Assembly: GCA_030832095.1 (NCBI GenBank)
Contig: JAURJT010000011.1
Coordinates: forward strand, 1 to 64,000
Source: Gammaproteobacteria bacterium
Lineage (GTDB): Bacteria; Pseudomonadota; Gammaproteobacteria; Burkholderiales; Burkholderiaceae_B
Reading direction: 5' to 3'
DNA: 64,000 nt
This document shows, in pieces, positions 1-64,000 of this stretch; position 1 is the stretch's first letter; each line of letters begins with the position of its first letter. The notes under the pieces were generated by a model. That model was not told where the DNA came from. It searched no databases and was given only the letters and a program-made list of their open reading frames with translations. The position numbers and the translations under genes are program-made.

Positions 1-106
1 CAATGTGTTTGACCACAATGCGCCGTTTGCCCTCATGGCGCACCACCTGAACGGCTGTCGAGCCTGAGGCCGTTCTTGTCTTTCGAGTTGTGAGATCGCC
101 GCGCAT
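1..106 (-). CDS. IS1634-like transposase, N-terminal fragment (runs off the window)
   Basis: Only the first 35 codons lie in the window, read leftwards from an ATG at 104-106. The peptide has the pattern RKTRTASGSTAVQVVR followed by a basic stretch ending KRRIVVKHI. That is the opening typical of IS1634-group DDE transposases (a TASG.TAVQVV block, then a VKHIG block). The rest of the gene is outside the window, so whether the element is intact cannot be judged. Family assignment comes from motif memory; a transposase of a related IS group is the main alternative. Confidence 0.7.
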   Translation of the reverse strand, partial: MRGDLTTRKTRTASGSTAVQVVRHEGKRRIVVKHI

Positions 107-435
107 GCCCAAAAGATAGCATTAGTGCGTAAACTCGAGAAATCAAAAAACGTAACTAATTGAAAAATAATAACTAATTATTCAGACCTATCAAATATCA
201 GCAAAAGTGGCAGAAGTCAGGAAGACAAAGAACACCATAACCGCCACACCTAAATACGCTAGGGCAATTGCCCCACGGTAACCATAGTGTGAAAACGAGT
301 ACAGAAGCGGCCACAGGGGTATCGCACCAGTGTGTTTTGCGTAAAGTGGGAAAACCCTGCGCTTCTTGGCAGGGCGAAGGTGCCTTGGTTTAACCTCGTA
401 CTGTCGCGAAACAACTTTACAAGGCGTTAGCCCTT
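107..435. other. gene-free stretch between the transposase fragment and glmS
   Basis: About 330 bases without a convincing gene. The left part is AT-rich and carries the 9-base direct repeat TAACTAATT at 153-161 and 171-179. The right part holds a hairpin at 351-374 that may end glmS transcription. The left end of the insertion element probably lies here, but I could not define its terminal inverted repeat with only one end visible. Confidence 0.5.
351..374 (-). terminator. glmS: possible glmS terminator
   Basis: A six-base stem CCCTGC/GCAGGG (355-360 with 369-374) and an eight-base loop are followed, read leftwards, by four T residues. It lies about 60 bases downstream of the glmS stop. The stem and the T-run are both short, so this is a weak call. 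Confidence 0.35.
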
Positions 436-2268
436 TTATTCGACGGTCACGCTCTTGGCCAAATTGCGGGGCTTATCGACGTCGGTGCCACGCGAGCACG
501 CGGTATGGTATGCCAATAACTGCAACGGCACAGTATGCAAAATCGGAGACAACAAGCCATAGTGCTCAGGCATGCGGATCACATGTACGCCCTCGGCGCT
601 CACGATACGTGTATCCATGTCGGCAAATACATAGAGCTCGCCGCCGCGCGCGCGTACCTCTTGAATATTCGATTTGAGCTTTTCTAGCAACGCATCATTG
701 GGTGCAATCGTCACCACGGGCATTTGCTCGGTCACCAGCGCTAAGGGGCCGTGCTTAAGTTCGCCTGCTGGGTAAGCCTCGGCGTGGATATAGCTAATCT
801 CTTTGAGCTTCAGTGCGCCCTCAAGCGCGATCGGGTAATGCATACCGCGCCCTAGAAAAAGCGCGTTTTCTTTGGTCGCAAAGCGATCAGCCCAGGCCAT
901 AATTTGTGGCTCAAGCGCGAGCACGGCACTAATCGCCGCAGGCAAATGGCGCAACGCTTTAACGTGGGCGGCCTCTTGTTGTTCGGTTAACTGACCATGC
1001 ACCTGCGCCAAGGCCAGTGTCAGCATGAACAACGCCGTCAGCTGGGTGGTAAAGGCTTTGGTGGATGCCACCCCGATCTCAACACCAGCCCGAGTAATGT
1101 AGGCAAGCTCGCACTCGCGCACCATCGCACTGGTTGACACGTTGCAAATCGTCAGCGTGTGCTGCATGCCAAGCGAACGCGCATGTTTTAACGCTGCAAG
1201 CGTATCGGCGGTTTCGCCAGACTGCGAGATCGTGACCACTAAAGTGTTAGCGTTAGGTACGCTGTCGCGATAACGGTACTCACTTGCGATCTCAACTGAG
1301 ACCGGAATTTTTGCAACCGACTCAATCCAGTATTGCGCAGTGAGCCCCGCGTAATAGCTTGTACCGCACGCCAAAATCAATACGCGATCAATCTGTTTAA
1401 AGATCTTGTACGCCTTGTCGCCAAACAATTCAGGGGTAATCGACTCAACATCTTCAAGCGTATCAGCGACAGCGCGCGGTTGCTCAAAAATTTCTTTTTG
1501 CATGTAATGGCGATACGGGCCAAGCTCTGCCGCACCGGTATGCACCTGCACCGTATTGATCTTGCGAGTGACTTGCTTACCGGTTGCGTCCATGATCCAG
1601 ACATTGCCAAGCTGCAGGTCGGCCACATCACCATCTTCAAGATACACAATTTGATCAGTCGTACCGGCCAACGCCAAGGCATCCGAGGCCAAAAAGTTTT
1701 CGTGTTGTCCGCGGCCAATCACTAAGGGCGACCCGTAACGCGCCGCCACAATACGGTGTGGCTCGTCACGACAAAACACCGCAATCGCGTAAGCGCCTTT
1801 CAATCGCGTCACGGCCTGCTGCACAGCCTCGAGCAGGTCACCGTGATACAGATGATGAACCAGGTGCGCGATCACTTCGGTATCGGTTTGGCTTTCAAAT
1901 AGATAGCCCACCGCTTGTAATTCGGCGCGCAGCTCTTCGTGATTTTCAATGATGCCGTTATGCACCAGAGCAATGGTGGGCGTCTCTTGGCCCGGGCCAG
2001 AAAAATGTGGGTGGGCGTTGCGCGTGACGGGGGCACCATGCGTGGCCCAACGCGTGTGCGCAATGCCCGTGAACCCAGTGATGTGCTCACGGGCAATCGT
2101 GTCGGCCAATTCAGCCACCCGCTCGGTGCTGCGGGCGCGTCGCAAGCCGCCATTGTCAAACACCGCAACACCGCACGAATCATAGCCACGATACTCAAGA
2201 CGACTTAGCCCTTCGAGCAAAATCGGTGTAATGTCTCTTGAAGCGACTGCACCCACAATGCCACACAT
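436..2268 (-). CDS. glmS: glutamine--fructose-6-phosphate aminotransferase (isomerizing)
   Basis: Makes glucosamine-6-phosphate from fructose-6-phosphate and glutamine in the cytosol, the first step towards UDP-GlcNAc for peptidoglycan and lipopolysaccharide. The 610-residue length is standard. It starts MCGIVGAV, so Cys2 becomes the N-terminal nucleophile of the class II glutaminase domain (about residues 2-220). Two SIS sugar-isomerase domains follow, with CGTSYYAG near 300 and the STKAFTTQ block near 400. The C-terminus ends [12 protein letters not shown], as expected for the family. glmU, the later enzyme of the same pathway, lies 3 kb away in the same orientation. An Lrp-type regulator is transcribed divergently from the shared 149-base intergenic region. 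Confidence 0.97.
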
Positions 2269-2363
2269 AAAGATCTCCTAGTCGTGCAAGCATTGTGCCC
2301 AATTTAATATGAAATTTTATGTCTATTTATTGCTTATTTTGGAATTAATAGCCGAAAAACAAG

Positions 2364-2388
2364 ATTAATGAAATATAATTTCATTAAT
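2364..2388. promoter_or_regulatory. perfect 11-bp palindrome, candidate Lrp-type operator
   Basis: ATTAATGAAAT, three central bases, then ATTTCATTAAT: a perfect 11+3+11 inverted repeat in the very AT-rich gap between glmS and the Lrp-type gene, about 30 bases before the regulator start. AT-rich palindromes of this kind are typical Lrp/AsnC sites. Autoregulation and control of glmS are inferred from position only. Confidence 0.5.
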
Positions 2389-2417
2389 TAAATTTTAGTG
2401 TCTTTAAATATTATCCG

Positions 2418-2888
2418 ATGGATACCGGCGCACTCGATGAGCTTGACCTACGCATCCTTGAGCAACTACAGCAAGATGCGAGCGTCACCAATCAAGAGCT
2501 GGCCGAGCTCGTGCATGCCTCACCACCCACCTGTATGCGCCGCGTGCGCCGACTCTCTGAGTCGGGCATCATTCAAAAGCAAGTTGCGATCGTTGATCCG
2601 GCCAAAGTTGGCAGTACCCTCACCGCCATCCTTGAGGTCACCCTCGACGTACAGTCGGCTGAAAGCCTTCAACATTTTGAGCACACAGTTGCGCGTGAGC
2701 CTGCAGTGTTGCAATGCTATCGCGTCTCTTCAGGGCCAGATTTTGTTTTAATCACACAAGTGACTGATATGCCGGCCTATCATGCGCTGGTGCATCGAAC
2801 CCTGACTGCACAAATGAATGTTCGTAACGTGCGAACTTTTTTTTCAATTCATCGCAGTAAATTCAACACCAGCATCGCGCTAGGGTAA
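2418..2888 (+). CDS. Lrp/AsnC family transcriptional regulator
   Basis: A 156-residue protein with the standard two-domain Lrp layout. The N-terminal winged helix-turn-helix covers about residues 8-65 and opens LDELDLRILEQLQQDAS, the usual family signature, with the recognition helix around SPPTCMRRVRRL. The RAM ligand-binding and oligomerisation domain covers about 70-150. Such proteins sense amino acids or related metabolites and bind AT-rich palindromes; one lies just upstream at 2364-2388. It is divergent from glmS, which it may control. The ligand cannot be told from the sequence. Confidence 0.9.
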   Translation: MDTGALDELDLRILEQLQQDASVTNQELAELVHASPPTCMRRVRRLSESGIIQKQVAIVDPAKVGSTLTAILEVTLDVQSAESLQHFEHTVAREPAVLQCYRVSSGPDFVLITQVTDMPAYHALVHRTLTAQMNVRNVRTFFSIHRSKFNTSIALG

Positions 2889-2976
2889 CGATTCACACAC
2901 CGTTAAACATTAAGAGTGCGAGATCAAACCTGCAACAACTAACAAACGGTCACACAATCGTGACAAGATGTCGTGC

Positions 2977-4047
2977 TCAATGCTCGAGTACCTCGCGGTA
3001 CACCTCAAGATAACGCTCGACCATGCCGTCAACCGCGTATTCGGCGCGCACCGCAGCGTAGGCGACTTCAGCCATTGCCCGCGCTTGCTCTGGCTGCGCC
3101 AACATGAATGAGATATGCGCCGCCATCGTATCCGGGTCACCCGGGGCGCACACTAGCCCGCGCCCTGCACACACCGTTTCTTTTAACCCGCCAGCATCGG
3201 TCGATACGACTGGCACGTTTTGCAACATGGCATCAAGCACGCTGCTGCCCAACGCCTCATACCGCGAGGCCATCACAAATACGGAAAGCGCAGCAAACAG
3301 TTGCTCGACCTCTGACTCAAACCCCAGCAGCAGATAACGCTCTTGCAGGCCCAACTCTGCAATCGCCTGCTGCGCTGCGTGCGATGCTGCACCCGCAGCG
3401 CCCCAATGAACAAACACCACATCTTCAAATTGCGCACATACTTTTGCAGCCGCCTGAATTAAGGTCACTGGATCCTTTTCAACCGATAAGGCGGCGGCTG
3501 TACCCACCAAGCGCCGTCCCTCAAGCATCCTGTGCTTCAAAAAAAGTTGAATGCGTGAGGCGTCGACTGTAATGGGCAAGACTGCGCTTGGGATCACTTG
3601 TGTTGACACACCGAGCGCACGAGGTGCCTGAGCTGCCGCTTCGCTGATCGCCACCATTTGATCAAGCCTGCACCACTTTAGGCGTGTGAGCCAACCCCCT
3701 GCCCCGACCGGAAAACTTGTTCGACGCGAAAACACGACGGGGCGCCGATGCGCAGGTGCGACTGTAACAACCCACGCCACAACCTTAGCAGTTTGCGCAT
3801 GCAACACATCGTAGCGCCCACCATGCAATGCCAACCAACAGCCAAAGCTAAAACCACCACCCGCAGTGTGCACCACTAAACCAAGCGCTCGCGCGCGTTC
3901 GGCGAGTGCACTGCCTTTGCGTAAGAGCAACTCAACGTCGTGGCCGCGCGCACGCAGGCCAACCGCGGTCAATAGCGTCTGCCGTTCGCCGCCGCGCCAA
4001 CCGCGCTCGGTATTGATCTGCAAAATGCGCAGGGCCGTCTTAGCCAT
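2977..4047 (-). CDS. GT4-type glycosyltransferase
   Basis: A 356-residue group 1 (GT-B fold) glycosyltransferase. The N-terminal acceptor domain begins LRILQINTERGWRGGERQTLL, where the GG loop is typical of GT4 enzymes. The C-terminal nucleotide-sugar domain contains LLLGFESEVEQLFAALSVFVMASRYEALGSS split around residue 250; the segment SRYEALGSS carries the conserved E that contacts the donor sugar. No signal peptide is visible, so it acts on the cytosolic side of the membrane. Its start overlaps the end of the MFS transporter gene by eight bases. The acceptor is unknown; a lipopolysaccharide or surface glycan is likely in this context. Confidence 0.85.
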   Translation of the reverse strand: MAKTALRILQINTERGWRGGERQTLLTAVGLRARGHDVELLLRKGSALAERARALGLVVHTAGGGFSFGCWLALHGGRYDVLHAQTAKVVAWVVTVAPAHRRPVVFSRRTSFPVGAGGWLTRLKWCRLDQMVAISEAAAQAPRALGVSTQVIPSAVLPITVDASRIQLFLKHRMLEGRRLVGTAAALSVEKDPVTLIQAAAKVCAQFEDVVFVHWGAAGAASHAAQQAIAELGLQERYLLLGFESEVEQLFAALSVFVMASRYEALGSSVLDAMLQNVPVVSTDAGGLKETVCAGRGLVCAPGDPDTMAAHISFMLAQPEQARAMAEVAYAAVRAEYAVDGMVERYLEVYREVLEH

Positions 4048-5428
4048 GTTGGCCCGAGTGCGGGGCTTGTCGATACCGAATCACATTGACACTCACCGCG
4101 ATCAAGGCAAAACAAATGGCGACCCACAGGCCCAGCAAGGGCCCCATCGAAAAACCCATACTAAACACCATCGCTACCACTGCACCGCCAAAGGTCTGAC
4201 TAAACACACGTGTGGTCGACTGTAAGCCGCCTAACGCACCTGCACGGTTGCGTGGTGCAGCGCCGATCAATACGCGATTATTAGGTGTTTGAAAAAAACC
4301 AAAGCCCACCCCCGCCAACATCATCGCAAAAAATAACCAAGTGTTATCAACGGTTGCGGGCATCAAGGCGATCAGGGTTAAACCCAGCGCCATCGCCGCC
4401 GCACCGATGCCACCTAAGATCGCCACCGGAAAACGGTCAGACAAGGGGCCAGCGATTGCAGCGATCATTGCAGCACCCACGGGCCAACCCGCCAACACCA
4501 CGCCAACCGTCATCTGTGGTCGCTGCAATGTTGTTAGTAAATAAAAGGGCAACGACACAAAGGTCGCCATCTGCGCTGAGAAGGTACTGGCCGAGGCAGC
4601 CAACGCAAAACGCATAGCGGGGATGCGAAACAAGTCAACCGGAAACAGCGGAGCCGGCTGCGCGCTTGAGCGACGAATCAACAAAATGCCCACGCAAACC
4701 GAGAGCATAATCAAAATCAGTGCCTGCCAAGTGTAGGTTGCTAAATAATCAATTCCGATAATGAGCAAACCAATGGTCGTCATGCTCAATAGAGCGGATA
4801 CCCAGTCAAACCGGGATTTAACGGGCGCAACCTCTGGCAAATATTTAACGCCCCATAACGCCACTAGCCCGATTGGGATGTTGAACGCAAAGATCCAGTG
4901 CCAGCTCGCAAGCGACAAAATAAAGGCACCAAGCGATGGTCCCATCACCGAGGAGACCGCGACAGTCATAGAGTTCCAGCCAATCCCGCGTCCGATCAGA
5001 TGTGGCGGATAAATATGCCGGAGTAATGCAGCGAACAAGCACATGATGGATGCACCACCCAGCCCCTGCACGACACGACAAATCAATAGCAACGGTAGGG
5101 TCGGCGCCAAGGCACTCGCAATTGAGGCACAGATAAACAGCAGTAAACCAAGACGAAACAACAGCTTAAAGCCAATGCGCTCACCAATGGCTGCCATCGG
5201 GAACAGCATCATGGCAACGGTCAAGCCATACGCATTGACAATCCACACGACCGAGGCCGCTGATTCATTCAAATCTTTCGCAATGGCTGGCAAAGCGACG
5301 TTAGACATCGAGGCGTCAAGCACCGACAACATCAAACCCATACCCAGCGCAAAGGCAGCCTTGCGTCGACGCCCCGTGGGCAAACCTTCTATCGCGTCGG
5401 GTGCTCGCGCGGTTTGTGCTTCAGACAT
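4040..5428 (-). CDS. MFS transporter, DHA2-type (14-TM drug:H+ antiporter)
   Basis: A 462-residue very hydrophobic protein with about 14 predicted membrane segments. Segment 1 contains LMLSVLDASMSNVALPAIA, matching the D-x-x-x-x-NVALP motif of the EmrB/QacA (DHA2) branch. The loop after segment 2 has GERIGFKLLFRLG (MFS motif A, modified), and segment 5 has GPSLGAFI (motif C of antiporters). Such proteins export drugs or metabolites in exchange for protons. There is no adjacent membrane-fusion partner, so it probably works alone in the inner membrane. It overlaps the glycosyltransferase gene and lies two bases after glmU, implying one transcript. The substrate is unknown. Confidence 0.88.
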   Translation of the reverse strand: MSEAQTARAPDAIEGLPTGRRRKAAFALGMGLMLSVLDASMSNVALPAIAKDLNESAASVVWIVNAYGLTVAMMLFPMAAIGERIGFKLLFRLGLLLFICASIASALAPTLPLLLICRVVQGLGGASIMCLFAALLRHIYPPHLIGRGIGWNSMTVAVSSVMGPSLGAFILSLASWHWIFAFNIPIGLVALWGVKYLPEVAPVKSRFDWVSALLSMTTIGLLIIGIDYLATYTWQALILIMLSVCVGILLIRRSSAQPAPLFPVDLFRIPAMRFALAASASTFSAQMATFVSLPFYLLTTLQRPQMTVGVVLAGWPVGAAMIAAIAGPLSDRFPVAILGGIGAAAMALGLTLIALMPATVDNTWLFFAMMLAGVGFGFFQTPNNRVLIGAAPRNRAGALGGLQSTTRVFSQTFGGAVVAMVFSMGFSMGPLLGLWVAICFALIAVSVNVIRYRQAPHSGQHG

Positions 5429-5430
5429 AT

Positions 5431-6801
5431 TTAAACTTTTTTAACTGGCCGTTTCCAGCCCTCGATGGTGAGTTGTTTAGCGCGCGACACAGTCAGTTGC
5501 TCGGCCGGCGCATCACGTGTCAGTGTCGTGCCCGCGCCAAGCGTGGCGCCACGCCCGACGCGCACTGGGGCAACGAGTTGTGTATCGGAACCAATAAATG
5601 CGTCGTCTTCGATGACAGTACGATGCTTATTGACACCGTCATAATTACAAGTGATCGTGCCGGCGCCGATGTTGACACGCTCGCCAATATCGGCATCACC
5701 GATGTAGGCTAAATGATTGGCTTTACTGTCAACACCCAAGCGGGCATTTTTAATTTCAACGAAATTTCCGACGTGCGTGCGATCAGCGAGTGCGGCGCCT
5801 GGGCGTAATCTGGCATAGGGCCCGATCCTTGCATCAACACCCACAACCGCCTGATCAAGATGGCTGTACGGTTCAATTCGCGTGCCCGCCCCTATCGTTA
5901 CATCGCGCAGCACGCAATGTGCACCCACATAAACGCCCGCACCCAACTGAACCGTGCCTTCAAAGACACAACCAATATCAATAAAGACATCTTGACCGCA
6001 GGTTAAGGTACCCCGCACGTCAAAGCGCGCAGGGTCAGCAAGCGTCACACCGGCTTCAAGTTGCCGGCTCGCAAGCTCTAGTTGCCATAAGCGCTCAAGC
6101 TGCGCCTGCTGCGCGCGGCTATTCACACCTAAGGTTTCATAGGCCGCACCAGGGTGAGCCACATTCACGGCCAGGCCCTCAGATACCGCCATGCCAATGA
6201 TATCTGTCAGGTAGTACTCGCCCTGGGCGTTGTTGTTGTTGAGCTTAGCCAGCCAATTTTTAAGCTGTGCAGTGGGTGCCGCGAGGATCCCAGTGTTCAC
6301 TTCAGTGATCGCGCGTTGCTCAGGGGTGGCATCTTTGTGTTCGACGATTGCGCAAACTTGACCTTGAGCATCGCGCACGATACGGCCGTACCCCGTTGGG
6401 TCGGGCAATAGCTCGGTCAAGACTGCCAGGCCCTGCCCTCGTACACTGAGCAAGGCCTGCAAGCTTGCGGTTTGTACGAGTGGCACATCACCGTACAAAA
6501 CAATCGTGACATCATCACGGCCGTCCTCTTTAAGATGGGTCACGGCTTGTAGCACCGCATGACCCGTTCCAAGCTGCGGCTGCTGTGTCGCAAACTGCAA
6601 GTCAGATTGCGCCGCAAACGCCTGTTGCACGTGTTCGGCACCATGGCCAACGACCACCACAATTTGATCGGCGGCAAGGGCGCGCGCACCGTTTACGACG
6701 TGCGCCAGCATTGAACGACCTGCAATGGTATGCAACACCTTTGGACGGTTGGACTGCATCCGCTTGCCCTGACCCGCGGCCAAAATCACGATATTCAACA
6801 T
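5431..6801 (-). CDS. glmU: bifunctional UDP-N-acetylglucosamine pyrophosphorylase / glucosamine-1-phosphate acetyltransferase
   Basis: Carries out the last two cytosolic steps to UDP-GlcNAc: acetylation of glucosamine-1-phosphate, then uridylyl transfer. The 456-residue length is normal. The N-terminal uridylyltransferase domain opens [24 protein letters not shown], which contains the L-x-A-G-x-G-x-R-M...K nucleotide-binding signature. The C-terminal left-handed beta-helix (from about 250) has hexapeptide repeats and the acetyl-CoA site region with NLAYIGDA-like NHLAYIGDA. It completes the pathway begun by glmS in the same block. The stop lies two bases before the MFS gene. Confidence 0.97.
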
Positions 6802-6833
6802 GTTTTGCGTTGTAGCTTTGTTGTAGTTAAGCG

Positions 6834-7598
6834 TTATTTTTTTGTTTGTTTAAGACGTTTTTTTGTATTAGTTTTTGTTGGGGCTTTTGAAGTGGTTTTT
6901 GAAGCGGTTTTTGTTGCAGATTTTTTCACCACGCTGGTCTGTTTAGCTGGCGCCTGACCTGCTGCTGGCGAAGGTTTCAACGCCATGCTGGCAGCCGTTG
7001 CAGCCGCGACTTGACCAAATTGCTGCTGCAACATGTCCCACCAGGCCTGTGCGGCAGGGGCAGCAGCGGCTGTCGCTGCGTCGCCCTGAGTGGTCTGCTC
7101 CGCGCCGCTGGCCGTCGCATCACGATCGACCGAAGCCGCCGTGGCAGCTTGGGGCTGCGCCTCGGGCTGGGCTTGTGTTTGAGGATTAGACTGAGGCTGC
7201 GCAGATGCAGTGGGCCAGCCACTAAACCAGCTCGGTGGAGCCGCTTGCGTGCTTGACGCCTGAGGATTTGCGCTCCCCGCTGAGCTAGCCGCCATAAACG
7301 ACTTAAGCGTTGCGATGGTTGCGAGTTGCACTTCCATCCCTTGGATCGTACTGCTAAGCATCGACAGGTTTAACTTAAGCCAGTTTTCAACCGACTTAAG
7401 CTCAGCAATCTTGCGTTCAAGCTCTTCTGGGTTCATTGGCGGGCTCAAACCAAGCCCACCCGACATTCCGGCAGGGCCACCCAAGCCGGCGAACGCCTTG
7501 CGCATCATCTCAAGGCTCGCAAGCAAAGGGTTGGTTGCAGCGTCACCACTTTGACCAAACCCAGGCAGCACAAAGGGATTAGAAGGGCTTGCACTCAT
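6834..7598 (-). CDS. PhaM-like polyhydroxyalkanoate granule protein
   Basis: A 254-residue protein in three parts. An N-terminal segment (about 1-120) has the conserved block [20 protein letters not shown] and predicted helices. The middle (about 120-190) is rich in Ala and Gln. The C-terminal tail is Lys/Ala/Thr-rich and histone-like (repeats of KKxATKTxxKT), likely to bind DNA. This layout fits the PhaM family, which in Ralstonia activates PHA synthase and ties PHA granules to the nucleoid. Assignment rests on the conserved N-terminal block and the basic tail; no PHA synthase gene is in the window. Confidence 0.7.
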
Positions 7599-7727
7599 AA
7601 TGAGCCTTTTTGTAGGGAGTTATACCTAGATATTACTCGCATCTGATGAGGTTCTGACAGCTCGAAAACATCCCAAAAAAATGACTAGGCGCCGTTTCGC
7701 GACCCCATATTCTGTGACAATATCGTT

Positions 7728-7958
7728 ATGCCAACATTATTGACCCTGACCGAACTCGAATCCGCCATCAATTTCTGGCGCCAGCGCAGCCCTTCTGTCG
7801 GAGAAGAACTACGCCTGTGCCCCGAAGCCTCGAGCCTGGCCACGCCTTACGCGTTGATGATCATCGAGCGGCGCAAAGATATCGAGGTCGCCGAATTGTC
7901 TGAGCGCGCTCAGGCAGCCATCGCAGGCTGGCACGAATCGCTAGGCGCGCGCGGCTAA
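7728..7958 (+). CDS. DUF3717 family protein
   Basis: A 76-residue soluble protein recognised as DUF3717, a small family common in Burkholderiales. It opens LLTLTELESAINFWRQR and contains LCPEASSLATPYALMI, both typical of the family. No function is known and I see no catalytic or DNA-binding motif. It is convergent with the SCO1 gene, with only nine bases between the stops. Confidence 0.8.
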   Translation: MPTLLTLTELESAINFWRQRSPSVGEELRLCPEASSLATPYALMIIERRKDIEVAELSERAQAAIAGWHESLGARG

Positions 7959-7967
7959 CTGCGCAAG

Positions 7968-8546
7968 CTAACGCAACAACAGTTGAATGTCGTGCGCAAT
8001 CGCAGCCGCACCAATATTGTTATTCAAGAGCACACGAGATTCACCCTGCGCATCCATTAAAAAAAATGATGCGCTGTGATCCATCGAATAATTACCCTGT
8101 GCACCAGCTGTTTTCGCGTAATACACTTTAAAAGATCCAGCGGTTTTTTTGATCTGCTCTGGCGTGCCTGTGAGGCCTAAAAAATCTGGGTCAAAACCTG
8201 ATACATACGCACGCAAGACCTCTTGCGTATCACGCTCTGGGTCGACTGTGATCAAGACCACCTGAACACGCTTAGCCTCTTTGCCGAGCAACTTCATCAC
8301 TTGCGTCAATTCGGCCAGCGCACTCGGGCACACATCGGGGCATTGGGTGAACCCAAACATGACAAGACTCACCTTGCCTTTTAACGTCTCGAGGGTATAG
8401 GGCTTGCCATCGGTACCGGTTAGGGCAAGATCTTTGCCCAACCGAGTGCCTGTAATATCGCTACCCTTGAATTGAGGCTTTGTATCATTACAACCGGCTA
8501 AAAGCACCATCAGCACACTAGCAAATGCCGCAAACAACAGACGCAT
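7968..8546 (-). CDS. SCO1/SenC copper chaperone for cytochrome oxidase
   Basis: Thioredoxin-fold lipoprotein that delivers copper to the CuA site of cytochrome c oxidase in the periplasm. The CPDVCP copper-binding motif lies in the segment GFTQCPDVCPSALAEL, and the distal histidine is in SMDHSASFFL. I chose the ATG at 8544-8546: it gives the lipoprotein signal MRLLFAAFASVLMVLLAGC, with Cys19 as the acylated residue. A start 39 bases upstream would overlap ctaB and spoil the signal. It is the last gene of the haem/copper assembly run, 15 bases after ctaB. Confidence 0.92.
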   Translation of the reverse strand: MRLLFAAFASVLMVLLAGCNDTKPQFKGSDITGTRLGKDLALTGTDGKPYTLETLKGKVSLVMFGFTQCPDVCPSALAELTQVMKLLGKEAKRVQVVLITVDPERDTQEVLRAYVSGFDPDFLGLTGTPEQIKKTAGSFKVYYAKTAGAQGNYSMDHSASFFLMDAQGESRVLLNNNIGAAAIAHDIQLLLR

Positions 8547-8560
8547 AGATGGATTGCGGT

Positions 8561-9457
8561 TCAACGTGGCACCATAATCAGCCAATGATCGGCGAGCAAT
8601 GCCGCAAACAACAGCGATAAGTACAAAATTGAAAAACGAAAAAGCTTGCGCGCAAGCTCATCGCTGTAGACACGAAAAAGCTTGTAGGCATAGTGCACAA
8701 ACATGACGCCCAACGCCACCGCCGCGAGCAAATAAAGCCAACCACTCATACCAACCACGTAAGGCAATAACGTTGTTGCCAATAACGCGATGCTATAGAG
8801 CAAGATATGCAGGCGAGTGAACTGCTGACCATGCGTGATCGGTAACATCGGTAAACCAGATTTGGCGTAATCGTTTGTACGATATAACGCCAAGGCCCAA
8901 AAATGTGGGGGGGTCCAGATAAAAATAATCAACACCAACAACCACGCCTCAGCAGGCACTGAGTCGGCAACAGCAGCCCAACCTAACGCTGGAGGCATCG
9001 CGCCCGACAACCCTCCAATCACGATATTTTGAGGCGTTCGTGGCTTAAGGATGACCGTATAAATTACCGCGTAGCCCACAAACGTTGCAAAGGTCAGCCA
9101 CATCGTTAAGGGATTCACCCAACGATAGAGCACCACCATCCCGACGCCGCCCAACAGCCCAGACATGGCCAAGACCTGAGCGGTCGAAATTGAGCCGGTC
9201 GCGGTGGCGCGACGCGCCGTACGAAGCATGCGGGCGTCGACTTGTTGCTCGATCAAACAATTCATGGCAAAAGCGGCTGCCGCTAACAACCAAATCCCAA
9301 GCGTTGCTGCCAGCACACGCTTCGCATCGGGCAGTTCGGGTGTTGCCAAGAACATTCCGATCACTGCGCAAAATACAGCCAATTGCGTGACGCGCGGCTT
9401 TGTCAGCACAAGGTATTGGCGCAGCAGGCCTGGCGAAGCGGCGGTCGTGCTAGTCAT
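8561..9457 (-). CDS. ctaB: protohaem IX farnesyltransferase
   Basis: Adds a farnesyl group to protohaem to make haem O, the precursor of haem A for the aa3 oxidase. It is a 298-residue polytopic UbiA-superfamily membrane protein with about nine hydrophobic segments. The first Asp-rich prenyl diphosphate site appears as [15 protein letters not shown] (N-x-x-x-D-x-x-x-x-R form). The second region is [14 protein letters not shown]. It is followed directly by the SCO1 gene and preceded by ctaA with a 10-base gap, so the haem A enzymes are co-transcribed. Confidence 0.96.
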
Positions 9458-9467
9458 GATCGAAGAT

Positions 9468-10526
9468 TTAATGAGGGTGTGTGCCTGATTGTACCGACAA
9501 GCGCTGAGGTTGCGCTTTCACCAAGCGGGTCAGCAAGGTGACCACGCCCAACACTAAGCCGGCTGCGCCACCGTTATGCAAGACAGCAATCACTAAGGGC
9601 CACTGAAAGAAGATGGTTGTGAGGCCTGTCAGCAACTGTGCAAATAACAGACCGATGACGAGGGTTGCCGGGTTGCGTAAGGCAGCATCAGCCCTCAGGC
9701 GCCAGGCTAACCAACCCCAAAAAGCAAAGACAAGCCACGCGACATTACGATGGACCCAGTGAATCGCCGTGAGGGCCGTCTGCGAGATCATCTCGCCGTT
9801 CGGCATCTCACCCAAGCCACGCACTAGAGCAAAACCATTGGCGGCATCCATTGGCGGCCACCAACTACCCTGACACGTTGGAAAGTCCATACAGGCTAGG
9901 GCCGCGTAGTTGGTGCTCACCCACCCTCCTAAGGCTATTTGAACAAATAATAAAAATAGTCCGAAGTACGCCCAGCCAAGGTAACGTTGCGTCCATGAGG
10001 ACACGGGTTGATGCGTGCGTTCGCGGGCTGCAAGCCAGGTCATCAACGCCAATAAGGTCATGCCTCCGAGCAGGTGGACAGTCACCACGAGTGGCATCAA
10101 TTGGTGAGTGACAGTCCAGGCCCCAAAGGCCCCTTGTATACAGACTGCAACCAAGGTGACAAAGGCCAGCACGGGTGAATCACCGAGTTTGGTCCGATAG
10201 CGCCAAGCCATCCAGCTGATGGCGATAATCAACATACCAAGCAAAGCACCCACGTAGCGATGGATCATCTCAATCCACGCCTTCGGTAAGGTCACAGGGC
10301 CCTCAGGCATGACTTGCGCAGCCTCACGGATCGATTGCAAGGCCCCAATTGGCGTCACACTGCCATAACAACCGGGCCAATCGGGGCAACCCAAACCCGA
10401 ATCCGTCAACCGTACAAAGGCGCCAAACATAATGAGATCAAGGGTTAGAAACCAAGTCAAAAACAGTAGTCTTTGATAACGTCGTCGCGTCTTCACGAAC
10501 GCGTCCGCCTCGGTTGCCTTCGACAT
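9468..10526 (-). CDS. ctaA: haem A synthase (COX15/CtaA)
   Basis: Oxidises the C8 methyl of haem O to a formyl group, giving haem A. A 352-residue membrane protein with eight predicted helices in two four-helix halves. Conserved histidines appear in [14 protein letters not shown] (first half) and in [14 protein letters not shown] (second half), in positions expected for haem ligands. The N-terminal segment [22 protein letters not shown] is the family signature (given here as one motif; key residues R, S, C, W). Its start touches the stop of the SCO-like gene at 10526. Confidence 0.95.
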
Positions 10527-11176
10527 CAGCCAATCCTTGAGTGATAAACAAGCTTGCTGATGTCTTTGCGCACTTTCTCAGGCTCAGCGTTTGCGGGGTA
10601 TTGCAAGATCAGATTGGCATGAGGGTCAATGATCCACATCGGCTCAGCTAGCGCCGTTGCGGCAGTCTGTGCGGGCGTTGCAGTGATCGGAGCACCCGTC
10701 GTCGTGGCCTCTTTCAGTAAATACGCCTGAAGCTGCTCAGGTTGTACGCGCAACATAATGGTGCCCTTGTAGGCCTCAAGCACTCTTTCGGGCACGGGCG
10801 CGTTATCGGTAATAAACCAGACTCTTGCCAAACGCTCAACGTTTTTACCTTGGCTCGCATGCGAGTTACGCAGAATAAACAGCTTACGGGCGCAGGCATC
10901 TTGGCAATCACCGCCATCGGCCGTCACAAGTAGCCACTTACCCTTTAACGACGCGACATCAAAGGGCTTGCCGTCAAGAGTCGTAGCCTGTAGTGCGTCA
11001 CGCGCTGGGATCGGACGCTGTGGCTCAATCAGCGTGCCGTAGGCGACACTGCCGTCGGGGCGATACTGCGGATTGAAATATGCGAACACGGCGGCTAGCA
11101 CCGGTGAAAGGCTGAGTAAAACAATCAATACCAGCGGAGTGCGTGACCTTGGGCGAGGCGTATCGGGCTGCGTCAT
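10526..11176 (-). CDS. SCO-like membrane-anchored thioredoxin-fold protein
   Basis: A 216-residue protein with one N-terminal membrane anchor (about residues 13-34) and a periplasmic domain that resembles a shortened SCO/thioredoxin fold. The segment LKGKWLLVTADGGDCQDACA places two cysteines in C-x3-C spacing, like the SCO copper site. It sits between SURF1 and ctaA in the oxidase assembly run, as its homologues do in other Burkholderiales, where the gene is usually left as hypothetical. A role in copper or thiol handling for the oxidase is an inference from motif and place. I did not see a clear distal SCO histidine. Confidence 0.7.
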   Translation of the reverse strand: MTQPDTPRPRSRTPLVLIVLLSLSPVLAAVFAYFNPQYRPDGSVAYGTLIEPQRPIPARDALQATTLDGKPFDVASLKGKWLLVTADGGDCQDACARKLFILRNSHASQGKNVERLARVWFITDNAPVPERVLEAYKGTIMLRVQPEQLQAYLLKEATTTGAPITATPAQTAATALAEPMWIIDPHANLILQYPANAEPEKVRKDISKLVYHSRIG

Positions 11177-11201
11177 ACTATTCCATCAAAAAATATAAGG
11201 G

Positions 11202-11987
11202 CTAACGATTGCGTCTTTGGCGCCAAATTAAAACAAGCAAGGCGATGAAACAAATCGTGGCAAAGCCAAACCACTGCATGGCGTAGCCAACGTTTTTATC
11301 AGCGTCCACTGAGGGTTCGGGCCATTCGCGTATCAAACCATCATTTGATGCGCTTGTCTGCAACAACACCACGGGCATTAAATTTAGACCCGTTTGCTGT
11401 GACAACTTTTCTAAGGATAAGTTCTGCAACCTGAGCAATTGCCCAGTATCAACGGCTTCAGAGGCACCATGGCTGCGGGTTTGGGCATTCAAGCTCAAAG
11501 CAGACGTATTGACGTTGCCCGAGCTCCAGAGCTCAAACAAGCGAGGCACATGCATCGTCAGCTCACCCTGGATGTTTTGCAGTTGCCCTGACGTGGGGAC
11601 GACAGGTGCCTGTCGATCGCCGATTGGCCTAGCAAGCCACCCTCTTAACACGAGTACCGCGCGACCATCTTCCATCTCTAGCGGCGTTGCCAACCAGAGG
11701 CCGGGCCGCCCCGCTAGATTTCGATTGTCGAGCAAAACACTAAACTCACCACGCCAGCGACCCTGAGCCATCGCAGGCATCCAGTTTTTATACAGGTTCC
11801 TCTGCGTAGTTGGAGCGTTGAGGTTAACCGGTGCAGCCTGACGCCCCGACTGTATGTCAGCTGCGATGGCTTGCCTTTGCTTGGCGCGCTCGAGTTGCCA
11901 AAACCCCAAGAAGACACACAGGCCGCCCACGATAGCCAACAGCACCAGCGCGAACACGATTCGCTTATTGGATATCGGTGGCGACAT
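11202..11987 (-). CDS. SURF1-family cytochrome oxidase assembly protein
   Basis: A 261-residue SURF1 homologue with two membrane helices, one at about residues 9-29 and one near 237-256, and a periplasmic domain between. The first helix is followed by LGFWQLERAKQRQAI, the family's GxWQxxRxxxK signature. A second signature is the segment LVLRGWLARP. SURF1 helps insert haem A into subunit I. The gene is divergent from the DUF2909 gene, with 35 bases between the two starts, so the promoters overlap. Confidence 0.93.
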   Translation of the reverse strand: MSPPISNKRIVFALVLLAIVGGLCVFLGFWQLERAKQRQAIAADIQSGRQAAPVNLNAPTTQRNLYKNWMPAMAQGRWRGEFSVLLDNRNLAGRPGLWLATPLEMEDGRAVLVLRGWLARPIGDRQAPVVPTSGQLQNIQGELTMHVPRLFELWSSGNVNTSALSLNAQTRSHGASEAVDTGQLLRLQNLSLEKLSQQTGLNLMPVVLLQTSASNDGLIREWPEPSVDADKNVGYAMQWFGFATICFIALLVLIWRQRRNR

Positions 11988-12022
11988 GTCTGCGATAATT
12001 CCTGTTTTGGATGGAGTGCGTC

Positions 12023-12226
12023 ATGCGAATCATGGTGATACTGGCCTTTATCGGTATTTTAGGCAGTCTGGCTTCGGCGCTGTTTTACCTCATGCGAGAC
12101 AAGGGCAGCTCAAGCAAAACGGTTAACGCCTTGACGCTTCGAATTGGTTTGTCCGTTGTCTTGTTCCTGTTTCTGCTGTTCTCGCACTGGATGGGATGGA
12201 TAGAAACAACAGGGATTCAACGCTAG
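12023..12226 (+). CDS. DUF2909 twin-transmembrane protein
   Basis: A 67-residue protein with two predicted membrane helices (about residues 2-22 and 42-58) joined by a short polar loop, MRDKGSSSKTVNAL. This matches DUF2909, a small inner-membrane family found beside cytochrome oxidase genes in betaproteobacteria. I chose the ATG at 12023 because a GGAG lies six bases upstream; an in-frame ATG at 12011 would add four residues. A possible role in oxidase assembly is inferred from position only. A bidirectional terminator follows. Confidence 0.8.
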   Translation: MRIMVILAFIGILGSLASALFYLMRDKGSSSKTVNALTLRIGLSVVLFLFLLFSHWMGWIETTGIQR

Positions 12227-12242
12227 CCCAAGCGCGCTCAAG

Positions 12243-12270
12243 AAAAAAGCCGGCGCTTGCCGGCTTTTTT
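12243..12270. terminator. bidirectional rho-independent terminator
   Basis: A perfect 12-base stem, AAAAAAGCCGGC with GCCGGCTTTTTT, around a GCTT loop. It has an A-run on one side and a T-run on the other, so it can work in both directions. It separates the convergent DUF2909 and ctaE genes. Confidence 0.92.
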
Positions 12271-12297
12271 CTTTCAACAGCACCGCAGCTGTTTGAA

Positions 12298-13185
12298 TTA
12301 AAACCAATACACAAACAGATATAGACCCAACCACACAACGTCAACGAAGTGCCAATACCACGCTGCGCCTTCAAAACCAAAATGGTGATCAGACCTGAAA
12401 TGGCCTTTCATCATACGAATCAAAATCACGGCAAGCATCGTTGCGCCTAACAGCACATGAAAGCCATGAAAGCCGGTCAGCATATAAAACAACGAGCCAT
12501 AGGCGCCAGAATTGAACTTCAGATTCAAATCGGTATAGGCATGATAGTACTCAAAGCCCTGACAGCCCACGAAAATAAAGCCTAAGACAATGGTTGCGAA
12601 CAACCAAAACTTGGCCTTACCGCGATGATCGGCAATTAAGGCATGATGCGAGATTGTGAGCGTCACGCCAGAGGTTAACAGCAGAGCCGTATTGATCGTT
12701 GGCAACCAAAAAGGCCCCATCGTTTGAAACGCCTCAACGACGCCGGCTGGGCCTAAGTTTGGCCACACAGCATTGAAGTCAGGCCATAACAACAGCTTAT
12801 GATCTAAATCACCCAACCAAGGCAACGTGATCGTGCGTGTGTACCAGAGGGCGCCAAAGAACGCGCTAAAAAACATGACTTCTGAAAAGATGAACCAGCT
12901 CATGCTCCAGCGGTACGACATGTCGATGCGCTTGCTGTTCAACCCTGCTTCAGACTCTTGAATTGCATCACCAAACCAGTAATACAACACGACAAACAGT
13001 CCGAGTAAGCCCGCAAGCACAGCCCACTTGCCAGCGTCGACTCCGTTGATCCAAGCCGACGCGCCAAGCATCACGACCAATAGCGCGACACTGGCACGAA
13101 CTGGATGCGCCGAATCAGCGGGTACGTAGTAATACGGGGCTACGTTGCCATGCGTCGAGTGGGATGCACTCATTCTGTTCTCCAA
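12298..13185 (-). CDS. ctaE: cytochrome c oxidase subunit III
   Basis: Membrane subunit of the aa3-type terminal oxidase. It has 295 residues and seven predicted helices. Family features include RWSMSWFIFSEVMFFSAFFG split near residue 100, with the conserved Glu, and the C-terminal block FHGFHVLLGATML with its histidines, then WYWHFVDVVWLGLY. It is the last structural gene of the oxidase cluster and ends at a strong shared terminator. A 24-base gap separates it from the DUF2970 gene. Confidence 0.97.
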   Translation of the reverse strand: MENRMSASHSTHGNVAPYYYVPADSAHPVRASVALLVVMLGASAWINGVDAGKWAVLAGLLGLFVVLYYWFGDAIQESEAGLNSKRIDMSYRWSMSWFIFSEVMFFSAFFGALWYTRTITLPWLGDLDHKLLLWPDFNAVWPNLGPAGVVEAFQTMGPFWLPTINTALLLTSGVTLTISHHALIADHRGKAKFWLFATIVLGFIFVGCQGFEYYHAYTDLNLKFNSGAYGSLFYMLTGFHGFHVLLGATMLAVILIRMMKGHFRSDHHFGFEGAAWYWHFVDVVWLGLYLFVYWF

Positions 13186-13209
13186 ACTTACACGATGTGA
13201 ATATTAACT

Positions 13210-13434
13210 TTAAGTTAGCAAGGTGATTGCCCAACCGGCAATCTTAACCAAACTCACCACAAAAATAACTGTCAATAAAATCCCAGCAACAATCAAGTGG
13301 ACTGGGTTGAGCTTCGAAATATCCTCTTGATACCCAGAGCCCTTTCTTACACCAAACAACGCCCAAAGAACGGCTTTCAATGTTTGAAAAAAACTCAATT
13401 TACGCTGAGCAAGTTCTTTTAAGTCATCGCTCAT
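13210..13434 (-). CDS. DUF2970 small membrane protein
   Basis: A 74-residue protein with a single C-terminal membrane helix (about residues 47-70). It matches DUF2970 by SFFQTLKAVLWALFGVRKG, the family hallmark. The family occurs almost only in betaproteobacterial cox clusters, next to ctaG and subunit III. Function unknown; an assembly or stabilising role is inferred from context. Here it follows the 39-residue gene directly, and the ctaG gene that normally precedes it is missing. Confidence 0.85.
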   Translation of the reverse strand: MSDDLKELAQRKLSFFQTLKAVLWALFGVRKGSGYQEDISKLNPVHLIVAGILLTVIFVVSLVKIAGWAITLLT

Positions 13435-13450
13435 GCTTTAAATCTAGCTT

Positions 13451-13570
13451 TCAAGAAAAATAATGTAAATACACTTGCCGTCCAACCGTGTAGGCAAACA
13501 AGCCCAACACGATGACGGCGAAGTACAAACCAGTGCGTCTGTTTTTACGACGCTGTTCTGCGGTTGGCAT
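13451..13570 (-). CDS. cytochrome oxidase small assembly protein
   Basis: A 39-residue protein, found by reading the gap between ctaD and DUF2970. The start is an ATG at 13568-13570, seven bases after the ctaD stop end, and the stop is TGA at 13451-13453. The sequence begins MPTAEQRRKNRRTGLYF, a basic cytosolic tip, followed by one membrane helix (about 15-31) and a short tail. Basic-tip, single-helix proteins of this size in this exact position are annotated as cytochrome oxidase small assembly proteins in related bacteria. The family is recognised from context and layout more than from motifs. Confidence 0.75.
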   Translation of the reverse strand: MPTAEQRRKNRRTGLYFAVIVLGLFAYTVGRQVYLHYFS

Positions 13571-13577
13571 CTTTAAC

Positions 13578-15182
13578 CTATTTCACCACGGGCGGCGTTT
13601 CGAAGGTATGGAATGGAGCAGGTGAAGGCACCGTCCACTCTAGACCTTCAGCGCCATCCCAAGGTTTGGCAGCAGCAGGTGCACCTTTGCCCGCGTAGGC
13701 TTTCAGGATGATATACAGGAACAACAGTTGAGAGATTCCAAACCAAAACGCACCAATGGTCGCGATCTGATGAAAGTCTGTGAACTGCGCCGCGTAGTCA
13801 GCATAACGACGTGGCATGCCAGCCAGACCCATAAAGTGCATTGGGAAGAACGTGATGTTGAAAGAAATCATGCTCGACCAAAAGTGAATCTTGCCCAACT
13901 TTTCGTCGTACATGTAACCGCACCACTTCGGTAACCAGTAGTAGGTGCCCGCAAACAAACCAAACAGCGAACCTGCTACCAACACGTAGTGAAAGTGGGC
14001 AACGACGTAATACGTGTCATGAACTTGAATATCAATCGGTGCCATCGATAAGATCAAACCAGTAAAGCCGCCGATCGTAAACACAAAGATAAAGCCAACC
14101 GCAAACAGCATGGGCGTTTCAAAGGTCATCGAACCTTTCCACATCGTGGCAACCCAGTTGAATACCTTGACGCCAGTTGGGATCGAAATCAACATCGTTG
14201 CGTACATGAAATACAACTGACCCGTGACTGGCATCCCTGTCGCAAACATGTGATGCGCCCAGACGATAAACGACAAGATGGCAATCGACGCTGTCGCGTA
14301 CACCATCGAGGCATAACCAAACAGTGGTTTACGCGCAAAGGCCGGGATAATGGCTGACACGATGCCGAAGGCCGGCAAAATCATGATGTAAACCTCGGGG
14401 TGACCGAAGAACCAGAAGATATGCTGATACAGCACTGGGTCGCCACCGGCAGCAGCGTTAAAGAAACCCGTGCCGAAATGACGATCGGTGAGCACCATGG
14501 TGATGGCCGCAGCCAACACTGGCATCACAGCAATCAACAGGTAAGCGGTGATTAACCACGTCCAGCAAAACAAAGGCATTTTCATCAAGGTCATGCCGGG
14601 CGCACGCATGTTCAAGATGGTGACCACAATATTGATCGAACCCATAATCGATGACGCACCCATCAAGTGCATCGCGAAAATCGCCATGTCCATGCCTGGG
14701 CCCATTTGCAGGGTCAAGGGCGCATACAGTGTCCAACCGGCTGCAGTCGCACCGCCAGGCACAAAGAACGAAGCGGTGAGTAACACGCCAGCAACAGGCA
14801 ACAACCAAAAACTAAAGTTGTTCATGCGGGCAAAGGCCATGTCAGCGGCGCCAATTTGCAACGGCACCATCCAGTTGGCAAAGCCAACAAAGGCGGGCAT
14901 GATCGCGCCAAACACCATGATCAAACCATGCATGGTGGTGAACTGATTGAACAGTTCTGGGCGAAAGAACTGCAGTCCTGGCTGAAACAGCTCTGTGCGT
15001 AGCAGCAGGGCGAGCGTGCCCCCTTCAAGCAACATCGCAAAAGAAAAGATCAGGTACATCGTACCGATGTCTTTATGGTTTGTCGCAAATAGCCAACGAC
15101 GCCAACCAGTTGGCATATGGTGGGCGTGGTCGTCGTGCGCGTGGTCGTGGCCTGAAACGTGATCTGTTGTAACGCTGCTCAT
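13578..15182 (-). CDS. ctaD: cytochrome c oxidase subunit I (aa3-type)
   Basis: Catalytic subunit carrying haem a and the haem a3-CuB centre. It has 534 residues and 12 core helices. Visible motifs include HGLIMVF (haem a ligand region), [17 protein letters not shown] (CuB ligand His and the cross-linked His-Tyr pair, with the K-channel Glu), WAHHMFATG (two CuB histidines) and [13 protein letters not shown] (haem a3 and haem a ligands). The N-terminus has a His/Asp-rich stretch, [11 protein letters not shown], which may bind metal. It lies in the order ctaC, ctaD, small protein, DUF2970, ctaE. Confidence 0.98.
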
Positions 15183-15260
15183 AGTTGACTCCTATCCTGC
15201 TTTCGCCGTGAACGCACACCTGGCGCGATCATCAGTCTATCTAAACGAATATGTCGAAAT

Positions 15261-16418
15261 TTAACGCGCGGCTTTGACGTCTGCCGGTGAAACCACTGGG
15301 TCTTGACCCTTACCAGCGTTACTCCAAGAGGCGCGCGAGAAGGTGATCACCGAAGCGATTTCAACGTCATTCAATTGACCGCCAAAAGCAGCCATCGCTG
15401 TACCTGGCTTGCCTTTCAGCAAGATCTGGATGTTATCGGCCTTTGGGCCTAAAACAATTTTGCTGCCATCTAACGCAGGGAAAGCACCGACTACGCCCTT
15501 ACCGCTACCTTGGTGACATGCCACGCAGTTGGCTGCGTAAACTTTTTCGCCTCGGGCGATTAAGTCGGCTGCCGACCATTCTTTGTTTGGATCATCCGCC
15601 GCGGCTGCGAGTAGTTTTTTCTGCTCGGCAGACCAGGTGGCGTAATCTTGCTCGGAGACAACTTTCACAACGATCGGCATGAAGGCATGGTCTTTACCGC
15701 ACAACTCGGCGCATTGACCACGATACTCACCGACTTTCTCGGCACGAAACCAAACGCTGCGTATGAAACCGGGGATAGCGTCTTGCTTGACTGCTAAGTC
15801 AGGCACCATCCAAGAGTGGATCACATCGCCACCAGTCACTGAAATGCGAATTTTTTTACCGATGGGGACAACGAGAGGATTGTCGACTTCCATTAGGTAG
15901 AGCGGGCCACGCGGCTCTTTACCTTCAATTTGTGCACGTGGAGTGGCTAAGTTTGAGAGAAACTTAACGCCCGCCGCAGGGCCATCAATGTACTCGTAGC
16001 CCCATTTCCATTGGTAGCCGGTGACTTTGACGGTAATGTCGGCACCACTCGTATCCTTCATGGCAACGACGGTGCGGGTTGCGGGCAAGGCCATCGCGAT
16101 CACAATGATAAACGGTATGACTGTCCAGGCAACTTCGACGCCTAGGTGCTCATGAAAGGTCGCAGCTTTGGCACCGCGCGACTTACGATGTGCCCAGATC
16201 GAATAAAACATGACGCCAAACACAGCGACGAAAATCACCATGCAGACAATCAGCATAAACCAGTGCAGCCAAGCGACATCCCTGGCAATTTGAGTGACCC
16301 CTTCGGGCAAATTAAGCTGGTTAACGCGGGGCCCGCCCGGCATGTCTTTGACTTGTGCACTGGCAACGCCACAAAAAAGCATGGCACAGGCGCCCAGTAA
16401 CCCTCTGACCTTCTTCAT
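15261..16418 (-). CDS. ctaC: cytochrome c oxidase subunit II with fused cytochrome c domain
   Basis: Receives electrons from cytochrome c through the binuclear CuA centre. Signal peptide about 1-21 (cleavage after GVASA), then two membrane helices (about 55-75 and 95-117) and the periplasmic cupredoxin domain. CuA ligands appear in QCAELCGKDHAFM (two Cys, His, Met), with the other His in HSWMVP. A C-terminal class I cytochrome c domain (about 290-385) has the haem site CVACHQG and a methionine ligand in KPGTAMAAF. The fused form marks a caa3-type subunit. First gene of the oxidase transcript. Confidence 0.97.
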   Translation of the reverse strand: MKKVRGLLGACAMLFCGVASAQVKDMPGGPRVNQLNLPEGVTQIARDVAWLHWFMLIVCMVIFVAVFGVMFYSIWAHRKSRGAKAATFHEHLGVEVAWTVIPFIIVIAMALPATRTVVAMKDTSGADITVKVTGYQWKWGYEYIDGPAAGVKFLSNLATPRAQIEGKEPRGPLYLMEVDNPLVVPIGKKIRISVTGGDVIHSWMVPDLAVKQDAIPGFIRSVWFRAEKVGEYRGQCAELCGKDHAFMPIVVKVVSEQDYATWSAEQKKLLAAAADDPNKEWSAADLIARGEKVYAANCVACHQGSGKGVVGAFPALDGSKIVLGPKADNIQILLKGKPGTAMAAFGGQLNDVEIASVITFSRASWSNAGKGQDPVVSPADVKAAR

Positions 16419-16595
16419 GCTGAACCTCGAATACGCTGCGCTTCAGAACCAACACCATAACCACTTTGGGTGAATGGAAATTGAGCACCGCTGACGCAAA
16501 ATTATTGGATCGCTGGGCCGATGGCGATATGCTGCCCCGTTCCAACGCGAATCATTCACAAAAGATATTCGTAAATAAACCGATGGGATTATAGC

Positions 16596-17516
16596 GTGGC
16601 TGAGAAGGTCTCGCTGCCCTACAATCTCATCTCACAACAAGCCCCTGATGACCCAATGCCTTCACCAAGAGTTTCTTTAGATCCCGGCAGCCTGCAACAA
16701 CTGCTTGCCGACCTGCTGAGTCGGGCCAATCAGCCCCCGCAGGCCGAGTCACTGCCCCTTTTTATTGCAGGGCAGCGCTGCGGCTGGCTCTTTGCGAAAG
16801 CCGCTCAGGCACTTAAGGGGCTCAAACACGTCGAAATTTCGCACGATTCTGCGCATATCGGTCACTTAGTAAGTTCTGGGCCAGAATTGAACGCACTCTT
16901 GGCGACCGTTGCGACCACCCTGCGTCAGGCCGGCTGTGCGCCCGGCTGGCGCAACGAGTTGTTAGATGTCTGGCCCGAGCAGCCTCTGGGCTCGGCCTCG
17001 TCGTTGGACAGCCAACCCCTTGGGGCGATCGAACGGGGCGTGGTTCGGCCTTTAGGCCTACTTACCCGGGCGGTACATTTAAGCGGTTGGTCAACAAAAG
17101 GACACCTATGGGTGGCCAGACGCTCGCTCACTAAGGCAACCGACCCTGGCATGTGGGACACCTTAGTCGGCGGGCTGATTTCTAGCCAAGAAGACATTCA
17201 AGTGGGGCTGGTGCGCGAGTCTGGCGAAGAAGCAGGCCTCGAAGCACAAGATATTGCCGCCCGTACACCTCTCAGAACAATTGCCCGCATGTTGAGACAG
17301 GTTCCTGAAGGCTATCAAGTTGAAGACGTCTTGACGTGTGAGTGTATTTTGCCTGCACATGCCATCCCTAAAAATCGTGATGGCGAGGTCATGGAGATTC
17401 AGTTAATGGCGCCTGTTACGATTTTTAACATGCTCATTCAAGGTGCCTTTACCCTTGAAGCCTCGATTGTTTTGGCCGAAGACCTTCTCAGGCGCGCATC
17501 ACCTACACCGGTCTAG
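16596..17516 (+). CDS. DUF4743 / Nudix hydrolase
   Basis: A 306-residue two-domain protein. The N-terminal part (about 20-150) resembles DUF4743, seen in plant and bacterial TPK-like Nudix proteins. The C-terminal part has a full Nudix box, G-x5-E-x7-RE-x2-EE-x-GL, at about residue 195 (GGLISSQED, then LVRESGEEAGL), so magnesium-dependent pyrophosphate cleavage is expected. Substrate unknown; thiamine-related diphosphates are one suggestion for the family. It is divergent from ctaC and convergent with the antiporter gene. The start codon is a GTG at 16596; an ATG at 16656 (MPSPRVS) is a possible alternative. Confidence 0.82.
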   Translation: MAEKVSLPYNLISQQAPDDPMPSPRVSLDPGSLQQLLADLLSRANQPPQAESLPLFIAGQRCGWLFAKAAQALKGLKHVEISHDSAHIGHLVSSGPELNALLATVATTLRQAGCAPGWRNELLDVWPEQPLGSASSLDSQPLGAIERGVVRPLGLLTRAVHLSGWSTKGHLWVARRSLTKATDPGMWDTLVGGLISSQEDIQVGLVRESGEEAGLEAQDIAARTPLRTIARMLRQVPEGYQVEDVLTCECILPAHAIPKNRDGEVMEIQLMAPVTIFNMLIQGAFTLEASIVLAEDLLRRASPTPV

Positions 17517-17522
17517 CAGTCA

Positions 17523-17573
17523 GCAGAGTCCCAATTGACGCATAGCAGCAAGGCGAGCATCGACGGACTCTGC
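17523..17573. repeat. long-loop inverted repeat between convergent genes
   Basis: GCAGAGTCC at 17523-17531 pairs perfectly with GGACTCTGC at 17565-17573 across a 33-base loop. It lies between the convergent Nudix and antiporter genes. There is no T-run, so it is not a classic terminator, though it may serve as a transcript end. Confidence 0.45.
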
Positions 17574-17593
17574 GCCGTACGCCAAGCGTGAAC

Positions 17594-20092
17594 TTACTTA
17601 GCCTGATAGTCACGCCAGACTTGAATCGCACGCAAGCGCTGCTGCGCGACGCGTTCGATTTTTTCTTTAAGGCCCGCGTTTCGGGCTAGTAAATCATTAA
17701 AGCTCTTTGCGGGCAGACACAACACTTTGCTGTAGCCCAATGAGCGAACCTCAAAGCCCTCGATCTTTTCGGCACTTAACAAAGCGAGCTCACCAAAAAA
17801 CTCACCTGATCCGAGTTCTGCGTGAGTGCCGTCTGGCAAGAGCACCGTGACGGCCCCCGAGGCGACAATATAAAGCCCAAAGGGAGGCAGCTGCGCACCC
17901 CAAATGAGCTGATTGGGTAGAAAGAGCCGCGGCGTCAACATTTTTGTGACTTCGCTCAAGGCTTGTGCAGGCAGTTCTGAAAGCAGAGGCACCCTGGCGA
18001 CTAATGCATTCGCACTCATCTCGATATCCAGAGGCTGATCTTGTTCAAGAAACTCCCAGCGTGCGTCGGCCTTTTCAAGCAGATCTGCGTACACCTCGCC
18101 ACTGACTAGCGATTGCTCAAGCATCTCTGCATATTTTTCGCGCTCCAAGCCACGTGCAATCCGCCCGAGGTAGCGCTCTTGGAGCCACAATGAATAAACT
18201 GGATATTGCAATTCGAGGGCATGCAAGGCCTCACGAACGAGCTCGAGGCGCTCGCGATGCGCCTGAGCCACTCGCGCTGTCGCATTGGGTCCGATAATTT
18301 TTGGTAACTTGGTTTCAGCAAATTCAAGTAGTTGCTGCGCGACCGAGCGTGTCGACATCAAGGCAATAAATCGCTGGCTCAGTTCGTAGGCAAGCCAACT
18401 TTGCACCCCAAAGCGCTCATACACTCGCAAAGCTTGGCGAAATCGGCGAGGGTAACGCAGTGCACGGCTCACCGCTGTGCGAAACCCCTCTGCGCCCGAG
18501 GAGCGTAAGAGGTCTTCAAGACGCTCGGCGCGGCCCAATAATTTTTCGGCGAGTTGCCGGTCAATGACGTCGTGCTTAAGTACGTTGAAGTAGCGTTCAA
18601 ACTCGCGGCGCGCCAAAATGAGTAGGCCCAATTCAAACTTTTCGTCGTCTGAAAAATCAGCGAGTTGCGTTTCGCTAGCACGCGACAGCGCCTGATCAAA
18701 GACCTGATGTACCCGCGTATGTGCACTGGCAGGCACCGCCTCACTTTTTGCAATTTGGTCCGTTTCTTGTTGAATCAGCGCCGTCGTAACGATCACGGCC
18801 TGATTGCTCAACGCACGCTCTTTTGTAGTGAGTGCGTTGAGCCCCAAAAGCTTAATCAACGGCTGCAACGTGAGGCCATTTAAAAATAATGTGGCCAACA
18901 CAAATCCGGTGGCCGAGATCGCGATGAAGCTACGGGCGTCCTCGGGCAGGCTGGTGTGTTCTGTCGCGGCTAACGCCAAGGCCAACGACACCGCACCGCG
19001 CAAGCCGCCCCACCAAATGACGACTCTAAAACTCGCGCTCACACGCGCACCAACGCGCAACCAAGACATCACAGGCAGCAAGCCAAAGACAACCACCGCA
19101 CGGGCAAAAAGCGTGGCACTAAACACCAGCGCTACGTAAAACAAATTGATCCACGTTGCGTGCTCGGTCATTTTCGGGATCAGCATCGCGGCGAGAACAA
19201 AAATCAGCGAATTAGCCCAGAAGCCAAATTGATGCCACGACTGTGACAAGTTTTCAAAGGTCAGCGGCGCCATGCGTGTACGCCCGGTCGAACCGACAAC
19301 CAAGCCAGCGACCACGGTTGACACGACGCCAGACACGTGTAGGTAATGTTCGGCTACGAAGTAGGCGAAATAGGCGAGCGATAGAGTGAGCGAAATTTCT
19401 GCAACGGGCCAGCCTCGCAGCCAAACAAACGATAAGCAAGTGAGGCGACCTAGCAAAAACCCCGTTGCCGCTCCACCTAAAAACATCTTTAAAAAAGCGG
19501 GTATGAGCGGTGGTGAGGCACCCTCACCGGATTGAGACAACAGGGCAATCATGAAGGTATAGACCGCGATCGCAGCCGCGTCATTTAACAGGCTTTCTCC
19601 CTCAACTAGTGTCGAGAGCCTTGTCGGCGCCCCGACCTCTTTGAAGATACCCACCACGGCCGCTGGATCGGTCGTCGCGACAATTGCGCCCAAAATCAGA
19701 CAGATCACCAGACTAAAGCCAGAGAAGTGAGCAAGCACGAGTCCCACGCAGGCTGTGCTCGCAAAGACGGCAACAATCGCAAGCAGAAGAATGGGGCCTA
19801 AATCATCAATCAGGCGTCGTACGTTCATTGCTAGCGCCGTTTCAAACAATAGCACCGGCAAGAAGACAATTAAAAACGTATCGGACGATATCTCAATCAG
19901 ATTGAAGAAGCTAAGAAACTCGCCCAACACTGGTGGCATACGGTGGTGATATTGGCTAGACAAACCGATCGCACAGCCAACGATCGCGAGCAATACCGCA
20001 TAAGGGAGTTTGAGTCGCCCAGCCAGCGGGGGCATAAAACAAATCAGCGCTAACAGCCCAGCAAATCCGAAGACAACCGAGCCAATGCTCAC
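17594..20092 (-). CDS. CPA1-type Na+/H+ antiporter with C-terminal cyclic-nucleotide-like domain
   Basis: An 832-residue protein. The N-terminal half (about 1-420) has 12-13 membrane helices of the NhaP/SOS1 branch; the ion-binding Asp is in GAIVATTDPAAVVGIF, with ESLLNDAAAIAVY downstream. A long helical cytosolic region (about 420-690) leads to a cNMP-binding-like domain (about 700-825) with the phosphate cassette piece GEFFGELALLSAEKIEGF. The usual Arg of this cassette is missing, so cAMP binding is doubtful. The layout recalls SOS1-type exchangers used in salt or pH balance. The stop lies three bases before the rpoH reading frame end, so the two run in tandem. Confidence 0.88.
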   Translation of the reverse strand: MSIGSVVFGFAGLLALICFMPPLAGRLKLPYAVLLAIVGCAIGLSSQYHHRMPPVLGEFLSFFNLIEISSDTFLIVFLPVLLFETALAMNVRRLIDDLGPILLLAIVAVFASTACVGLVLAHFSGFSLVICLILGAIVATTDPAAVVGIFKEVGAPTRLSTLVEGESLLNDAAAIAVYTFMIALLSQSGEGASPPLIPAFLKMFLGGAATGFLLGRLTCLSFVWLRGWPVAEISLTLSLAYFAYFVAEHYLHVSGVVSTVVAGLVVGSTGRTRMAPLTFENLSQSWHQFGFWANSLIFVLAAMLIPKMTEHATWINLFYVALVFSATLFARAVVVFGLLPVMSWLRVGARVSASFRVVIWWGGLRGAVSLALALAATEHTSLPEDARSFIAISATGFVLATLFLNGLTLQPLIKLLGLNALTTKERALSNQAVIVTTALIQQETDQIAKSEAVPASAHTRVHQVFDQALSRASETQLADFSDDEKFELGLLILARREFERYFNVLKHDVIDRQLAEKLLGRAERLEDLLRSSGAEGFRTAVSRALRYPRRFRQALRVYERFGVQSWLAYELSQRFIALMSTRSVAQQLLEFAETKLPKIIGPNATARVAQAHRERLELVREALHALELQYPVYSLWLQERYLGRIARGLEREKYAEMLEQSLVSGEVYADLLEKADARWEFLEQDQPLDIEMSANALVARVPLLSELPAQALSEVTKMLTPRLFLPNQLIWGAQLPPFGLYIVASGAVTVLLPDGTHAELGSGEFFGELALLSAEKIEGFEVRSLGYSKVLCLPAKSFNDLLARNAGLKEKIERVAQQRLRAIQVWRDYQAK

Positions 20093-20095
20093 TGT

Positions 20096-20974
20096 TTAGC
20101 TCAGGTGCGAGCGCATTTTTTTCATTGCTGCAACTTCGATCTGGCGAATACGTTCAGCGGACACGCCGAATTCGGCCGCCAAGTCATGCAGCGTGGCGCC
20201 GCCATCGTCTTGCAACCAGCGTGCCTCTACGATACGCCGTGAGCGCTCGTCGAGAATGTCGAGTGCCTGAGTCAGACCACTGCCCTGCATCACATCAGCA
20301 GCGTGACGCTCAAGCACTTGCGTGGGGTCTGAGCGACCCTCGTCTGACAGGTAGGCAATCGGTGCGTATGACTCGTCATCGTCGTCCTGATTTTCGAGCG
20401 ACAGTTCGCGCCCCGACATCCGGACTTCCATTTCACGTACGTCTTCGGGGCTCACCTTTAACGTTGCAGCGATCTCAGCCACTTGGTAGGTGTCAAGCGT
20501 TTGGCCGTCGGGTCGCATGCTGCGCAAGTTAAAAAACAACTTGCGTTGGGCTTTGGTGGTGGCGACCTTAACCATACGCCAGTTGCGCACAACGTACTCA
20601 TGAATTTCGGCTTTAATCCAGTGCACGGCAAACGATACGAGGCGCACGCCGCGCTCGGGATCAAAGCGTTTAACCGCCTTCATCAGCCCAACGTTGCCTT
20701 CTTGAATCAAATCTGCGTGAGGCAAGCCATAGCCCAAATATTGCCGGGCGACGGAAACCACCAAGCGCAGATGCGACAGCACAAGTTCGCGGGCCGCGGC
20801 GATATCCTCGTTGTCGCGCAAGCGACGCGCGAGCGTGAGTTCTTGCTCAGCGGACAGCACCGGCAGGCGGTTGACGGTCGTAATATAGGCCTCAATCGTC
20901 CCGAGCGAGCCAGGATTCGAAATAGCCATTGCAAGTTGTGAGGGTTGTAAAGTCAAAGCAGCAGAATTTGTCAT
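20096..20974 (-). CDS. rpoH: RNA polymerase sigma-32 factor (heat shock)
   Basis: Directs RNA polymerase to heat-shock promoters. The protein has 292 residues from the ATG at 20974; a GTG 27 bases upstream would add nine residues. Region 2 includes the RpoH box: QRKLFFNLRS, the sequence that separates sigma-32 from other sigma-70 members. Region 2.2 is GYGLPHADLIQEGNVGLMKA. Region 4 ends with the helix-turn-helix LAAEFGVSAERIRQIEVAAM. A perfect CIRCE operator lies 44-70 bases upstream (21018-21044), so repression by HrcA is likely. The antiporter gene follows in tandem and may be co-transcribed. Confidence 0.96.
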   Translation of the reverse strand: MTNSAALTLQPSQLAMAISNPGSLGTIEAYITTVNRLPVLSAEQELTLARRLRDNEDIAAARELVLSHLRLVVSVARQYLGYGLPHADLIQEGNVGLMKAVKRFDPERGVRLVSFAVHWIKAEIHEYVVRNWRMVKVATTKAQRKLFFNLRSMRPDGQTLDTYQVAEIAATLKVSPEDVREMEVRMSGRELSLENQDDDDESYAPIAYLSDEGRSDPTQVLERHAADVMQGSGLTQALDILDERSRRIVEARWLQDDGGATLHDLAAEFGVSAERIRQIEVAAMKKMRSHLS

Positions 20975-21017
20975 GAGGAAATCGCTCCAAAACACGGACA
21001 CGATGTATTTGAATATA

Positions 21018-21044
21018 TTAGCACTCTCGTTGCCCGAGTGCTAA
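21018..21044. promoter_or_regulatory. CIRCE operator (HrcA binding site)
   Basis: TTAGCACTC, nine bases, then GAGTGCTAA: a match to the CIRCE consensus at all 18 arm positions with the standard spacer. It sits between rpoH (leftwards) and the SdiA-regulated-like gene (rightwards). A TATATT directly beside it on the rpoH side could be the -10 box, so bound HrcA would block the rpoH promoter. Confidence 0.95.
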
Positions 21045-21158
21045 TAAGACGGTCTTATGATCAGAAAGTTCCGCATTTCTTCTTGGGGTGTTAATCTCAA
21101 GGGGCTGCGGTCGGCGACTAGCGGGCGATAGCCTTGCTGGTTCATTTTGGGTTCTAGT

Positions 21159-22106
21159 ATGTCCGATTTAGTCAAGTTTTTATCAAAGATTTTGCTAGCT
21201 TGTCTTGTTGTCATAGCCATGGGCTGGACAACCTATATCGGTGTGCGCTTTTATCATGCCGAGCAAGTGGCCTACCGCTGGGTGTCGGGCTTGGCCGCCA
21301 AGCAGGCACAGTTTGAGAAAAAGGTCGCCAGCGGTGGTGGCAATACACTCACTGGGTATGCGCCCCCAGACCGGGCCAAGGTCATCGCTGGCGTCGAGGG
21401 TAATCTCTCGGGCCTGACCTATGATGCACTGCAAAAGCGCCTGCTGTCGGTTTCCAACAAGCCCACAGCTCTCCATGCGCTGTCGATTGATGGCCAATTA
21501 CTTGCAACCTACCCAATTAAAGGGATGTCAGACGTCGATGGCGTCGCTTGGGTAGGCGGCAACCGCGTGGCGTTAGTCAACGGGGCGCGCAACCGGATCG
21601 CCCTGGTCGAGATCCCAGCAACCCCGCAAACTATTGATACGACTCGCAGTTTCTCTTTGGTCCTTAGATTTGGCGAGTCAGAGGACAGTAATCACGGTTT
21701 TCAAGGCTTGGGCTACGACCTGAAGCGTGACCGCCTCTATATCGCTAAAGAACACAGCCCAAGGGCCTTATACCGAGTCAGCGGGCTGAATTACCTGCAG
21801 TCTCCCGATTCGCGCGGGCTACGTATTGAAAATGTGAGTCGTTGGCTTGAAGAGGTTCCGTTTGCCACTGACCTGTCTTCCGTCGAGGTTGACCCGGTCA
21901 CTGGGCGCGTGTTTCTGTTAAGCGAAGAGTCTCAGATGATTGTGCAACTTGACGGCGATAGCGGCGAAGGTCGGGGCATGTTGTCCTTATCTCCTAACAA
22001 AGGTGCAACCCCGATGCCTAGACCAGAAGGCGTGGCAACCGACGAAGCGGGTAGTCTGTATATCGTAAGCGCCCCAAATTTGTTCTACCGCCTGCGCAAG
22101 CCCTAA
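21159..22106 (+). CDS. SdiA-regulated-like (YjiK-type) beta-propeller protein
   Basis: A 315-residue protein with one N-terminal membrane anchor or signal (about residues 8-28), then a periplasmic domain of repeated beta-blade segments. The region GNLSGLTYDALQKRLLSVSN and the later segment FQGLGYDLKRDRLYIAKE are the typical repeats of the SdiA-regulated/esterase-like phytase fold. The ending GVATDEAGSLYIVSAPNLFYRL is also typical (about the last 25 residues). The biochemical role is unknown. I chose the ATG at 21159 over a TTG 12 bases upstream. Its promoter region shares the CIRCE-bearing gap with rpoH. Confidence 0.78.
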   Translation: MSDLVKFLSKILLACLVVIAMGWTTYIGVRFYHAEQVAYRWVSGLAAKQAQFEKKVASGGGNTLTGYAPPDRAKVIAGVEGNLSGLTYDALQKRLLSVSNKPTALHALSIDGQLLATYPIKGMSDVDGVAWVGGNRVALVNGARNRIALVEIPATPQTIDTTRSFSLVLRFGESEDSNHGFQGLGYDLKRDRLYIAKEHSPRALYRVSGLNYLQSPDSRGLRIENVSRWLEEVPFATDLSSVEVDPVTGRVFLLSEESQMIVQLDGDSGEGRGMLSLSPNKGATPMPRPEGVATDEAGSLYIVSAPNLFYRLRKP

Positions 22107-22137
22107 ACTTAGTTTTAGAAATGAAACACTTTTAGCG

Positions 22138-22830
22138 ATGGCTCGACTCCCTCGGCTGTTTGCGCCGGATCAGGCGCAACTCATTACGGCACAGTTCACC
22201 CCTGCCACCGCCCGTGTACTGAGTACGTCTGCCGGGCAGAGCTTTGAACGTTTGTCCGGTTGGCTGGGGCAGAGTGCCCACCAGCATCGCGTTGCGATAC
22301 ACGGCTGGTGCATTGCTTCAACTGGGCTTTACATACTTGCCACGCCAGGCGAGGCAAGCGACCTGTCTCGCTTGATTCAAGATCTTGGGCGCCGTTTGGC
22401 TGCGCAATTGAAGATTGGTGGCGTATTTAGCGGGCGCTATCGCTCAACCATCCCGCAACCCGAAAGCTGGGTCTTGCCTTGCCTCATTTGGTTAGAACGC
22501 AGCACGACGCGAGAAGGCTTGGTTGACGAGCCGGCGCAATGGGCCTGGTCGTCTGCACACGCCCACACCGAGGGTAGCGACGCACGGGCGAATTGGCTGC
22601 AACCGCACGCCGACTATTGGCTGTGCGGCAACACCCCCTTTGCCCGCCAGGCAGCCTATCGCGACCGACTCAATGCAGGCAATGGTGCAGCCATCGACGC
22701 TCAAATCGAGTTTGCCTTAAAGGGCCAGTGGGGCTTAGGGGATCAGCCTTTTTTGACTGAACTTGCACTTTGCGCCAATCGCCGCGTGCAACCGGGTCTG
22801 CGTGGCAGGCCCAAGCGGGTCACTCAGTAA
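22138..22830 (+). CDS. degenerate REP-associated tyrosine transposase-like protein
   Basis: A 230-residue protein with the outline of the REP-associated Y1 transposase family. It opens MARLPRLFAP and carries the late block LERSTTREGLVDEPAQWAWSS (key residues R-x-GLV, W-WSS). The metal-binding H-hydrophobic-H motif that should follow the HGW segment (usually MPNHVHLL) is replaced by IASTGLYILATP, so nicking activity is probably lost. A well matched inverted repeat lies seven bases after the stop. The gene is just upstream of gltB. It may be a domesticated or dying transposase; a gene kept for DNA binding is the alternative. Confidence 0.72.
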   Translation: MARLPRLFAPDQAQLITAQFTPATARVLSTSAGQSFERLSGWLGQSAHQHRVAIHGWCIASTGLYILATPGEASDLSRLIQDLGRRLAAQLKIGGVFSGRYRSTIPQPESWVLPCLIWLERSTTREGLVDEPAQWAWSSAHAHTEGSDARANWLQPHADYWLCGNTPFARQAAYRDRLNAGNGAAIDAQIEFALKGQWGLGDQPFLTELALCANRRVQPGLRGRPKRVTQ

Positions 22831-22836
22831 GGCAGT

Positions 22837-22894
22837 GGTACGTCCCCAATTAATCCTGTCTATTTTGTTTTTGATCTTTAATTAGGGACGCACC
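22837..22894. repeat. REP-like imperfect inverted repeat
   Basis: Left arm GGTACGTCCCCAATTAA (22837-22853) pairs with right arm TTAATTAGGGACGCACC (22878-22894), matching at 15 of 17 positions, with a 24-base loop. A direct repeat, CCCCAATTAA(A)TCCT, partly overlaps it at 22844 and 22893. Repeats of this form next to a REP-type transposase gene are usually its cognate sites. It could also act as a transcript end before gltB. Confidence 0.65.
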
Positions 22895-22983
22895 CCAATT
22901 AAATCCTCTTGCAGTGCCGCATTTTCAAGCGTATCGTCGTTCCCTCGCACTGCAACATGCCTGTAGTGGTTCAGGAGCACCTT

Positions 22984-25900
22984 ATGCAAACGTTTCCCTT
23001 AACATTTCAACCCGCAGCCGTTAAACAGACTGCGGCAACCCCTGTGGTTGGTCTGCCCAAAGCGCAAGGCCTCTACTCGCCCGCCAATGAACACGACGCC
23101 TGCGGTGTCGGGTTTGTCGCGCATATTAAAGGGTTAAAAAGTCACTCGATCGTTCAACAAGGTCTAAAAATCCTTGAAAACCTTGATCACCGCGGCGCAG
23201 TAGGTGCAGATAAGCTCATGGGCGATGGCGCGGGCATCTTAATCCAGATTCCCGACGCTTTCTTTCGTCAAGAACTTACCCGCCAAGGCATCGTGCTGCC
23301 CGCCCCAGGCGAGTACGGCGTAGCCATGGTGTTCTTGCCCAAAGAAATCGCCTCGCGTTTAGCCTGTGAACAAGAACTCGAGCGCGCTGTACGTGCTGAA
23401 AAACAAGTTGTGTTGGGTTGGCGCGATGTACCGGTTGATGCCGACATGCCTATGTCGCCAACCGTGCGCGCCTGCGAGCCCGTCATACGCCAGCTGTTCA
23501 TTGGCCGCGGTGCCGACGTGATGGTGCCTGACGCACTCGAGCGCAAACTGTACGTCATTCGCAAAACCGCCAGCCACGCCATCCAAGCGATGGGTTTGGT
23601 GCACGGCCAAGAGTACTTTGTTCCTTCGGCTTCGGTACGCACAATCATTTACAAAGGCTTGCTGCTGGCCGATCAGGTTGGCCGCTACTACCGCGATCTG
23701 GCCGATCCTTTAACCGTTTCTGCCGTTGCGTTGGTGCACCAACGTTTCTCTACCAATACATTCCCCGCTTGGCCGCTTGCACACCCCTATCGCATGATTG
23801 CGCACAACGGCGAAATAAACACGGTCAAAGGTAACTTCAACTGGTTGCGCGCGCGCGAAGGCATGATGCAATCTGCCGTGCTCGGTGAAGATCTGCAAAA
23901 GCTTTACCCGATTGTCTACGAAGGGCAATCCGACACAGCCACCTTCGACAACTGCCTTGAGTTGTTGGTCATGTCAGGCTACTCGCTTGCTCACGCCATG
24001 ATGATGATGATCCCCGAGGCCTGGGAACAACACACACACATGGACGCGAGTCGTCGCGCCTTCTACGAATATCATGCCGCAATGATGGAGCCCTGGGACG
24101 GCCCCGCCGCAGTCGCGTTCACCGACGGCCGTCAAATTGGTGCGACGCTCGATCGCAACGGTTTGCGCCCAGCACGTTACCTCATCACCGATGACGATAT
24201 GGTGATCATGGCCTCTGAGGCCGGCACGCTTCCGATCCCAGAAAATCGCATCGTCAAAAAATGGCGCTTGCAGCCAGGCAAAATGTTTTTAATCGACCTT
24301 GAACAAGGCCGAATCATTGACGATGCTGAGATCAAATCGCAGCTCGCAAACTCTCGTCCCTATCGGCAATGGATTGATCGACTGCGCGTCAAGCTCGAGT
24401 CCTTACCCGCGCCGCAAAGCGCCGCACTCACCCAGACAAGCAGCACGCTGTTAGACCGTCAACAAGCCTTTGGTTGGACGCAAGAAGATTACAAATTCAT
24501 TCTTGAGGTGATGGCAGAGACGGGCGAAGAGTCTATTGGTTCGATGGGTAACGACGCGCCCTTGGCGATTTTGTCGAGCCGCGCGAAACCTTTTTACAAT
24601 TATTTTCGGCAGTTGTTTGCGCAGGTGACCAATCCGCCGATCGACCCAATCCGCGAGCAAATGGTGATGTCGTTGGTTTCGTTTATCGGGCCCAAGCCAA
24701 ATCTGCTCGATATCAACAACGTCAATCCCCCGTTGCGTCTTGAAGTGACTCAGCCCGTTCTTGACGTGGCCGAAATGGCCCAGTTGCGTTCAATTGCCGA
24801 GCTCACGGGCGACAAGTTTCGCAGCTTTGAATTAGAGATCACCTATCCTGCGTCGTGGGGCGCACAGGGGATTGAGGCGCGCATCGCGGCGCTTTGTGCA
24901 CGAGCCGTTGACGCCGTGAACACCGGTTTTAATGTCCTGATCCTGACCGACCGCGCTGTTGATCACGAGCGCGTGGCGATCCCAGCCTTGCTCGCCACCT
25001 CTGCGATTCATCAACACCTGATTCGCGCAGGGCTACGCACCAACACTGGCTTGGTCGTTGAAACAGGCTCAGCGCGCGAGGTGCATCATTTTGCCTTGCT
25101 GGGCGGCTATGGGGCCGAGGCCATCCATCCTTTTCTTGCTCTCGAAAGCTTGAAAGAGATGTCAGCAACGCCTGACAAAGCAGAAAAAAACTATATCAAA
25201 GCAATCGGCAAAGGTCTCAATAAAGTCATGTCCAAAATGGGCATTTCAACCTACATGTCGTACTGCGGCGCGCAAATTTTCGAAGCGGTTGGCTTGCGCA
25301 CAGTCTTGGTCAACAAATACTTTTCAGGCACCGCCAGCACGATCGAAGGCATTGGTATTTTTGAGGTTGCCGAAGAGGCCTTGCGCACCCATCGCGCGGC
25401 CTTTGGTAACGATCCAGTGTTGGCAAATGCCTTGGATGCGGGTGGCGAGTACGCCTACCGTGTGCGCGGCGAAGATCATATGTGGACACCTGATTCAATC
25501 GCTAAATTGCAACACGCCACGCGGGCCAATAACTATCGCACGTACAAAGAATACGCCCAGCTGATCAACGATCAAAGCAAGCGTCACATGACGTTGCGCG
25601 GTCTCTTTGAATTCAAGGTTGATCCGGCGCGTGCTATCGCGATCGACGAAGTTGAATCCGCTAAAGAGATTGTCAAACGCTTTGCAACCGGTGCAATGTC
25701 GCTTGGTTCGATTTCAACAGAAGCGCATTCGGTGCTCGCCGTTGCCATGAATCGCATTGGCGGAAAATCAAACACCGGCGAAGGCGGCGAAGACGAGCTG
25801 CGTTACCGTAACGAATTGCGTACTGGCAACAGTGGCATTCTCGCAGGCGCCACCCTCGCCTCTGAGCTTGGTGCCGATCGCATTGCCGCTGACGTTCCCT

Positions 25901-27720
25901 TGCAAGCTGGCGATTCAATGCGTTCTAAGATTAAGCAGGTTGCTTCGGGGCGCTTTGGCGTCAGTGCCGAATACCTCTCAAGCGCAGATCAAATCCAGAT
26001 CAAAATGGCGCAAGGGGCCAAGCCTGGCGAAGGCGGTCAATTGCCTGGTCATAAAGTCTCAGAGTACATCGCCAAGTTGCGCTGTTCGGTACCTGGCGTG
26101 GGTTTGATTTCACCCCCTCCACACCACGACATTTACTCGATCGAAGATTTGGCGCAGCTGATTCACGACCTAAAAAACGTCAATGCGCGTGCTTCAATTT
26201 CAGTCAAGCTTGTGTCTGAGGTCGGCGTCGGTACGGTCGCTGCGGGCGTCGCCAAAGCGAAGGCAGATCACGTCACCATCTCGGGGCATGACGGCGGCAC
26301 GGGTGCGTCTCCTGTTTCATCGATCAAGCACGCTGGCACCCCTTGGGAGCTCGGCCTGGCCGAGACACAACAAACGCTGATGCTCAACAAACTGCGCAGC
26401 CGTATTCGCGTGCAGGCCGACGGTCAAATGAAAACTGGCCGCGACGTTGCAATTGGCGCACTGCTCGGGGCTGACGAGTTCGGCTTTGCGACGGCGCCTC
26501 TAGTCGTTGAAGGCTGCATCATGATGCGCAAATGCCATCTGAACACCTGCCCGGTTGGTGTGGCCACGCAAGACCCTGTCTTGCGTCAAAAATTTCAAGG
26601 TAAGCCAGAAAACGTTGTGAACTACTTCTTTTTTGTGGCCGAAGAGGTTCGCGAAATTATGGCTCAGTTAGGCATCCGCACGTTCGACGAGCTGGTCGGC
26701 CGTGTCGATCTGCTTGATACCCGCTCGGGCATCGAGCACTGGAAGGCCCACGGGCTAGATTTCAGTCGTGTGTTTTACCAGCCCGCCAACGACAGCCCAC
26801 GCCGTCAACTCGAAACACAAGATCACGACCTTGAATCGGCGCTTGATCACGAACTGATTGAGCGTAGCAAACCTGCGATCGAACGCGGTGAGAAAGTGTC
26901 CTTCATCGTACCGGTACGCAATCGCAATCGCACGATTGGCGCGATGTTGTCCGGGCGAATCGCCACTCGCTATGGCGATGAAGGTCTGCCCGACGACACC
27001 ATTCATATTCAATGCAACGGCACGGCCGGTCAAAGCTTTGGCGCCTTCTTGGCTCGTGGCATCACCCTCGATTTAGTGGGTGAGGGCAACGACTATGTTG
27101 GTAAAGGCTTGTCGGGTGGCCGAATCATCGTACGCTCACCTAACGATTTTCGCGGTTTAGGAACCGATCACATCATCATCGGAAACACGGTGCTATACGG
27201 CGCCACCGGTGGCGAGGCCTATTTTAACGGCGTTGCTGGCGAGCGCTTTGCCGTGCGCAACTCGGGCGCAGCAGCCGTTGTTGAAGGCACGGGTGACCAT
27301 GGTTGCGAATACATGACTGGCGGCACCGTCGTTGTGTTGGGCTCAACCGGGCGCAATTTCGCTGCCGGCATGTCGGGTGGCGTCGCCTACGTCTGGGATC
27401 CAGAACGCACCTTTGCTGAACGCTGCAATCTGAGCATGGTCGCGATCGAACCCGTGTTGTCTTCTGCTGAACAAGAAAAGACGCAAGGTATCGACATCTG
27501 GCACAGCCTGGGTCGTAACGATGCGCGCGAAACCGATGAAGCGATCCTCAAACGGCTGGTTGAAAACCATTTTCGTTACACCGGCAGTTTTGGCGCACGC
27601 GATTTGGTCAGCCACTGGGAAAGCGCGCGCGGTAAATTCATCAAAATCATGCCTGTAGATTACAAGCGCGCCCTAGGCGAAATGTGGCGCGCTGCCAATC
27701 CACAACCTAAAGCCGCTTAA
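22984..27720 (+). CDS. gltB: glutamate synthase (NADPH) large subunit
   Basis: Transfers the amide nitrogen of glutamine to 2-oxoglutarate to give glutamate. From the ATG at 22984 the protein has 1578 residues, normal for the family. A clear AGGAG lies seven bases upstream, so I prefer it to a start 75 bases earlier. Domains in order: class II glutaminase (nucleophile Cys in [16 protein letters not shown]), central domain, FMN-binding synthase domain with [11 protein letters not shown], then the 3Fe-4S cysteines in [19 protein letters not shown], and the C-terminal GXGXG beta-helix. The leading residues before the Cys are a propeptide. It is followed after nine bases by gltD. Confidence 0.98.
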
Positions 27721-27729
27721 GGAATCATC

Positions 27730-29196
27730 ATGGGAAAAATCACTGGCTTTTTAGAGCTTGATCGTCTGCAAGAGGCGTCTGAAGCGCCTGCGAGCCGCCT
27801 CAAACATTGGCGTGAATTCGTTTTGCATCTCTCGGATGAGCAGGCCGGCAAACAAGCGGCGCGCTGCATGGATTGCGGCATACCGTTTTGTAATAACGGC
27901 TGCCCGGTTAACAACATCATCCCCGACTGGAACGACCTCGTATTTCGCCAAAATTGGCGTGGTGCTCTGGATGTGCTTCACTCGACTAACAATTTTCCAG
28001 AATTTACCGGGCGTATTTGTCCCGCGCCGTGCGAAGCGGCTTGCACACTGAACATCAATAATGATGCCGTTGGGATCAAATCCATCGAGCATGCAATTAT
28101 TGACAAAGGATGGGCCGAAGGCTGGGTTGTGCCCCAGCCGCCCACTCACAAAACCGGTAAAACCGTTGCGGTGATTGGTTCGGGCCCAGCAGGCCTGGCG
28201 TGCGCGCAACAGCTCGCACGTGCGGGTCACGCCGTCACTGTGTTTGAAAAAAATGATCGTATCGGCGGCTTGCTGCGCTATGGTATCCCAGACTTCAAGC
28301 TTGAAAAAATCTTGATTGATCAACGAATCACTCAAATGCAAGCCGAAGGCGTGACCTTTAAAACCTCGCATTACATCGGTGAGGCCGCACAAGCCCCTAG
28401 CAAAGACCTCACTGTTAAAACTCCAGCTGCTTTGCAAAACGAGTTTGACGCAGTCGTGCTAACAGGTGGCTGTGAAACTCCGCGTGACTTGCCAATCGCC
28501 GGTCGCGAACTCGAAGGCGTGATGTACGCGATGGATTTCTTGCGCCCGCAAAACAAAGTCGTCGCCGGCGACAAACTCAGTTCGCAAGTGCTTGCCAAAG
28601 GTAAGCATGTTGTCGTGATTGGTGGTGGCGATACTGGCTCGGATTGTGTCGGCACCAGCAACCGTCATGGCGCCAAGTCGGTCACACAAATTGAATTGAT
28701 GCCACGCCCCCCTGAGAGCGAGAACAAGGCGATGACCTGGCCCTACTGGCCAGCAAAGTTGCGCACCTCGTCTTCGCACGAAGAGGGTGCTGAGCGCGAT
28801 TGGGCAATCACCAGTAAATCTTTGGCAGGCAAGGGTGGCAAAGTCGAAAAGCTGGTCGCGGCTCGCGTCGAGTGGGTGAAAGACGAAACCTCAGGCCAGA
28901 TGAAGATGCAAGAGGTCAAAGGCTCTGAATTCGATATTCAAGCGGATCTGGTTTTGCTGGCAATGGGCTTTGTCGCGCCCGTCAATCATGTCTTAACGGC
29001 CTTTGGCGTCGATCAAGATGCGCGCGGTAACGTGCGCGCCAACACTGACGATTACCGCACCAGTCTCGCAAAGGTCTTCGCAGCGGGTGACATGCGACGC
29101 GGTCAGTCATTGGTCGTTTGGGCGATACGAGAAGGCCGCCAGTGCGCACGCTCTGTTGATGAGTTTTTAATGGGTACAAGCGACTTACCTCGCTAA
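27730..29196 (+). CDS. gltD: glutamate synthase (NADPH) small subunit
   Basis: Passes electrons from NADPH through FAD and iron-sulfur clusters to GltB. Standard length, 488 residues. The N-terminal cysteine-rich domain (about 38-110) has [17 protein letters not shown] and [10 protein letters not shown], ligands of two 4Fe-4S clusters. The FAD-binding GxGxxG appears as [20 protein letters not shown] and the NADPH site as [20 protein letters not shown] sits eight bases before the start. It is co-transcribed with gltB. Confidence 0.98.
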
Positions 29197-29219
29197 GCCA
29201 AACCAGCCGGAGATTGTCT

Positions 29220-30227
29220 ATGATCCACCCCATGAAACGCCTCTGTTCAATTGCGGTGAGCCTCTTGGCCGTCTCTGGCCTATCAACTGCTGTGGCGCAA
29301 ACACCAGCCAGTTCAGCGAGTGCGCAGGCTTGGCCCGCCAAAAGCATTACCTTGATTGTTCCCTATGCAGCGGGCGGCTTTTCTGACACGCGCATGCGGC
29401 TGTTGGCGCGCAAACTCACCGAGAAGCTTGGACAATCGGTTGTGGTCGAAAACAAAAGTGGTGCGGGTGGTGTGATTGGTACGTCCTTGATCGCCAAGGC
29501 GCCGCCTGATGGCCACACGATCGGTTCGGGCAATCTGGCGCCACTGGCAGTGAACCCGACCTTGATGACCATGCTGCCCTACAACCCTCAAAAAGACCTT
29601 ATCCCGGTCATTCTGATTGAAAACAGCCCCTTAGTGCTAAGTGTGGCCAATAGCCTGCCTGTTAAAAACTTAACTGACCTGGTTGCTTTGGCTAAAAAAG
29701 AGCCCGGCAAACTGACCTTTGGCTCATCAGGTATAGGCGGCGCTCACCACCTCTCTGGTGAAATGTTTCGTAACCTCGCCAACATTGATATCGTGCATGT
29801 GCCTTACAAAGGCGGTGCACCAGCCGCCACCGATCTGATGGCGGGTCACTTGAGCATGATGTTTGAGATGGGCTACGCCGCCCTTCCCGCCATCAAGGGC
29901 CAAAAAATACACCCCCTCGCCGTGACCTCGACCAAACGCTTGGCACTTTTGCCCGAGGTGCCGACGATGGTCGAACTCGGCATCCCTAACTTCGAGTCCT
30001 ACAACTGGCAAGGCATCATCGCGCCAGGGGGCACACCAGCAGCCATTATCTCCAAGCTCAATGCGGTACTTAACGAAATTCTGCTCGATCCTGAGGTGGT
30101 CAAACAGATCTCCGACGCTGCCAGTCAGGTGGGCGGTGGCACGCCCGAAGCCTTTGCGCAGTTTATTGCCTCAGAAACCGCTAAATGGGCCAAAGTGATT
30201 AAGTTGGCAAACATTCAACCGCAGTAA
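29220..30227 (+). CDS. Bug-family (TctC-like) periplasmic solute-binding protein
   Basis: A 335-residue receptor with signal peptide MKRLCSIAVSLLAVSGLSTA, cleaved after AVAQ or close to it, and the family opening WPAKSITLIVPYAAGG. Typical blocks such as GKLTFGSSGIGGAHHLSGEM and the segment VHVPYKGGAPAATDL line the ligand pocket. Bug proteins bind carboxylates for tripartite tricarboxylate transporters and have expanded greatly in Alcaligenaceae. No membrane partner is nearby, which is usual for such orphan receptors. A GGAG seven bases upstream supports the ATG at 29220. It lies 23 bases after gltD. Confidence 0.93.
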   Translation: MIHPMKRLCSIAVSLLAVSGLSTAVAQTPASSASAQAWPAKSITLIVPYAAGGFSDTRMRLLARKLTEKLGQSVVVENKSGAGGVIGTSLIAKAPPDGHTIGSGNLAPLAVNPTLMTMLPYNPQKDLIPVILIENSPLVLSVANSLPVKNLTDLVALAKKEPGKLTFGSSGIGGAHHLSGEMFRNLANIDIVHVPYKGGAPAATDLMAGHLSMMFEMGYAALPAIKGQKIHPLAVTSTKRLALLPEVPTMVELGIPNFESYNWQGIIAPGGTPAAIISKLNAVLNEILLDPEVVKQISDAASQVGGGTPEAFAQFIASETAKWAKVIKLANIQPQ

Positions 30228-30261
30228 ACGATCTGACCATCGCTCAACGACACAGAGAGTG

Positions 30262-30289
30262 TTACAACTTTCTGCATGGGCGTTACAAT
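30262..30289 (+). promoter_or_regulatory. possible promoter of the mla operon
   Basis: TTACAA (30262-30267) and TACAAT (30284-30289) with a 16-base spacer, about 78 bases before mlaF. It is the best sigma-70-like pair in the gap between the Bug gene and mlaF. The -35 match is only fair. Confidence 0.35.
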
Positions 30290-30366
30290 TGAGAGCCTGA
30301 GCCTGCCTGCCCAGCAGCGCTGTATCGTTCAGTGCCTGGATTTTGCTCTGATCCCTTTGGTTCAAC

Positions 30367-31200
30367 ATGCTTACGCCCCCTCAGAACTCACACCAGCCAG
30401 TGCTACGCCTTGAAGGCGTTTCGCTGGGCTACGGCGACTTCACGGTTCTGCGTGAGATCTCGCTAGAGGTCTTGCCAGGGCAAGTGGTGGCCATGATGGG
30501 TGGCTCGGGATCCGGTAAAACCACCTTGCTGCGAGCAGCCACTGGCCAACTCGTCGCGCGCCAGGGCAGCATCACCCTGTTTGGGCAAAATTTGGCGCAC
30601 GCCGATCGCCCGCTGTTGCAATCGCTGCGCCAGCGCATGGGGGTCTTGTTTCAACAGGGTGCGCTTTTCACCGACCTAAACGTCTTCGAGAACGTCGCGT
30701 TTCCGCTGCGTGAACACCTCAGTCTGTCAGCCGCGCAACTCACCGAGCGCGTGCTCGAAAAACTCAACGCAGTGGGTTTGCGCGCTGCCGCGCATTTAAA
30801 GGTATCTGAAATTTCTGGCGGTATGGCGCGTCGCGTCGCGCTAGCACGCGCAGTGGTGCTAGAACCCGAGCTGGTTCTGTATGACGAGCCCTTTGCTGGC
30901 CTTGACCCGATCTCGCTAGGCATCACAGCGCGCCTGATTCGCAGCCTCTCTGACCGCTTAGGCTGCGCCTCCGTGGTCATTACCCACGACATCGCCGAGT
31001 CCTTTGCGATTGCTGATCACGTTTATCTGGTCGGTCAGGGTGAACTTAAAGCACACGGCACACCGGCCACGCTCGGTGCCTCGACTGACCCCTATGTTCA
31101 GCAGTTTTTACACGGGCATGCCGACGGCCCGGTTGCGTTCGACTACCCCGTCACCCCTGCCTTTGAAGCTTGGCTTGCTCGCACAGGCACACAGGCATGA
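30367..31200 (+). CDS. mlaF: phospholipid ABC transporter ATP-binding protein MlaF
   Basis: ATPase of the inner-membrane MlaFEDB complex, which moves phospholipids between the membranes to keep outer-membrane asymmetry. 277 residues. Walker A is GGSGSGKTT, the Q-loop is in GVLFQQGALFTDL, the signature is SEISGGMARR (the SGGMxxR form typical of Mla/Mce ATPases) and Walker B is LVLYDEPFAGLDP. The stop overlaps the mlaE start (ATGA). It is the first gene of mlaFEDAC. Confidence 0.95.
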   Translation: MLTPPQNSHQPVLRLEGVSLGYGDFTVLREISLEVLPGQVVAMMGGSGSGKTTLLRAATGQLVARQGSITLFGQNLAHADRPLLQSLRQRMGVLFQQGALFTDLNVFENVAFPLREHLSLSAAQLTERVLEKLNAVGLRAAAHLKVSEISGGMARRVALARAVVLEPELVLYDEPFAGLDPISLGITARLIRSLSDRLGCASVVITHDIAESFAIADHVYLVGQGELKAHGTPATLGASTDPYVQQFLHGHADGPVAFDYPVTPAFEAWLARTGTQA

Positions 31201-31982
31201 GTCAAACCAACTTTTTAGCCCGCCTTGGCAAACAGGCTCGCGAGCGCCTCACTGGGTTGGGTCTGTTTACGCGTTTCTTTTTCATGCTGTTGCAACGCAG
31301 CAGCATCGTATTCAAGCGCCCGCGCTTGGTGTCTCAACAAGTACATTTCATCGGCAATTTTTCGTTACTGATTATCATTGTCTCAGGTTTATTCGTTGGT
31401 TTTGTTTTAGGATTACAGGGGTATTACACCCTGAACCGCTACGGCTCTGAAGAGGCGCTTGGCTTGCTGGTCGCGCTCTCACTGACGCGAGAGCTCGGCC
31501 CGGTCATTACCGCCCTGCTTTTTGCCGGGCGTGCCGGCACCTCGCTCACCGCTGAAATTGGCTTAATGAAAGCCGGCGAACAACTGGCCGCGATGGAAGT
31601 CATGGCCGTCGACCCCATCAGGCGAGTCTTTGTCCCACGCTTTTGGGGCGGCGTCATTGCGATGCCTGTTTTAGCTGCGGTATTCTCAATGGTCGGGATT
31701 ATCGGGGGCTGGGTAGTCGGTGTGCTACTGATTGGCATCGATACCGGTGCCTTTTGGTCACAAATGCAAAACGGCGTCGATGTCTATAACGACGTGTTGA
31801 ACGGCGTAATAAAAAGTATCATCTTTGGGGTAGCAGTGACGCTTATCGCCCTCTACGAAGGCTGGCAGGCTCGCCCAACCCCCGAGGGGGTGGCGCGCGC
31901 CACCACTCGTACGGTTGTGACCGGCTCGCTAGCGGTGTTGGGGCTCGATTTTCTACTGACTGCGCTGATGTTCAGCAATTAA
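31197..31982 (+). CDS. mlaE: phospholipid ABC transporter permease MlaE
   Basis: Inner-membrane permease of the Mla system, 261 residues from the ATG that overlaps the mlaF stop. It has five to six hydrophobic segments after an amphipathic N-terminal part. The family block ELGPVITALLFAGRAGTSLT (first half) and EIGLMKAGEQLAAMEVMAVD (next, about residue 125) are both clear. The C-terminal end has the segment GWQARPTPEGVARATTRTVV, also conserved. Partner of MlaF and MlaD. Confidence 0.95.
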   Translation: MSQTNFLARLGKQARERLTGLGLFTRFFFMLLQRSSIVFKRPRLVSQQVHFIGNFSLLIIIVSGLFVGFVLGLQGYYTLNRYGSEEALGLLVALSLTRELGPVITALLFAGRAGTSLTAEIGLMKAGEQLAAMEVMAVDPIRRVFVPRFWGGVIAMPVLAAVFSMVGIIGGWVVGVLLIGIDTGAFWSQMQNGVDVYNDVLNGVIKSIIFGVAVTLIALYEGWQARPTPEGVARATTRTVVTGSLAVLGLDFLLTALMFSN

Positions 31983-31993
31983 AGGGTCAAACA

Positions 31994-32509
31994 ATGTCAA
32001 ACGAAAAAACAGACTGGTGGGTAGGGCTTTTTATCTTGTTAGGCGCAATCGCACTTTCTTTTTTGGCGTTGCGGGCTGGCAATCTCAGCAGCTTCTCGTT
32101 TGCCCCCACCTACGCTCTGTCGGCAAAGTTCGACAATATCGGTGGCCTCAAGGTACGGGCGCCAGTAAAAAGTGCGGGCGTCGTGGTCGGGCGCGTTGCC
32201 AGCATCTCATTAGATGAAAAAACCTTTCAAGCAGTCGTTACCGTTCAAATCGAAAAGAACTATCGTTTTCCAAAGGACTCATCAGCCAAGATTTTGACCT
32301 CGGGCTTGCTGGGCGAGCAGTACATCGGCCTTGAAGCGGGTGGCGATGACGCCAACCTTGTCGCGGGTGGCACGCTTCAGTTCACGCAAAGTGCGATCGT
32401 CCTTGAAAGCCTGATCAGTCAATTCTTGTATTCGTCTGCTGAAAAACAAGGCACGCCCCAAGGCACCGAATCAGCCCCCGCACCCAAGTCGCCCAAACTC
32501 TCTCAATAA
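31994..32509 (+). CDS. mlaD: MlaD, MCE-domain lipid-binding subunit
   Basis: A 171-residue protein with one N-terminal membrane helix (about residues 8-28) and an MCE domain (about 38-118) that forms a periplasmic hexameric ring with a lipid pore. Family features: YALSAKFDNIGGLKVRAPVK and the later SGLLGEQYIGLEAGG. The C-terminal tail is Pro/Ser-rich. It follows mlaE by 11 bases and is co-transcribed with it. Confidence 0.95.
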   Translation: MSNEKTDWWVGLFILLGAIALSFLALRAGNLSSFSFAPTYALSAKFDNIGGLKVRAPVKSAGVVVGRVASISLDEKTFQAVVTVQIEKNYRFPKDSSAKILTSGLLGEQYIGLEAGGDDANLVAGGTLQFTQSAIVLESLISQFLYSSAEKQGTPQGTESAPAPKSPKLSQ

Positions 32510-32521
32510 CGGTCAAGCAAC

Positions 32522-33319
32522 ATGCGTACTCGTTTTTTTATTCAACAGCTTGGCCTGACGTTTAGCGCGCTCGCGCTGGTGCTGCTCTCAGGGTGCGCCA
32601 CGCAGTCAACCGGCCCAGCTAATCCCGCTGACCCTCTCGAGGCCTCAAACCGCGCGGTATTCGAGTTCAATGACGCAGTTGATCGCGCTGTATTAAAACC
32701 GGTCGCTGAAGCGTATGCGTTTGTTGTGCCACAACCTGTTCGCACCTGTATCAACAACATCTTTTTAAACCTCGGTGACGTGTGGTCTTGGTTTAACAGC
32801 ACTCTTCAAGGACGCCAAGTCGATGCACTCAATACATTTGGCCGCTTCATGCTCAACTCGACGATGGGGCTTGGAGGTTGCTTAGACATAGCCAGCCAAA
32901 CGGGTGCCAAGCGCATTCCCAATGATTTTGGCGTCACACTCGGCGTTTGGGGACTCGACTCTGGCCCATACCTGGTGCTGCCAATTGTCGGCTCATCCAC
33001 GCTCAGAGACGGTGCGGGCCGAGCCGTTGATATCTATGTGAATCAGTTCGGGTATGGTTCGTTAATCACGAACATCGATGTTCGTAATTCGATTTATGGT
33101 CTTGAAGTGGTTGAGCGCCGAGAGGCACTGCTCGCAGTCACAAACACGATTGACCGCACTGCGCTAGATCGCTACAGCTTTATTCGTGATGCCTACCTGA
33201 AGCGGCGTCAAGCTCAAGTTGCCGGGGCAACCGCTGAGGCCCAGAAGCTACCGAACTACGAAGATTTTGAGGCCGCGCCGACCGATGAAAAAGCGCTTGG
33301 CATCGCGCCAAAAAAATAA
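32522..33319 (+). CDS. mlaA: MlaA (VacJ) outer-membrane lipoprotein
   Basis: A 265-residue lipoprotein with lipobox LLSGC (about residue 24), so it is anchored at the outer membrane, where MlaA removes misplaced phospholipids from the outer leaflet. The family block DPLEASNRAVFEFNDAVDRA (about 35-55) and the segment DFGVTLGVWGLDSGPYLVLP are diagnostic. It lies inside the mla operon, as is usual in Burkholderiales, whereas in enterobacteria it is encoded elsewhere. Confidence 0.95.
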   Translation: MRTRFFIQQLGLTFSALALVLLSGCATQSTGPANPADPLEASNRAVFEFNDAVDRAVLKPVAEAYAFVVPQPVRTCINNIFLNLGDVWSWFNSTLQGRQVDALNTFGRFMLNSTMGLGGCLDIASQTGAKRIPNDFGVTLGVWGLDSGPYLVLPIVGSSTLRDGAGRAVDIYVNQFGYGSLITNIDVRNSIYGLEVVERREALLAVTNTIDRTALDRYSFIRDAYLKRRQAQVAGATAEAQKLPNYEDFEAAPTDEKALGIAPKK

Positions 33320-33374
33320 GACTCACTGCTATTACCTGCCAACAGATATTTAGCCTATTGCAAGGATACGTTCA

Positions 33375-34013
33375 ATGAAGTCTCGCATCGATTTATTTTT
33401 TAAAATTTTTTTCTTGTCCCTACTGCTAGGGTTGGGTCACACTTCACGTGCGCAGACAACACCCAACCCGAACGCCGCCCCTAACGACTTCGTGCAGCAG
33501 GTCGCCGATCAAGTACTCGCCGCGCTGAAGGCCGATAGCAGCGTGCGCGCGGGCAACACTGCGCGCGTGAATCAAATCGTTGACGAGCTCATTTTGCCTA
33601 ACGTCAATTTTGAAAAAACAACGCGCCTCGCAGCAGGTCGCTATTGGCGACAGGCGACACCCGAACAACAAGCAGCCTTGGTCAAAGCGTTTCGCGGCAC
33701 CTTGGGTCGCTCTTACAGCGGTGCCTTCACCCGCGTCGACGAGGGCACCAGCATTAAAGTCTTGCCTTTTCGAGGCGAAGCCGATGCCACCGACCTCGTC
33801 GTCAGATCTCAGGTGACACAGCGCGCCAATACTCAACCGATTGCGCTAGATTACCGTCTTGAAAAAACACCCCAAGGCTGGAAGATCTATGACCTGAACG
33901 TTGAAAATATCTGGTTGATTGAAAACTACCGCAATCAGTTTTCTCAGCAAATTAATCAAAACGGGATCGATGGCCTGATTCAAGCGCTCAATCAACGCGC
34001 GCAACAACAATAA
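33375..34013 (+). CDS. mlaC: MlaC periplasmic phospholipid shuttle
   Basis: A 212-residue periplasmic protein with a signal peptide (about 1-26, ending TSRAQ) and an MlaC/ttg2D domain. Conserved parts include the N-terminal helix FVQQVADQVLAALKAD and the C-terminal strand segment GWKIYDLNVENIWLIENYRN (key W, Y, N). It carries lipid between MlaA and MlaFED. The operon normally continues with mlaB, a small STAS-domain subunit; no such gene follows here. Confidence 0.94.
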   Translation: MKSRIDLFFKIFFLSLLLGLGHTSRAQTTPNPNAAPNDFVQQVADQVLAALKADSSVRAGNTARVNQIVDELILPNVNFEKTTRLAAGRYWRQATPEQQAALVKAFRGTLGRSYSGAFTRVDEGTSIKVLPFRGEADATDLVVRSQVTQRANTQPIALDYRLEKTPQGWKIYDLNVENIWLIENYRNQFSQQINQNGIDGLIQALNQRAQQQ

Positions 34014-34082
34014 CTGTCAGTACCCCGTCGTCTCGCGGGGCTTATGGTCGCTCGGGCGCACCACCCCCACAACAAGGTCGTC

Positions 34083-34874
34083 ATGTCTGCTGTTTCGTTT
34101 CAAAATGTCTCTAAAGTTTTCGCACCTCGCACCTTGGGTTGGCGTGGCTTGTTTCGCCCACCTTCAGGCCCTGGCTTTCAGGCGCTCGATGATGTGTCCT
34201 TAACGATTGAGCATGGCGAATTCTTTGCGCTGCTTGGCCCCAACGGAGCTGGCAAAACAACTCTTATTTCTGTGCTGGCAGGGCTGTGTCAGGCCACGCA
34301 GGGGCGTGCCAGTGTGTGTGGTCATGATGTGGTCAACGATTATCAGGCGGCCAGGCGTTCGTTGGGTGTCGTGCCTCAAGAGTTGGTGTACGACCCATTT
34401 TTCACAGTTCGCGAAACCTTAAGGATTCAGTCGGGCTATTTTGGTTTTCGCCGCAACGACGACTGGATTGACGAAATTTTGGCTAACCTCGGCCTCAGCG
34501 ATAAAGCCGATGAAAACATGCGCGCCTTGTCTGGCGGGATGAAACGTCGTGTATTGGTTGCGCAGGCGCTGGTCCATCGCCCACCCGTCATCGTGCTTGA
34601 CGAACCCACAGCAGGAGTTGATGTCGACTTGCGCCGCAGCCTCTGGGAGTTCATCTCTCGGCTGAACACGCAAGGTCACACCATCATCTTGACCACGCAC
34701 TATCTAGAAGAAGCTGAAATGCTGTGCAATCGCACCGCCATGCTTAAGGGCGGACGCATCGTCGCACTCGACACGACCAAAGCCTTGATCGCACGCGCCG
34801 GCGGCACTCTCGAACAGGCGTTTGTCCAAATCATGAATGCCCAACCGTCTAAGTTTTCTGAGGCTCAAGCATGA
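34083..34874 (+). CDS. ABC-2 type exporter ATP-binding protein (YadG-like)
   Basis: A 263-residue ATPase. Walker A is LLGPNGAGKTT, the signature is ALSGGMKRRVLVAQAL and Walker B is VIVLDEPTAGVDVDLRR, the form typical of YadG-like ABC-2 exporters. I chose the ATG at 34083, which has AAGG seven bases upstream; an earlier in-frame start at 34044 lacks one. The stop overlaps the permease start. The substrate is unknown. It follows mlaC by 69 bases and this order is common in Burkholderiales. Confidence 0.92.
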   Translation: MSAVSFQNVSKVFAPRTLGWRGLFRPPSGPGFQALDDVSLTIEHGEFFALLGPNGAGKTTLISVLAGLCQATQGRASVCGHDVVNDYQAARRSLGVVPQELVYDPFFTVRETLRIQSGYFGFRRNDDWIDEILANLGLSDKADENMRALSGGMKRRVLVAQALVHRPPVIVLDEPTAGVDVDLRRSLWEFISRLNTQGHTIILTTHYLEEAEMLCNRTAMLKGGRIVALDTTKALIARAGGTLEQAFVQIMNAQPSKFSEAQA

Positions 34875-35662
34875 GCACCCCAATTTTGACCGCTCGTGCA
34901 GGCGCTGGCTCAGGGTTTCCAACCCTGCTTGGCAAAGAATTACTGCGTTTTTGGAAGGTCAGCTTTCAGACCATTGCCGCACCCGTTATCACAGCGTTGT
35001 TGTACCTTGTGATTTTTGCTCAGGTGTTGCAAGATCGAATCCAAGTGTATGGCAGCGTCCCCTACACCGCCTTTTTGATCCCAGGGCTCATGATGATGAG
35101 CATGTTGCAAAACGCCTTTGCCAACCCGTCATCATCGCTGATCCAAAGCCGCGTGACAGGTAACTTGGTGTTTGTGCTGTTGCCACCCATCTCGCATCGT
35201 GAATTTTTTAGTGCCTACGTGTTGGCCGCCATTGTGCGAGGTCTGGCCGTCGGAACTTGCGTCTGGCTAGTCTCCCAGTATTTCAGCTCGATGCCGATCA
35301 AGCACCCGCTTTGGGCGCTAGTCTTCGCGATTCTTTCCTGCGGCATTATGGCGATCTTAGGTTTGATTGCTGGGCTGACCTCCGAAAAATTTGATCAGCT
35401 CGCCGCGTTTCAGAATTTTCTGATTATGCCGGCTACTTTTTTATCCGGAGTGTTTTATTCAGTGCACACCCTGCCTGCCTTTTGGCAGACTGTGTCGCAC
35501 TGGAATCCGCTGTTTTACACGATTGATGGGTTTCGCTACGGATTTTTTGGCGTGGCCGATGTCTCACCCTGGCAAAGCCTGGCCGTTGTCGCTGGGGTCT
35601 TCTCGGTTCTGGCGACCTTTGCCCTGCGCCTCTTAGGCCGAGGCTACAAGCTACGCACCTAA
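34871..35662 (+). CDS. ABC-2 type exporter permease (YadH-like)
   Basis: A 263-residue inner-membrane protein with six predicted helices. It matches the ABC-2 permease family by LLGKELLRFWKVSFQTIAAP at the N-terminus and MPATFLSGVFYSVHTLPAFW before the last helices (key FLSGVF..LP). It overlaps the ATPase gene by four bases and forms the exporter with it. The substrate is not evident. Confidence 0.92.
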   Translation: MSTPILTARAGAGSGFPTLLGKELLRFWKVSFQTIAAPVITALLYLVIFAQVLQDRIQVYGSVPYTAFLIPGLMMMSMLQNAFANPSSSLIQSRVTGNLVFVLLPPISHREFFSAYVLAAIVRGLAVGTCVWLVSQYFSSMPIKHPLWALVFAILSCGIMAILGLIAGLTSEKFDQLAAFQNFLIMPATFLSGVFYSVHTLPAFWQTVSHWNPLFYTIDGFRYGFFGVADVSPWQSLAVVAGVFSVLATFALRLLGRGYKLRT

Positions 35663-35720
35663 ACCATCTAAAATAACAAATATTCTAGAATCGTATTCCC
35701 CCTCAAGGACCTTGCAGATC

Positions 35721-35963
35721 ATGTTGCCTACCCCAGAAGATATTCGCGCTTACATCGCCGCCGGGCTCGCCTGCGAGCACCTTGAAGTCAGTGGCGATGG
35801 CGCGCATTTCGAGGCAGTCATTGTCAGCAACGCGTTTGCAGGTAAGCGGCTGATCGCCCGCCATCAGTTGGTGTATGCCGCGTTAGGTGATCGGATGAAA
35901 CAAGAAATCCACGCGCTCTCGATGCGGACCTTAACCCCCGAAGAGTTCAGCAAACCCGTCTGA
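35721..35963 (+). CDS. ibaG: BolA-family protein IbaG
   Basis: An 80-residue BolA-like protein from the ATG at 35721, with AAGGA ten bases upstream; a TTG nine bases earlier is less likely. Features: ISxxL-like opening [16 protein letters not shown], the [12 protein letters not shown] strand and the [10 protein letters not shown] block with the conserved His. BolA/YrbA proteins work with monothiol glutaredoxins in iron-sulfur handling. It sits between the exporter and murA, as in many betaproteobacteria and in E. coli (mla-ibaG-murA). The stop touches the murA start. Confidence 0.92.
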
Positions 35964-37231
35964 TGGATATTTTACGAATCACGGGTGGTAGTCGCCTGCA
36001 CGGTGAGGTCAGTATCTCTGGCGCCAAAAATGCGGCGCTGCCAATTTTGTGTGCTGGTTTGCTCACTGGCGATACAGTCACACTCACCAACGTACCCAAG
36101 TTAAACGACATCGCCACGACGCTTAAATTATTAGGCCAGATGGGCGTTCGTTGTGAGCGCGAAACCGATGGCACGGTTCATATCACTGCCAACGACGTCA
36201 CGACCCTCGAAGCGCCCTATGAATTGGTGAAAACCATGCGTGCTTCGATTTTGGTACTGGGCCCCCTGCTCGCACGGTTCGGTCAGGCACGAGTCAGCCT
36301 CCCTGGCGGCTGCGCAATTGGTCAGCGCCCGGTCGACCAACACATTCACGGGTTGGCCGCGCTAGGGGCTGACATCAGCATCGAACACGGTTTTGTCGTA
36401 GCGCGTGCCCGCCGCCTAAAGGGCGCCGTCATACGCACCGACATGGTGACAGTCACTGGCACCGAAAATCTGCTGATGGCTGCCGTCTTAGCAGAGGGTC
36501 AAACCGTTTTAGAAAACGCCGCGCGTGAACCCGAGGTCGTGGATCTGGCCGAATTGTTGATTAAGATGGGCGCGCAGATTCAGGGCCATGGTACCGACCG
36601 CATCGTCATCGAAGGCGTCAAGCGCCTGCACGGTGCCACCCATCAGGTGATTCCTGATCGCATTGAAGCGGGTAGCTTTTTGTGCGCGGTGGGTGCAGCA
36701 GGTGGTGATATTACGTTACGCAGGGTTGCGCCTGACACCATGGGTGCCACTCTCTCTAAACTCCAAGAGGCTGGCGTGACGCTAACTTGCGGCCCTGACT
36801 GGATTCGCGCCAGCATGACACAGCGGCCCAAACCTGTTGACTTTCGTACACACGAATACCCAGGCTTTGCCACTGACATGCAGGCCCAATTGATGGCGCT
36901 AAACGCGCTCGCCGACGGCACCTCTGTGATCGCTGAAACAATTTTTGAAAATCGTTTCATGCATGTGCAAGAACTGCTGCGCTTAGGCGCACGCATTGAC
37001 ATCGACGGTCACACGGCCGTTGTGCGTGGCGTCACAAAACTGTCAGGGGCAACTGTCATGGCCACCGATTTACGTGCCTCTGCAAGCCTTGTGATTGCTG
37101 GTCTGGCGGCTGAGGGCGAGACCATCGTCGAGCGAATCTATCACCTTGATCGAGGCTACGAGCGCATGGAGCACAAGCTCAGACAGCTAGGCGCCAACAT
37201 CGAACGCATTTCTAGCAAGGATCTCTCATGA
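35963..37231 (+). CDS. murA: UDP-N-acetylglucosamine 1-carboxyvinyltransferase
   Basis: First committed step of peptidoglycan synthesis: transfers enolpyruvate from PEP to UDP-GlcNAc. Standard length, 422 residues. The catalytic Cys lies in [16 protein letters not shown] (about residue 117), so the enzyme should be fosfomycin-sensitive, since Asp is found there in resistant forms. The N-terminal substrate site is [14 protein letters not shown], with the essential Lys. The start overlaps the ibaG stop by one base and the stop overlaps hisG by four. Confidence 0.97.
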
Positions 37232-37914
37232 GCGCACCTGAGTCGCTTCGGCCTTTAACGATGGCCCTCTCGAAAGGGCGAATTTTCGAAGAAACTCTGC
37301 CACTTCTCGAGGCGGCTGGCATTCAGGTTTCTGAAAACCCAGAGCAGTCGCGTAAGCTGATTATCGCCACCAGCAACCCTGGCTTGCGATTAATTATTGT
37401 GCGCGCCTCTGACGTGCCAACCTATGTTGAATACGGCGCGGCTGATTTGGGTATTGCTGGTAAAGATGTACTCATCGAACACGCAGCGCAACACCCTGGT
37501 GGGTTGTATCAGCCGATTGACCTAAACATCGCACGTTGCCGCTTGGCTGTCGCGGTGCGAAAAGGGTTTGATTACGAAGCTGCTGTGCGCCAAGGGGCAC
37601 GCTTACGTGTTGCGACCAAATACACTCAAGCGGCGCGCGAACACTTTGCCGCAAAAGGCGTTTACGTTGACCTCATCAAGCTTTACGGCTCAATGGAACT
37701 CGCACCGTTAGTGGGTCTGGCCGATGCGATCGTCGACTTGGTGTCAACCGGCAACACCTTAAAGGCTAACGATTTGGTCGCGGTTGAAGACATCATGCAG
37801 ATCTCATCGCGCTTGGTGGTCAATCGTGCTGCGCTTAAAACCCGTCATGCACAGCTGCAACCGCTGTTAGATGCCTTTGAACAAGCCAGTCACTCAGCGG
37901 TGGCAAGCTCGTGA
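37228..37914 (+). CDS. hisG: ATP phosphoribosyltransferase, short form
   Basis: First enzyme of histidine synthesis. With 228 residues it is the short form, lacking the C-terminal feedback domain, so it should need the regulatory subunit HisZ, which is not in the window. The family opening is [21 protein letters not shown], and the PRPP-binding loop lies in [13 protein letters not shown]. It overlaps murA and is followed by hisD after 18 bases. Confidence 0.96.
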
Positions 37915-37932
37915 CACCTAGAGACTGACACC

Positions 37933-39246
37933 ATGGCAACCATTTCACGCCTCGACTCGCGCGACCCAGACTTTGACGCAAAGCTCACCACCTTGCTGGC
38001 CTTTGATGCCGAACAAGATGAGGCTATCGATGCTGCGGCTGCGCGTATTCTGAAGCAGGTGCGCGCTGAGGGCGACGCTGCGCTGGTTCGCCTGACGCGT
38101 GAGTTCGATGGGGTGCAAATCAGTCAGGCCACCGAGTTAGAAATTCCGCGTAGCGAGTGGTTCAAAGCCCTCGCTGAACTTCCTGCAGCACAGCGCCAGG
38201 CGCTTGAAGCGGCGGCCGAACGCGTGCGCTCGTATCACGTGCATCAAATTCAAAAGAGTTGGTCTTATACCGAGGCCGATGGCACACGTTTAGGACAGCA
38301 GATTACAGCGCTCGACCGCGTTGGGGTCTATGTGCCAGGCGGCAAAGCCGCTTACCCGTCCTCGGTGCTGATGAATGCGATTCCAGCAAAGGTGGCAGGC
38401 GTTGCAGAGGTTGTGATGGTGACGCCAACCCCGGGCGGTCATCGTAATGCGATGGTGCTGGCCGCCGCCGCCATTGCGGGCGTTGATCGTTGCTTTGCGA
38501 TAGGTGGCGCTCAGGCCATCGGCGCACTTGCCTACGGTACCGCGACGGTACCGGCTGTCGATAAAATTGTTGGTCCAGGCAATGCGTACGTCGCTGCGGC
38601 AAAACGCCGTGTCTTTGGTGTCGTTGGCATCGACATGATTGCGGGCCCAAGCGAAATCCTCATCATCTGCGACGGAAAAACGTCGCCCGACTGGATCGCG
38701 ATGGATCTGTTCTCGCAAGCCGAGCACGACGAGCTCGCTCAGGCAATCTTGTTATGCCCAGACGCAAGTTACCTCGATGCCGTCGAGCGCTCGATCAACA
38801 AATTACTACCCACCATGCCCCGCGCCGATATCATTCGTGCAAGCTTGCGCGACCGGGGCGCGCTGATTTTGGTACGGGATTTGAGCGAGGCTTGCACAAT
38901 TAGCAACCAGATCGCGCCTGAGCACCTTGAAGTCTCGGTCGAAGATCCTGAAGCTTGGCTGCCTCATTTGCGTCACGCAGGTGCGATTTTTATGGGGCAG
39001 CACAGTTCTGAGTCGCTTGGTGACTATTGCGCGGGCCCGAACCACGTGTTGCCAACCTCGCGTACCGCTCGGTTTTCTTCACCGCTAGGCGTCTATGACT
39101 TTCAAAAACGCTCAAGTTTGATCCACGTCTCGCAAGCAGGTGCGCAAACACTGGGCAAAATTGCTGCTGAACTCGCGCTAGGCGAAGGCCTGCAAGCCCA
39201 TGCAGCAAGCGCCACCTACCGCCTCACGACACCAAGCAACAAGTAA
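37933..39246 (+). CDS. hisD: histidinol dehydrogenase
   Basis: Last enzyme of histidine synthesis: two NAD-dependent oxidations of histidinol. 437 residues. The zinc and catalytic residues appear in [21 protein letters not shown] and the C-terminal APEHLEV (Glu-His pair); [14 protein letters not shown] is the substrate loop. After it comes an 82-base gap to hisB, where hisC is found in many relatives but is missing here. Confidence 0.97.
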
Positions 39247-39328
39247 GTTCAGCGATCCAACACGATTCAGCACAACAATTCGCTCAGTCCGCCCTACAAT
39301 ATAGAATCTGACGCCAAGAGCCCACGCC

Positions 39329-39916
39329 ATGCGCACCGCCGAAATTATCCGCAATACCAACGAAACAAAAATACGTGTCGCAATCAATCTAGATGGCACT
39401 GGCCGCCAAAAGCTCGACACGGGTGTGCCCTTTTTAGATCACATGCTTGATCAAATTGCCCGCCACGGTTTAATTGACCTTGAGGTGCATGCCCAAGGCG
39501 ATTTAGAAATTGATGCTCACCACACGGTTGAAGACGTTGGCATCACGCTTGGGCAAGCCATTGCAAAAGCCGTGGGCGATAAAGCCGGGATTCGTCGTTA
39601 CGGCCACGCGTATGTGCCTCTCGACGAGGCGCTTTCGCGCGTGGTGGTAGACTTTTCAGGCAGGCCCGGCTTGCAGTTTCATGTGCCCTTCACCCGCGCG
39701 CGCGTCGGTGATTTTGACGTCGACCTGACCATTGAATTTTTTCAGGGTTTAGTCAACCATGCACTGCTCACCATGCACATTGATAACTTGCGTGGAGTCA
39801 ACGCACACCACCAGTGCGAAACCATTTTCAAGGCCACCGGTCGCGCCCTGCGCATGGCGCTCGAACTCGATCCGCGCAGCGCTGGCGTTGTGCCGTCTAC
39901 CAAAGGTGTCTTGTAA
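39329..39916 (+). CDS. hisB: imidazoleglycerol-phosphate dehydratase
   Basis: Converts imidazole glycerol phosphate to imidazole acetol phosphate. With 195 residues it is the monofunctional form, lacking the phosphatase half found in enterobacteria. The metal-binding histidines appear in [22 protein letters not shown] and [17 protein letters not shown]. It has its own 82-base upstream gap, so a promoter there is possible. Three bases separate it from hisH. Confidence 0.97.
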
Positions 39917-39919
39917 GCC

Positions 39920-40555
39920 ATGGCCTTAATTGCCATCGTCGACTACGGCATGGGCAATATCCACTCGGTCGAGCGGGCATTACGCCACGCCGCCCCCGAG
40001 GCCGATATCCGCCTATGCAGTCAGGCGTGCGATATTTTGGCTGCTGACCGCGTTGTGTTTCCGGGCCAGGGCGCGATGGCCGACTGCATCCGCACGTTGG
40101 ATGAGGCGGGCTTGCGTGAGGCGGTGCTCAGCGCAGCAAAAAGCAAGCCCTTACTTGGCGTTTGCGTGGGCGAACAAATGTTGTTTGAGCGCAGCGAAGA
40201 AGGCAACACCACCAGCCTGGGCATTTTTAAAGGCGAGGTTCGGCGTTTTCAGGGTCCCGCCTTCTCTGCGGGCGCACAACAGCTCAAAGTGCCGCATATG
40301 GGCTGGAATCCCGTCAAACAAAGCCGTGCGCATGCGCTTTGGCAGGGTATCCCCGATATGACGCCCTTTTATTTTGTCCACAGTTTCTATGCCGTGCCTG
40401 CTCAGGCTGAGCTTACCGTCGGGCAAAGCAACTACGGCGGCCTGTTTACCTGTGCTGTTGCAGCCGATAATATCTTTGCCGTACAGTTTCATCCAGAAAA
40501 AAGTGCCGAATATGGTTTGCGTCTTTACCGTAATTTTGTAGACTGGAAGCCTTAA
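39920..40555 (+). CDS. hisH: imidazole glycerol phosphate synthase, glutaminase subunit
   Basis: Class I glutamine amidotransferase that supplies ammonia to HisF. 211 residues. The nucleophile Cys is in [13 protein letters not shown] and the His-Glu pair is in [13 protein letters not shown]. The oxyanion motif is PGQGAMADC. It follows hisB by three bases. Confidence 0.97.
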
Positions 40556-40571
40556 ACTAATCCCTTATCCA

Positions 40572-40590
40572 CACTCACTTATCGTGAGTG
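40572..40590 (+). promoter_or_regulatory. hairpin between hisH and hisA
   Basis: CACTCAC (40572-40578) pairs with GTGAGTG (40584-40590) around a five-base loop in the 67-base hisH-hisA gap. No T-run follows, so a full terminator is unlikely. It may set mRNA stability or processing in the operon. Confidence 0.4.
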
Positions 40591-40622
40591 CTTTGAAATT
40601 TACGTGACCACTCAATACTCAC

Positions 40623-41363
40623 ATGCTGCTGATCCCTGCAATTGATCTCAAAGACGGACGCTGCGTCCGCCTGCGTCAAGGCGACCTCGACGACGCAACT
40701 GTCTTCTCAGAAGACCCAACCGCCATGTCCAACCTTTGGCTTGACCGAGGCGCACGACGCCTGCATTTGGTTGACCTCAATGGCGCTGTGGCCGGCAAAC
40801 CTAAAAACGAATCTGTCATTCGTGCGATTGTCGATTCAGTTGGTGCCGATATTCCGGTCCAGATTGGCGGTGGTATTCGCGACCTCGACACGATCGAACG
40901 CTATCTTGATTTCGGTATCACCTACGTCATCATCGGCACCGCTGCAGTCAAGAACCCCGGGTTTTTGCATGATGCCTGCGGTGCGTTTCCGGGCAGTATT
41001 ATCGTTGGGCTCGACGCGCGCGATGGCAAAGTTGCGACCGACGGCTGGAGCAAACTCACCAAGCACGATGTGCTCGATATGGCCAAAAAATTTGAAGACT
41101 ATGGCTGCGAAGCGATTATCTACACCGATATTGGCCGTGATGGCATGTTGACAGGCGTCAACATCGAAGCAACGGTGCGACTCGCTCAGCACGTGCGGAT
41201 CCCGGTCATCGCCTCGGGCGGTGTCACAGACATGCGCGACATCGAAGCACTGTGTGCAGTTGAGGCCGAGGGCATTGAAGGCGCGATTTTAGGTCGAAGC
41301 ATCTATGAAGGCACGCTTGATTTTGAAGCCGCGCAACTGCGTGCTGATGAACTCGCACCATGA
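40623..41363 (+). CDS. hisA: phosphoribosylformimino-AICAR-P isomerase
   Basis: Isomerises ProFAR to PRFAR in histidine synthesis. 246-residue (beta/alpha)8 barrel homologous to HisF. The catalytic Asp is in [16 protein letters not shown], and the phosphate loops are IGGGIRD and [10 protein letters not shown]. The second acid is in [12 protein letters not shown]. The stop overlaps hisF by four bases. Confidence 0.97.
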
Positions 41364-42166
41364 GTCAGTTGGTCACGCCGAGCACCAATAGCGGCCTGAC
41401 TCGTCGAATCATTCCGTGTCTTGACGTCACAGCAGGGCGCGTTGTGAAGGGTGTAAATTTCGTCGATCTGATGGATGCAGGCGACCCCGTTGAAATTGCG
41501 CAGCGCTACAACGAGCAAGGTGCAGACGAACTCACCTTTTTAGACATCACCGCCACAAGCGACGGGCGTGATTTGATTCTCTCAATCATCGAACAAGTCG
41601 CCTCGCAAGTGTTTATCCCCCTGACAGTAGGCGGTGGTGTGCGTCAGGTAAGTGATGTGCAACGCCTGCTCAATGCGGGCGCCGACAAAGTCTCGATCAA
41701 TAGTGCTGCAGTCGCTAACCCAGAGCTTGTTCGCGCCGCCTCCAGTTATCACGGCTCGCAGTGCATCGTCGTGGCGATTGATGCGCGACGTGTGGCAAAT
41801 AGTGCGACTCCAACCTGGGAGGTCTTCACCCATGGAGGGCGCCGTGGCACCGGCTTGGATGTCGTCGCCTGGGCGCGTCAAATGGCTGGGTTTGGTGCGG
41901 GCGAGTTGCTCTTAACCAGCATGGATCGCGACGGTACTAAAGCCGGCTTTGACCTCGAACTCACACGCCGCGTAGCCGACGCCGTGGCGATCCCAGTGAT
42001 TGCTTCGGGTGGCGTGGGCAATCTGCAGCATTTAGCTGATGGTGTGACCTTGGGCGGTGCCAGCGCAGTGCTGGCCGCCAGTATTTTTCACTACGGTGAA
42101 TTCACCGTGGGTCAGGCCAAAGACTTTATGGCAAACCAAGGCATTGCCGTGAGGCGCACCCAATGA
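41360..42166 (+). CDS. hisF: imidazole glycerol phosphate synthase, cyclase subunit
   Basis: Uses ammonia from HisH to form the imidazole ring and AICAR. 268-residue barrel. Catalytic Asp residues lie in [15 protein letters not shown] and in [14 protein letters not shown]; phosphate loops are VGGGVR and ASGGVGN. It overlaps hisA and hisI by four bases each, so the three are translated together. Confidence 0.97.
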
Positions 42167-42579
42167 CAACTGCTGCGCCCCCCGCCTGGCTGAACGAGGT
42201 CAAGTTTGACGAAAAGGGCTTGATCCCGGCGATTTCACAAGACGCGACCACCGGACAAATATTGATGGTGGCCTGGATGAACGCTGAGTCACTCTCTGAA
42301 ACCGCACAGACAGGCCGTGCGGTGTTTTGGTCGCGCTCGCGTAACCGCCTATGGCGCAAGGGCGAAGAGTCAGGGCACGTACAGCATCTTGTCGAACTTA
42401 GACTGGATTGCGACGGTGATGTACTGTTGCTAAAAGTCGAGCAAATCGGAGAGATCGCCTGTCATACTGGACGCGCAAGTTGTTTCTATCGGCGTCTTGA
42501 ACAAAGTGCTGATCCATTATCCTCAACATGGGTAAGCGTTGATCCAGTTCTCAAAGACCCCGAGCTCATTTACAAGTGA
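42163..42579 (+). CDS. hisI: phosphoribosyl-AMP cyclohydrolase
   Basis: Opens the adenine ring of phosphoribosyl-AMP. 138 residues, the stand-alone form. Metal-binding residues are in [14 protein letters not shown] (the D-C-D-x-D motif) and the zinc Cys residues in [11 protein letters not shown]. The start overlaps hisF; the stop overlaps a possible GTG start of hisE. Confidence 0.97.
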
Positions 42580-42956
42580 ACGCCCTAAACATGACAGCTT
42601 CTACTTCCACCGCCTCACCGACTGACACTTCCGATGTCATTCTGGCAAGAATCGCTGACATACTGGCGACTCGTTTGCCTGCGAACGGTGGCGATCCTGC
42701 TACCTCCTATGTGGCAAAGTTGTTTTCAAAAGGGCCAGACGCTGCGTTAAAAAAGATTGGTGAAGAAGCCACTGAACTCGTCATGGCGGTCAAAGACCAA
42801 CAACCCGAGCGAATCGTGGCAGAAACAGCAGATTTGTGGTTTCATTGCTTGGTGGTGCTCACTGAACATGGTTTGCGCCCTGAACAGGTATTGGCCGAGT
42901 TGGCAAGGCGCGAAGGCGTATCTGGCCTTCAAGAAAAAGCTTCCCGTAACCCATAA
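42576..42956 (+). CDS. hisE: phosphoribosyl-ATP pyrophosphatase
   Basis: Removes pyrophosphate from phosphoribosyl-ATP, the second step of the pathway. About 126 residues from the GTG that overlaps the hisI stop; an ATG at 42591 would remove five residues and cannot be excluded, as neither has a good ribosome site. The all-alpha MazG-like fold is marked by [16 protein letters not shown] and the later [13 protein letters not shown], with the acidic metal ligands E-E-x-x-E and E-x-x-D. Confidence 0.95.
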
Positions 42957-42966
42957 ACGACCTCTC

Positions 42967-43335
42967 ATGAGCGAAAACTGCCTCTTCTGTAAGATTGTGA
43001 AAGGTGAAATCCCTGCAAAAATCGTCTACACCGATGACGATTGTGTGGTTTTTCATGATATTCACCCCGCAGCTCCAGTACATTTGCTGATGGTGCCCCG
43101 ACACCATATCGTGTCTATGCAAGATATCAAACCCGAAGATGCTGGCTGGTTAGGTAGAATGCTGACTCAAGTGCAACACATCGCGTTAACAAATGGCTGC
43201 AACCCGGGGCCTGAAGGCGGTTTTCGTCTCACGACGAATTCAGGCCTTGAGGGCGGCCAAGAGATTAAACACCTGCATTTTCATATCCTTGGTGGTAAAC
43301 GTCCTTGGCAGGGCTTCACCCCCATCAAGAATTAA
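42967..43335 (+). CDS. HIT-family purine nucleoside phosphoramidase (HinT-like)
   Basis: A 122-residue cytosolic histidine-triad protein that should hydrolyse AMP-linked phosphoramidates. The opening [17 protein letters not shown] and the triad [12 protein letters not shown] are those of HinT. I chose the ATG at 42967; the frame stays open far upstream, but that part overlaps hisE and has no family match. It lies between hisE and tatA, its usual place in Burkholderiales. It is a housekeeping paralogue of the unusual HIT protein at 55107. Confidence 0.93.
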
Positions 43336-43349
43336 TCTGGAGAACGATC

Positions 43350-43613
43350 ATGGGTAGTTTTAGTATTTGGCACTGGCTAATTGTTTTGGTTATCGTTGCA
43401 CTCGTTTTTGGCACGAAAAAGATTAGAAACATCGGAGCCGATTTAGGCGGTGCGGTGAAAGGCTTCAAAGAAGGCATGAAAGATCCAAACGCGAAAGAAG
43501 GCGAGGCCACTGCGGCAGCAACTGAGGCTGCACCGGTGCAACGCGTTGCCACGGCCGAGACCATAGACGTGCAAGCAAAAGAGAAATCAAATACTCAGCC
43601 TGGTCCGCGTTAA
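43350..43613 (+). CDS. tatA: Sec-independent translocase subunit TatA
   Basis: Pore-forming subunit of the twin-arginine system that exports folded proteins. From the ATG at 43350 (GGAG seven bases upstream) it has 87 residues. One N-terminal helix, [17 protein letters not shown], is followed by the conserved amphipathic segment [14 protein letters not shown]. The Rieske protein PetA in this window is a likely substrate. Confidence 0.96.
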
Positions 43614-43662
43614 CCCTTTCCGCTAGCTTTTCTAGCTGAGTCTTTTTGGCATATCACACACC

Positions 43663-44292
43663 ATGTTTGACGTCAGCTTTACCGAACTTCTCGTAATCGG
43701 GGTCGTAGCTCTGGTCGTCATTGGCCCAGAGCGTCTGCCCAAAGTGGCTCGTACGCTCGGCCACTTGGTGGGGCGTGCGCAGCGCTATGTGAACGATGTC
43801 AAAACTGACATTCAGCGCGAGGTCGAACTCGACGAACTGCGCAAGTTAAAAGATCAAATGCAAGATGCCGCTCAAAGCGTGCAATCAAGCCTGCAAAATA
43901 CTGAGGCATCGCTGCGCAAGCCTCTTGAGTCACTCGAACAAGACGTCTCAGCGCTGAAAGAATCGTTGACACATACCAGCTCAGATCTAGTCGAGCCGGT
44001 CAACCCCGAGATACCAAAGCCCTCCTCGGTTGCAACCGCGACCGACTCGGGCCCTTCGAGTGTTGCTGCAGCCTCTATCCCCTCTTTTGCCGAGGCTGAG
44101 GTGCAAGCCATGCTCGTGCCAGATCCGCTCCCAACTTTGGTTCCCCCGCCAGAACCTGTGCCGGTGGCCGCGCACACCCTTCCACTTGCCGTAGCCCCGA
44201 CTCAGCTCGAGCTCGGCGCTTTGGCACCCACTACGGCGCATGCGCCAAAACAGACCTCGGTCGCCTCTTCAACCCCAGGATCTGCATCTTGA
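43663..44292 (+). CDS. tatB: Sec-independent translocase subunit TatB
   Basis: Docking subunit of the Tat system with TatC. 209 residues: N-terminal helix MFDVSFTELLVIGVVALVV, the conserved GPERLPKVARTLGHLVG hinge and amphipathic helix, a coiled-coil-like stretch (about 65-115), then a long Pro/Ala/Thr-rich tail that is probably unstructured. The stop overlaps the TTG start of tatC. Confidence 0.95.
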   Translation: MFDVSFTELLVIGVVALVVIGPERLPKVARTLGHLVGRAQRYVNDVKTDIQREVELDELRKLKDQMQDAAQSVQSSLQNTEASLRKPLESLEQDVSALKESLTHTSSDLVEPVNPEIPKPSSVATATDSGPSSVAAASIPSFAEAEVQAMLVPDPLPTLVPPPEPVPVAAHTLPLAVAPTQLELGALAPTTAHAPKQTSVASSTPGSAS

Positions 44293-45107
44293 GCACTGAC
44301 CGTTCTGCTAACACCACAACTGAAGGCAATAGCCAGCCTAATCAAGACGCTGAGGCAGCGCCGGCGGTCAACGAAAGTTTTATGTCGCATCTGATTGAAC
44401 TGCGCACACGCTTGTTGCGCGCAGTCGGCACCGTAGTAGCCGTGTTTGTGGTGCTGTTTATCTATCCAGGTGCCTCGGTGATCTATGACATTCTGGCGGC
44501 ACCGATGCTCGCCTCGCTACCTCAAGGTACCCGCATGATCGCCACGGGCGTCATTACCCCCTTTATGGTGCCCATGAAAGTCACCATGATGGCTGCGTTC
44601 GTTGTATCATTGCCCGTCGTGCTTTATCAGGTGTGGGCTTTTGTGGCACCTGGCTTATATCGGCACGAGCAGCGCTTAGCCCTGCCCTTGATCGTTTCAA
44701 GTTCGTTGCTCTTTATTGCCGGGATGGCTTTTTGCTATTTCGTTGTGTTCAAGTCGGTTTTCACCTTTATTGCGTCCTTTGCGCCCGAGTCCATCACCCC
44801 AGCGCCTGATATCGAAGCCTATCTGAGCTTTGTGATGACCATGTTTCTGGCCTTTGGGGTCACATTTGAAGTCCCTGTTGCCGTCGTCTTATTGGTGCGC
44901 ATGGGGATTGTGACTGTCGCAAAGCTTAGAGAAGCACGGGGTTACGTGGTCGTAGGGGCCTTTGTGATTGCTGCCGTGGTGACCCCCCCAGACGTCGTCA
45001 GTCAGTTTTTGCTTGCTGTACCGTTGTGTGTGCTGTACGAGATTGGCATCTTGGTTGCAACTGGGGTCAAGCCCCGCAGCCAAGACAATACTGATGCCGA
45101 GTCCTAA
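44289..45107 (+). CDS. tatC: Sec-independent translocase subunit TatC
   Basis: Six-helix receptor that recognises twin-arginine signals. 272 residues from a TTG overlapping the tatB stop. The family opening FMSHLIELRTRLLRAV follows a polar 30-residue extension. Other signatures are YQVWAFVAPGLYRHEQR, with the conserved Glu, and FGVTFEVPVAVVLL. A Ser/Thr-rich N-terminal tail of this length is common in betaproteobacteria. Confidence 0.96.
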   Translation: MSTDRSANTTTEGNSQPNQDAEAAPAVNESFMSHLIELRTRLLRAVGTVVAVFVVLFIYPGASVIYDILAAPMLASLPQGTRMIATGVITPFMVPMKVTMMAAFVVSLPVVLYQVWAFVAPGLYRHEQRLALPLIVSSSLLFIAGMAFCYFVVFKSVFTFIASFAPESITPAPDIEAYLSFVMTMFLAFGVTFEVPVAVVLLVRMGIVTVAKLREARGYVVVGAFVIAAVVTPPDVVSQFLLAVPLCVLYEIGILVATGVKPRSQDNTDAES

Positions 45108-45151
45108 GATTTGCACAGACTAGGCGTAGTTTGCGCATTAAATATATCTGT

Positions 45152-45301
45152 AACCATTTATCCTATTTGTATGAATGGTTTCAAGAAAAATATCTCTTGT
45201 GACTTAAGGTTTTAAGGTATATCTTTTATTATTGGTTAATAATCTTAGCTTCGGCCAAGCTGATCAATGCCTAGTCAGATCGAACCTATTGTGGTTCGGT
45301 C
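45152..45301 (+). promoter_or_regulatory. AT-rich gap with two inverted repeats before the XRE gene
   Basis: The 215 bases between tatC and the XRE gene are AT-rich and hold no gene. AACCATT/AATGGTT (45152-45158 with 45174-45180) may close tatC transcription. GATCGAACC/GGTTCGGTC (45278-45286 with 45293-45301), matching at eight of nine positions, lies 21 bases before the XRE start and is a candidate autoregulatory operator. Confidence 0.4.
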
Positions 45302-45322
45302 GCGGTACTTAAAGGGACCATC

Positions 45323-45664
45323 GTGCTCGCTCATCGTCTTAAACAGGCCCGTCTACGCGCGGGGTTGTCACAAGAAAAGCTCGGCAAACTCGCCGGTATT
45401 GACCCAATGTCAGCAAGCGCTCGTATGAACCAGTACGAACGCGGTAAGCATTCACCCGACTATCAACTGATGTGCCGTGTGGCTGAAATACTGAATATGC
45501 CAGTCAGTTGGTTTTATACCGAAGACGAAGAACTTGCGCGCCTGCAAGAAATCGCGTTTCACCTCGACGCCAACGTACGTCGGCCATTATTTGTGCAGGC
45601 TGAGTCTTTGTTCGCAGCGAACCCACCTGTTGCTAAGGCCTTAGCGGCAGAGCCCGCCAAGTAG
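45323..45664 (+). CDS. XRE-family helix-turn-helix regulator
   Basis: A 113-residue DNA-binding protein. The helix-turn-helix (about residues 2-60) reads LKQARLRAGLSQEKLGKLAG and then YERGKHSPDYQLMCRVAEIL, a classic Cro/cI-type domain. The C-terminal half is helical and probably dimerises; no ligand domain is seen. The start is GTG with AGGGA eight bases upstream. It is convergent with the protease gene. Its targets are unknown, but a palindrome just upstream suggests autoregulation. Confidence 0.9.
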   Translation: MLAHRLKQARLRAGLSQEKLGKLAGIDPMSASARMNQYERGKHSPDYQLMCRVAEILNMPVSWFYTEDEELARLQEIAFHLDANVRRPLFVQAESLFAANPPVAKALAAEPAK

Positions 45665-45678
45665 ACTTGTGTACAGAG

Positions 45679-46836
45679 TTACTTTGGCTTGACCGGACGC
45701 TGACCTAGCGTCATCGTCAAGGTTTGGGTGCGTCCGTTACGATAGATACCCAATTCAACCGTTTCACCGGGCGCGTTCGCAGCAATTCGTGCCATAAGCC
45801 GCTGGGTATCGTTGACCGGTTGGCCCGCAATCGTTTGAACGATATCACCGACCTTTAGGCCGCCTTTAGCGCCGGGTCCGTCTCGCATGATGCCCGCAAT
45901 GATTACACCGCGAACCTTCTCTAAGCCGAAGGCACGAGCCAAATCGGCCGTCATATCTTGCGGCTCAATCCCCAGCCAACCTCGTTTCACGAAGCCAAAC
46001 GTCACGATTTCGCTCAAGACCTTTTGCGCCGCTACGGCTGGAATCGCAAAGCCAATTCCTAGCGAGCCCCCGGATCTTGAATAAATTGCCGTATTGATGC
46101 CCACCAAACGACCCAGAGTATCCACCAAGGCCCCACCTGAGTTTCCTGGATTGATCGCGGCGTCGGTCTGAATGAAGTTTTCATAGGTGTTGATACCTAA
46201 CCCTTCACGACCTAGCGCGGACACGATACCCATCGTGATCGTTTGGCCAACACCAAACGGATTACCAATGGCAAGCACCACATCCCCTATTTTAGGAGGG
46301 TCAAGTGACGCAAAGCCCAACACAGGCAGCTGACTCATTTCAACTTGCAACACCGCAAGATCTGAGTCTGTATCGACGCCCAGCACCTTGGCAACCGCTT
46401 GACGGCCATCTGTGAGCGCCACCACAATCTCGTCCGCCCCCTCAATGACGTGAAGGTTCGTTAGCACATGCCCCTTGGCAGACACCACCACCCCCGAGCC
46501 CAAACTGGTAGTTTGTTGTGTTTGGTTAAATCCGGGCATTTGTTCAAAAAATTTGCGCATCACCGGATCAGGTGGCAAGGGAATCCGCGACACTGTTATC
46601 CGTTTCGTGGTGTGAATATTGACCACCGCTGGCGCAGCGACAGACACCGCTCCAGCGTAAGAGCCTGGTGCTTGTGAGACGTTACTGTCAGTACTAGGCA
46701 ATAATCCAAGTGTGCCATTCGGGCTGCGAAGTTGCGGTTTACCCGCTAGCCAATCTGGGCGCAAAGTTGTCACCACAAATAAAACTGCTATACAGACCGT
46801 TACCGCTTGGGCAAACAGCAACCAAAGACGACGCAT
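45679..46836 (-). CDS. S1C-family trypsin-like periplasmic protease (DegS/DegQ type)
   Basis: A 385-residue serine protease with one N-terminal membrane anchor (about residues 5-25) and a single PDZ domain (about 280-375), the layout of DegS/AlgW. The triad is visible: His in HVLTNLHVIEGA, Asp in DTDSDLAVLQ and Ser in NPGNSGGALVD. AlgW-type proteases cut anti-sigma factors after envelope stress; that role is inferred. Its start is only 15 bases from the divergent Nif3-like start, so the two promoters must lie inside each other's coding regions. Confidence 0.92.
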   Translation of the reverse strand: MRRLWLLFAQAVTVCIAVLFVVTTLRPDWLAGKPQLRSPNGTLGLLPSTDSNVSQAPGSYAGAVSVAAPAVVNIHTTKRITVSRIPLPPDPVMRKFFEQMPGFNQTQQTTSLGSGVVVSAKGHVLTNLHVIEGADEIVVALTDGRQAVAKVLGVDTDSDLAVLQVEMSQLPVLGFASLDPPKIGDVVLAIGNPFGVGQTITMGIVSALGREGLGINTYENFIQTDAAINPGNSGGALVDTLGRLVGINTAIYSRSGGSLGIGFAIPAVAAQKVLSEIVTFGFVKRGWLGIEPQDMTADLARAFGLEKVRGVIIAGIMRDGPGAKGGLKVGDIVQTIAGQPVNDTQRLMARIAANAPGETVELGIYRNGRTQTLTMTLGQRPVKPK

Positions 46837-46851
46837 GAGGTGTTCCAGAAA

Positions 46852-47610
46852 ATGATGAAAACGGTATCAACCCAAACTTTAGAGCAGTGGCTCAACAGTA
46901 CCCTGAGCACGGCTGCCTTCAATGACTACTGCCCAAATGGCCTTCAAGTTGAAGGTAAACCAACCATCTCGCATATTATCTCGGGCGTGACAGCAAGTCA
47001 GGCCTTAATTGACGTCGCAACCCAACGCGAGGCCGATGCCTTACTTGTGCATCATGGCTGGTTCTGGAAGGGAGAAGACCCGCGAGTGCTCGGGACTCGA
47101 AAGCGGCGTCTCGCTGCGCTCTTGTCACACGACATCAATTTGCTGGCCTTTCATTTGCCCTTAGATGCTCACCCAGTGCTTGGCAACAACGCGCAACTGG
47201 CGCGAGTGCTGGGTTTGGTAGCCGAGCCGGCGACGGCTTCAAACGGCCTGCTTTGGTTTGGTTCAATGCCTGGCGCCAATACACTTAACCAGATTGCTAG
47301 CCGCGTCGAGCAGCGTTTACACCGCGTACCACTGGTGATTGGCGAAGAAGGATTACCCGTGCAACGAATTGCCTGGTGTACTGGGGCGGCTCAAAACATG
47401 CTTGATCAAGCCATTCACGGGGGCGCCCAAGTGTTTATCACCGGCGAGGTCTCTGAACCTACGGTGCATCTCGCGCGTGAGGCAGGCGTGGGGTTTATCA
47501 GCGCAGGCCACCACGCAACCGAGCGCTATGGTGTCCAAGCGCTCGGACAGGCGATTGCCCAAGAGTTCGGTATCCGGGTGGACTTTGTCGACCTTGACAA
47601 CCCGGTGTAA
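46852..47610 (+). CDS. Nif3-like dinuclear metal-binding protein (YbgI-type)
   Basis: A 252-residue cytosolic protein of the Nif3/YbgI/DUF34 family; function is unsettled, with GTP cyclohydrolase-like or repair roles proposed. Metal ligands are visible in LLVHHGWFWKG, in HLPLDAHP and near the end in SAGHHATERYG. I chose the ATG at 46852, with an AGGTG nine bases upstream; the frame runs 45 bases further back into the protease gene. It is divergent from that gene, a common pair in this order. Confidence 0.92.
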   Translation: MMKTVSTQTLEQWLNSTLSTAAFNDYCPNGLQVEGKPTISHIISGVTASQALIDVATQREADALLVHHGWFWKGEDPRVLGTRKRRLAALLSHDINLLAFHLPLDAHPVLGNNAQLARVLGLVAEPATASNGLLWFGSMPGANTLNQIASRVEQRLHRVPLVIGEEGLPVQRIAWCTGAAQNMLDQAIHGGAQVFITGEVSEPTVHLAREAGVGFISAGHHATERYGVQALGQAIAQEFGIRVDFVDLDNPV

Positions 47611-47730
47611 CGCCGCTGTCACTGTTAATCACTCACCGGGCTTCTCAACCTCGTGCCCTAGTCAGCCCGCCGAGTAAACCTTACCGAACATATTGGGTCG
47701 TTAATACGGCCTTTTGAAGTAAGTAAATGC

Positions 47731-48174
47731 CTACTTTTTAAGCGAGTCTCTGATTTCTCGAAGCAACTCGATGTCCTCGGGGGTCTTAGGCGGTGGTGCT
47801 GCCAAATCCATTTTGGCACGCGCGGTATTGATCGCCTTAACCATAAAAAAGATCACGAACGCCAGCAAAACAAAGTTAATGACGATTGTTAAAAAATTAC
47901 CCCAGGCAAACAAGTTAGCCCCGGCCTTTGTTAAGTCAGCGTATGTTTCAGGCCCCGCATACTGTGCGGGGCGAGACAGCACAATGTATTTGTTACTGAA
48001 GTCAACCGAACCGCCTACCAAAAAATTCACTAGGGGCATGACGATATCTTTGACCAAAGAGTCAACAATCTTGCCAAAAGCCGCTCCTACGATCACGCCC
48101 ACAGCCAAATCAACCACATTTCCGCGTAGTGCAAATTGCTCAAATTCTTTGAAAATTCCTTTTCCTTGCGCCAT
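47731..48174 (-). CDS. mscL: large-conductance mechanosensitive channel
   Basis: A 147-residue inner-membrane channel that opens under membrane tension to release osmolytes. It starts with [20 protein letters not shown], the cytosolic helix and first membrane segment, and the second segment is [20 protein letters not shown]. The C-terminal coiled-coil-like bundle [15 protein letters not shown] is conserved. It is convergent with the Nif3-like gene and divergent from petA. Confidence 0.97.
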
Positions 48175-48324
48175 TTCTGATTTCTCCCATAGAAAGTGCT
48201 GGCTCGGTCGGGCTATAATAAGGGGTTAAAACGTTTGCAACCAGACGAAAGATGTTTGTTGGGTAATGACTGCTAGGCGGCGTTGATAGGGTTAGGCCGC
48301 CCGCGCAACCACAAGGATAGGAAG

Positions 48325-48966
48325 ATGAGTCAGGATTCAGTTATGCATGACGACGAAGGTGCGGTTCCGGCCACGCTCCCGTCTGACCCCTCGCGCCGTC
48401 TCTGGATCGGCACAACCTGTGCGATGGGTGGGGTGGCGGGTCTAGCCGCTGCGGTACCGTTTGTCAGCACCTTTGCTCCGTCTGATCGCGCCCGCGCTGC
48501 CGGCGCACCAGTTGAAGTCGACATTAGCACCTTGGCGCCAGGCGAAATGCGCACTGTTGAATGGCGCGGCAAGCCTGTTTGGCTCATTCGCCGCACTAAA
48601 GAGCAACTCGATTCGCTCAAGCAAAATGCGGGTGAGCTCGCCGACCCAAATTCAAATCGCCCGGGTTTTACGCCTGCCTACGCAAAAAACGAATGGCGCT
48701 CGCGTAAACAAGAGCTCTTCGTCGCCGTGGGTATTTGCACCCATCTGGGCTGCTCGCCTACACCAAAGTTTGTCACCGGCCCACAGCCAAGTCTGCCTTC
48801 CAATTGGGATGGCGGCTTTCTGTGCCCCTGCCATGGCTCAACCTTTGATATGGCCGGCCGCGCGTTTAAAAATAAACCCGCACCCGACAATCTCGAAGTG
48901 CCTCCGTACCAATATTTAAGCGACACCCGCATTGTTGTTGGGGTTGACGAGAACAACAAGGCCTGA
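48325..48966 (+). CDS. petA: ubiquinol-cytochrome c reductase iron-sulfur subunit (Rieske)
   Basis: Carries electrons from ubiquinol to cytochrome c1 in the bc1 complex. 213 residues from the ATG at 48325, with AAGGA upstream. The twin-arginine type signal-anchor is SRRLWIGTTCAMGGVAGLAA, so export by the TatABC system encoded 4 kb upstream is expected. The 2Fe-2S ligands lie in ICTHLGCSP and CPCHGSTFD. First gene of petABC. Confidence 0.96.
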   Translation: MSQDSVMHDDEGAVPATLPSDPSRRLWIGTTCAMGGVAGLAAAVPFVSTFAPSDRARAAGAPVEVDISTLAPGEMRTVEWRGKPVWLIRRTKEQLDSLKQNAGELADPNSNRPGFTPAYAKNEWRSRKQELFVAVGICTHLGCSPTPKFVTGPQPSLPSNWDGGFLCPCHGSTFDMAGRAFKNKPAPDNLEVPPYQYLSDTRIVVGVDENNKA

Positions 48967-49022
48967 CGGTCTGTTGCTCACCCCCCACAACTTGACACTG
49001 AACAAGTAAAGGAACCGTTTTC

Positions 49023-50402
49023 ATGGCTGGCCATAAAACTGTCGAAACGACCGGACTGCTAGGTTGGATTGATCAGCGCTTTCCGCTGACATCCACATAT
49101 AAAGCGCACCTGTCTGAGTACTATGCTCCAAAAAACTTTAACTTTTGGTACTTTTTTGGCGCCCTCTCATTACTAGTGCTGGTGCTGCAAATCGTCACCG
49201 GTATTTTCTTGGTCATGCACTACAAACCCGACGCGCAGTTTGCGTTTCAATCCGTCGAATACATCATGCGCGAAGTGCCCGGCGGATGGTTTATCCGCTA
49301 TATGCACTCAACCGGAGCCTCGATGTTTTTTGTCGTGGTCTATCTGCACATGGTGCGTGCGCTGATTTACGGCTCATACCGCAAACCGCGTGAGTTGGTC
49401 TGGATCTTCGGTGTTGGTATTTTCTTGTGCTTAATGGCCGAAGCATTTTTTGGCTACCTCTTACCCTGGGGACAAATGTCTTTCTGGGGTGCACAGGTGA
49501 TTGTGAACCTTTTCTCGGCGATTCCTTTTATTGGCCCTGAACTCTCGATCTGGATTCGGGGTGACTATGTGGTGTCTGACGCCACTCTGAATCGCTTCTT
49601 TGCCTTCCATGTGATTGCCATTCCCTTGGTGCTGCTCGGCCTGGTTGTTGCGCACGTGATCGCCTTGCACGAGGTGGGTTCAAACAACCCAGACGGCGTT
49701 GATATCAAAACCAAAAAAGATAAGTATGGTCGTCCACTTGACGGCATCCCGTTTCACCCCTACTACACCGTACACGACATCATGGGTTTTATGGGGTTTC
49801 TTATCATCTTCATGGCGATTGTTTTCTTCGCCCCCGAGATGGGCGGCTACTTTCTTGAGTTCAACAACTTTATTCCAGCTGACCCACTCAAGACACCCTT
49901 GCACATTGCACCGGTCTGGTATTTCACGCCGTTCTACTCAATGCTGCGCGCCACGACCGACGACTTCACATGGGTGCTTGCCGGTTCCGCCGTGATAGCG
50001 GCACTCGTCATGTTTATTCGTAGCAAAGGCTTAGTCAAACTGATTGTGCCCGTCGTACTACTTGGCGTTGCCGTGTTGCTGCGCCTGATCGACGCCAAGT
50101 TCTGGGGTGTCGTGGCAATGGGTGGTGCGGTCGTGCTGCTGTTCTTCCTGCCTTGGTTAGATTACAGCCCTGTCAAATCCATACGCTATCGCCCGGGCTG
50201 GCACAAAACGCTTTACGGTATCTTCTTTGCCAACTTTGTTGTCTTGGGCTATCTCGGTACACAAGCGCCAACAGACGTCTTTAACTTGCTCTCGCAAATT
50301 GGTACGCTCATTTATCTGGGCTTCTTTTTCCTGATGCCTGTCTGGAGCCGTCTCGGAACCTTCAAGCCGGTCCCTGACCGCGTCACGTTCCACGCCCATT
50401 GA
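49023..50402 (+). CDS. petB: cytochrome b of the bc1 complex
   Basis: Membrane subunit with the two b haems and both quinone sites. 459 residues and about nine helices; the extra length past eight helices is usual in proteobacteria. Haem-binding His appear in HSTGASMFFVVVYLHMVR (first pair of the set) and FAFHVIAIPLVLLGLVVAHV. The Qo site PEWY-like motif here reads APVWYFTPFYSML, where the usual Glu is replaced by Val, as the motif in this group often varies. It follows petA by 56 bases. Confidence 0.97.
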   Translation: MAGHKTVETTGLLGWIDQRFPLTSTYKAHLSEYYAPKNFNFWYFFGALSLLVLVLQIVTGIFLVMHYKPDAQFAFQSVEYIMREVPGGWFIRYMHSTGASMFFVVVYLHMVRALIYGSYRKPRELVWIFGVGIFLCLMAEAFFGYLLPWGQMSFWGAQVIVNLFSAIPFIGPELSIWIRGDYVVSDATLNRFFAFHVIAIPLVLLGLVVAHVIALHEVGSNNPDGVDIKTKKDKYGRPLDGIPFHPYYTVHDIMGFMGFLIIFMAIVFFAPEMGGYFLEFNNFIPADPLKTPLHIAPVWYFTPFYSMLRATTDDFTWVLAGSAVIAALVMFIRSKGLVKLIVPVVLLGVAVLLRLIDAKFWGVVAMGGAVVLLFFLPWLDYSPVKSIRYRPGWHKTLYGIFFANFVVLGYLGTQAPTDVFNLLSQIGTLIYLGFFFLMPVWSRLGTFKPVPDRVTFHAH

Positions 50403-50421
50403 GCCTAACCTAATTTACGGA

Positions 50422-51282
50422 ATGACCATGATCAAGAAGCTGCTTTGTGCTCTTGCCCTGCTGATCACCTGCAACGCTGCCAGTGCTGCGGGCGGCGAGT
50501 TTCCCTTAGATCGCGCACCTAATCGCATCAACGAACTCACGTCGCTGCAAAATGGTGCCAAGCTGTTTGTTAACTATTGCCTAAACTGCCATAGCGCTGC
50601 ATCCATGCGCTATAACAAACTCAACGATATCGGCCTGACGGATGAACAAATCCGCACCAGCCTGTTATTTACAGGCGAAAAAGTCGGTGATCTGATGATG
50701 GGGTCAGTGGGTGTAAAAGATGGCAAGCGCTGGTTTGGTGTGATGCCACCCGACCTCTCTGTCATGGCGCGGGCAAAATCAGTCAATGCGGGTCCAACGG
50801 GCTCAGACTACATTTACACTTACTTGCGCACGTATTATCGCGATACAAGCAAACCAACGGGTTGGGATAACCTTGCGTTTCCCGCCTCAGCCATGCCCCA
50901 TGTGCTCTACGAGCGTCAAGGACCACGTGAACTCACCACCATCGTGACTCACGAGCACCCAGCACCCGGAGGCAAAGGCCCTGCAACCTGGGAGCGCGTC
51001 ACAACGACGTATGACTCACTGGGTTACGTCACGAGCAAAACCGAGGCGCTCTCAAATTATCGTGGTGCAGCGAGTACCGAGCATAAGTTCAAGAGCCTTG
51101 ACACCTCGCGTACGTCTGCCTACGACAACGACATTGCCGACCTCACAGCTTTCTTGACCTGGATGTCTGAACCTATCCAACAAAAGCGCAAGCAAATTGG
51201 GGTGTGGGTCTTGTTGTTCTTGGGTCTGTTTTTTGTCGTCGCGTGGCGCCTGAACGCCTCGTTCTGGAAGCACGTCAAGTAG
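50422..51282 (+). CDS. petC: cytochrome c1 of the bc1 complex
   Basis: Periplasmic c-type cytochrome anchored by a C-terminal helix. 286 residues. Signal peptide about 1-23 (ends SAAGG). The haem site is CLNCHSAASM, and the Met ligand lies in FPASAMPHVLYE. The C-terminal anchor is about residues 258-276 (IGVWVLLFLGLFFVVAW). An in-frame ATG at 50428 is an alternative start. A strong terminator follows. Confidence 0.97.
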   Translation: MTMIKKLLCALALLITCNAASAAGGEFPLDRAPNRINELTSLQNGAKLFVNYCLNCHSAASMRYNKLNDIGLTDEQIRTSLLFTGEKVGDLMMGSVGVKDGKRWFGVMPPDLSVMARAKSVNAGPTGSDYIYTYLRTYYRDTSKPTGWDNLAFPASAMPHVLYERQGPRELTTIVTHEHPAPGGKGPATWERVTTTYDSLGYVTSKTEALSNYRGAASTEHKFKSLDTSRTSAYDNDIADLTAFLTWMSEPIQQKRKQIGVWVLLFLGLFFVVAWRLNASFWKHVK

Positions 51283-51294
51283 CGTTTATTTCAG

Positions 51295-51335
51295 GGCCAG
51301 CGTCTGCTGAAGGTAGACGCTGGCCTTTCGTTTTT
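51295..51335 (+). terminator. petABC terminator
   Basis: An 11-base perfect stem, GGCCAGCGTCT with AGACGCTGGCC (51295-51305 and 51315-51325), and a nine-base loop, followed by TTTCGTTTTT. Strong rho-independent signal 12 bases after the petC stop. Confidence 0.93.
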
Positions 51336-51367
51336 ATCTGTAGTCATTTTTAGGACGGAAATCCAAT

Positions 51368-51979
51368 ATGATGGTCCTCTACTCCGGTACCACCTGCCCC
51401 TTTTCACATCGCTGCCGCTTTGTGTTGTTTGAAAAAGGCATGGATTTCGAAATCCGCGATATCGACTTATTCAACAAGCCTGAAGATATTGCCGTGATGA
51501 ATCCCTACGGACAGGTGCCAATCTTGGTTGAACGTGATTTGATCCTGTATGAGTCAAACATCATCAACGAATATATTGACGAACGCTTTCCTCATCCGCA
51601 ATTGATGCCTGCTGATCCAGTCATGCGTGCGCGTACACGTTTATTTTTGTACAACTTTGAAAAAGAGTTGTTTATTCATGTCGCGGCACTCGAAGACCGC
51701 GCTGTACGCGCTGATGAAAAACGTATGAACGTCGCACGCGCAGCGGTACGCGATCGTTTGTCGCAACTTGCGCCTTTACTTCTTAAAAACAAGTACATGC
51801 TCGGCGAAGAGTTCTCGATGCTTGACGTTGCTATGGCACCTTTGCTCTGGCGTCTGGATCACTACGGTATCGAATTACCAAAAACAGCAGCCCCGATTCA
51901 AAAGTATGGCGAGCGTATTTTTTCACGCCCAGCGTATATTGAGGCGCTGACGCCGTCAGAAAAAGTGATGCGTCGTTAA
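51368..51979 (+). CDS. sspA: stringent starvation protein A (GST-like)
   Basis: A 203-residue protein with a glutathione-S-transferase fold. It binds RNA polymerase in E. coli and helps acid and starvation survival; the same role is inferred here. The N-terminal thioredoxin-like part has YSGTTCPFSHRCRFVLFEKG, where Cys-Pro-Phe-Ser is the usual SspA site. The C-terminal helical part holds LGEEFSMLDVAMAPLLWRLD. It precedes sspB by 11 bases, the usual pair. Confidence 0.95.
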   Translation: MMVLYSGTTCPFSHRCRFVLFEKGMDFEIRDIDLFNKPEDIAVMNPYGQVPILVERDLILYESNIINEYIDERFPHPQLMPADPVMRARTRLFLYNFEKELFIHVAALEDRAVRADEKRMNVARAAVRDRLSQLAPLLLKNKYMLGEEFSMLDVAMAPLLWRLDHYGIELPKTAAPIQKYGERIFSRPAYIEALTPSEKVMRR

Positions 51980-51990
51980 TCAGCACCGCA

Positions 51991-52455
51991 ATGGCCGAAA
52001 CCTCTACCAAACCGTACATGATTCGTGCACTGCACGAATGGTGTACTGATAACGGGTACACGCCTCACATCGTTGTGCGTGTTGATCAAAATACGATGGT
52101 GCCACCCGCCCATATCCGAGATGGTCAGATCACGCTCAATATTGGCATGATGGCAACCAAGAGTCTGGTCTTAGGCAACGACAGCATCGAGTTTCAGGCA
52201 CGCTTTAACGGTGTGACTGAGAACCTCTACGTCCCTGTTGGTGCGGTGACGGCAATCTATGCGCGCGAAACCGGCGCTGGCATGGGCTTTGAGGTTGAAG
52301 AGCCTAGCACTGACAACGCACCAGCGACTAACTCCTCGACGGCTGGTTTTGCAGGCGGTGCTCAGGCACAAGCGCCTGAAACTGTGTCTCCTTCAGCTAC
52401 ACCCAGCGCCACGGCCACCGACCCAAAACGGCCCACACTCACGATTGTTAAGTAG
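51991..52455 (+). CDS. sspB: ClpXP protease specificity-enhancing factor SspB
   Basis: Adaptor that delivers ssrA-tagged proteins to ClpXP. 154 residues: folded domain (about 5-110) with KPYMIRALHEWCTDNGYTPH and the later FNGVTENLYVPVGAVTAIYA; a flexible Ala/Pro/Thr linker; and the C-terminal ClpX-binding tail RPTLTIVK. It is co-transcribed with sspA. A TATAAT at 52494-52499 after it may be the -10 box of the tRNA promoter. Confidence 0.96.
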   Translation: MAETSTKPYMIRALHEWCTDNGYTPHIVVRVDQNTMVPPAHIRDGQITLNIGMMATKSLVLGNDSIEFQARFNGVTENLYVPVGAVTAIYARETGAGMGFEVEEPSTDNAPATNSSTAGFAGGAQAQAPETVSPSATPSATATDPKRPTLTIVK

Positions 52456-52546
52456 CGATATCTGTAAACAAAAAACGTTTGCCATAATTCATTTATAATT
52501 CGGCGCTCTGTTGTTAGTTTTTGCTAACACTAGCCAGCAGTAAATT

Positions 52547-52622
52547 GCCGGAGTAGCTCAGTTGGTAGAGCAGCTCACTTGTAATGAGAAGGTCGAGGGT
52601 TCGATTCCTTTCTCCGGCACCA
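52547..52622 (+). tRNA. tRNA-Thr (anticodon TGT)
   Basis: A 76-base cloverleaf. The acceptor stem is GCCGGAG with CTCCGGC, the D-arm has AGCTCAGTTGGTAGAGC, the anticodon loop is CTTGTAA with anticodon TGT, the T-arm has GGTTCGATT, and the CCA end is encoded. The gene lies at the left edge of the accessory region and tRNA genes are common insertion targets. Confidence 0.96.
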
Positions 52623-52631
52623 GTTCCAGCC

Positions 52632-52671
52632 AAGGCCTCGAAGCGTAAATGCTCTGAGGCCTTTTGTTTTT
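52632..52671 (+). terminator. tRNA-Thr terminator
   Basis: Stem AAGGCCTC with GAGGCCTT (52632-52639 and 52656-52663) around a 16-base loop, then TTTTGTTTTT. It lies nine bases after the tRNA CCA end and seals it off from the region to the right. Confidence 0.8.
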
Positions 52672-52776
52672 GCGGCCGTCGGTGTCTGTCGGAACCACCC
52701 ATTACCGTCTTCAACACCTTCCCAATGCCCGTTAGACTTCAAGCTCACCGAAACATCAGTGACCTAGCCGTTGGGG

Positions 52777-52971
52777 CTAACAAGAATGACGCAGACAATG
52801 AAGATACTGCCAAGGCTGGCTTGCATAAGTCTGAAGACCCGCCGCCCAGCCTGCCCCAAAACTGCGGGGCGGTTCTGGCGGTTCACCAGATCCTTGCGCG
52901 CCTCCCGCAGCCAACTCTAGCGCCTCATCAGAGACCTCTTGCACGACAACTTGCTCAAGCTCAGTATTCAC
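52777..52971 (-). CDS. candidate RiPP precursor peptide 1
   Basis: A 64-residue peptide starting at a GTG (52969-52971) with AGGAG seven bases upstream. The leader reads MNTELEQVVVQEVSDEALEL (1-20) then AAGG (21-24), a double-glycine-type cleavage site like those of peptide-bacteriocin and Nif11-like leaders. The core (about 25-64) is Gly/Pro-rich near its start, then has R36-S-F-G-A-G-W42, two further Trp/Tyr and the ending HCLRHSC. The first 27 residues match precursor 2 (54186-54338) at 22 positions, while the cores differ. No known family was recognised for the core. It is divergent from the oxygenase gene. Confidence 0.72.
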   Translation of the reverse strand: MNTELEQVVVQEVSDEALELAAGGAQGSGEPPEPPRSFGAGWAAGLQTYASQPWQYLHCLRHSC

Positions 52972-53114
52972 AGCAGACTCCTAGGTTGTGTGCCCGCGCA
53001 CAGTATTATTTGGGTTGCCAATCAGCAAAGTATAGACCCGAAATATTGCGAATCTAACTCAGCGAATCCTAGCCCGAGCTCAGTCTGTAGCGTTTGGTAG
53101 CTTACTCAAAGCTC

Positions 53115-53306
53115 TTAATATGTCTCAATCTCGGGCCACTGCGTGACTTTTACAGACAACCAGGCATGCCCCTCGACTTCTGCTGCACTATACTCGGCTA
53201 GATGTAAAGGCAAGAGTGAGCTTGTGGCCACGTGCACGTTAAGATCAGCGACGGGTTCGCTCTTAAGCCAATCTTCAGAAGAAAAGTGATTAATCGTTTT
53301 TTGTAA
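53115..53306 (-). pseudogene. C-terminal remnant of an unidentified gene
   Basis: The 345-base gap 52972-53316 holds one open stretch of 63 codons on the minus strand, ending TAA at 53115. It has no credible start: no ATG, and only two GTG codons late in the frame, without ribosome site. The peptide looks like real protein (FSSEDWLKSEPVADL, then AEYSAAEVEGHAWLSV, ending WPEIETY). The GHAWLSV piece recalls the HAWxE block around the catalytic His of transglutaminase-like leader peptidases such as lasso-peptide B2, but this is a weak likeness. It may be the tail of a lost pathway gene cut off by arrival of the oxygenase gene, whose 5' end overlaps its open frame. Confidence 0.3.
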
Positions 53307-53316
53307 AGAAAAGAAG

Positions 53317-54180
53317 ATGGATAATTGCGATTTGAATCTATATGCTGAGCCCCTACCTCAGATCAGTCTTAAAGAATTAGTCGACAGCGGCGACGATCTT
53401 TTCACTCGATGTGTAGAGGGCAAGAAGCCGTTGTTGATCACCAAGGCGTATGAAGTCTTTCCAAGCCTTGCAACCTGGAGCCCAGAGTTTCTTCGTCAAA
53501 AAATAGGTTCCAAAATCATCCACGTCATGACCTCTAAGACAGGTCTGTTTCAAGAGTACTACGACGAAACTAAGATGAGTTTTAGTGATTACGTCAATGA
53601 AATTGAAGCTGATAATCCAAACCCTGCACGGAAGTTATATATGGGCAGCCAGCCAGTGGCTCAGTTTTTTCCTGAGCTACTGCCAGACATTCATTTTGAT
53701 AACTTGTTGCCGAAGGATAGGCCAGGCCTGAGGGATCTTTGGTATGGCCCTGGTGGCAATACCACAGGCCTACATTTTGACCCTCAGTATAATTTTTTTA
53801 TTCAACTGTATGGCCCTAAAAGATTTCTGCTAAGCGAGCCTAGTAGCTTTTCGAATTTATCGCCTCGCTCAGCGTTTTCGACTTATCCGCGGGTCACAGA
53901 TTTCAATCCTCTCAAACCAGATTTCACACGCTTTCCAAAAGCCCGCCAGGTGAAGTTTTACGATGTCACGATGGAGCCAGGTAGCATCTTGTATCTTGCT
54001 CCGTACTGGTGGCATCAAGTGATGAGTTACAGCACCATTATTTCTCTAAATATATGGTTAGAGACGCCTAAACTTATGGCTGAAAGGGGCTCTTTGCAGA
54101 TGTTCCCAACCTACCTAAAGGCCTTTCTAGGAAAAACTCTTTTTGCTGAGAAACGCCCGAAAAAATCTGCACAAACATAG
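53317..54180 (+). CDS. cupin_8/JmjC-type Fe(II)/2-oxoglutarate oxygenase
   Basis: A 287-residue soluble protein of the cupin_8 (FIH/JmjC-like) family, which hydroxylates protein side chains using Fe(II), O2 and 2-oxoglutarate. The iron site is complete: H153 and D155 in NTTGLHFDPQYNFF and the distal H233 in APYWWHQVMSY. K168 in YGPKRFLL is the expected 2-oxoglutarate contact. The N-terminal part (about 1-110) is the usual helical lead-in. It is convergent with precursor 2 (five bases between stops) and divergent from precursor 1, so it lies between the two peptides it may hydroxylate. Ribosome site weak; visibly AT-richer than sspAB. Confidence 0.85.
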   Translation: MDNCDLNLYAEPLPQISLKELVDSGDDLFTRCVEGKKPLLITKAYEVFPSLATWSPEFLRQKIGSKIIHVMTSKTGLFQEYYDETKMSFSDYVNEIEADNPNPARKLYMGSQPVAQFFPELLPDIHFDNLLPKDRPGLRDLWYGPGGNTTGLHFDPQYNFFIQLYGPKRFLLSEPSSFSNLSPRSAFSTYPRVTDFNPLKPDFTRFPKARQVKFYDVTMEPGSILYLAPYWWHQVMSYSTIISLNIWLETPKLMAERGSLQMFPTYLKAFLGKTLFAEKRPKKSAQT

Positions 54181-54185
54181 ACCGA

Positions 54186-54338
54186 TCATTGCTGAGAGAT
54201 TTCTCGTGAACACCAACATCCAAAGGTGTATCCGCGCTTAATAAAAGAGCCAAGCCCTCCCTGCGCACTGCCCGCCGCTAGCTCCAGCGCCTCATCAGAG
54301 ACATCCTGTACGACAACTTCATCGAGTTCATTGTTCAT
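54186..54338 (-). CDS. candidate RiPP precursor peptide 2
   Basis: A 50-residue peptide found by reading the gap; it starts ATG at 54336-54338 and stops TGA at 54186-54188. Leader: MNNELDEVVVQDVSDEALEL (1-20), then AAGS (21-24), matching precursor 1 at 22 of the first 27 residues. The core (about 25-50) is AQGGLGSFIKRGYTF then GCWCSREISQQ, with K34-R35, two Cys in CWC and R45. R35...F39-G40...W42 lines up with R36-x-F38-G39...W42 of precursor 1. A good promoter (54385-54413) lies 47 bases upstream; the ribosome site is weak. A similar pair of leader with changed core is the usual mark of a RiPP precursor family. Confidence 0.72.
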   Translation of the reverse strand: MNNELDEVVVQDVSDEALELAAGSAQGGLGSFIKRGYTFGCWCSREISQQ

Positions 54339-54384
54339 CGTGAATCCAAAGTGTGAAATTTAGGAAGCCAAATATTCATGCTAT

Positions 54385-54413
54385 TTTATAACGTAGGTCT
54401 GGTGTCATAGCAA
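54385..54413 (-). promoter_or_regulatory. promoter of precursor 2
   Basis: Reading leftwards: TTGCTA (-35, 54408-54413), a 17-base spacer and TATAAA (-10, 54385-54390). Good sigma-70 spacing and sequence. It gives a leader RNA of about 40 bases before the precursor 2 start and lets the peptide be made apart from the enzyme genes upstream. Confidence 0.6.
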
Positions 54414-54453
54414 ACCTTCACATTGTGTTAGCGAGTACTGTTCTTGAGTGTGC

Positions 54454-55089
54454 CTAAACACTTTGCACTGAAATCTCGTAATCAGAAAGGATCGCTCTTA
54501 ATATTTGATCGCCTGTTTCATGGCTTGCAGAAAAAACTGTGCCGTGTAAACCTACCGATCGGGCGGCAACCACGTTGGCTTCTTGATCATCAATAAACAG
54601 TATCGTGTGTGGCGGTTTGCCCAGTTCAGCAAGGACCGACTCGAAATATCTTGGATCAGGTTTCACGAAGCCTAAGTCACAAGAGTAAAACTCTTTATCA
54701 AAACAGTTTGAGTACCCTAAACTTTTAGACATAAAACGTGCGCGATGTGACTGCTGGTTACTTGCTAAACAACATAAAACTCCGCGCGATCTCAACGCAC
54801 TGATTGTTGACAGGATGGCTGCGCTGGGCTTGATCTGTGTCGATAGCGTTAACACCTGCTCGACACCTTGCAAAAGATCCCAACGCTCAAGTAGCTCGAC
54901 CAGATCTTCTTGAAAGTCTCCTTTGCCATCTAGTGATGCACGCTCGATCAGAAACATCTCAGTAAAAAACTGCTCTGCCTCGTTTGCTCGCGAACCAAGA
55001 AGATTGCGAAACACGAACTCGTAATCACCCGCAGGATATTGCAGCACTCCATCGGCATCAAATAGGATCGTAGAAATTTTTGAATGCAT
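54454..55089 (-). CDS. HAD-family phosphatase (subfamily IA)
   Basis: A 211-residue HAD hydrolase; all four motifs are visible: I FDADGVLQYP (nucleophile and acid Asp), II LASNQQ, III GFVKPDPRYFE (Lys) and IV ILFIDDQEANVVAA. The helical cap between I and II marks subfamily IA, phosphatases of small sugar or nucleotide phosphates. I chose the ATG at 55089; a TTG at 55113 would overlap the HIT gene by seven bases. It is co-transcribed with the HIT gene and followed by precursor 2. In context it could remove a 5-phosphate left on ribose after HIT cleavage; this is inference. Confidence 0.88.
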   Translation of the reverse strand: MHSKISTILFDADGVLQYPAGDYEFVFRNLLGSRANEAEQFFTEMFLIERASLDGKGDFQEDLVELLERWDLLQGVEQVLTLSTQIKPSAAILSTISALRSRGVLCCLASNQQSHRARFMSKSLGYSNCFDKEFYSCDLGFVKPDPRYFESVLAELGKPPHTILFIDDQEANVVAARSVGLHGTVFSASHETGDQILRAILSDYEISVQSV

Positions 55090-55106
55090 GGCGTGATCGA
55101 TCTGCC

Positions 55107-55562
55107 TCACCAAAAGGGCACTCGTAACTGCCGGCCGCCAAGAAGATGGATATGAAGGTGATATACCGTTTGAAGTCCTTGAGGATTGGTATTGATGACC
55201 AAGCGAAACCCCGACTCAGCAATCCCGTGCTGGATGGCTGTTTCCTTTGCCAATTGAATCATTTCTGCCACTAAGTCTTCTGGGGCCTCTAAGATAGAGA
55301 TGATTCTTTCTTTTGGTATCACTAGAAAATGAATCGGTGCGCGAGGTTTTTTATCACGAATCACAGCAGCGCGTGCAGACTCATTGACATATCCGCCCTC
55401 GAGATTTTCTATAAAAGGGCTTGGTTTTTTTATCGCCTGATCTCGATGAGTATAAAACCTATGCTCACGGATTCTGAACCCAATTGCTTTGATAGGCGTT
55501 GCTAATTCGCCGACTAGCACTCCAAGCAAAAGAAACAACACGCAATAGTAAAGTGTTTCCAA
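55107..55562 (-). CDS. membrane-anchored HIT-family hydrolase
   Basis: A 151-residue histidine-triad protein with an unusual front. Residues 4-22 form a membrane helix (YYCVLFLLLGVLVG) where normal HinT has the CxxC zinc end. The HIT fold starts near residue 58. The triad H135-L-H137-I-H139 is intact in VYHLHIHLLGG, and PIHFLVIPKERI is the usual preceding strand. HIT enzymes split AMP from phosphoramidates or mixed anhydrides, and some branches (Fhit, aprataxin) cut pyrophosphate-linked AMP. The start is TTG with AGGA eight bases upstream. It lies 61 bases after the transferase gene and overlaps or abuts the HAD gene. Confidence 0.85.
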   Translation of the reverse strand: METLYYCVLFLLLGVLVGELATPIKAIGFRIREHRFYTHRDQAIKKPSPFIENLEGGYVNESARAAVIRDKKPRAPIHFLVIPKERIISILEAPEDLVAEMIQLAKETAIQHGIAESGFRLVINTNPQGLQTVYHLHIHLLGGRQLRVPFW

Positions 55563-55623
55563 AACGCGATTCCTAAATTTTAACGTTAGACAAGGGCTAG
55601 ATCTTATTCTAGGTTCGGTGACC

Positions 55624-56610
55624 TTACGGTTTTCTATTTGCGCCTAGCGTTGCGTTCGGCATTTCTTCTGCCTCTGCCAAATAAATAATCTCTGGTAGTT
55701 TTCCGGCCTGACTCGCTGAGTCAAGTCGACTCGTCCACATTTCTTCAAATCGTCTTTCAATCGGCAAACGCTTAATACGCTCAAGTTCTTTCAAAGCGTA
55801 TGTTTTATAAAACAAATTTGATTTTTCCAGAAGATACGTGAACAGACCCAAAGCGGCGCGTCTAAATTGGCGCGGTTCAGAAAGAAAATAAAAATCTGGC
55901 AATCTTTCGTCGCCGTAAAAAAGATTTAATCCGATGAATGGACGGCGCTTCGAACCAATCTGAACCCATTTCAACTCAGCATTTGGGTCAATGTGCCCAG
56001 TAATTTTCTTCGGATCCAATTGTCTGATGTTGGTAAATTTAATCGTGGATCCTAAAGGAAAGGTCACTTCTTCACAGCTCTCGGGCTGCACTTTGGCATG
56101 ACGTGTTTTTATGACTGTCCAAATGACAACTGGCGCGTGCTCAACAACAACAAAAGCAAAGCGACAGGCACCAACGAAGGTATCGGTCGTAGTCGCCGCA
56201 CCAACGCTCAAACTTCCATCCCCGATCCCGTTATAGGTTGATGCTGAACCGTTGACAACGGAAGCCACGCGGTACACGCTACCACTATAGTCCGGTAGCT
56301 TATTAATCCCAGATTGCATTGCTGCAATCCGCACAAGCGTCTTTTTTAAAAGCTTGCGATTTAAGGGATGAACTTCTCTATTTCTTAAGAGCCGGTTGTA
56401 AATAGCGTAATCGCCCCCGTTTACAAAAAGAAACATGGCCTCTTTTTCTAAAGCACTTAAAGCGCGATTCTTTGCTTCACTTAATTGAAAGGAATCATTG
56501 GATATGTGATCTAAAAATTCTGTTGCTGTGTACGCTAGGTCGCCTAGAACAACCTGCCAGCGACCCGCTGTATCTTGCCTCAGTTGCAAATTTTCTATTG
56601 AATCTATCAA
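55624..56610 (-). CDS. ADP-ribosyltransferase-like protein (VIP2/ExoS-type fold)
   Basis: A 328-residue protein; sequence marks of a mono-ADP-ribosyltransferase. An N-terminal helix block FVNGGDYAIYNRLLR (about 62-76) matches the Y-x-x-IN-x-x-LR motif. R114 in SGSVYRVAS is the NAD-binding Arg; GAATTTDTFVGACRFA (137-152) takes the place of the STS motif, with T140-T142. Then C179-E180-E181 in ESCEEVTFPLG: E181 is the catalytic Glu, but the first Glu/Gln of the usual E/Q-x-E is Cys. The C-terminal 130 residues match nothing I know. No signal peptide, so it is cytosolic. Start: TTG at 56610 with GGGAG five bases upstream; TTG at 56622 is possible. No known named family was recognised with certainty. 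Confidence 0.66.
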   Translation of the reverse strand: MIDSIENLQLRQDTAGRWQVVLGDLAYTATEFLDHISNDSFQLSEAKNRALSALEKEAMFLFVNGGDYAIYNRLLRNREVHPLNRKLLKKTLVRIAAMQSGINKLPDYSGSVYRVASVVNGSASTYNGIGDGSLSVGAATTTDTFVGACRFAFVVVEHAPVVIWTVIKTRHAKVQPESCEEVTFPLGSTIKFTNIRQLDPKKITGHIDPNAELKWVQIGSKRRPFIGLNLFYGDERLPDFYFLSEPRQFRRAALGLFTYLLEKSNLFYKTYALKELERIKRLPIERRFEEMWTSRLDSASQAGKLPEIIYLAEAEEMPNATLGANRKP

Positions 56611-56718
56611 CGTGACTCCCAACTTATGTTTTGAATGACATTACGCCCAGTGGTGCTTCGGCTAAAGGCCATTGACTAGAACATACCTCACCTTTTATTC
56701 AACAGGCCATGCACCTAC

Positions 56719-58206
56719 CTACGGCGTTGTGCGTGTCGTTTTCGCAAGCTTCGTCCAAGGCAAGTCCGCCGGATCCGCCGCCATCGGCCCCGCCGCTTTC
56801 GCGACCAAAATATGCGAAGCGATCGGTGTGAAGTCGGCTCGAAAATGATTTGAGCTTTTAACAACTAAAACTTTCATCGTCTCAGGGTGCACACCCAGCA
56901 TCCGAAATAGTTCGCGATCGAGTAATTGTTTTTTACCACTGGCAACCGCAACCAACACGCCCTCGATTTCAAGCAAGGCGCAGGCGCCCAGTGTGATACG
57001 CGAGCCCGTCATCATTGGCCCTTTTAGCGTGACCTTGCCATCCGACAGCGCTTTCACTTTGAAAGTGCCTTGCACCGGCGCGTCACTGAGCTGCCCGGTG
57101 AAGGTCGGTACCGCTGTCCCGATCGCCGTGGTGATCGAAGCCCCTAAGCCTGCCTCGTGCGCCATCGTTGCAGCGGCACTATCAAAGAGCAAGCCAAGCG
57201 CCACTTTGCCAGGTAAGCGCTTACCTGCCCCCTTTTCAAGTAACGCCCGCAACAAACCTGTCGTGTTGCTATCTCCCCCCGCACCCGGGTTATCTTGGGT
57301 ATCCGCAATCACCACTGGTTTTTCGTTCGTTTCACCTAACAAGCAGGCCCGCTCAACGGCATCGCGCGCCGAGAACATTTCAAGCTTCCACTGCGTGGGT
57401 TCACTGACTTGTTTGTACAAGCGTTGAACCGCCGCCTCGGCGCGATCCCCATAGCCCCAAACCATCGGGGCGCACTCGGCGATATCTGAGGCCGGAAACG
57501 CCATACAGAAACTCAAGCAGGTATCAAACTCACGATCAAGGTCAAAGATCTCTTCGTAGCGTGACTTAGCTGGCTCAAGCCAAGTGCTTTGTGCGTTAAG
57601 AGGAATCAGATAGGGCAGGCGACGGTAGGCCAAGGGCTCTTTACTGCCACGCTTCACACGTCGCTTCAATAGGGTTGCTGCGAGTTGGCCCGTCGTCGCC
57701 ATATCGACATGTGGGTAAGTACGGTACGCAGCTAAGGCATCCGCCTCAGCGAGCATACGGTGAGTCACGTTGGCGTGTAAATCCAGGCTCGCAACGATCG
57801 GTAAGTTTGGCCCAACAATCGCGCGTATGCGCGCGATCAATTCACCCTCGGTGTCGTCGACATGCTCGGCAACGGCAGCACCATGCAAGTCAAGATAAAC
57901 GGCATCAAAGCCACCTTTGCGAATACCGGCAAGAATTGACTCACTGATCCGCTCAAAAGCATCACGCGTGACGTGTGCCGACGGTATCGCGCCACACCAA
58001 GACCCAGGCAACAGCTGCCAGCCTTCAAGTCGGGCCGCTTCGATAAACCCACCGATGGGGATATTGACACCACGCAAGCTGTCGAGCATCGGTTGGCCTT
58101 CAATGAAGGCCGGAAACGATTCGCCTCGATTAAACGCAGCCCAATCGGCCTTGGTCGGCGCAAAGGTATTGGTTTCGTGCTGGTAGCCTGCGACGTATAT
58201 TTTCAA
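56719..58206 (-). CDS. M81-family metallopeptidase (MlrC-type)
   Basis: A 495-residue protein of the M81 family, named after MlrC (microcystinase C) of cyanotoxin-degrading bacteria. Most members act on unknown peptides or small amides. It opens MKIYVAGYQHETNTFAP, the family start, with an N-terminal domain including YLDLHGAAVAEHVDDTEGE (metal-binding D-x-H-G) and the later VIADTQDNPGAGGDSNTTG loop near 300. No signal peptide. It marks the return to ordinary chromosomal sequence after the accessory region and has no partner in an operon. Toxin degradation should not be assumed. Confidence 0.9.
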   Translation of the reverse strand: MKIYVAGYQHETNTFAPTKADWAAFNRGESFPAFIEGQPMLDSLRGVNIPIGGFIEAARLEGWQLLPGSWCGAIPSAHVTRDAFERISESILAGIRKGGFDAVYLDLHGAAVAEHVDDTEGELIARIRAIVGPNLPIVASLDLHANVTHRMLAEADALAAYRTYPHVDMATTGQLAATLLKRRVKRGSKEPLAYRRLPYLIPLNAQSTWLEPAKSRYEEIFDLDREFDTCLSFCMAFPASDIAECAPMVWGYGDRAEAAVQRLYKQVSEPTQWKLEMFSARDAVERACLLGETNEKPVVIADTQDNPGAGGDSNTTGLLRALLEKGAGKRLPGKVALGLLFDSAAATMAHEAGLGASITTAIGTAVPTFTGQLSDAPVQGTFKVKALSDGKVTLKGPMMTGSRITLGACALLEIEGVLVAVASGKKQLLDRELFRMLGVHPETMKVLVVKSSNHFRADFTPIASHILVAKAAGPMAADPADLPWTKLAKTTRTTP

Positions 58207-58372
58207 AGTTACACCTTATTGACCCGTACAATTCATGCCTGTATTCAATCGTAAACGGATTTACGCGCTTTTACCTCACAGAATCCGCCAAAAAGTGTTG
58301 CCTGACAGCACATAACGCTGACAAGATGCGGCCAACGCACGGGCGTCCACGCAAGATCAGCCGTCAAAATAA

Positions 58373-58405
58373 AAAACCGCTCAGGCGGGCGGCGCGAGCG
58401 GTTTT
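58373..58405 (-). terminator. hppA terminator
   Basis: Reading leftwards: a 10-base perfect stem, AAAACCGCTC with GAGCGGTTTT, and a 13-base GC-rich loop, then a T-rich run. It lies 47 bases after the hppA stop. Confidence 0.85.
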
Positions 58406-58451
58406 CTAAAGCCCTCTGCACGTAAGCATGCAGAGGCCAAGCAGCAAAACA

Positions 58452-60521
58452 TTAGGCCATGCGAACCATCAGCGGCACAATCAGCAACGCCACGATGTTG
58501 ATGATCTTGATCAGTGGGTTCACGGCTGGGCCCGCTGTATCTTTGTACGGATCGCCCACAGTATCGCCAGTCACAGCGGCTTTATGAGCCTCTGAGCCTT
58601 TGCCACCATAGTGACCTTCTTCGATGTACTTCTTAGCGTTATCCCACGCACCGCCGCCGGTACACATCGAGATCGCGACAAAAAGACCCGTCACGATCGT
58701 ACCCATCAACAAACCGCCCAGCGCTTTGGGCCCTAACAACAAGCCCACTGCAACCGGCACCACCACCGGTAAGAGTGATGGAATAATCATCTCTTTAATT
58801 GCGGCAGTCGTCAGCATATCAACAGCTTTATCGTACTCGGGCTTGCCCGTGCCATCCATGATGCCTTTGATGTCGCGGAACTGACGACGAACTTCGTCAA
58901 CCACGGCACCTGCGCAACGACCCACGGCTTCCATCGCCATCGCACCAAACAGGTAAGGGATCAGGCCACCGATAAACAAACCGATAATGACCATATGATC
59001 AGACAAGTCAAAACTGATCTTCATCCCTTTTGACTCAAGTTGGTGTGTGTAATCGGCAAACAGCACCAAGGCAGCCAAACCAGCCGAACCAATTGCATAG
59101 CCTTTGGTGACTGCTTTAGTGGTGTTGCCGACCGCATCGAGCGGGTCGGTGATGTCACGGACTGACTGTGGCATACCAGCCATTTCAGCGATACCGCCTG
59201 CGTTATCGGTGATTGGGCCGTAAGCATCGAGCGCCACGATGATACCTGCCATTGACAACATCGATGTGGCGGCAATCGCGATACCGTAAATGCCACCTAA
59301 CCAGAAAGCGGCGTAGATTGCGGCGCAGACCAATAACACTGGGTAAGCAGTCGATTTCATCGACACACCCAAGCCTGCAATGATGTTAGTGCCATGACCT
59401 TGGCTTGACGCCTGGGCAATGTGTTTAACGGGTGCGTAGTCTGTACCGGTGTAATACTCGGTGATCCAGACCAACGCTGCAGTCAGTACTAAGCCCACAA
59501 CGGTGGCGCCGAACAAGCGCATTTTGGCGCCGGTTTTAAAGCCAAAGTCAGCCAAGGCGTTGTCTGGCATCATCCAGTTTGTTGCGAAGTAAAAGGCAAC
59601 TAAAGAGATCACGCCTGCAATGATCAAGCCTTTGTACAAGGCTGGCATCACATTTTTCATGCCCGGGGTGGCTTTCACAAAAGAGCAGCCAATGATCGAG
59701 GCAATGATCGAAATCCCACCAAGCACCAACGGATAAATCACCGCTTCGGCCGTGGCAACTTTAACCATCATCGCGCCCAGTACCATCGTGGCGATCAGTG
59801 TGACTGCGTAGGTTTCGAACAGGTCAGCCGCCATACCCGCGCAATCACCCACGTTATCGCCAACGTTGTCAGCGATCACTGCAGGGTTACGTGGATCATC
59901 TTCTGGGATGCCCGCTTCGACCTTACCCACCAAGTCGGCGCCAACGTCAGCGCCCTTGGTAAAAATGCCGCCACCAAGGCGTGCAAAGATTGAGATCAAG
60001 GACGCGCCAAAGGCCAAACCGATCAAGGGATGCAAGGTTGCCGACAGATCACCGGCCTTGCCCACTGACATCAAATACATATAAAACAGGCCAACACCAA
60101 GCATGCCCAAGCCCACCACGAGCATTCCGGTAATCGCGCCGCCTTTGAAGGCAACATTGAGCGCCTCATTCATGCCCACAGTTGCCGCTTGCGCTGTACG
60201 TACGTTGGCACGCACCGAGACATTCATGCCGATGAAGCCGCAGGCGCCTGACAATACCGCACCCACCACAAAACCCACTGCGGTCGCGTAATCGAGGAAA
60301 AGCGCGATCAAAATCGCTAGCACCACGCCCACAATACCAATGGTTTTATATTGACGCGACAGATAGGCGCTTGCGCCCTGCTGGATCGCGTCAGCGATTT
60401 CCATCATCTTGGCGTTGCCGGTACTTTGATTAAGAATCCAGGACCTCACTACAAAGCCGTACACGACTGCGAGAACTCCGCAGCCCAGGGCGAAATAGAG
60501 GCCCAACTGAATGTTGCTCAT
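58452..60521 (-). CDS. hppA: H+-translocating membrane pyrophosphatase, K+-independent type
   Basis: Couples PPi hydrolysis to proton pumping in the inner membrane. 689 residues, about 16 helices. The PPi and Mg sites are [19 protein letters not shown] (DVGADLVGK core) and [19 protein letters not shown]. The C-terminal acid motif is [20 protein letters not shown]. The determinant of K+ use reads [10 protein letters not shown]: Lys and Thr where K+-dependent enzymes have Ala, so it should be K+-independent. It is divergent from the soluble pyrophosphatase gene across 175 bases. Confidence 0.96.
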
Positions 60522-60696
60522 GCTCGAAAACTCCTAAAGTGTGTTGTCTTAAATCGTTTTTATACGCGGCCGTCGGCCGTTTGTGACACTGGAAGAACTA
60601 GCCCCGCTAGTATGTCGTAAAACTTAAGTCAGAGGGGCGCTTTGTTTCTTTGTTAACATTAGGGTATTCACTAATCAACCTGCCGCAAAATTACTC

Positions 60697-61239
60697 ATGA
60701 GTCTTGATAAAGTCAGCCCCGGAAAAAAGCTTCCTGAATCCTTTAACGTGATCATCGAAATCTCGATGAACGCCGATCCGATCAAATACGAGGTCGATAA
60801 AGAGTCAGGGGCGATCTTTGTTGACCGCTTCATGGGTACCGCCATGCACTATCCGTGTAACTACGGATACATCCCCAAAACCATTGCGGGTGATGGGGAT
60901 CCGGTTGACGTGTTAGTGATTACTCCCTTTCCGGTCATCCCAGGCGTGGTCGTGCGTTGCCGTGCGCTGGGCGTTCTAAAAATGAAAGATGAAGCGGGTG
61001 ATGACGCCAAATTGCTGGCCGTACCTGAAGACAAAATCCTGCCGATTTACAGTCACTGGAAACAGGCCTCGGATATCAATCCCATGCGTCTGAATGCCAT
61101 TCAGCACTTTTTTGAGCACTACAAAGACCTAGAGCAAGGTAAGTGGGTCAAGGTTGAAGGCTGGTACGGGGTCGACGACGCGCACCAAGAAATTCTTGAG
61201 GGCTTGGCGCGCTATGCGAAAGAAACGCCTTCGGCGTAA
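60697..61239 (+). CDS. ppa: inorganic pyrophosphatase (family I)
   Basis: Soluble Mg-dependent PPi hydrolase that pulls biosynthetic reactions forward. 180 residues, normal length. The active site is [11 protein letters not shown] (the D-x-D-P-x-D motif), with the early [15 protein letters not shown] and [13 protein letters not shown] blocks. It pairs head to head with the membrane pyrophosphatase, so the cell holds both ways of using PPi at one locus. Confidence 0.97.
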
Positions 61240-61360
61240 AACAGGTCTCGGCTAGCCTCGCTCGAGCCGTTTCAACCATTGCGCCAGGCTGAGCGGTCCC
61301 CTTTGCCTGGCGGCACCAAAGCACCGCAAAAGGCTGAAGGGTTTGCCTTTGCCTAGAGCC

Positions 61361-62500
61361 TTACATAGACTGGCGCAGCAATGAGGCGTAATCCTCAGCT
61401 GTAGCAATACGTGGATTTGTCTTATGGCAATGGTCAGCCATCGCGCCTTCGATGATTTTGCCAAACATGTCTTCTGTCACGCCCATGGCGGCCAGACCGG
61501 AAGGCAGACCAAGGCGCTGGTTCATCGCCTTAATTGCGGGGGCAACCTCAACGCCCTGACCCAGACCCATGGCCTGCGCTAAGCGGTCAAGCTTTTTACC
61601 CTTCTGCATCGACGCCTCGCTTTGATTAAACATAATCACCGCGGGCAAAAACATGGCGTTCAGGGTGCCGTGGTGCAGGCGTGGGTTCAGACCGCCTAGC
61701 GAATGGCTCAAACTATGCACGGCGCCCAAGCCTTTTTGAAACGACATCGCCCCCTGGGTTGACGCACTCATCATATGAAAGCGCGCCTCTCGGTCGTGCG
61801 GTTGCTTAGTGGCACGCTCGATGTGTGCCCAGCCGCGCCATAAGCCGTCTAAAGCAATCCCTTCAGCCGGAAAATTCAAGGCCGAAGACATGAACGACTC
61901 GCAGCAGTGCGTAATGGCATCCATGCCAGTCGCAGCAGTGAGCAGCGGGGGTAAATCAAGCGTCAACTCTGGGTCGCAGATCGCCGATCTTGGCACCACA
62001 TAAGGCGACAGAATACCGACCTTGCGGCCGTCATCCAAGATGAGCATCGCGCCACGGCCGACCTCACTGCCAGTGCCTGACGTTGTTGGGATCGCGATCA
62101 CGGGTGCCGTCGCGGCTGTAATACGCGCCACCCCACCCTCGATCGCTGCAAAGTGCTTCAAATCGCCTGCGTGCGTTGCCATCACTGCGACGGCTTTGGC
62201 CAGATCCATCGCTGAACCGCCGCCCACAGCAATCAAGCCGTCAAACTTTCCCTCGCGGTAAATCTTCAAGGCATCGCGCGTGGCAGCCTCTGTTGGGTTT
62301 GGAGGCGTCTGATCATACACAGCAACGGCCTCAGCGTTTTTTAACTGCGCCAACACCTTATCGATGATGCCCACGGCACGCACGCCAGCGTCAGTCACAA
62401 TCATCGGGCGCTTGATGCCGACCCGGTCGCACTCTGACTGCAACAATGCCACCACGCCAAAGTCGAATTGAATTTGCGTGATGTAATTAATCAGTGCCAT
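61361..62500 (-). CDS. iron-containing alcohol dehydrogenase
   Basis: A 379-residue group III (iron-type) dehydrogenase. The nucleotide-binding GGGSAMDLAKAVAV follows the beta-strand LIAVGGGS. The metal ligands appear in TGMDAITHCCESF (D/H), then GAVHSLSHSLGG and LHHGTLNA histidines. Substrates in this family range from ethanol and butanol to hydroxyacids and maleylacetate; none can be picked from the sequence. It stands alone between ppa (convergent) and an uncharacterised gene (divergent). Confidence 0.92.
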   Translation of the reverse strand: MALINYITQIQFDFGVVALLQSECDRVGIKRPMIVTDAGVRAVGIIDKVLAQLKNAEAVAVYDQTPPNPTEAATRDALKIYREGKFDGLIAVGGGSAMDLAKAVAVMATHAGDLKHFAAIEGGVARITAATAPVIAIPTTSGTGSEVGRGAMLILDDGRKVGILSPYVVPRSAICDPELTLDLPPLLTAATGMDAITHCCESFMSSALNFPAEGIALDGLWRGWAHIERATKQPHDREARFHMMSASTQGAMSFQKGLGAVHSLSHSLGGLNPRLHHGTLNAMFLPAVIMFNQSEASMQKGKKLDRLAQAMGLGQGVEVAPAIKAMNQRLGLPSGLAAMGVTEDMFGKIIEGAMADHCHKTNPRIATAEDYASLLRQSM

Positions 62501-62635
62501 GTTGTCGCTCTCCGTTGTTTTTTAGTGATTGGAAAGATCATAAAGCATCCAGAACGCTTTGGAGCACCAAAACAATCAGAGTGACAGCACCCCGCACAAG
62601 AGTAGAATTTGCATTCGGTTTAAGCGGAGTTGGTC

Positions 62636-63109
62636 GTGGCACAGATGTTTCGCAACACCCTTTCGGCGGCACTCATCCTCATCGTAGCAGCGGCCTTAGC
62701 GCCCTGGGATACGTGGGCGCAAAGCGGGCTTAGGTTCAACCCTGGCGGCTTGACGCCGGGCGTGCCGTATTCAACCTCAGGCTCAATTTTGGATTTAATG
62801 CCTGCCCCGCCCTCAGAGGCGGCGACGCCACCTGAACCAACCGCTGCCAAGCCCGAGCCAATCCCCGAATCCGCCTCACGCAACTCTGCTTCAGCAACCG
62901 CCACCACAGCACCCTCTGAGCAAACGCTTCACCGAGGGTTGTCTCCCGAAAAAGCCAACCCCGCTGCAGGCCTAAGCCCGACACGCGGCGCAACCTCCAC
63001 TCAGCCCCCACTGAGCCCTGAAAGTTCGGCTGGTGAGCAAAGCCCGTACCTCGCACCTAGCCCCTACACAACACCCCGCAGCCCTGGGGGCGGCTTACGA
63101 ATACGGTGA
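62636..63109 (+). CDS. proline-rich secreted protein of unknown function
   Basis: A 157-residue protein with a signal peptide: MFRNTLSAALILIVAAALA, cleaved near WAQS (about residue 30). The mature part is rich in Pro, Ala, Ser and Thr, with no folded domain visible; it includes LMPAPPSEAATPPEP and repeated TxPxS-like units. I chose the GTG at 62636 because GGAG lies seven bases upstream; TTG at 62630 and ATG at 62645 are possible. It may be a periplasmic or surface linker protein. Function unknown. Confidence 0.6.
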   Translation: MAQMFRNTLSAALILIVAAALAPWDTWAQSGLRFNPGGLTPGVPYSTSGSILDLMPAPPSEAATPPEPTAAKPEPIPESASRNSASATATTAPSEQTLHRGLSPEKANPAAGLSPTRGATSTQPPLSPESSAGEQSPYLAPSPYTTPRSPGGGLRIR

Positions 63110-63111
63110 GC

Positions 63112-63432
63112 TCAGGCTGAACCAGCTACCCAGTCCGTCTGCCAACCTAGTAGCTCGGCCAAACGCGTCACGACCCACCCTGCCTCGCGCACGCTTACCC
63201 CAACATCCGCAACCGTCAACCCTTGGTAGATCCGTTCAAGCACATCCACCTCGGTGATACCAAGCTCCCAGAGCTTGGCGTTGGCCTGCTCAGTCAACAT
63301 ACTGGCCATGTCTTCACAAAAATCATAGCGCTCATAGATCATCTCTTTTGTTGCACTGGGCTTGGTGCGCCCCGGCTCAACAAACAACGCAATGAACGAA
63401 GGCGGGATCACGATCTGATTATCGTCACTCAT
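63112..63432 (-). CDS. conserved hypothetical protein
   Basis: A 106-residue soluble protein, mostly helical: IVIPPSFIALFVEPGRTKPS, then EMIYERYDFCEDMASMLTEQ (helix) and ELLGWQTDWV near the end. It overlaps the MaoC gene end by eight bases, so it is translated with it. I recall homologues of this size in other Burkholderiales, some named chaperone-like ATPase without support; there is no Walker motif here. Function unknown. Convergent with the proline-rich gene, two bases apart. Confidence 0.72.
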   Translation of the reverse strand: MSDDNQIVIPPSFIALFVEPGRTKPSATKEMIYERYDFCEDMASMLTEQANAKLWELGITEVDVLERIYQGLTVADVGVSVREAGWVVTRLAELLGWQTDWVAGSA

Positions 63433-63889
63433 GACTGCGTTTACGCAATAAGTACTTTTGCATGCCTTGCATCACAATGACATCGTTCTGATTGCGGATT
63501 TCAGAGTGCATGGTCAAGACACCCGTCGTACGGTTTGGCACCAACTCAGCTACGGTCAGACTTGAGTACAAGGTATCACCGACAAAAACTGGCTGTAAAA
63601 ATTTGCTGCTTTGTTCGATAAAAGCCTTTAACGACTCTTCGACCATGTGCGGAAACAAGCCTGCACCCGCAGCCGTTTGAATCACTACCTGAAACCCGTG
63701 CGCCAACATATGCGGCATCCCGTGCGCCCGACAGTATTCAAGGTCGTAATGCACAGGATGATTGTCACCGCTTGCCAACGAGAAGGCAGCAAATAACGCA
63801 TCGGTCATCGTACGTGACGGCAAGTTAAAGCGCTCGCCAACCGCAAAATCCTCAAAAAATCGTTGCGCGCACATTTGATGTTTGATCAT
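63425..63889 (-). CDS. MaoC-type hydratase/dehydratase
   Basis: A 154-residue hot-dog fold protein of the MaoC (R-specific enoyl-CoA hydratase-like) family. The conserved substrate site reads FSLASGDNHPVHYDLEYCRA, with the Asp-x-x-x-x-His pair (D in GDN, H in VHY). FAVGERFNLPSRTMTDA opens the domain. I chose the ATG at 63889, preceded by GGAGAGG; a TTG 21 bases upstream is in frame. It is the middle gene of three in one direction (partial gene at 63911, this gene, then 63112). Acyl-CoA substrate unknown. Confidence 0.88.
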   Translation of the reverse strand: MIKHQMCAQRFFEDFAVGERFNLPSRTMTDALFAAFSLASGDNHPVHYDLEYCRAHGMPHMLAHGFQVVIQTAAGAGLFPHMVEESLKAFIEQSSKFLQPVFVGDTLYSSLTVAELVPNRTTGVLTMHSEIRNQNDVIVMQGMQKYLLRKRSHE

Positions 63890-63910
63890 TGTTGTCCTCT
63901 CCTGTTCCAA

Positions 63911-64000
63911 CTAAATGCCACGCTTCTCCAAACCGAGCGCAGCAGACATAAGCGTAACCGATGGCCAATTCGTGCAAGGCTGCTCGCGAAAACGCACGGA
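63911..64000 (-). CDS. C-terminal fragment of an unidentified protein (enters from the right edge)
   Basis: Twenty-nine codons open from the window edge to a TAG at 63911-63913, reading EQPCTNWPSVTLMSAALGLE near the end. It is 21 bases upstream of the MaoC gene and in the same direction, so it is probably in one operon with it. The fragment is too short to assign; a CoA-transferase or acyl-CoA enzyme would fit the neighbours. Confidence 0.5.
   Translation of the reverse strand, partial: SVRFREQPCTNWPSVTLMSAALGLEKRGI

What the first reader, a model, noticed from the sequence alone, without database searches (positions are those of the whole stretch)
52777..56610. Candidate RiPP pathway with ADP-ribosyltransferase-like, HIT, HAD and JmjC-type enzymes and two precursor peptides
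Seen: two small peptides with a shared leader and different cores, flanking a cupin_8/JmjC oxygenase, and a minus-strand run of a transferase-like gene, a HIT gene and a HAD gene that ends just before precursor 2. Known: shared leader plus variable core plus adjacent modifying enzymes is the usual sign of a ribosomally made modified peptide; ARTs transfer ADP-ribose from NAD; some HIT proteins release AMP from pyrophosphate or phosphoramidate links; HAD IA enzymes remove sugar phosphates; cupin_8 enzymes hydroxylate peptides. Inference: the enzymes act in turn to leave a ribosyl group on the core (ADP-ribosylation, loss of AMP, loss of phosphate) together with a hydroxylation. I know of no described RiPP class with this set.
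Basis: partly seen in the sequence, partly recalled or inferred. Interest (0 to 1): 0.93.

Follow-up and report, generated by a model that had tools for sequence, protein, structure and literature searches.

The report
Scattered lanthipeptide precursors beside unrelated enzymes
The two small peptide genes belong to a large, mostly genus-specific family of precursors for ring-containing peptides (lanthipeptides) whose ring-forming enzyme is encoded elsewhere, while the enzymes beside them are probably independent neighbours, so the proposed new ribosylated-peptide pathway is probably not there.

Summary
In detail: two leader-sharing peptides flank a cupin_8/JmjC gene next to an ART-like–HIT–HAD run. 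The interpretation mostly fails. The peptides belong to a dispersed family: 11 matches in this genome and matches in 20 of 349 relatives searched, 18 of them same-genus. Leader DNA is 84-93% identical within five arrays, while cores are little more alike than shuffled ones; 82 of 84 cores contain Cys. The enzyme that tracks the leader is a class II lanthipeptide synthetase (LanM, TIGR03897, 750 bits): in 16 of 20 leader-positive and 1 of 14 leader-negative genomes, within 2 kb of a leader in 12 of those 16. No LanM was found in the window's own 94%-complete assembly, so modification of these two peptides is inferred. The trio occurs in Sheuella amnicola with no detectable leader or LanM in the genome and no cupin beside it; of 49 leader loci only the window and its sister carry trio or cupin. 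The ART assignment rests on weak similarity (best PDB E 0.077-0.2); AlphaFold failed. Best reading: prochlorosin-like satellite precursors beside an independent operon of unknown target.

The parts
52777..52971 (-). Peptide 1: satellite class II lanthipeptide precursor (leader ...VSDEALELAAG, core ends CLRHSC)
   Evidence: ORF; leader profile 1.3e-15; dN/dS about 0.09, core 13 synonymous/3 non-synonymous; ends TGT-TAG-C as 25 of 85 family members do in that or a close form
54186..54338 (-). Peptide 2: satellite class II lanthipeptide precursor (core ...GYTFGCWCSREISQQ)
   Evidence: ORF; leader profile 2.7e-17; dN/dS about 0.08, core 7 synonymous/3 non-synonymous
53317..54180 (+). Cupin_8/JmjC-type 2-oxoglutarate oxygenase; its three relatives in G000, G369 and Sheuella lie away from leader peptides
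   Evidence: Pfam 6.8e-37; nearest solved: FIH, JMJD5; relatives without leaders
54454..55113 (-). HAD-IA phosphatase-like protein, third gene of the trio
   Evidence: TIGR01509 53.6 bits over cut-off 29.4; order conserved in L003 and L004
55107..55562 (-). HIT protein with hydrophobic N-terminus and HLHIHLL triad, second gene of the trio
   Evidence: nearest solved HINT2 and HINT1
55624..56610 (-). ART-like protein (R114, TTTxT 140-144, EE 180-181 invariant in 3 sequences), first gene of the trio
   Evidence: best PDB hit of the profile an arginine ART, E 0.2 and 0.077, R and STS regions aligned; no Pfam family at E <= 10; fold not predictable here
52547..52622 (+). tRNA-Thr(TGT): edge of a variable site; in several relatives mlrC lies only about 10 to 430 bases away

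Best explanation
Two separate things lie side by side. (A) The two peptides are satellite precursors of a class II lanthipeptide system spread over much of the genus. One LanM synthetase, encoded elsewhere in the genome, recognises the constant leader in trans, dehydrates Ser/Thr in the variable core and adds Cys thiols to form (methyl)lanthionine rings; the leader is then cut near the AAG-G junction. Shown: the family, leader conservation, hypervariable Cys-rich cores, LanM linkage and co-occurrence. Inferred: that these two peptides are substrates, the ring chemistry, and the protease, exporter and biological role. (B) The ART-like–HIT–HAD trio is an independent operon at the same variable site beside tRNA-Thr and mlrC. 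If it is an ART, the most natural scheme is NAD-dependent ADP-ribosylation of an unknown target or small molecule, release of AMP by the HIT protein and dephosphorylation by the HAD; this is inference from family names only. The cupin_8 gene is a stand-alone oxygenase with no demonstrated link to either.
For: Leader family: 11 matches in the own genome, matches in 20 of 349 relatives. Cores: 82 of 84 contain Cys against 18.5 expected from background composition, 81 of 84 have Ser/Thr N-terminal to a Cys; Cys 7.9% against 1.2% in neighbouring ORFs. Leader DNA identity 0.91 within the ten-copy array L067, core 0.56 against 0.52 shuffled. LanM: DUF4135 2.2e-97 plus LANC_like 1.6e-52, TIGR03897 750 bits over cut-off 304; a LanM gene in 12 of 49 leader loci, 51-1064 bp from a leader ORF. 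Co-occurrence 16/4 against 1/13, Fisher p 5.9e-5 over 34 genomes. The sister genome holding the same block as the window (L003 = G369 = G784) has LanM. Trio in Sheuella, where leader and LanM were not found. Trio or cupin genes in 2 of 49 leader loci.
Against: No LanM in the window's own assembly by DUF4135 or by whole LanM protein; 3 further leader-positive genomes also lack it (G775, G789, G938); G785 has LanM pieces but no leader match (65% complete). No C39 double-glycine peptidase in G000, G369 or G370, so the usual leader-removing exporter is missing. The window pair lack the palindromic repeat that marks many family members (no match with up to 7 mismatches in the whole window) and have diverged leaders (MNN/MNT for MNI). 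The Fisher test ignores phylogeny. The block cupin + two peptides + trio is kept together in two sister species, so a lineage-specific functional link cannot be excluded.
Confidence: 0.8

Rival explanations
1. One reading: one RiPP pathway in which ART, HIT and HAD leave a ribosyl group on the core and the cupin hydroxylates it.
For: Adjacency, kept in two sister species; all six genes under purifying selection; the ART-like protein has plausible R-S-E motifs.
Against: Trio present without leader, LanM or neighbouring cupin in Sheuella; 16 of 18 leader-positive genus genomes lack the ART-like gene; 47 of 49 leader loci lack cupin and trio genes at E <= 1e-5.
Confidence: 0.05
2. The window peptides are lanthipeptide precursors, but in this lineage the cupin_8 and/or the trio have been recruited as extra tailoring enzymes after LanM.
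For: Conserved block in G000 and G784; G784 has LanM.
Against: Only two, closely related, instances; the trio exists independently in Sheuella; cupin relatives are not near leaders.
Confidence: 0.08
3. Peptides 1 and 2 are decayed or repurposed leader peptides that are no longer modified, since the host lacks LanM.
For: No LanM in the own assembly; diverged leaders; repeat absent.
Against: Cores under purifying selection against L003 and retaining Ser/Thr and Cys; the sister species has LanM; the assembly is 94% complete, and leader copies sit at contig ends of C43, C45 and C81, so a LanM in a gap is possible.
Confidence: 0.15

Closest known systems
Prochlorosins/synechococsins (ProcA/SyncA with ProcM/SyncM)
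   Same: One promiscuous LanM, many precursors scattered through the genome, conserved leader and less conserved core (passages of PMC10783134); LanMs here carry CCG where CHG is usual, 8 of 8 read, which I recall, from no call, as the ProcM-group zinc site.
   Different: Short leader of about 23 residues with no Nif11 family match among the peptides tested; a betaproteobacterial genus; no C39 peptidase in the three genomes tested; cassettes in many genomes flanked by a specific palindromic repeat.
Nostolysamides and selidamides (lanthipeptides acylated by a GNAT)
   Same: In 6 of 49 leader loci a 301-aa GNAT lies 57-85 bp from the precursor, and all 6 also carry LanM, like NpuA-NpuN-NpuM (passages of PMC13060382).
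   Different: No such GNAT at the window peptides; acylation not tested; the leaders tested are not Nif11/NHLP by Pfam or NCBIfam.
R-S-E mono-ADP-ribosyltransferases (for example the arginine ART Vis)
   Same: Order of R, STS-like TTTxT and EE motifs (motif scheme recalled); best PDB hit of the profile.
   Different: E 0.077-0.2 only; no Pfam, PHROG, NCBIfam or PADLOC match; extra N- and C-terminal regions.

Membership tests
Class II lanthipeptide precursor (LanA) | Cognate LanM synthetase encoded with the family | tested here: met
   For the family: 16 of 20 leader-positive genomes and 12 of 49 loci. Not met in the window's own assembly.
Class II lanthipeptide precursor (LanA) | Conserved leader, core with Ser/Thr and Cys | tested here: met
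   81 of 84 cores have Ser/Thr N-terminal to Cys; both window peptides do
Class II lanthipeptide precursor (LanA) | Dehydration and thioether rings in the product | not testable with these tools
   needs mass spectrometry
Prochlorosin-type system | Many dispersed precursors with one LanM per genome | tested here: met
   1 to 15 leader matches per positive genome; a single DUF4135 match in 15 of 17 LanM-positive genomes, several in G785 (pieces) and G909
Prochlorosin-type system | Nif11-type leader | tested here: not met
   no Nif11 match for the two window peptides or four other family members
Prochlorosin-type system | LanM with three-Cys (CCG) zinc site | tested here: met
   CCG in 8 of 8 LanMs read; that this marks the ProcM group is recalled, not found in the papers opened
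R-S-E ADP-ribosyltransferase | R, STS and E motifs in order | tested here: inconclusive
   plausible motifs invariant in 3 sequences; PDB E 0.077 for the core profile; phmmer with the Sheuella protein gave an unrelated best hit
R-S-E ADP-ribosyltransferase | ART fold | tested here: inconclusive
   AlphaFold pLDDT 37.6 and 32.7, unusable
RiPP class with ART/HIT/HAD tailoring | Enzymes co-occur with the precursor family | tested here: not met

The most novel reading that the evidence does not exclude
A betaproteobacterial genus runs a prochlorosin-like peptide library in which cores are replaced as cassettes: a fixed leader on one side and a palindromic repeat on the other, which in about three of ten copies begins with the codon pair Cys-stop (TGT-TAG), so that unrelated inserts become ring-capable peptides ending in Cys. 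The window's pair would be older members, now without the repeat, fixed beside an ART operon.
Probability: 0.3. Interest if true: 0.75.

Novelty: new variant of a known kind. Interest (0 to 1): 0.55.

Why it matters
Prochlorosin-like one-enzyme, many-substrate lanthipeptide systems are described from marine picocyanobacteria (passages of PMC10783134). A parallel system in a betaproteobacterial genus, with a different short leader, a GNAT in some operons and a repeat tied to the precursor genes, gives an independent case for asking how cores diversify and what such libraries are for, and a possible second source of tolerant LanM enzymes. I found no description of it in a library of open-licence papers: searches returned 1, 3, 0, 1 and 0 papers, none with a title or abstract start on this subject, and none of these was opened. 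It also shows how neighbourhood alone can mislead a pathway reading.

Tried and rejected
AlphaFold on the full ART-like protein and on its presumed core, three sequences each: pLDDT 37.6 and 32.7, so no fold search was run. Searches for more ART-like relatives: genome contigs, 2 loci; viral contigs by protein and by alignment, none; plasmids and phages, none; 369 genomes of the class gave the own genome plus one weak hit with an internal stop (G266, E 9.7e-4, 34% over 85 aa; its surroundings were fetched but not analysed); 399 of the order gave only the own genome; 101 relatives gave 3. Leader peptide in plasmids: none. PHROGs: one peptide match at E 0.33, nothing useful. PADLOC: the HIT protein alone hits ThsC2 at 1.1e-6, taken as a generic HIT match; no other of the four proteins matched. 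A second, distant HIT-like stretch lies at window 43048-43302, not followed. Integron attC sites were considered for the repeat and set aside by eye against a recalled consensus; not tested by tool. A recurrent TctC-like neighbour (12 loci) was treated as a family common in these genomes, untested. Paper searches on RiPP with ADP-ribosyltransferase found no paper and on lanthipeptide with ADP-ribosyltransferase 7 papers with unrelated titles, not opened.
Full report
What is in the window. The genes described are all there. Reading along the minus strand: ART-like (56610-55624), HIT (55562-55107), HAD (55113-54454), peptide 2 (54338-54186), then across the plus-strand cupin_8 gene (53317-54180), peptide 1 (52971-52777). 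Pfam supports cupin_8, HIT and HAD; the ART-like protein matches no family at E <= 10. Between the window and its sister locus L003 all six genes show dN/dS well below 1 (about 0.09 and 0.08 for the peptides, 0.04 cupin, 0.05 HIT, 0.17 HAD, 0.14 ART-like), so the peptides behave as real genes.

The peptides belong to a family. Peptide 2 alone found 11 places in its own genome (itself included) and 4 in the L003 genome at E <= 10, none in Sheuella amnicola. A 28-residue leader profile found 91 matches in 20 of 349 relatives: 18 of the 32 genomes of the same genus (own included) and 2 of a second genus, 1 to 15 per genome. They occur singly or in tandem arrays, ten copies in L067. Leader DNA is 84-93% identical within five arrays; the cores of those arrays are 48-56% identical against 46-53% for shuffled cores, and over 800 random pairs leaders are 75% and cores 49% against 48%. 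Of 84 distinct cores of 8-45 residues, 82 contain Cys (18.5 expected from background composition), 81 have Ser or Thr before a Cys, and 66 have Cys among the last three residues.

The enzyme that goes with them. Clustering the neighbours (within 8 kb) of 49 leader loci gave two largest families, each in 12 loci: a TctC-like protein, with several copies per locus, and a protein of about 1074 residues, 51-1064 bp from a leader ORF. The latter is LanM: DUF4135 2.2e-97, LANC_like 1.6e-52, TIGR03897 750 bits. A genome search for DUF4135 over 35 handles (34 distinct genomes) placed LanM in 16 of 20 leader-positive and 1 of 14 leader-negative genomes, Fisher p 5.9e-5, not corrected for kinship. In 12 of those 16 a leader lies within 2 kb of the DUF4135 match (coordinates). 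Leader-positive without LanM: the window's own genome G000, G775, G789 and G938; a whole-LanM protein search found nothing in these four either. All eight LanMs read carry CCG in the second zinc motif. In 6 of 49 loci a 301-residue GNAT lies 57-85 bp from the precursor. No C39 peptidase was found in the three genomes tested, one of which (G369) has both LanM and leaders.

A repeat tied to the precursor genes. Many precursors are followed, and often preceded, by an imperfect palindrome close to GTTAGCTATTGCTGACCGGTAACCCA. In 753,242 bases of leader loci, 55 of 55 copies with up to 5 mismatches lie within 250 bp of a leader gene on the same strand; one simple shuffle gave 0. The same script counted 67 copies in 135 other held loci, many of which overlap the same places; their distances were not measured. 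Over the 32 genomes of the genus a 25-base form with up to 2 mismatches matched 34 times in 12 genomes, all leader-positive, and the reversed control gave 0; six leader-positive genus genomes have no match at this stringency. All 34 lie within 127 bp of a leader match. In 25 of 85 precursors the coding end reads TGT-TAG-C, TGC-TAG-C or TGT-TAG-G. The window pair lacks the repeat, which is a point against treating it as typical; peptide 1 keeps only the TGT-TAG-C end.

The enzymes beside the peptides are separable. Sheuella amnicola (L004) has ART-like, HIT and HAD in the same order (69%, 83% and 62% identity to the window), but no cupin or leader beside them, no leader match in the genome and no LanM. 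The ART-like gene is in 3 of 101 relatives, all same-genus (the 101 genomes in 70 genera imply that all 32 genus members were included), while leaders are in 18 of 32; 2 genomes have both. A direct search of the 49 leader loci with cupin, HAD, HIT and ART proteins at E <= 1e-5 found them beside leaders only in the window and L003. Cupin_8 relatives in G000, G369 and Sheuella (54-62%; the G000 match is reported with an internal TGA) have no leader nearby. The window site itself is variable: in G795 and G789 mlrC ends about 10 bases after tRNA-Thr(TGT), in G770 about 110, in G771 about 430, while G783 and G778 carry other genes there, and in G796 two leader genes follow the same tRNA. The window's 4.1 kb between tRNA-Thr and mlrC is therefore best read as material gained at (or lost from) a variable site, perhaps in more than one step.

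What the trio may be. The ART-like profile's best PDB hit is an arginine ADP-ribosyltransferase at E 0.2 (full) and 0.077 (core), aligned over the R and STS regions; the other hits listed are unrelated proteins at E 0.39-1.4, so this is suggestive only. Phmmer with the Sheuella protein gave a single, different, unrelated hit (E 0.24). HIT is nearest HINT2 and HINT1 among solved structures, HAD is an IA phosphatase-like protein. The proposed chemistry of ADP-ribosylation, AMP release and dephosphorylation is possible for a target other than these peptides, and rests on family names.

Verdict. Observation confirmed; the peptides are RiPP precursors, but most likely of a known chemical class, class II lanthipeptides, in a prochlorosin-like arrangement; the ART pathway is not supported. 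Papers: passages only were seen of PMC10783134, PMC13060382, PMC11667668 and PMC9934072 (one passage, from its reference list); others were seen as search listings. A search for RiPP, ADP-ribosyltransferase and precursor peptide together found no paper. Mending this report against the calls changed some numbers but none of the odds.

Noticed in passing
L067, L068, L025, L072 and others; G000:C65:49212: Palindromic repeat found beside leader-peptide genes wherever its distance was measured, in 25 of 85 precursors supplying or abutting the Cys-TAG end of the core.
   Followed up: partly
L068:2535-3440, L084, L104, L105, L081, L088: 301-residue GNAT between precursor and LanM in 6 of 49 loci, resembling the nostolysamide/selidamide arrangement.
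   Followed up: partly
window 52547-56719; L164, L165, L169, L170, L171, L183, L070: The tRNA-Thr(TGT)/mlrC junction is a variable site in the genus, nearly empty in some genomes and carrying different genes in others.
   Followed up: partly
G000, G369, G370: No Peptidase_C39 match although G369 has LanM and leaders; leader removal and export are unexplained.
   Followed up: partly
window 55107-55562: The HIT protein carries a conserved hydrophobic N-terminal stretch, which may be a membrane anchor.
   Followed up: no
L131 (G266:C11): Weak ART-like match, 34% over 85 residues with an internal stop, in a distant genome of the class; the only other hint of relatives.
   Followed up: no
G785:C175 and G785:C251: LanM in two pieces at contig ends in a 65%-complete genome with no leader match.
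   Followed up: no
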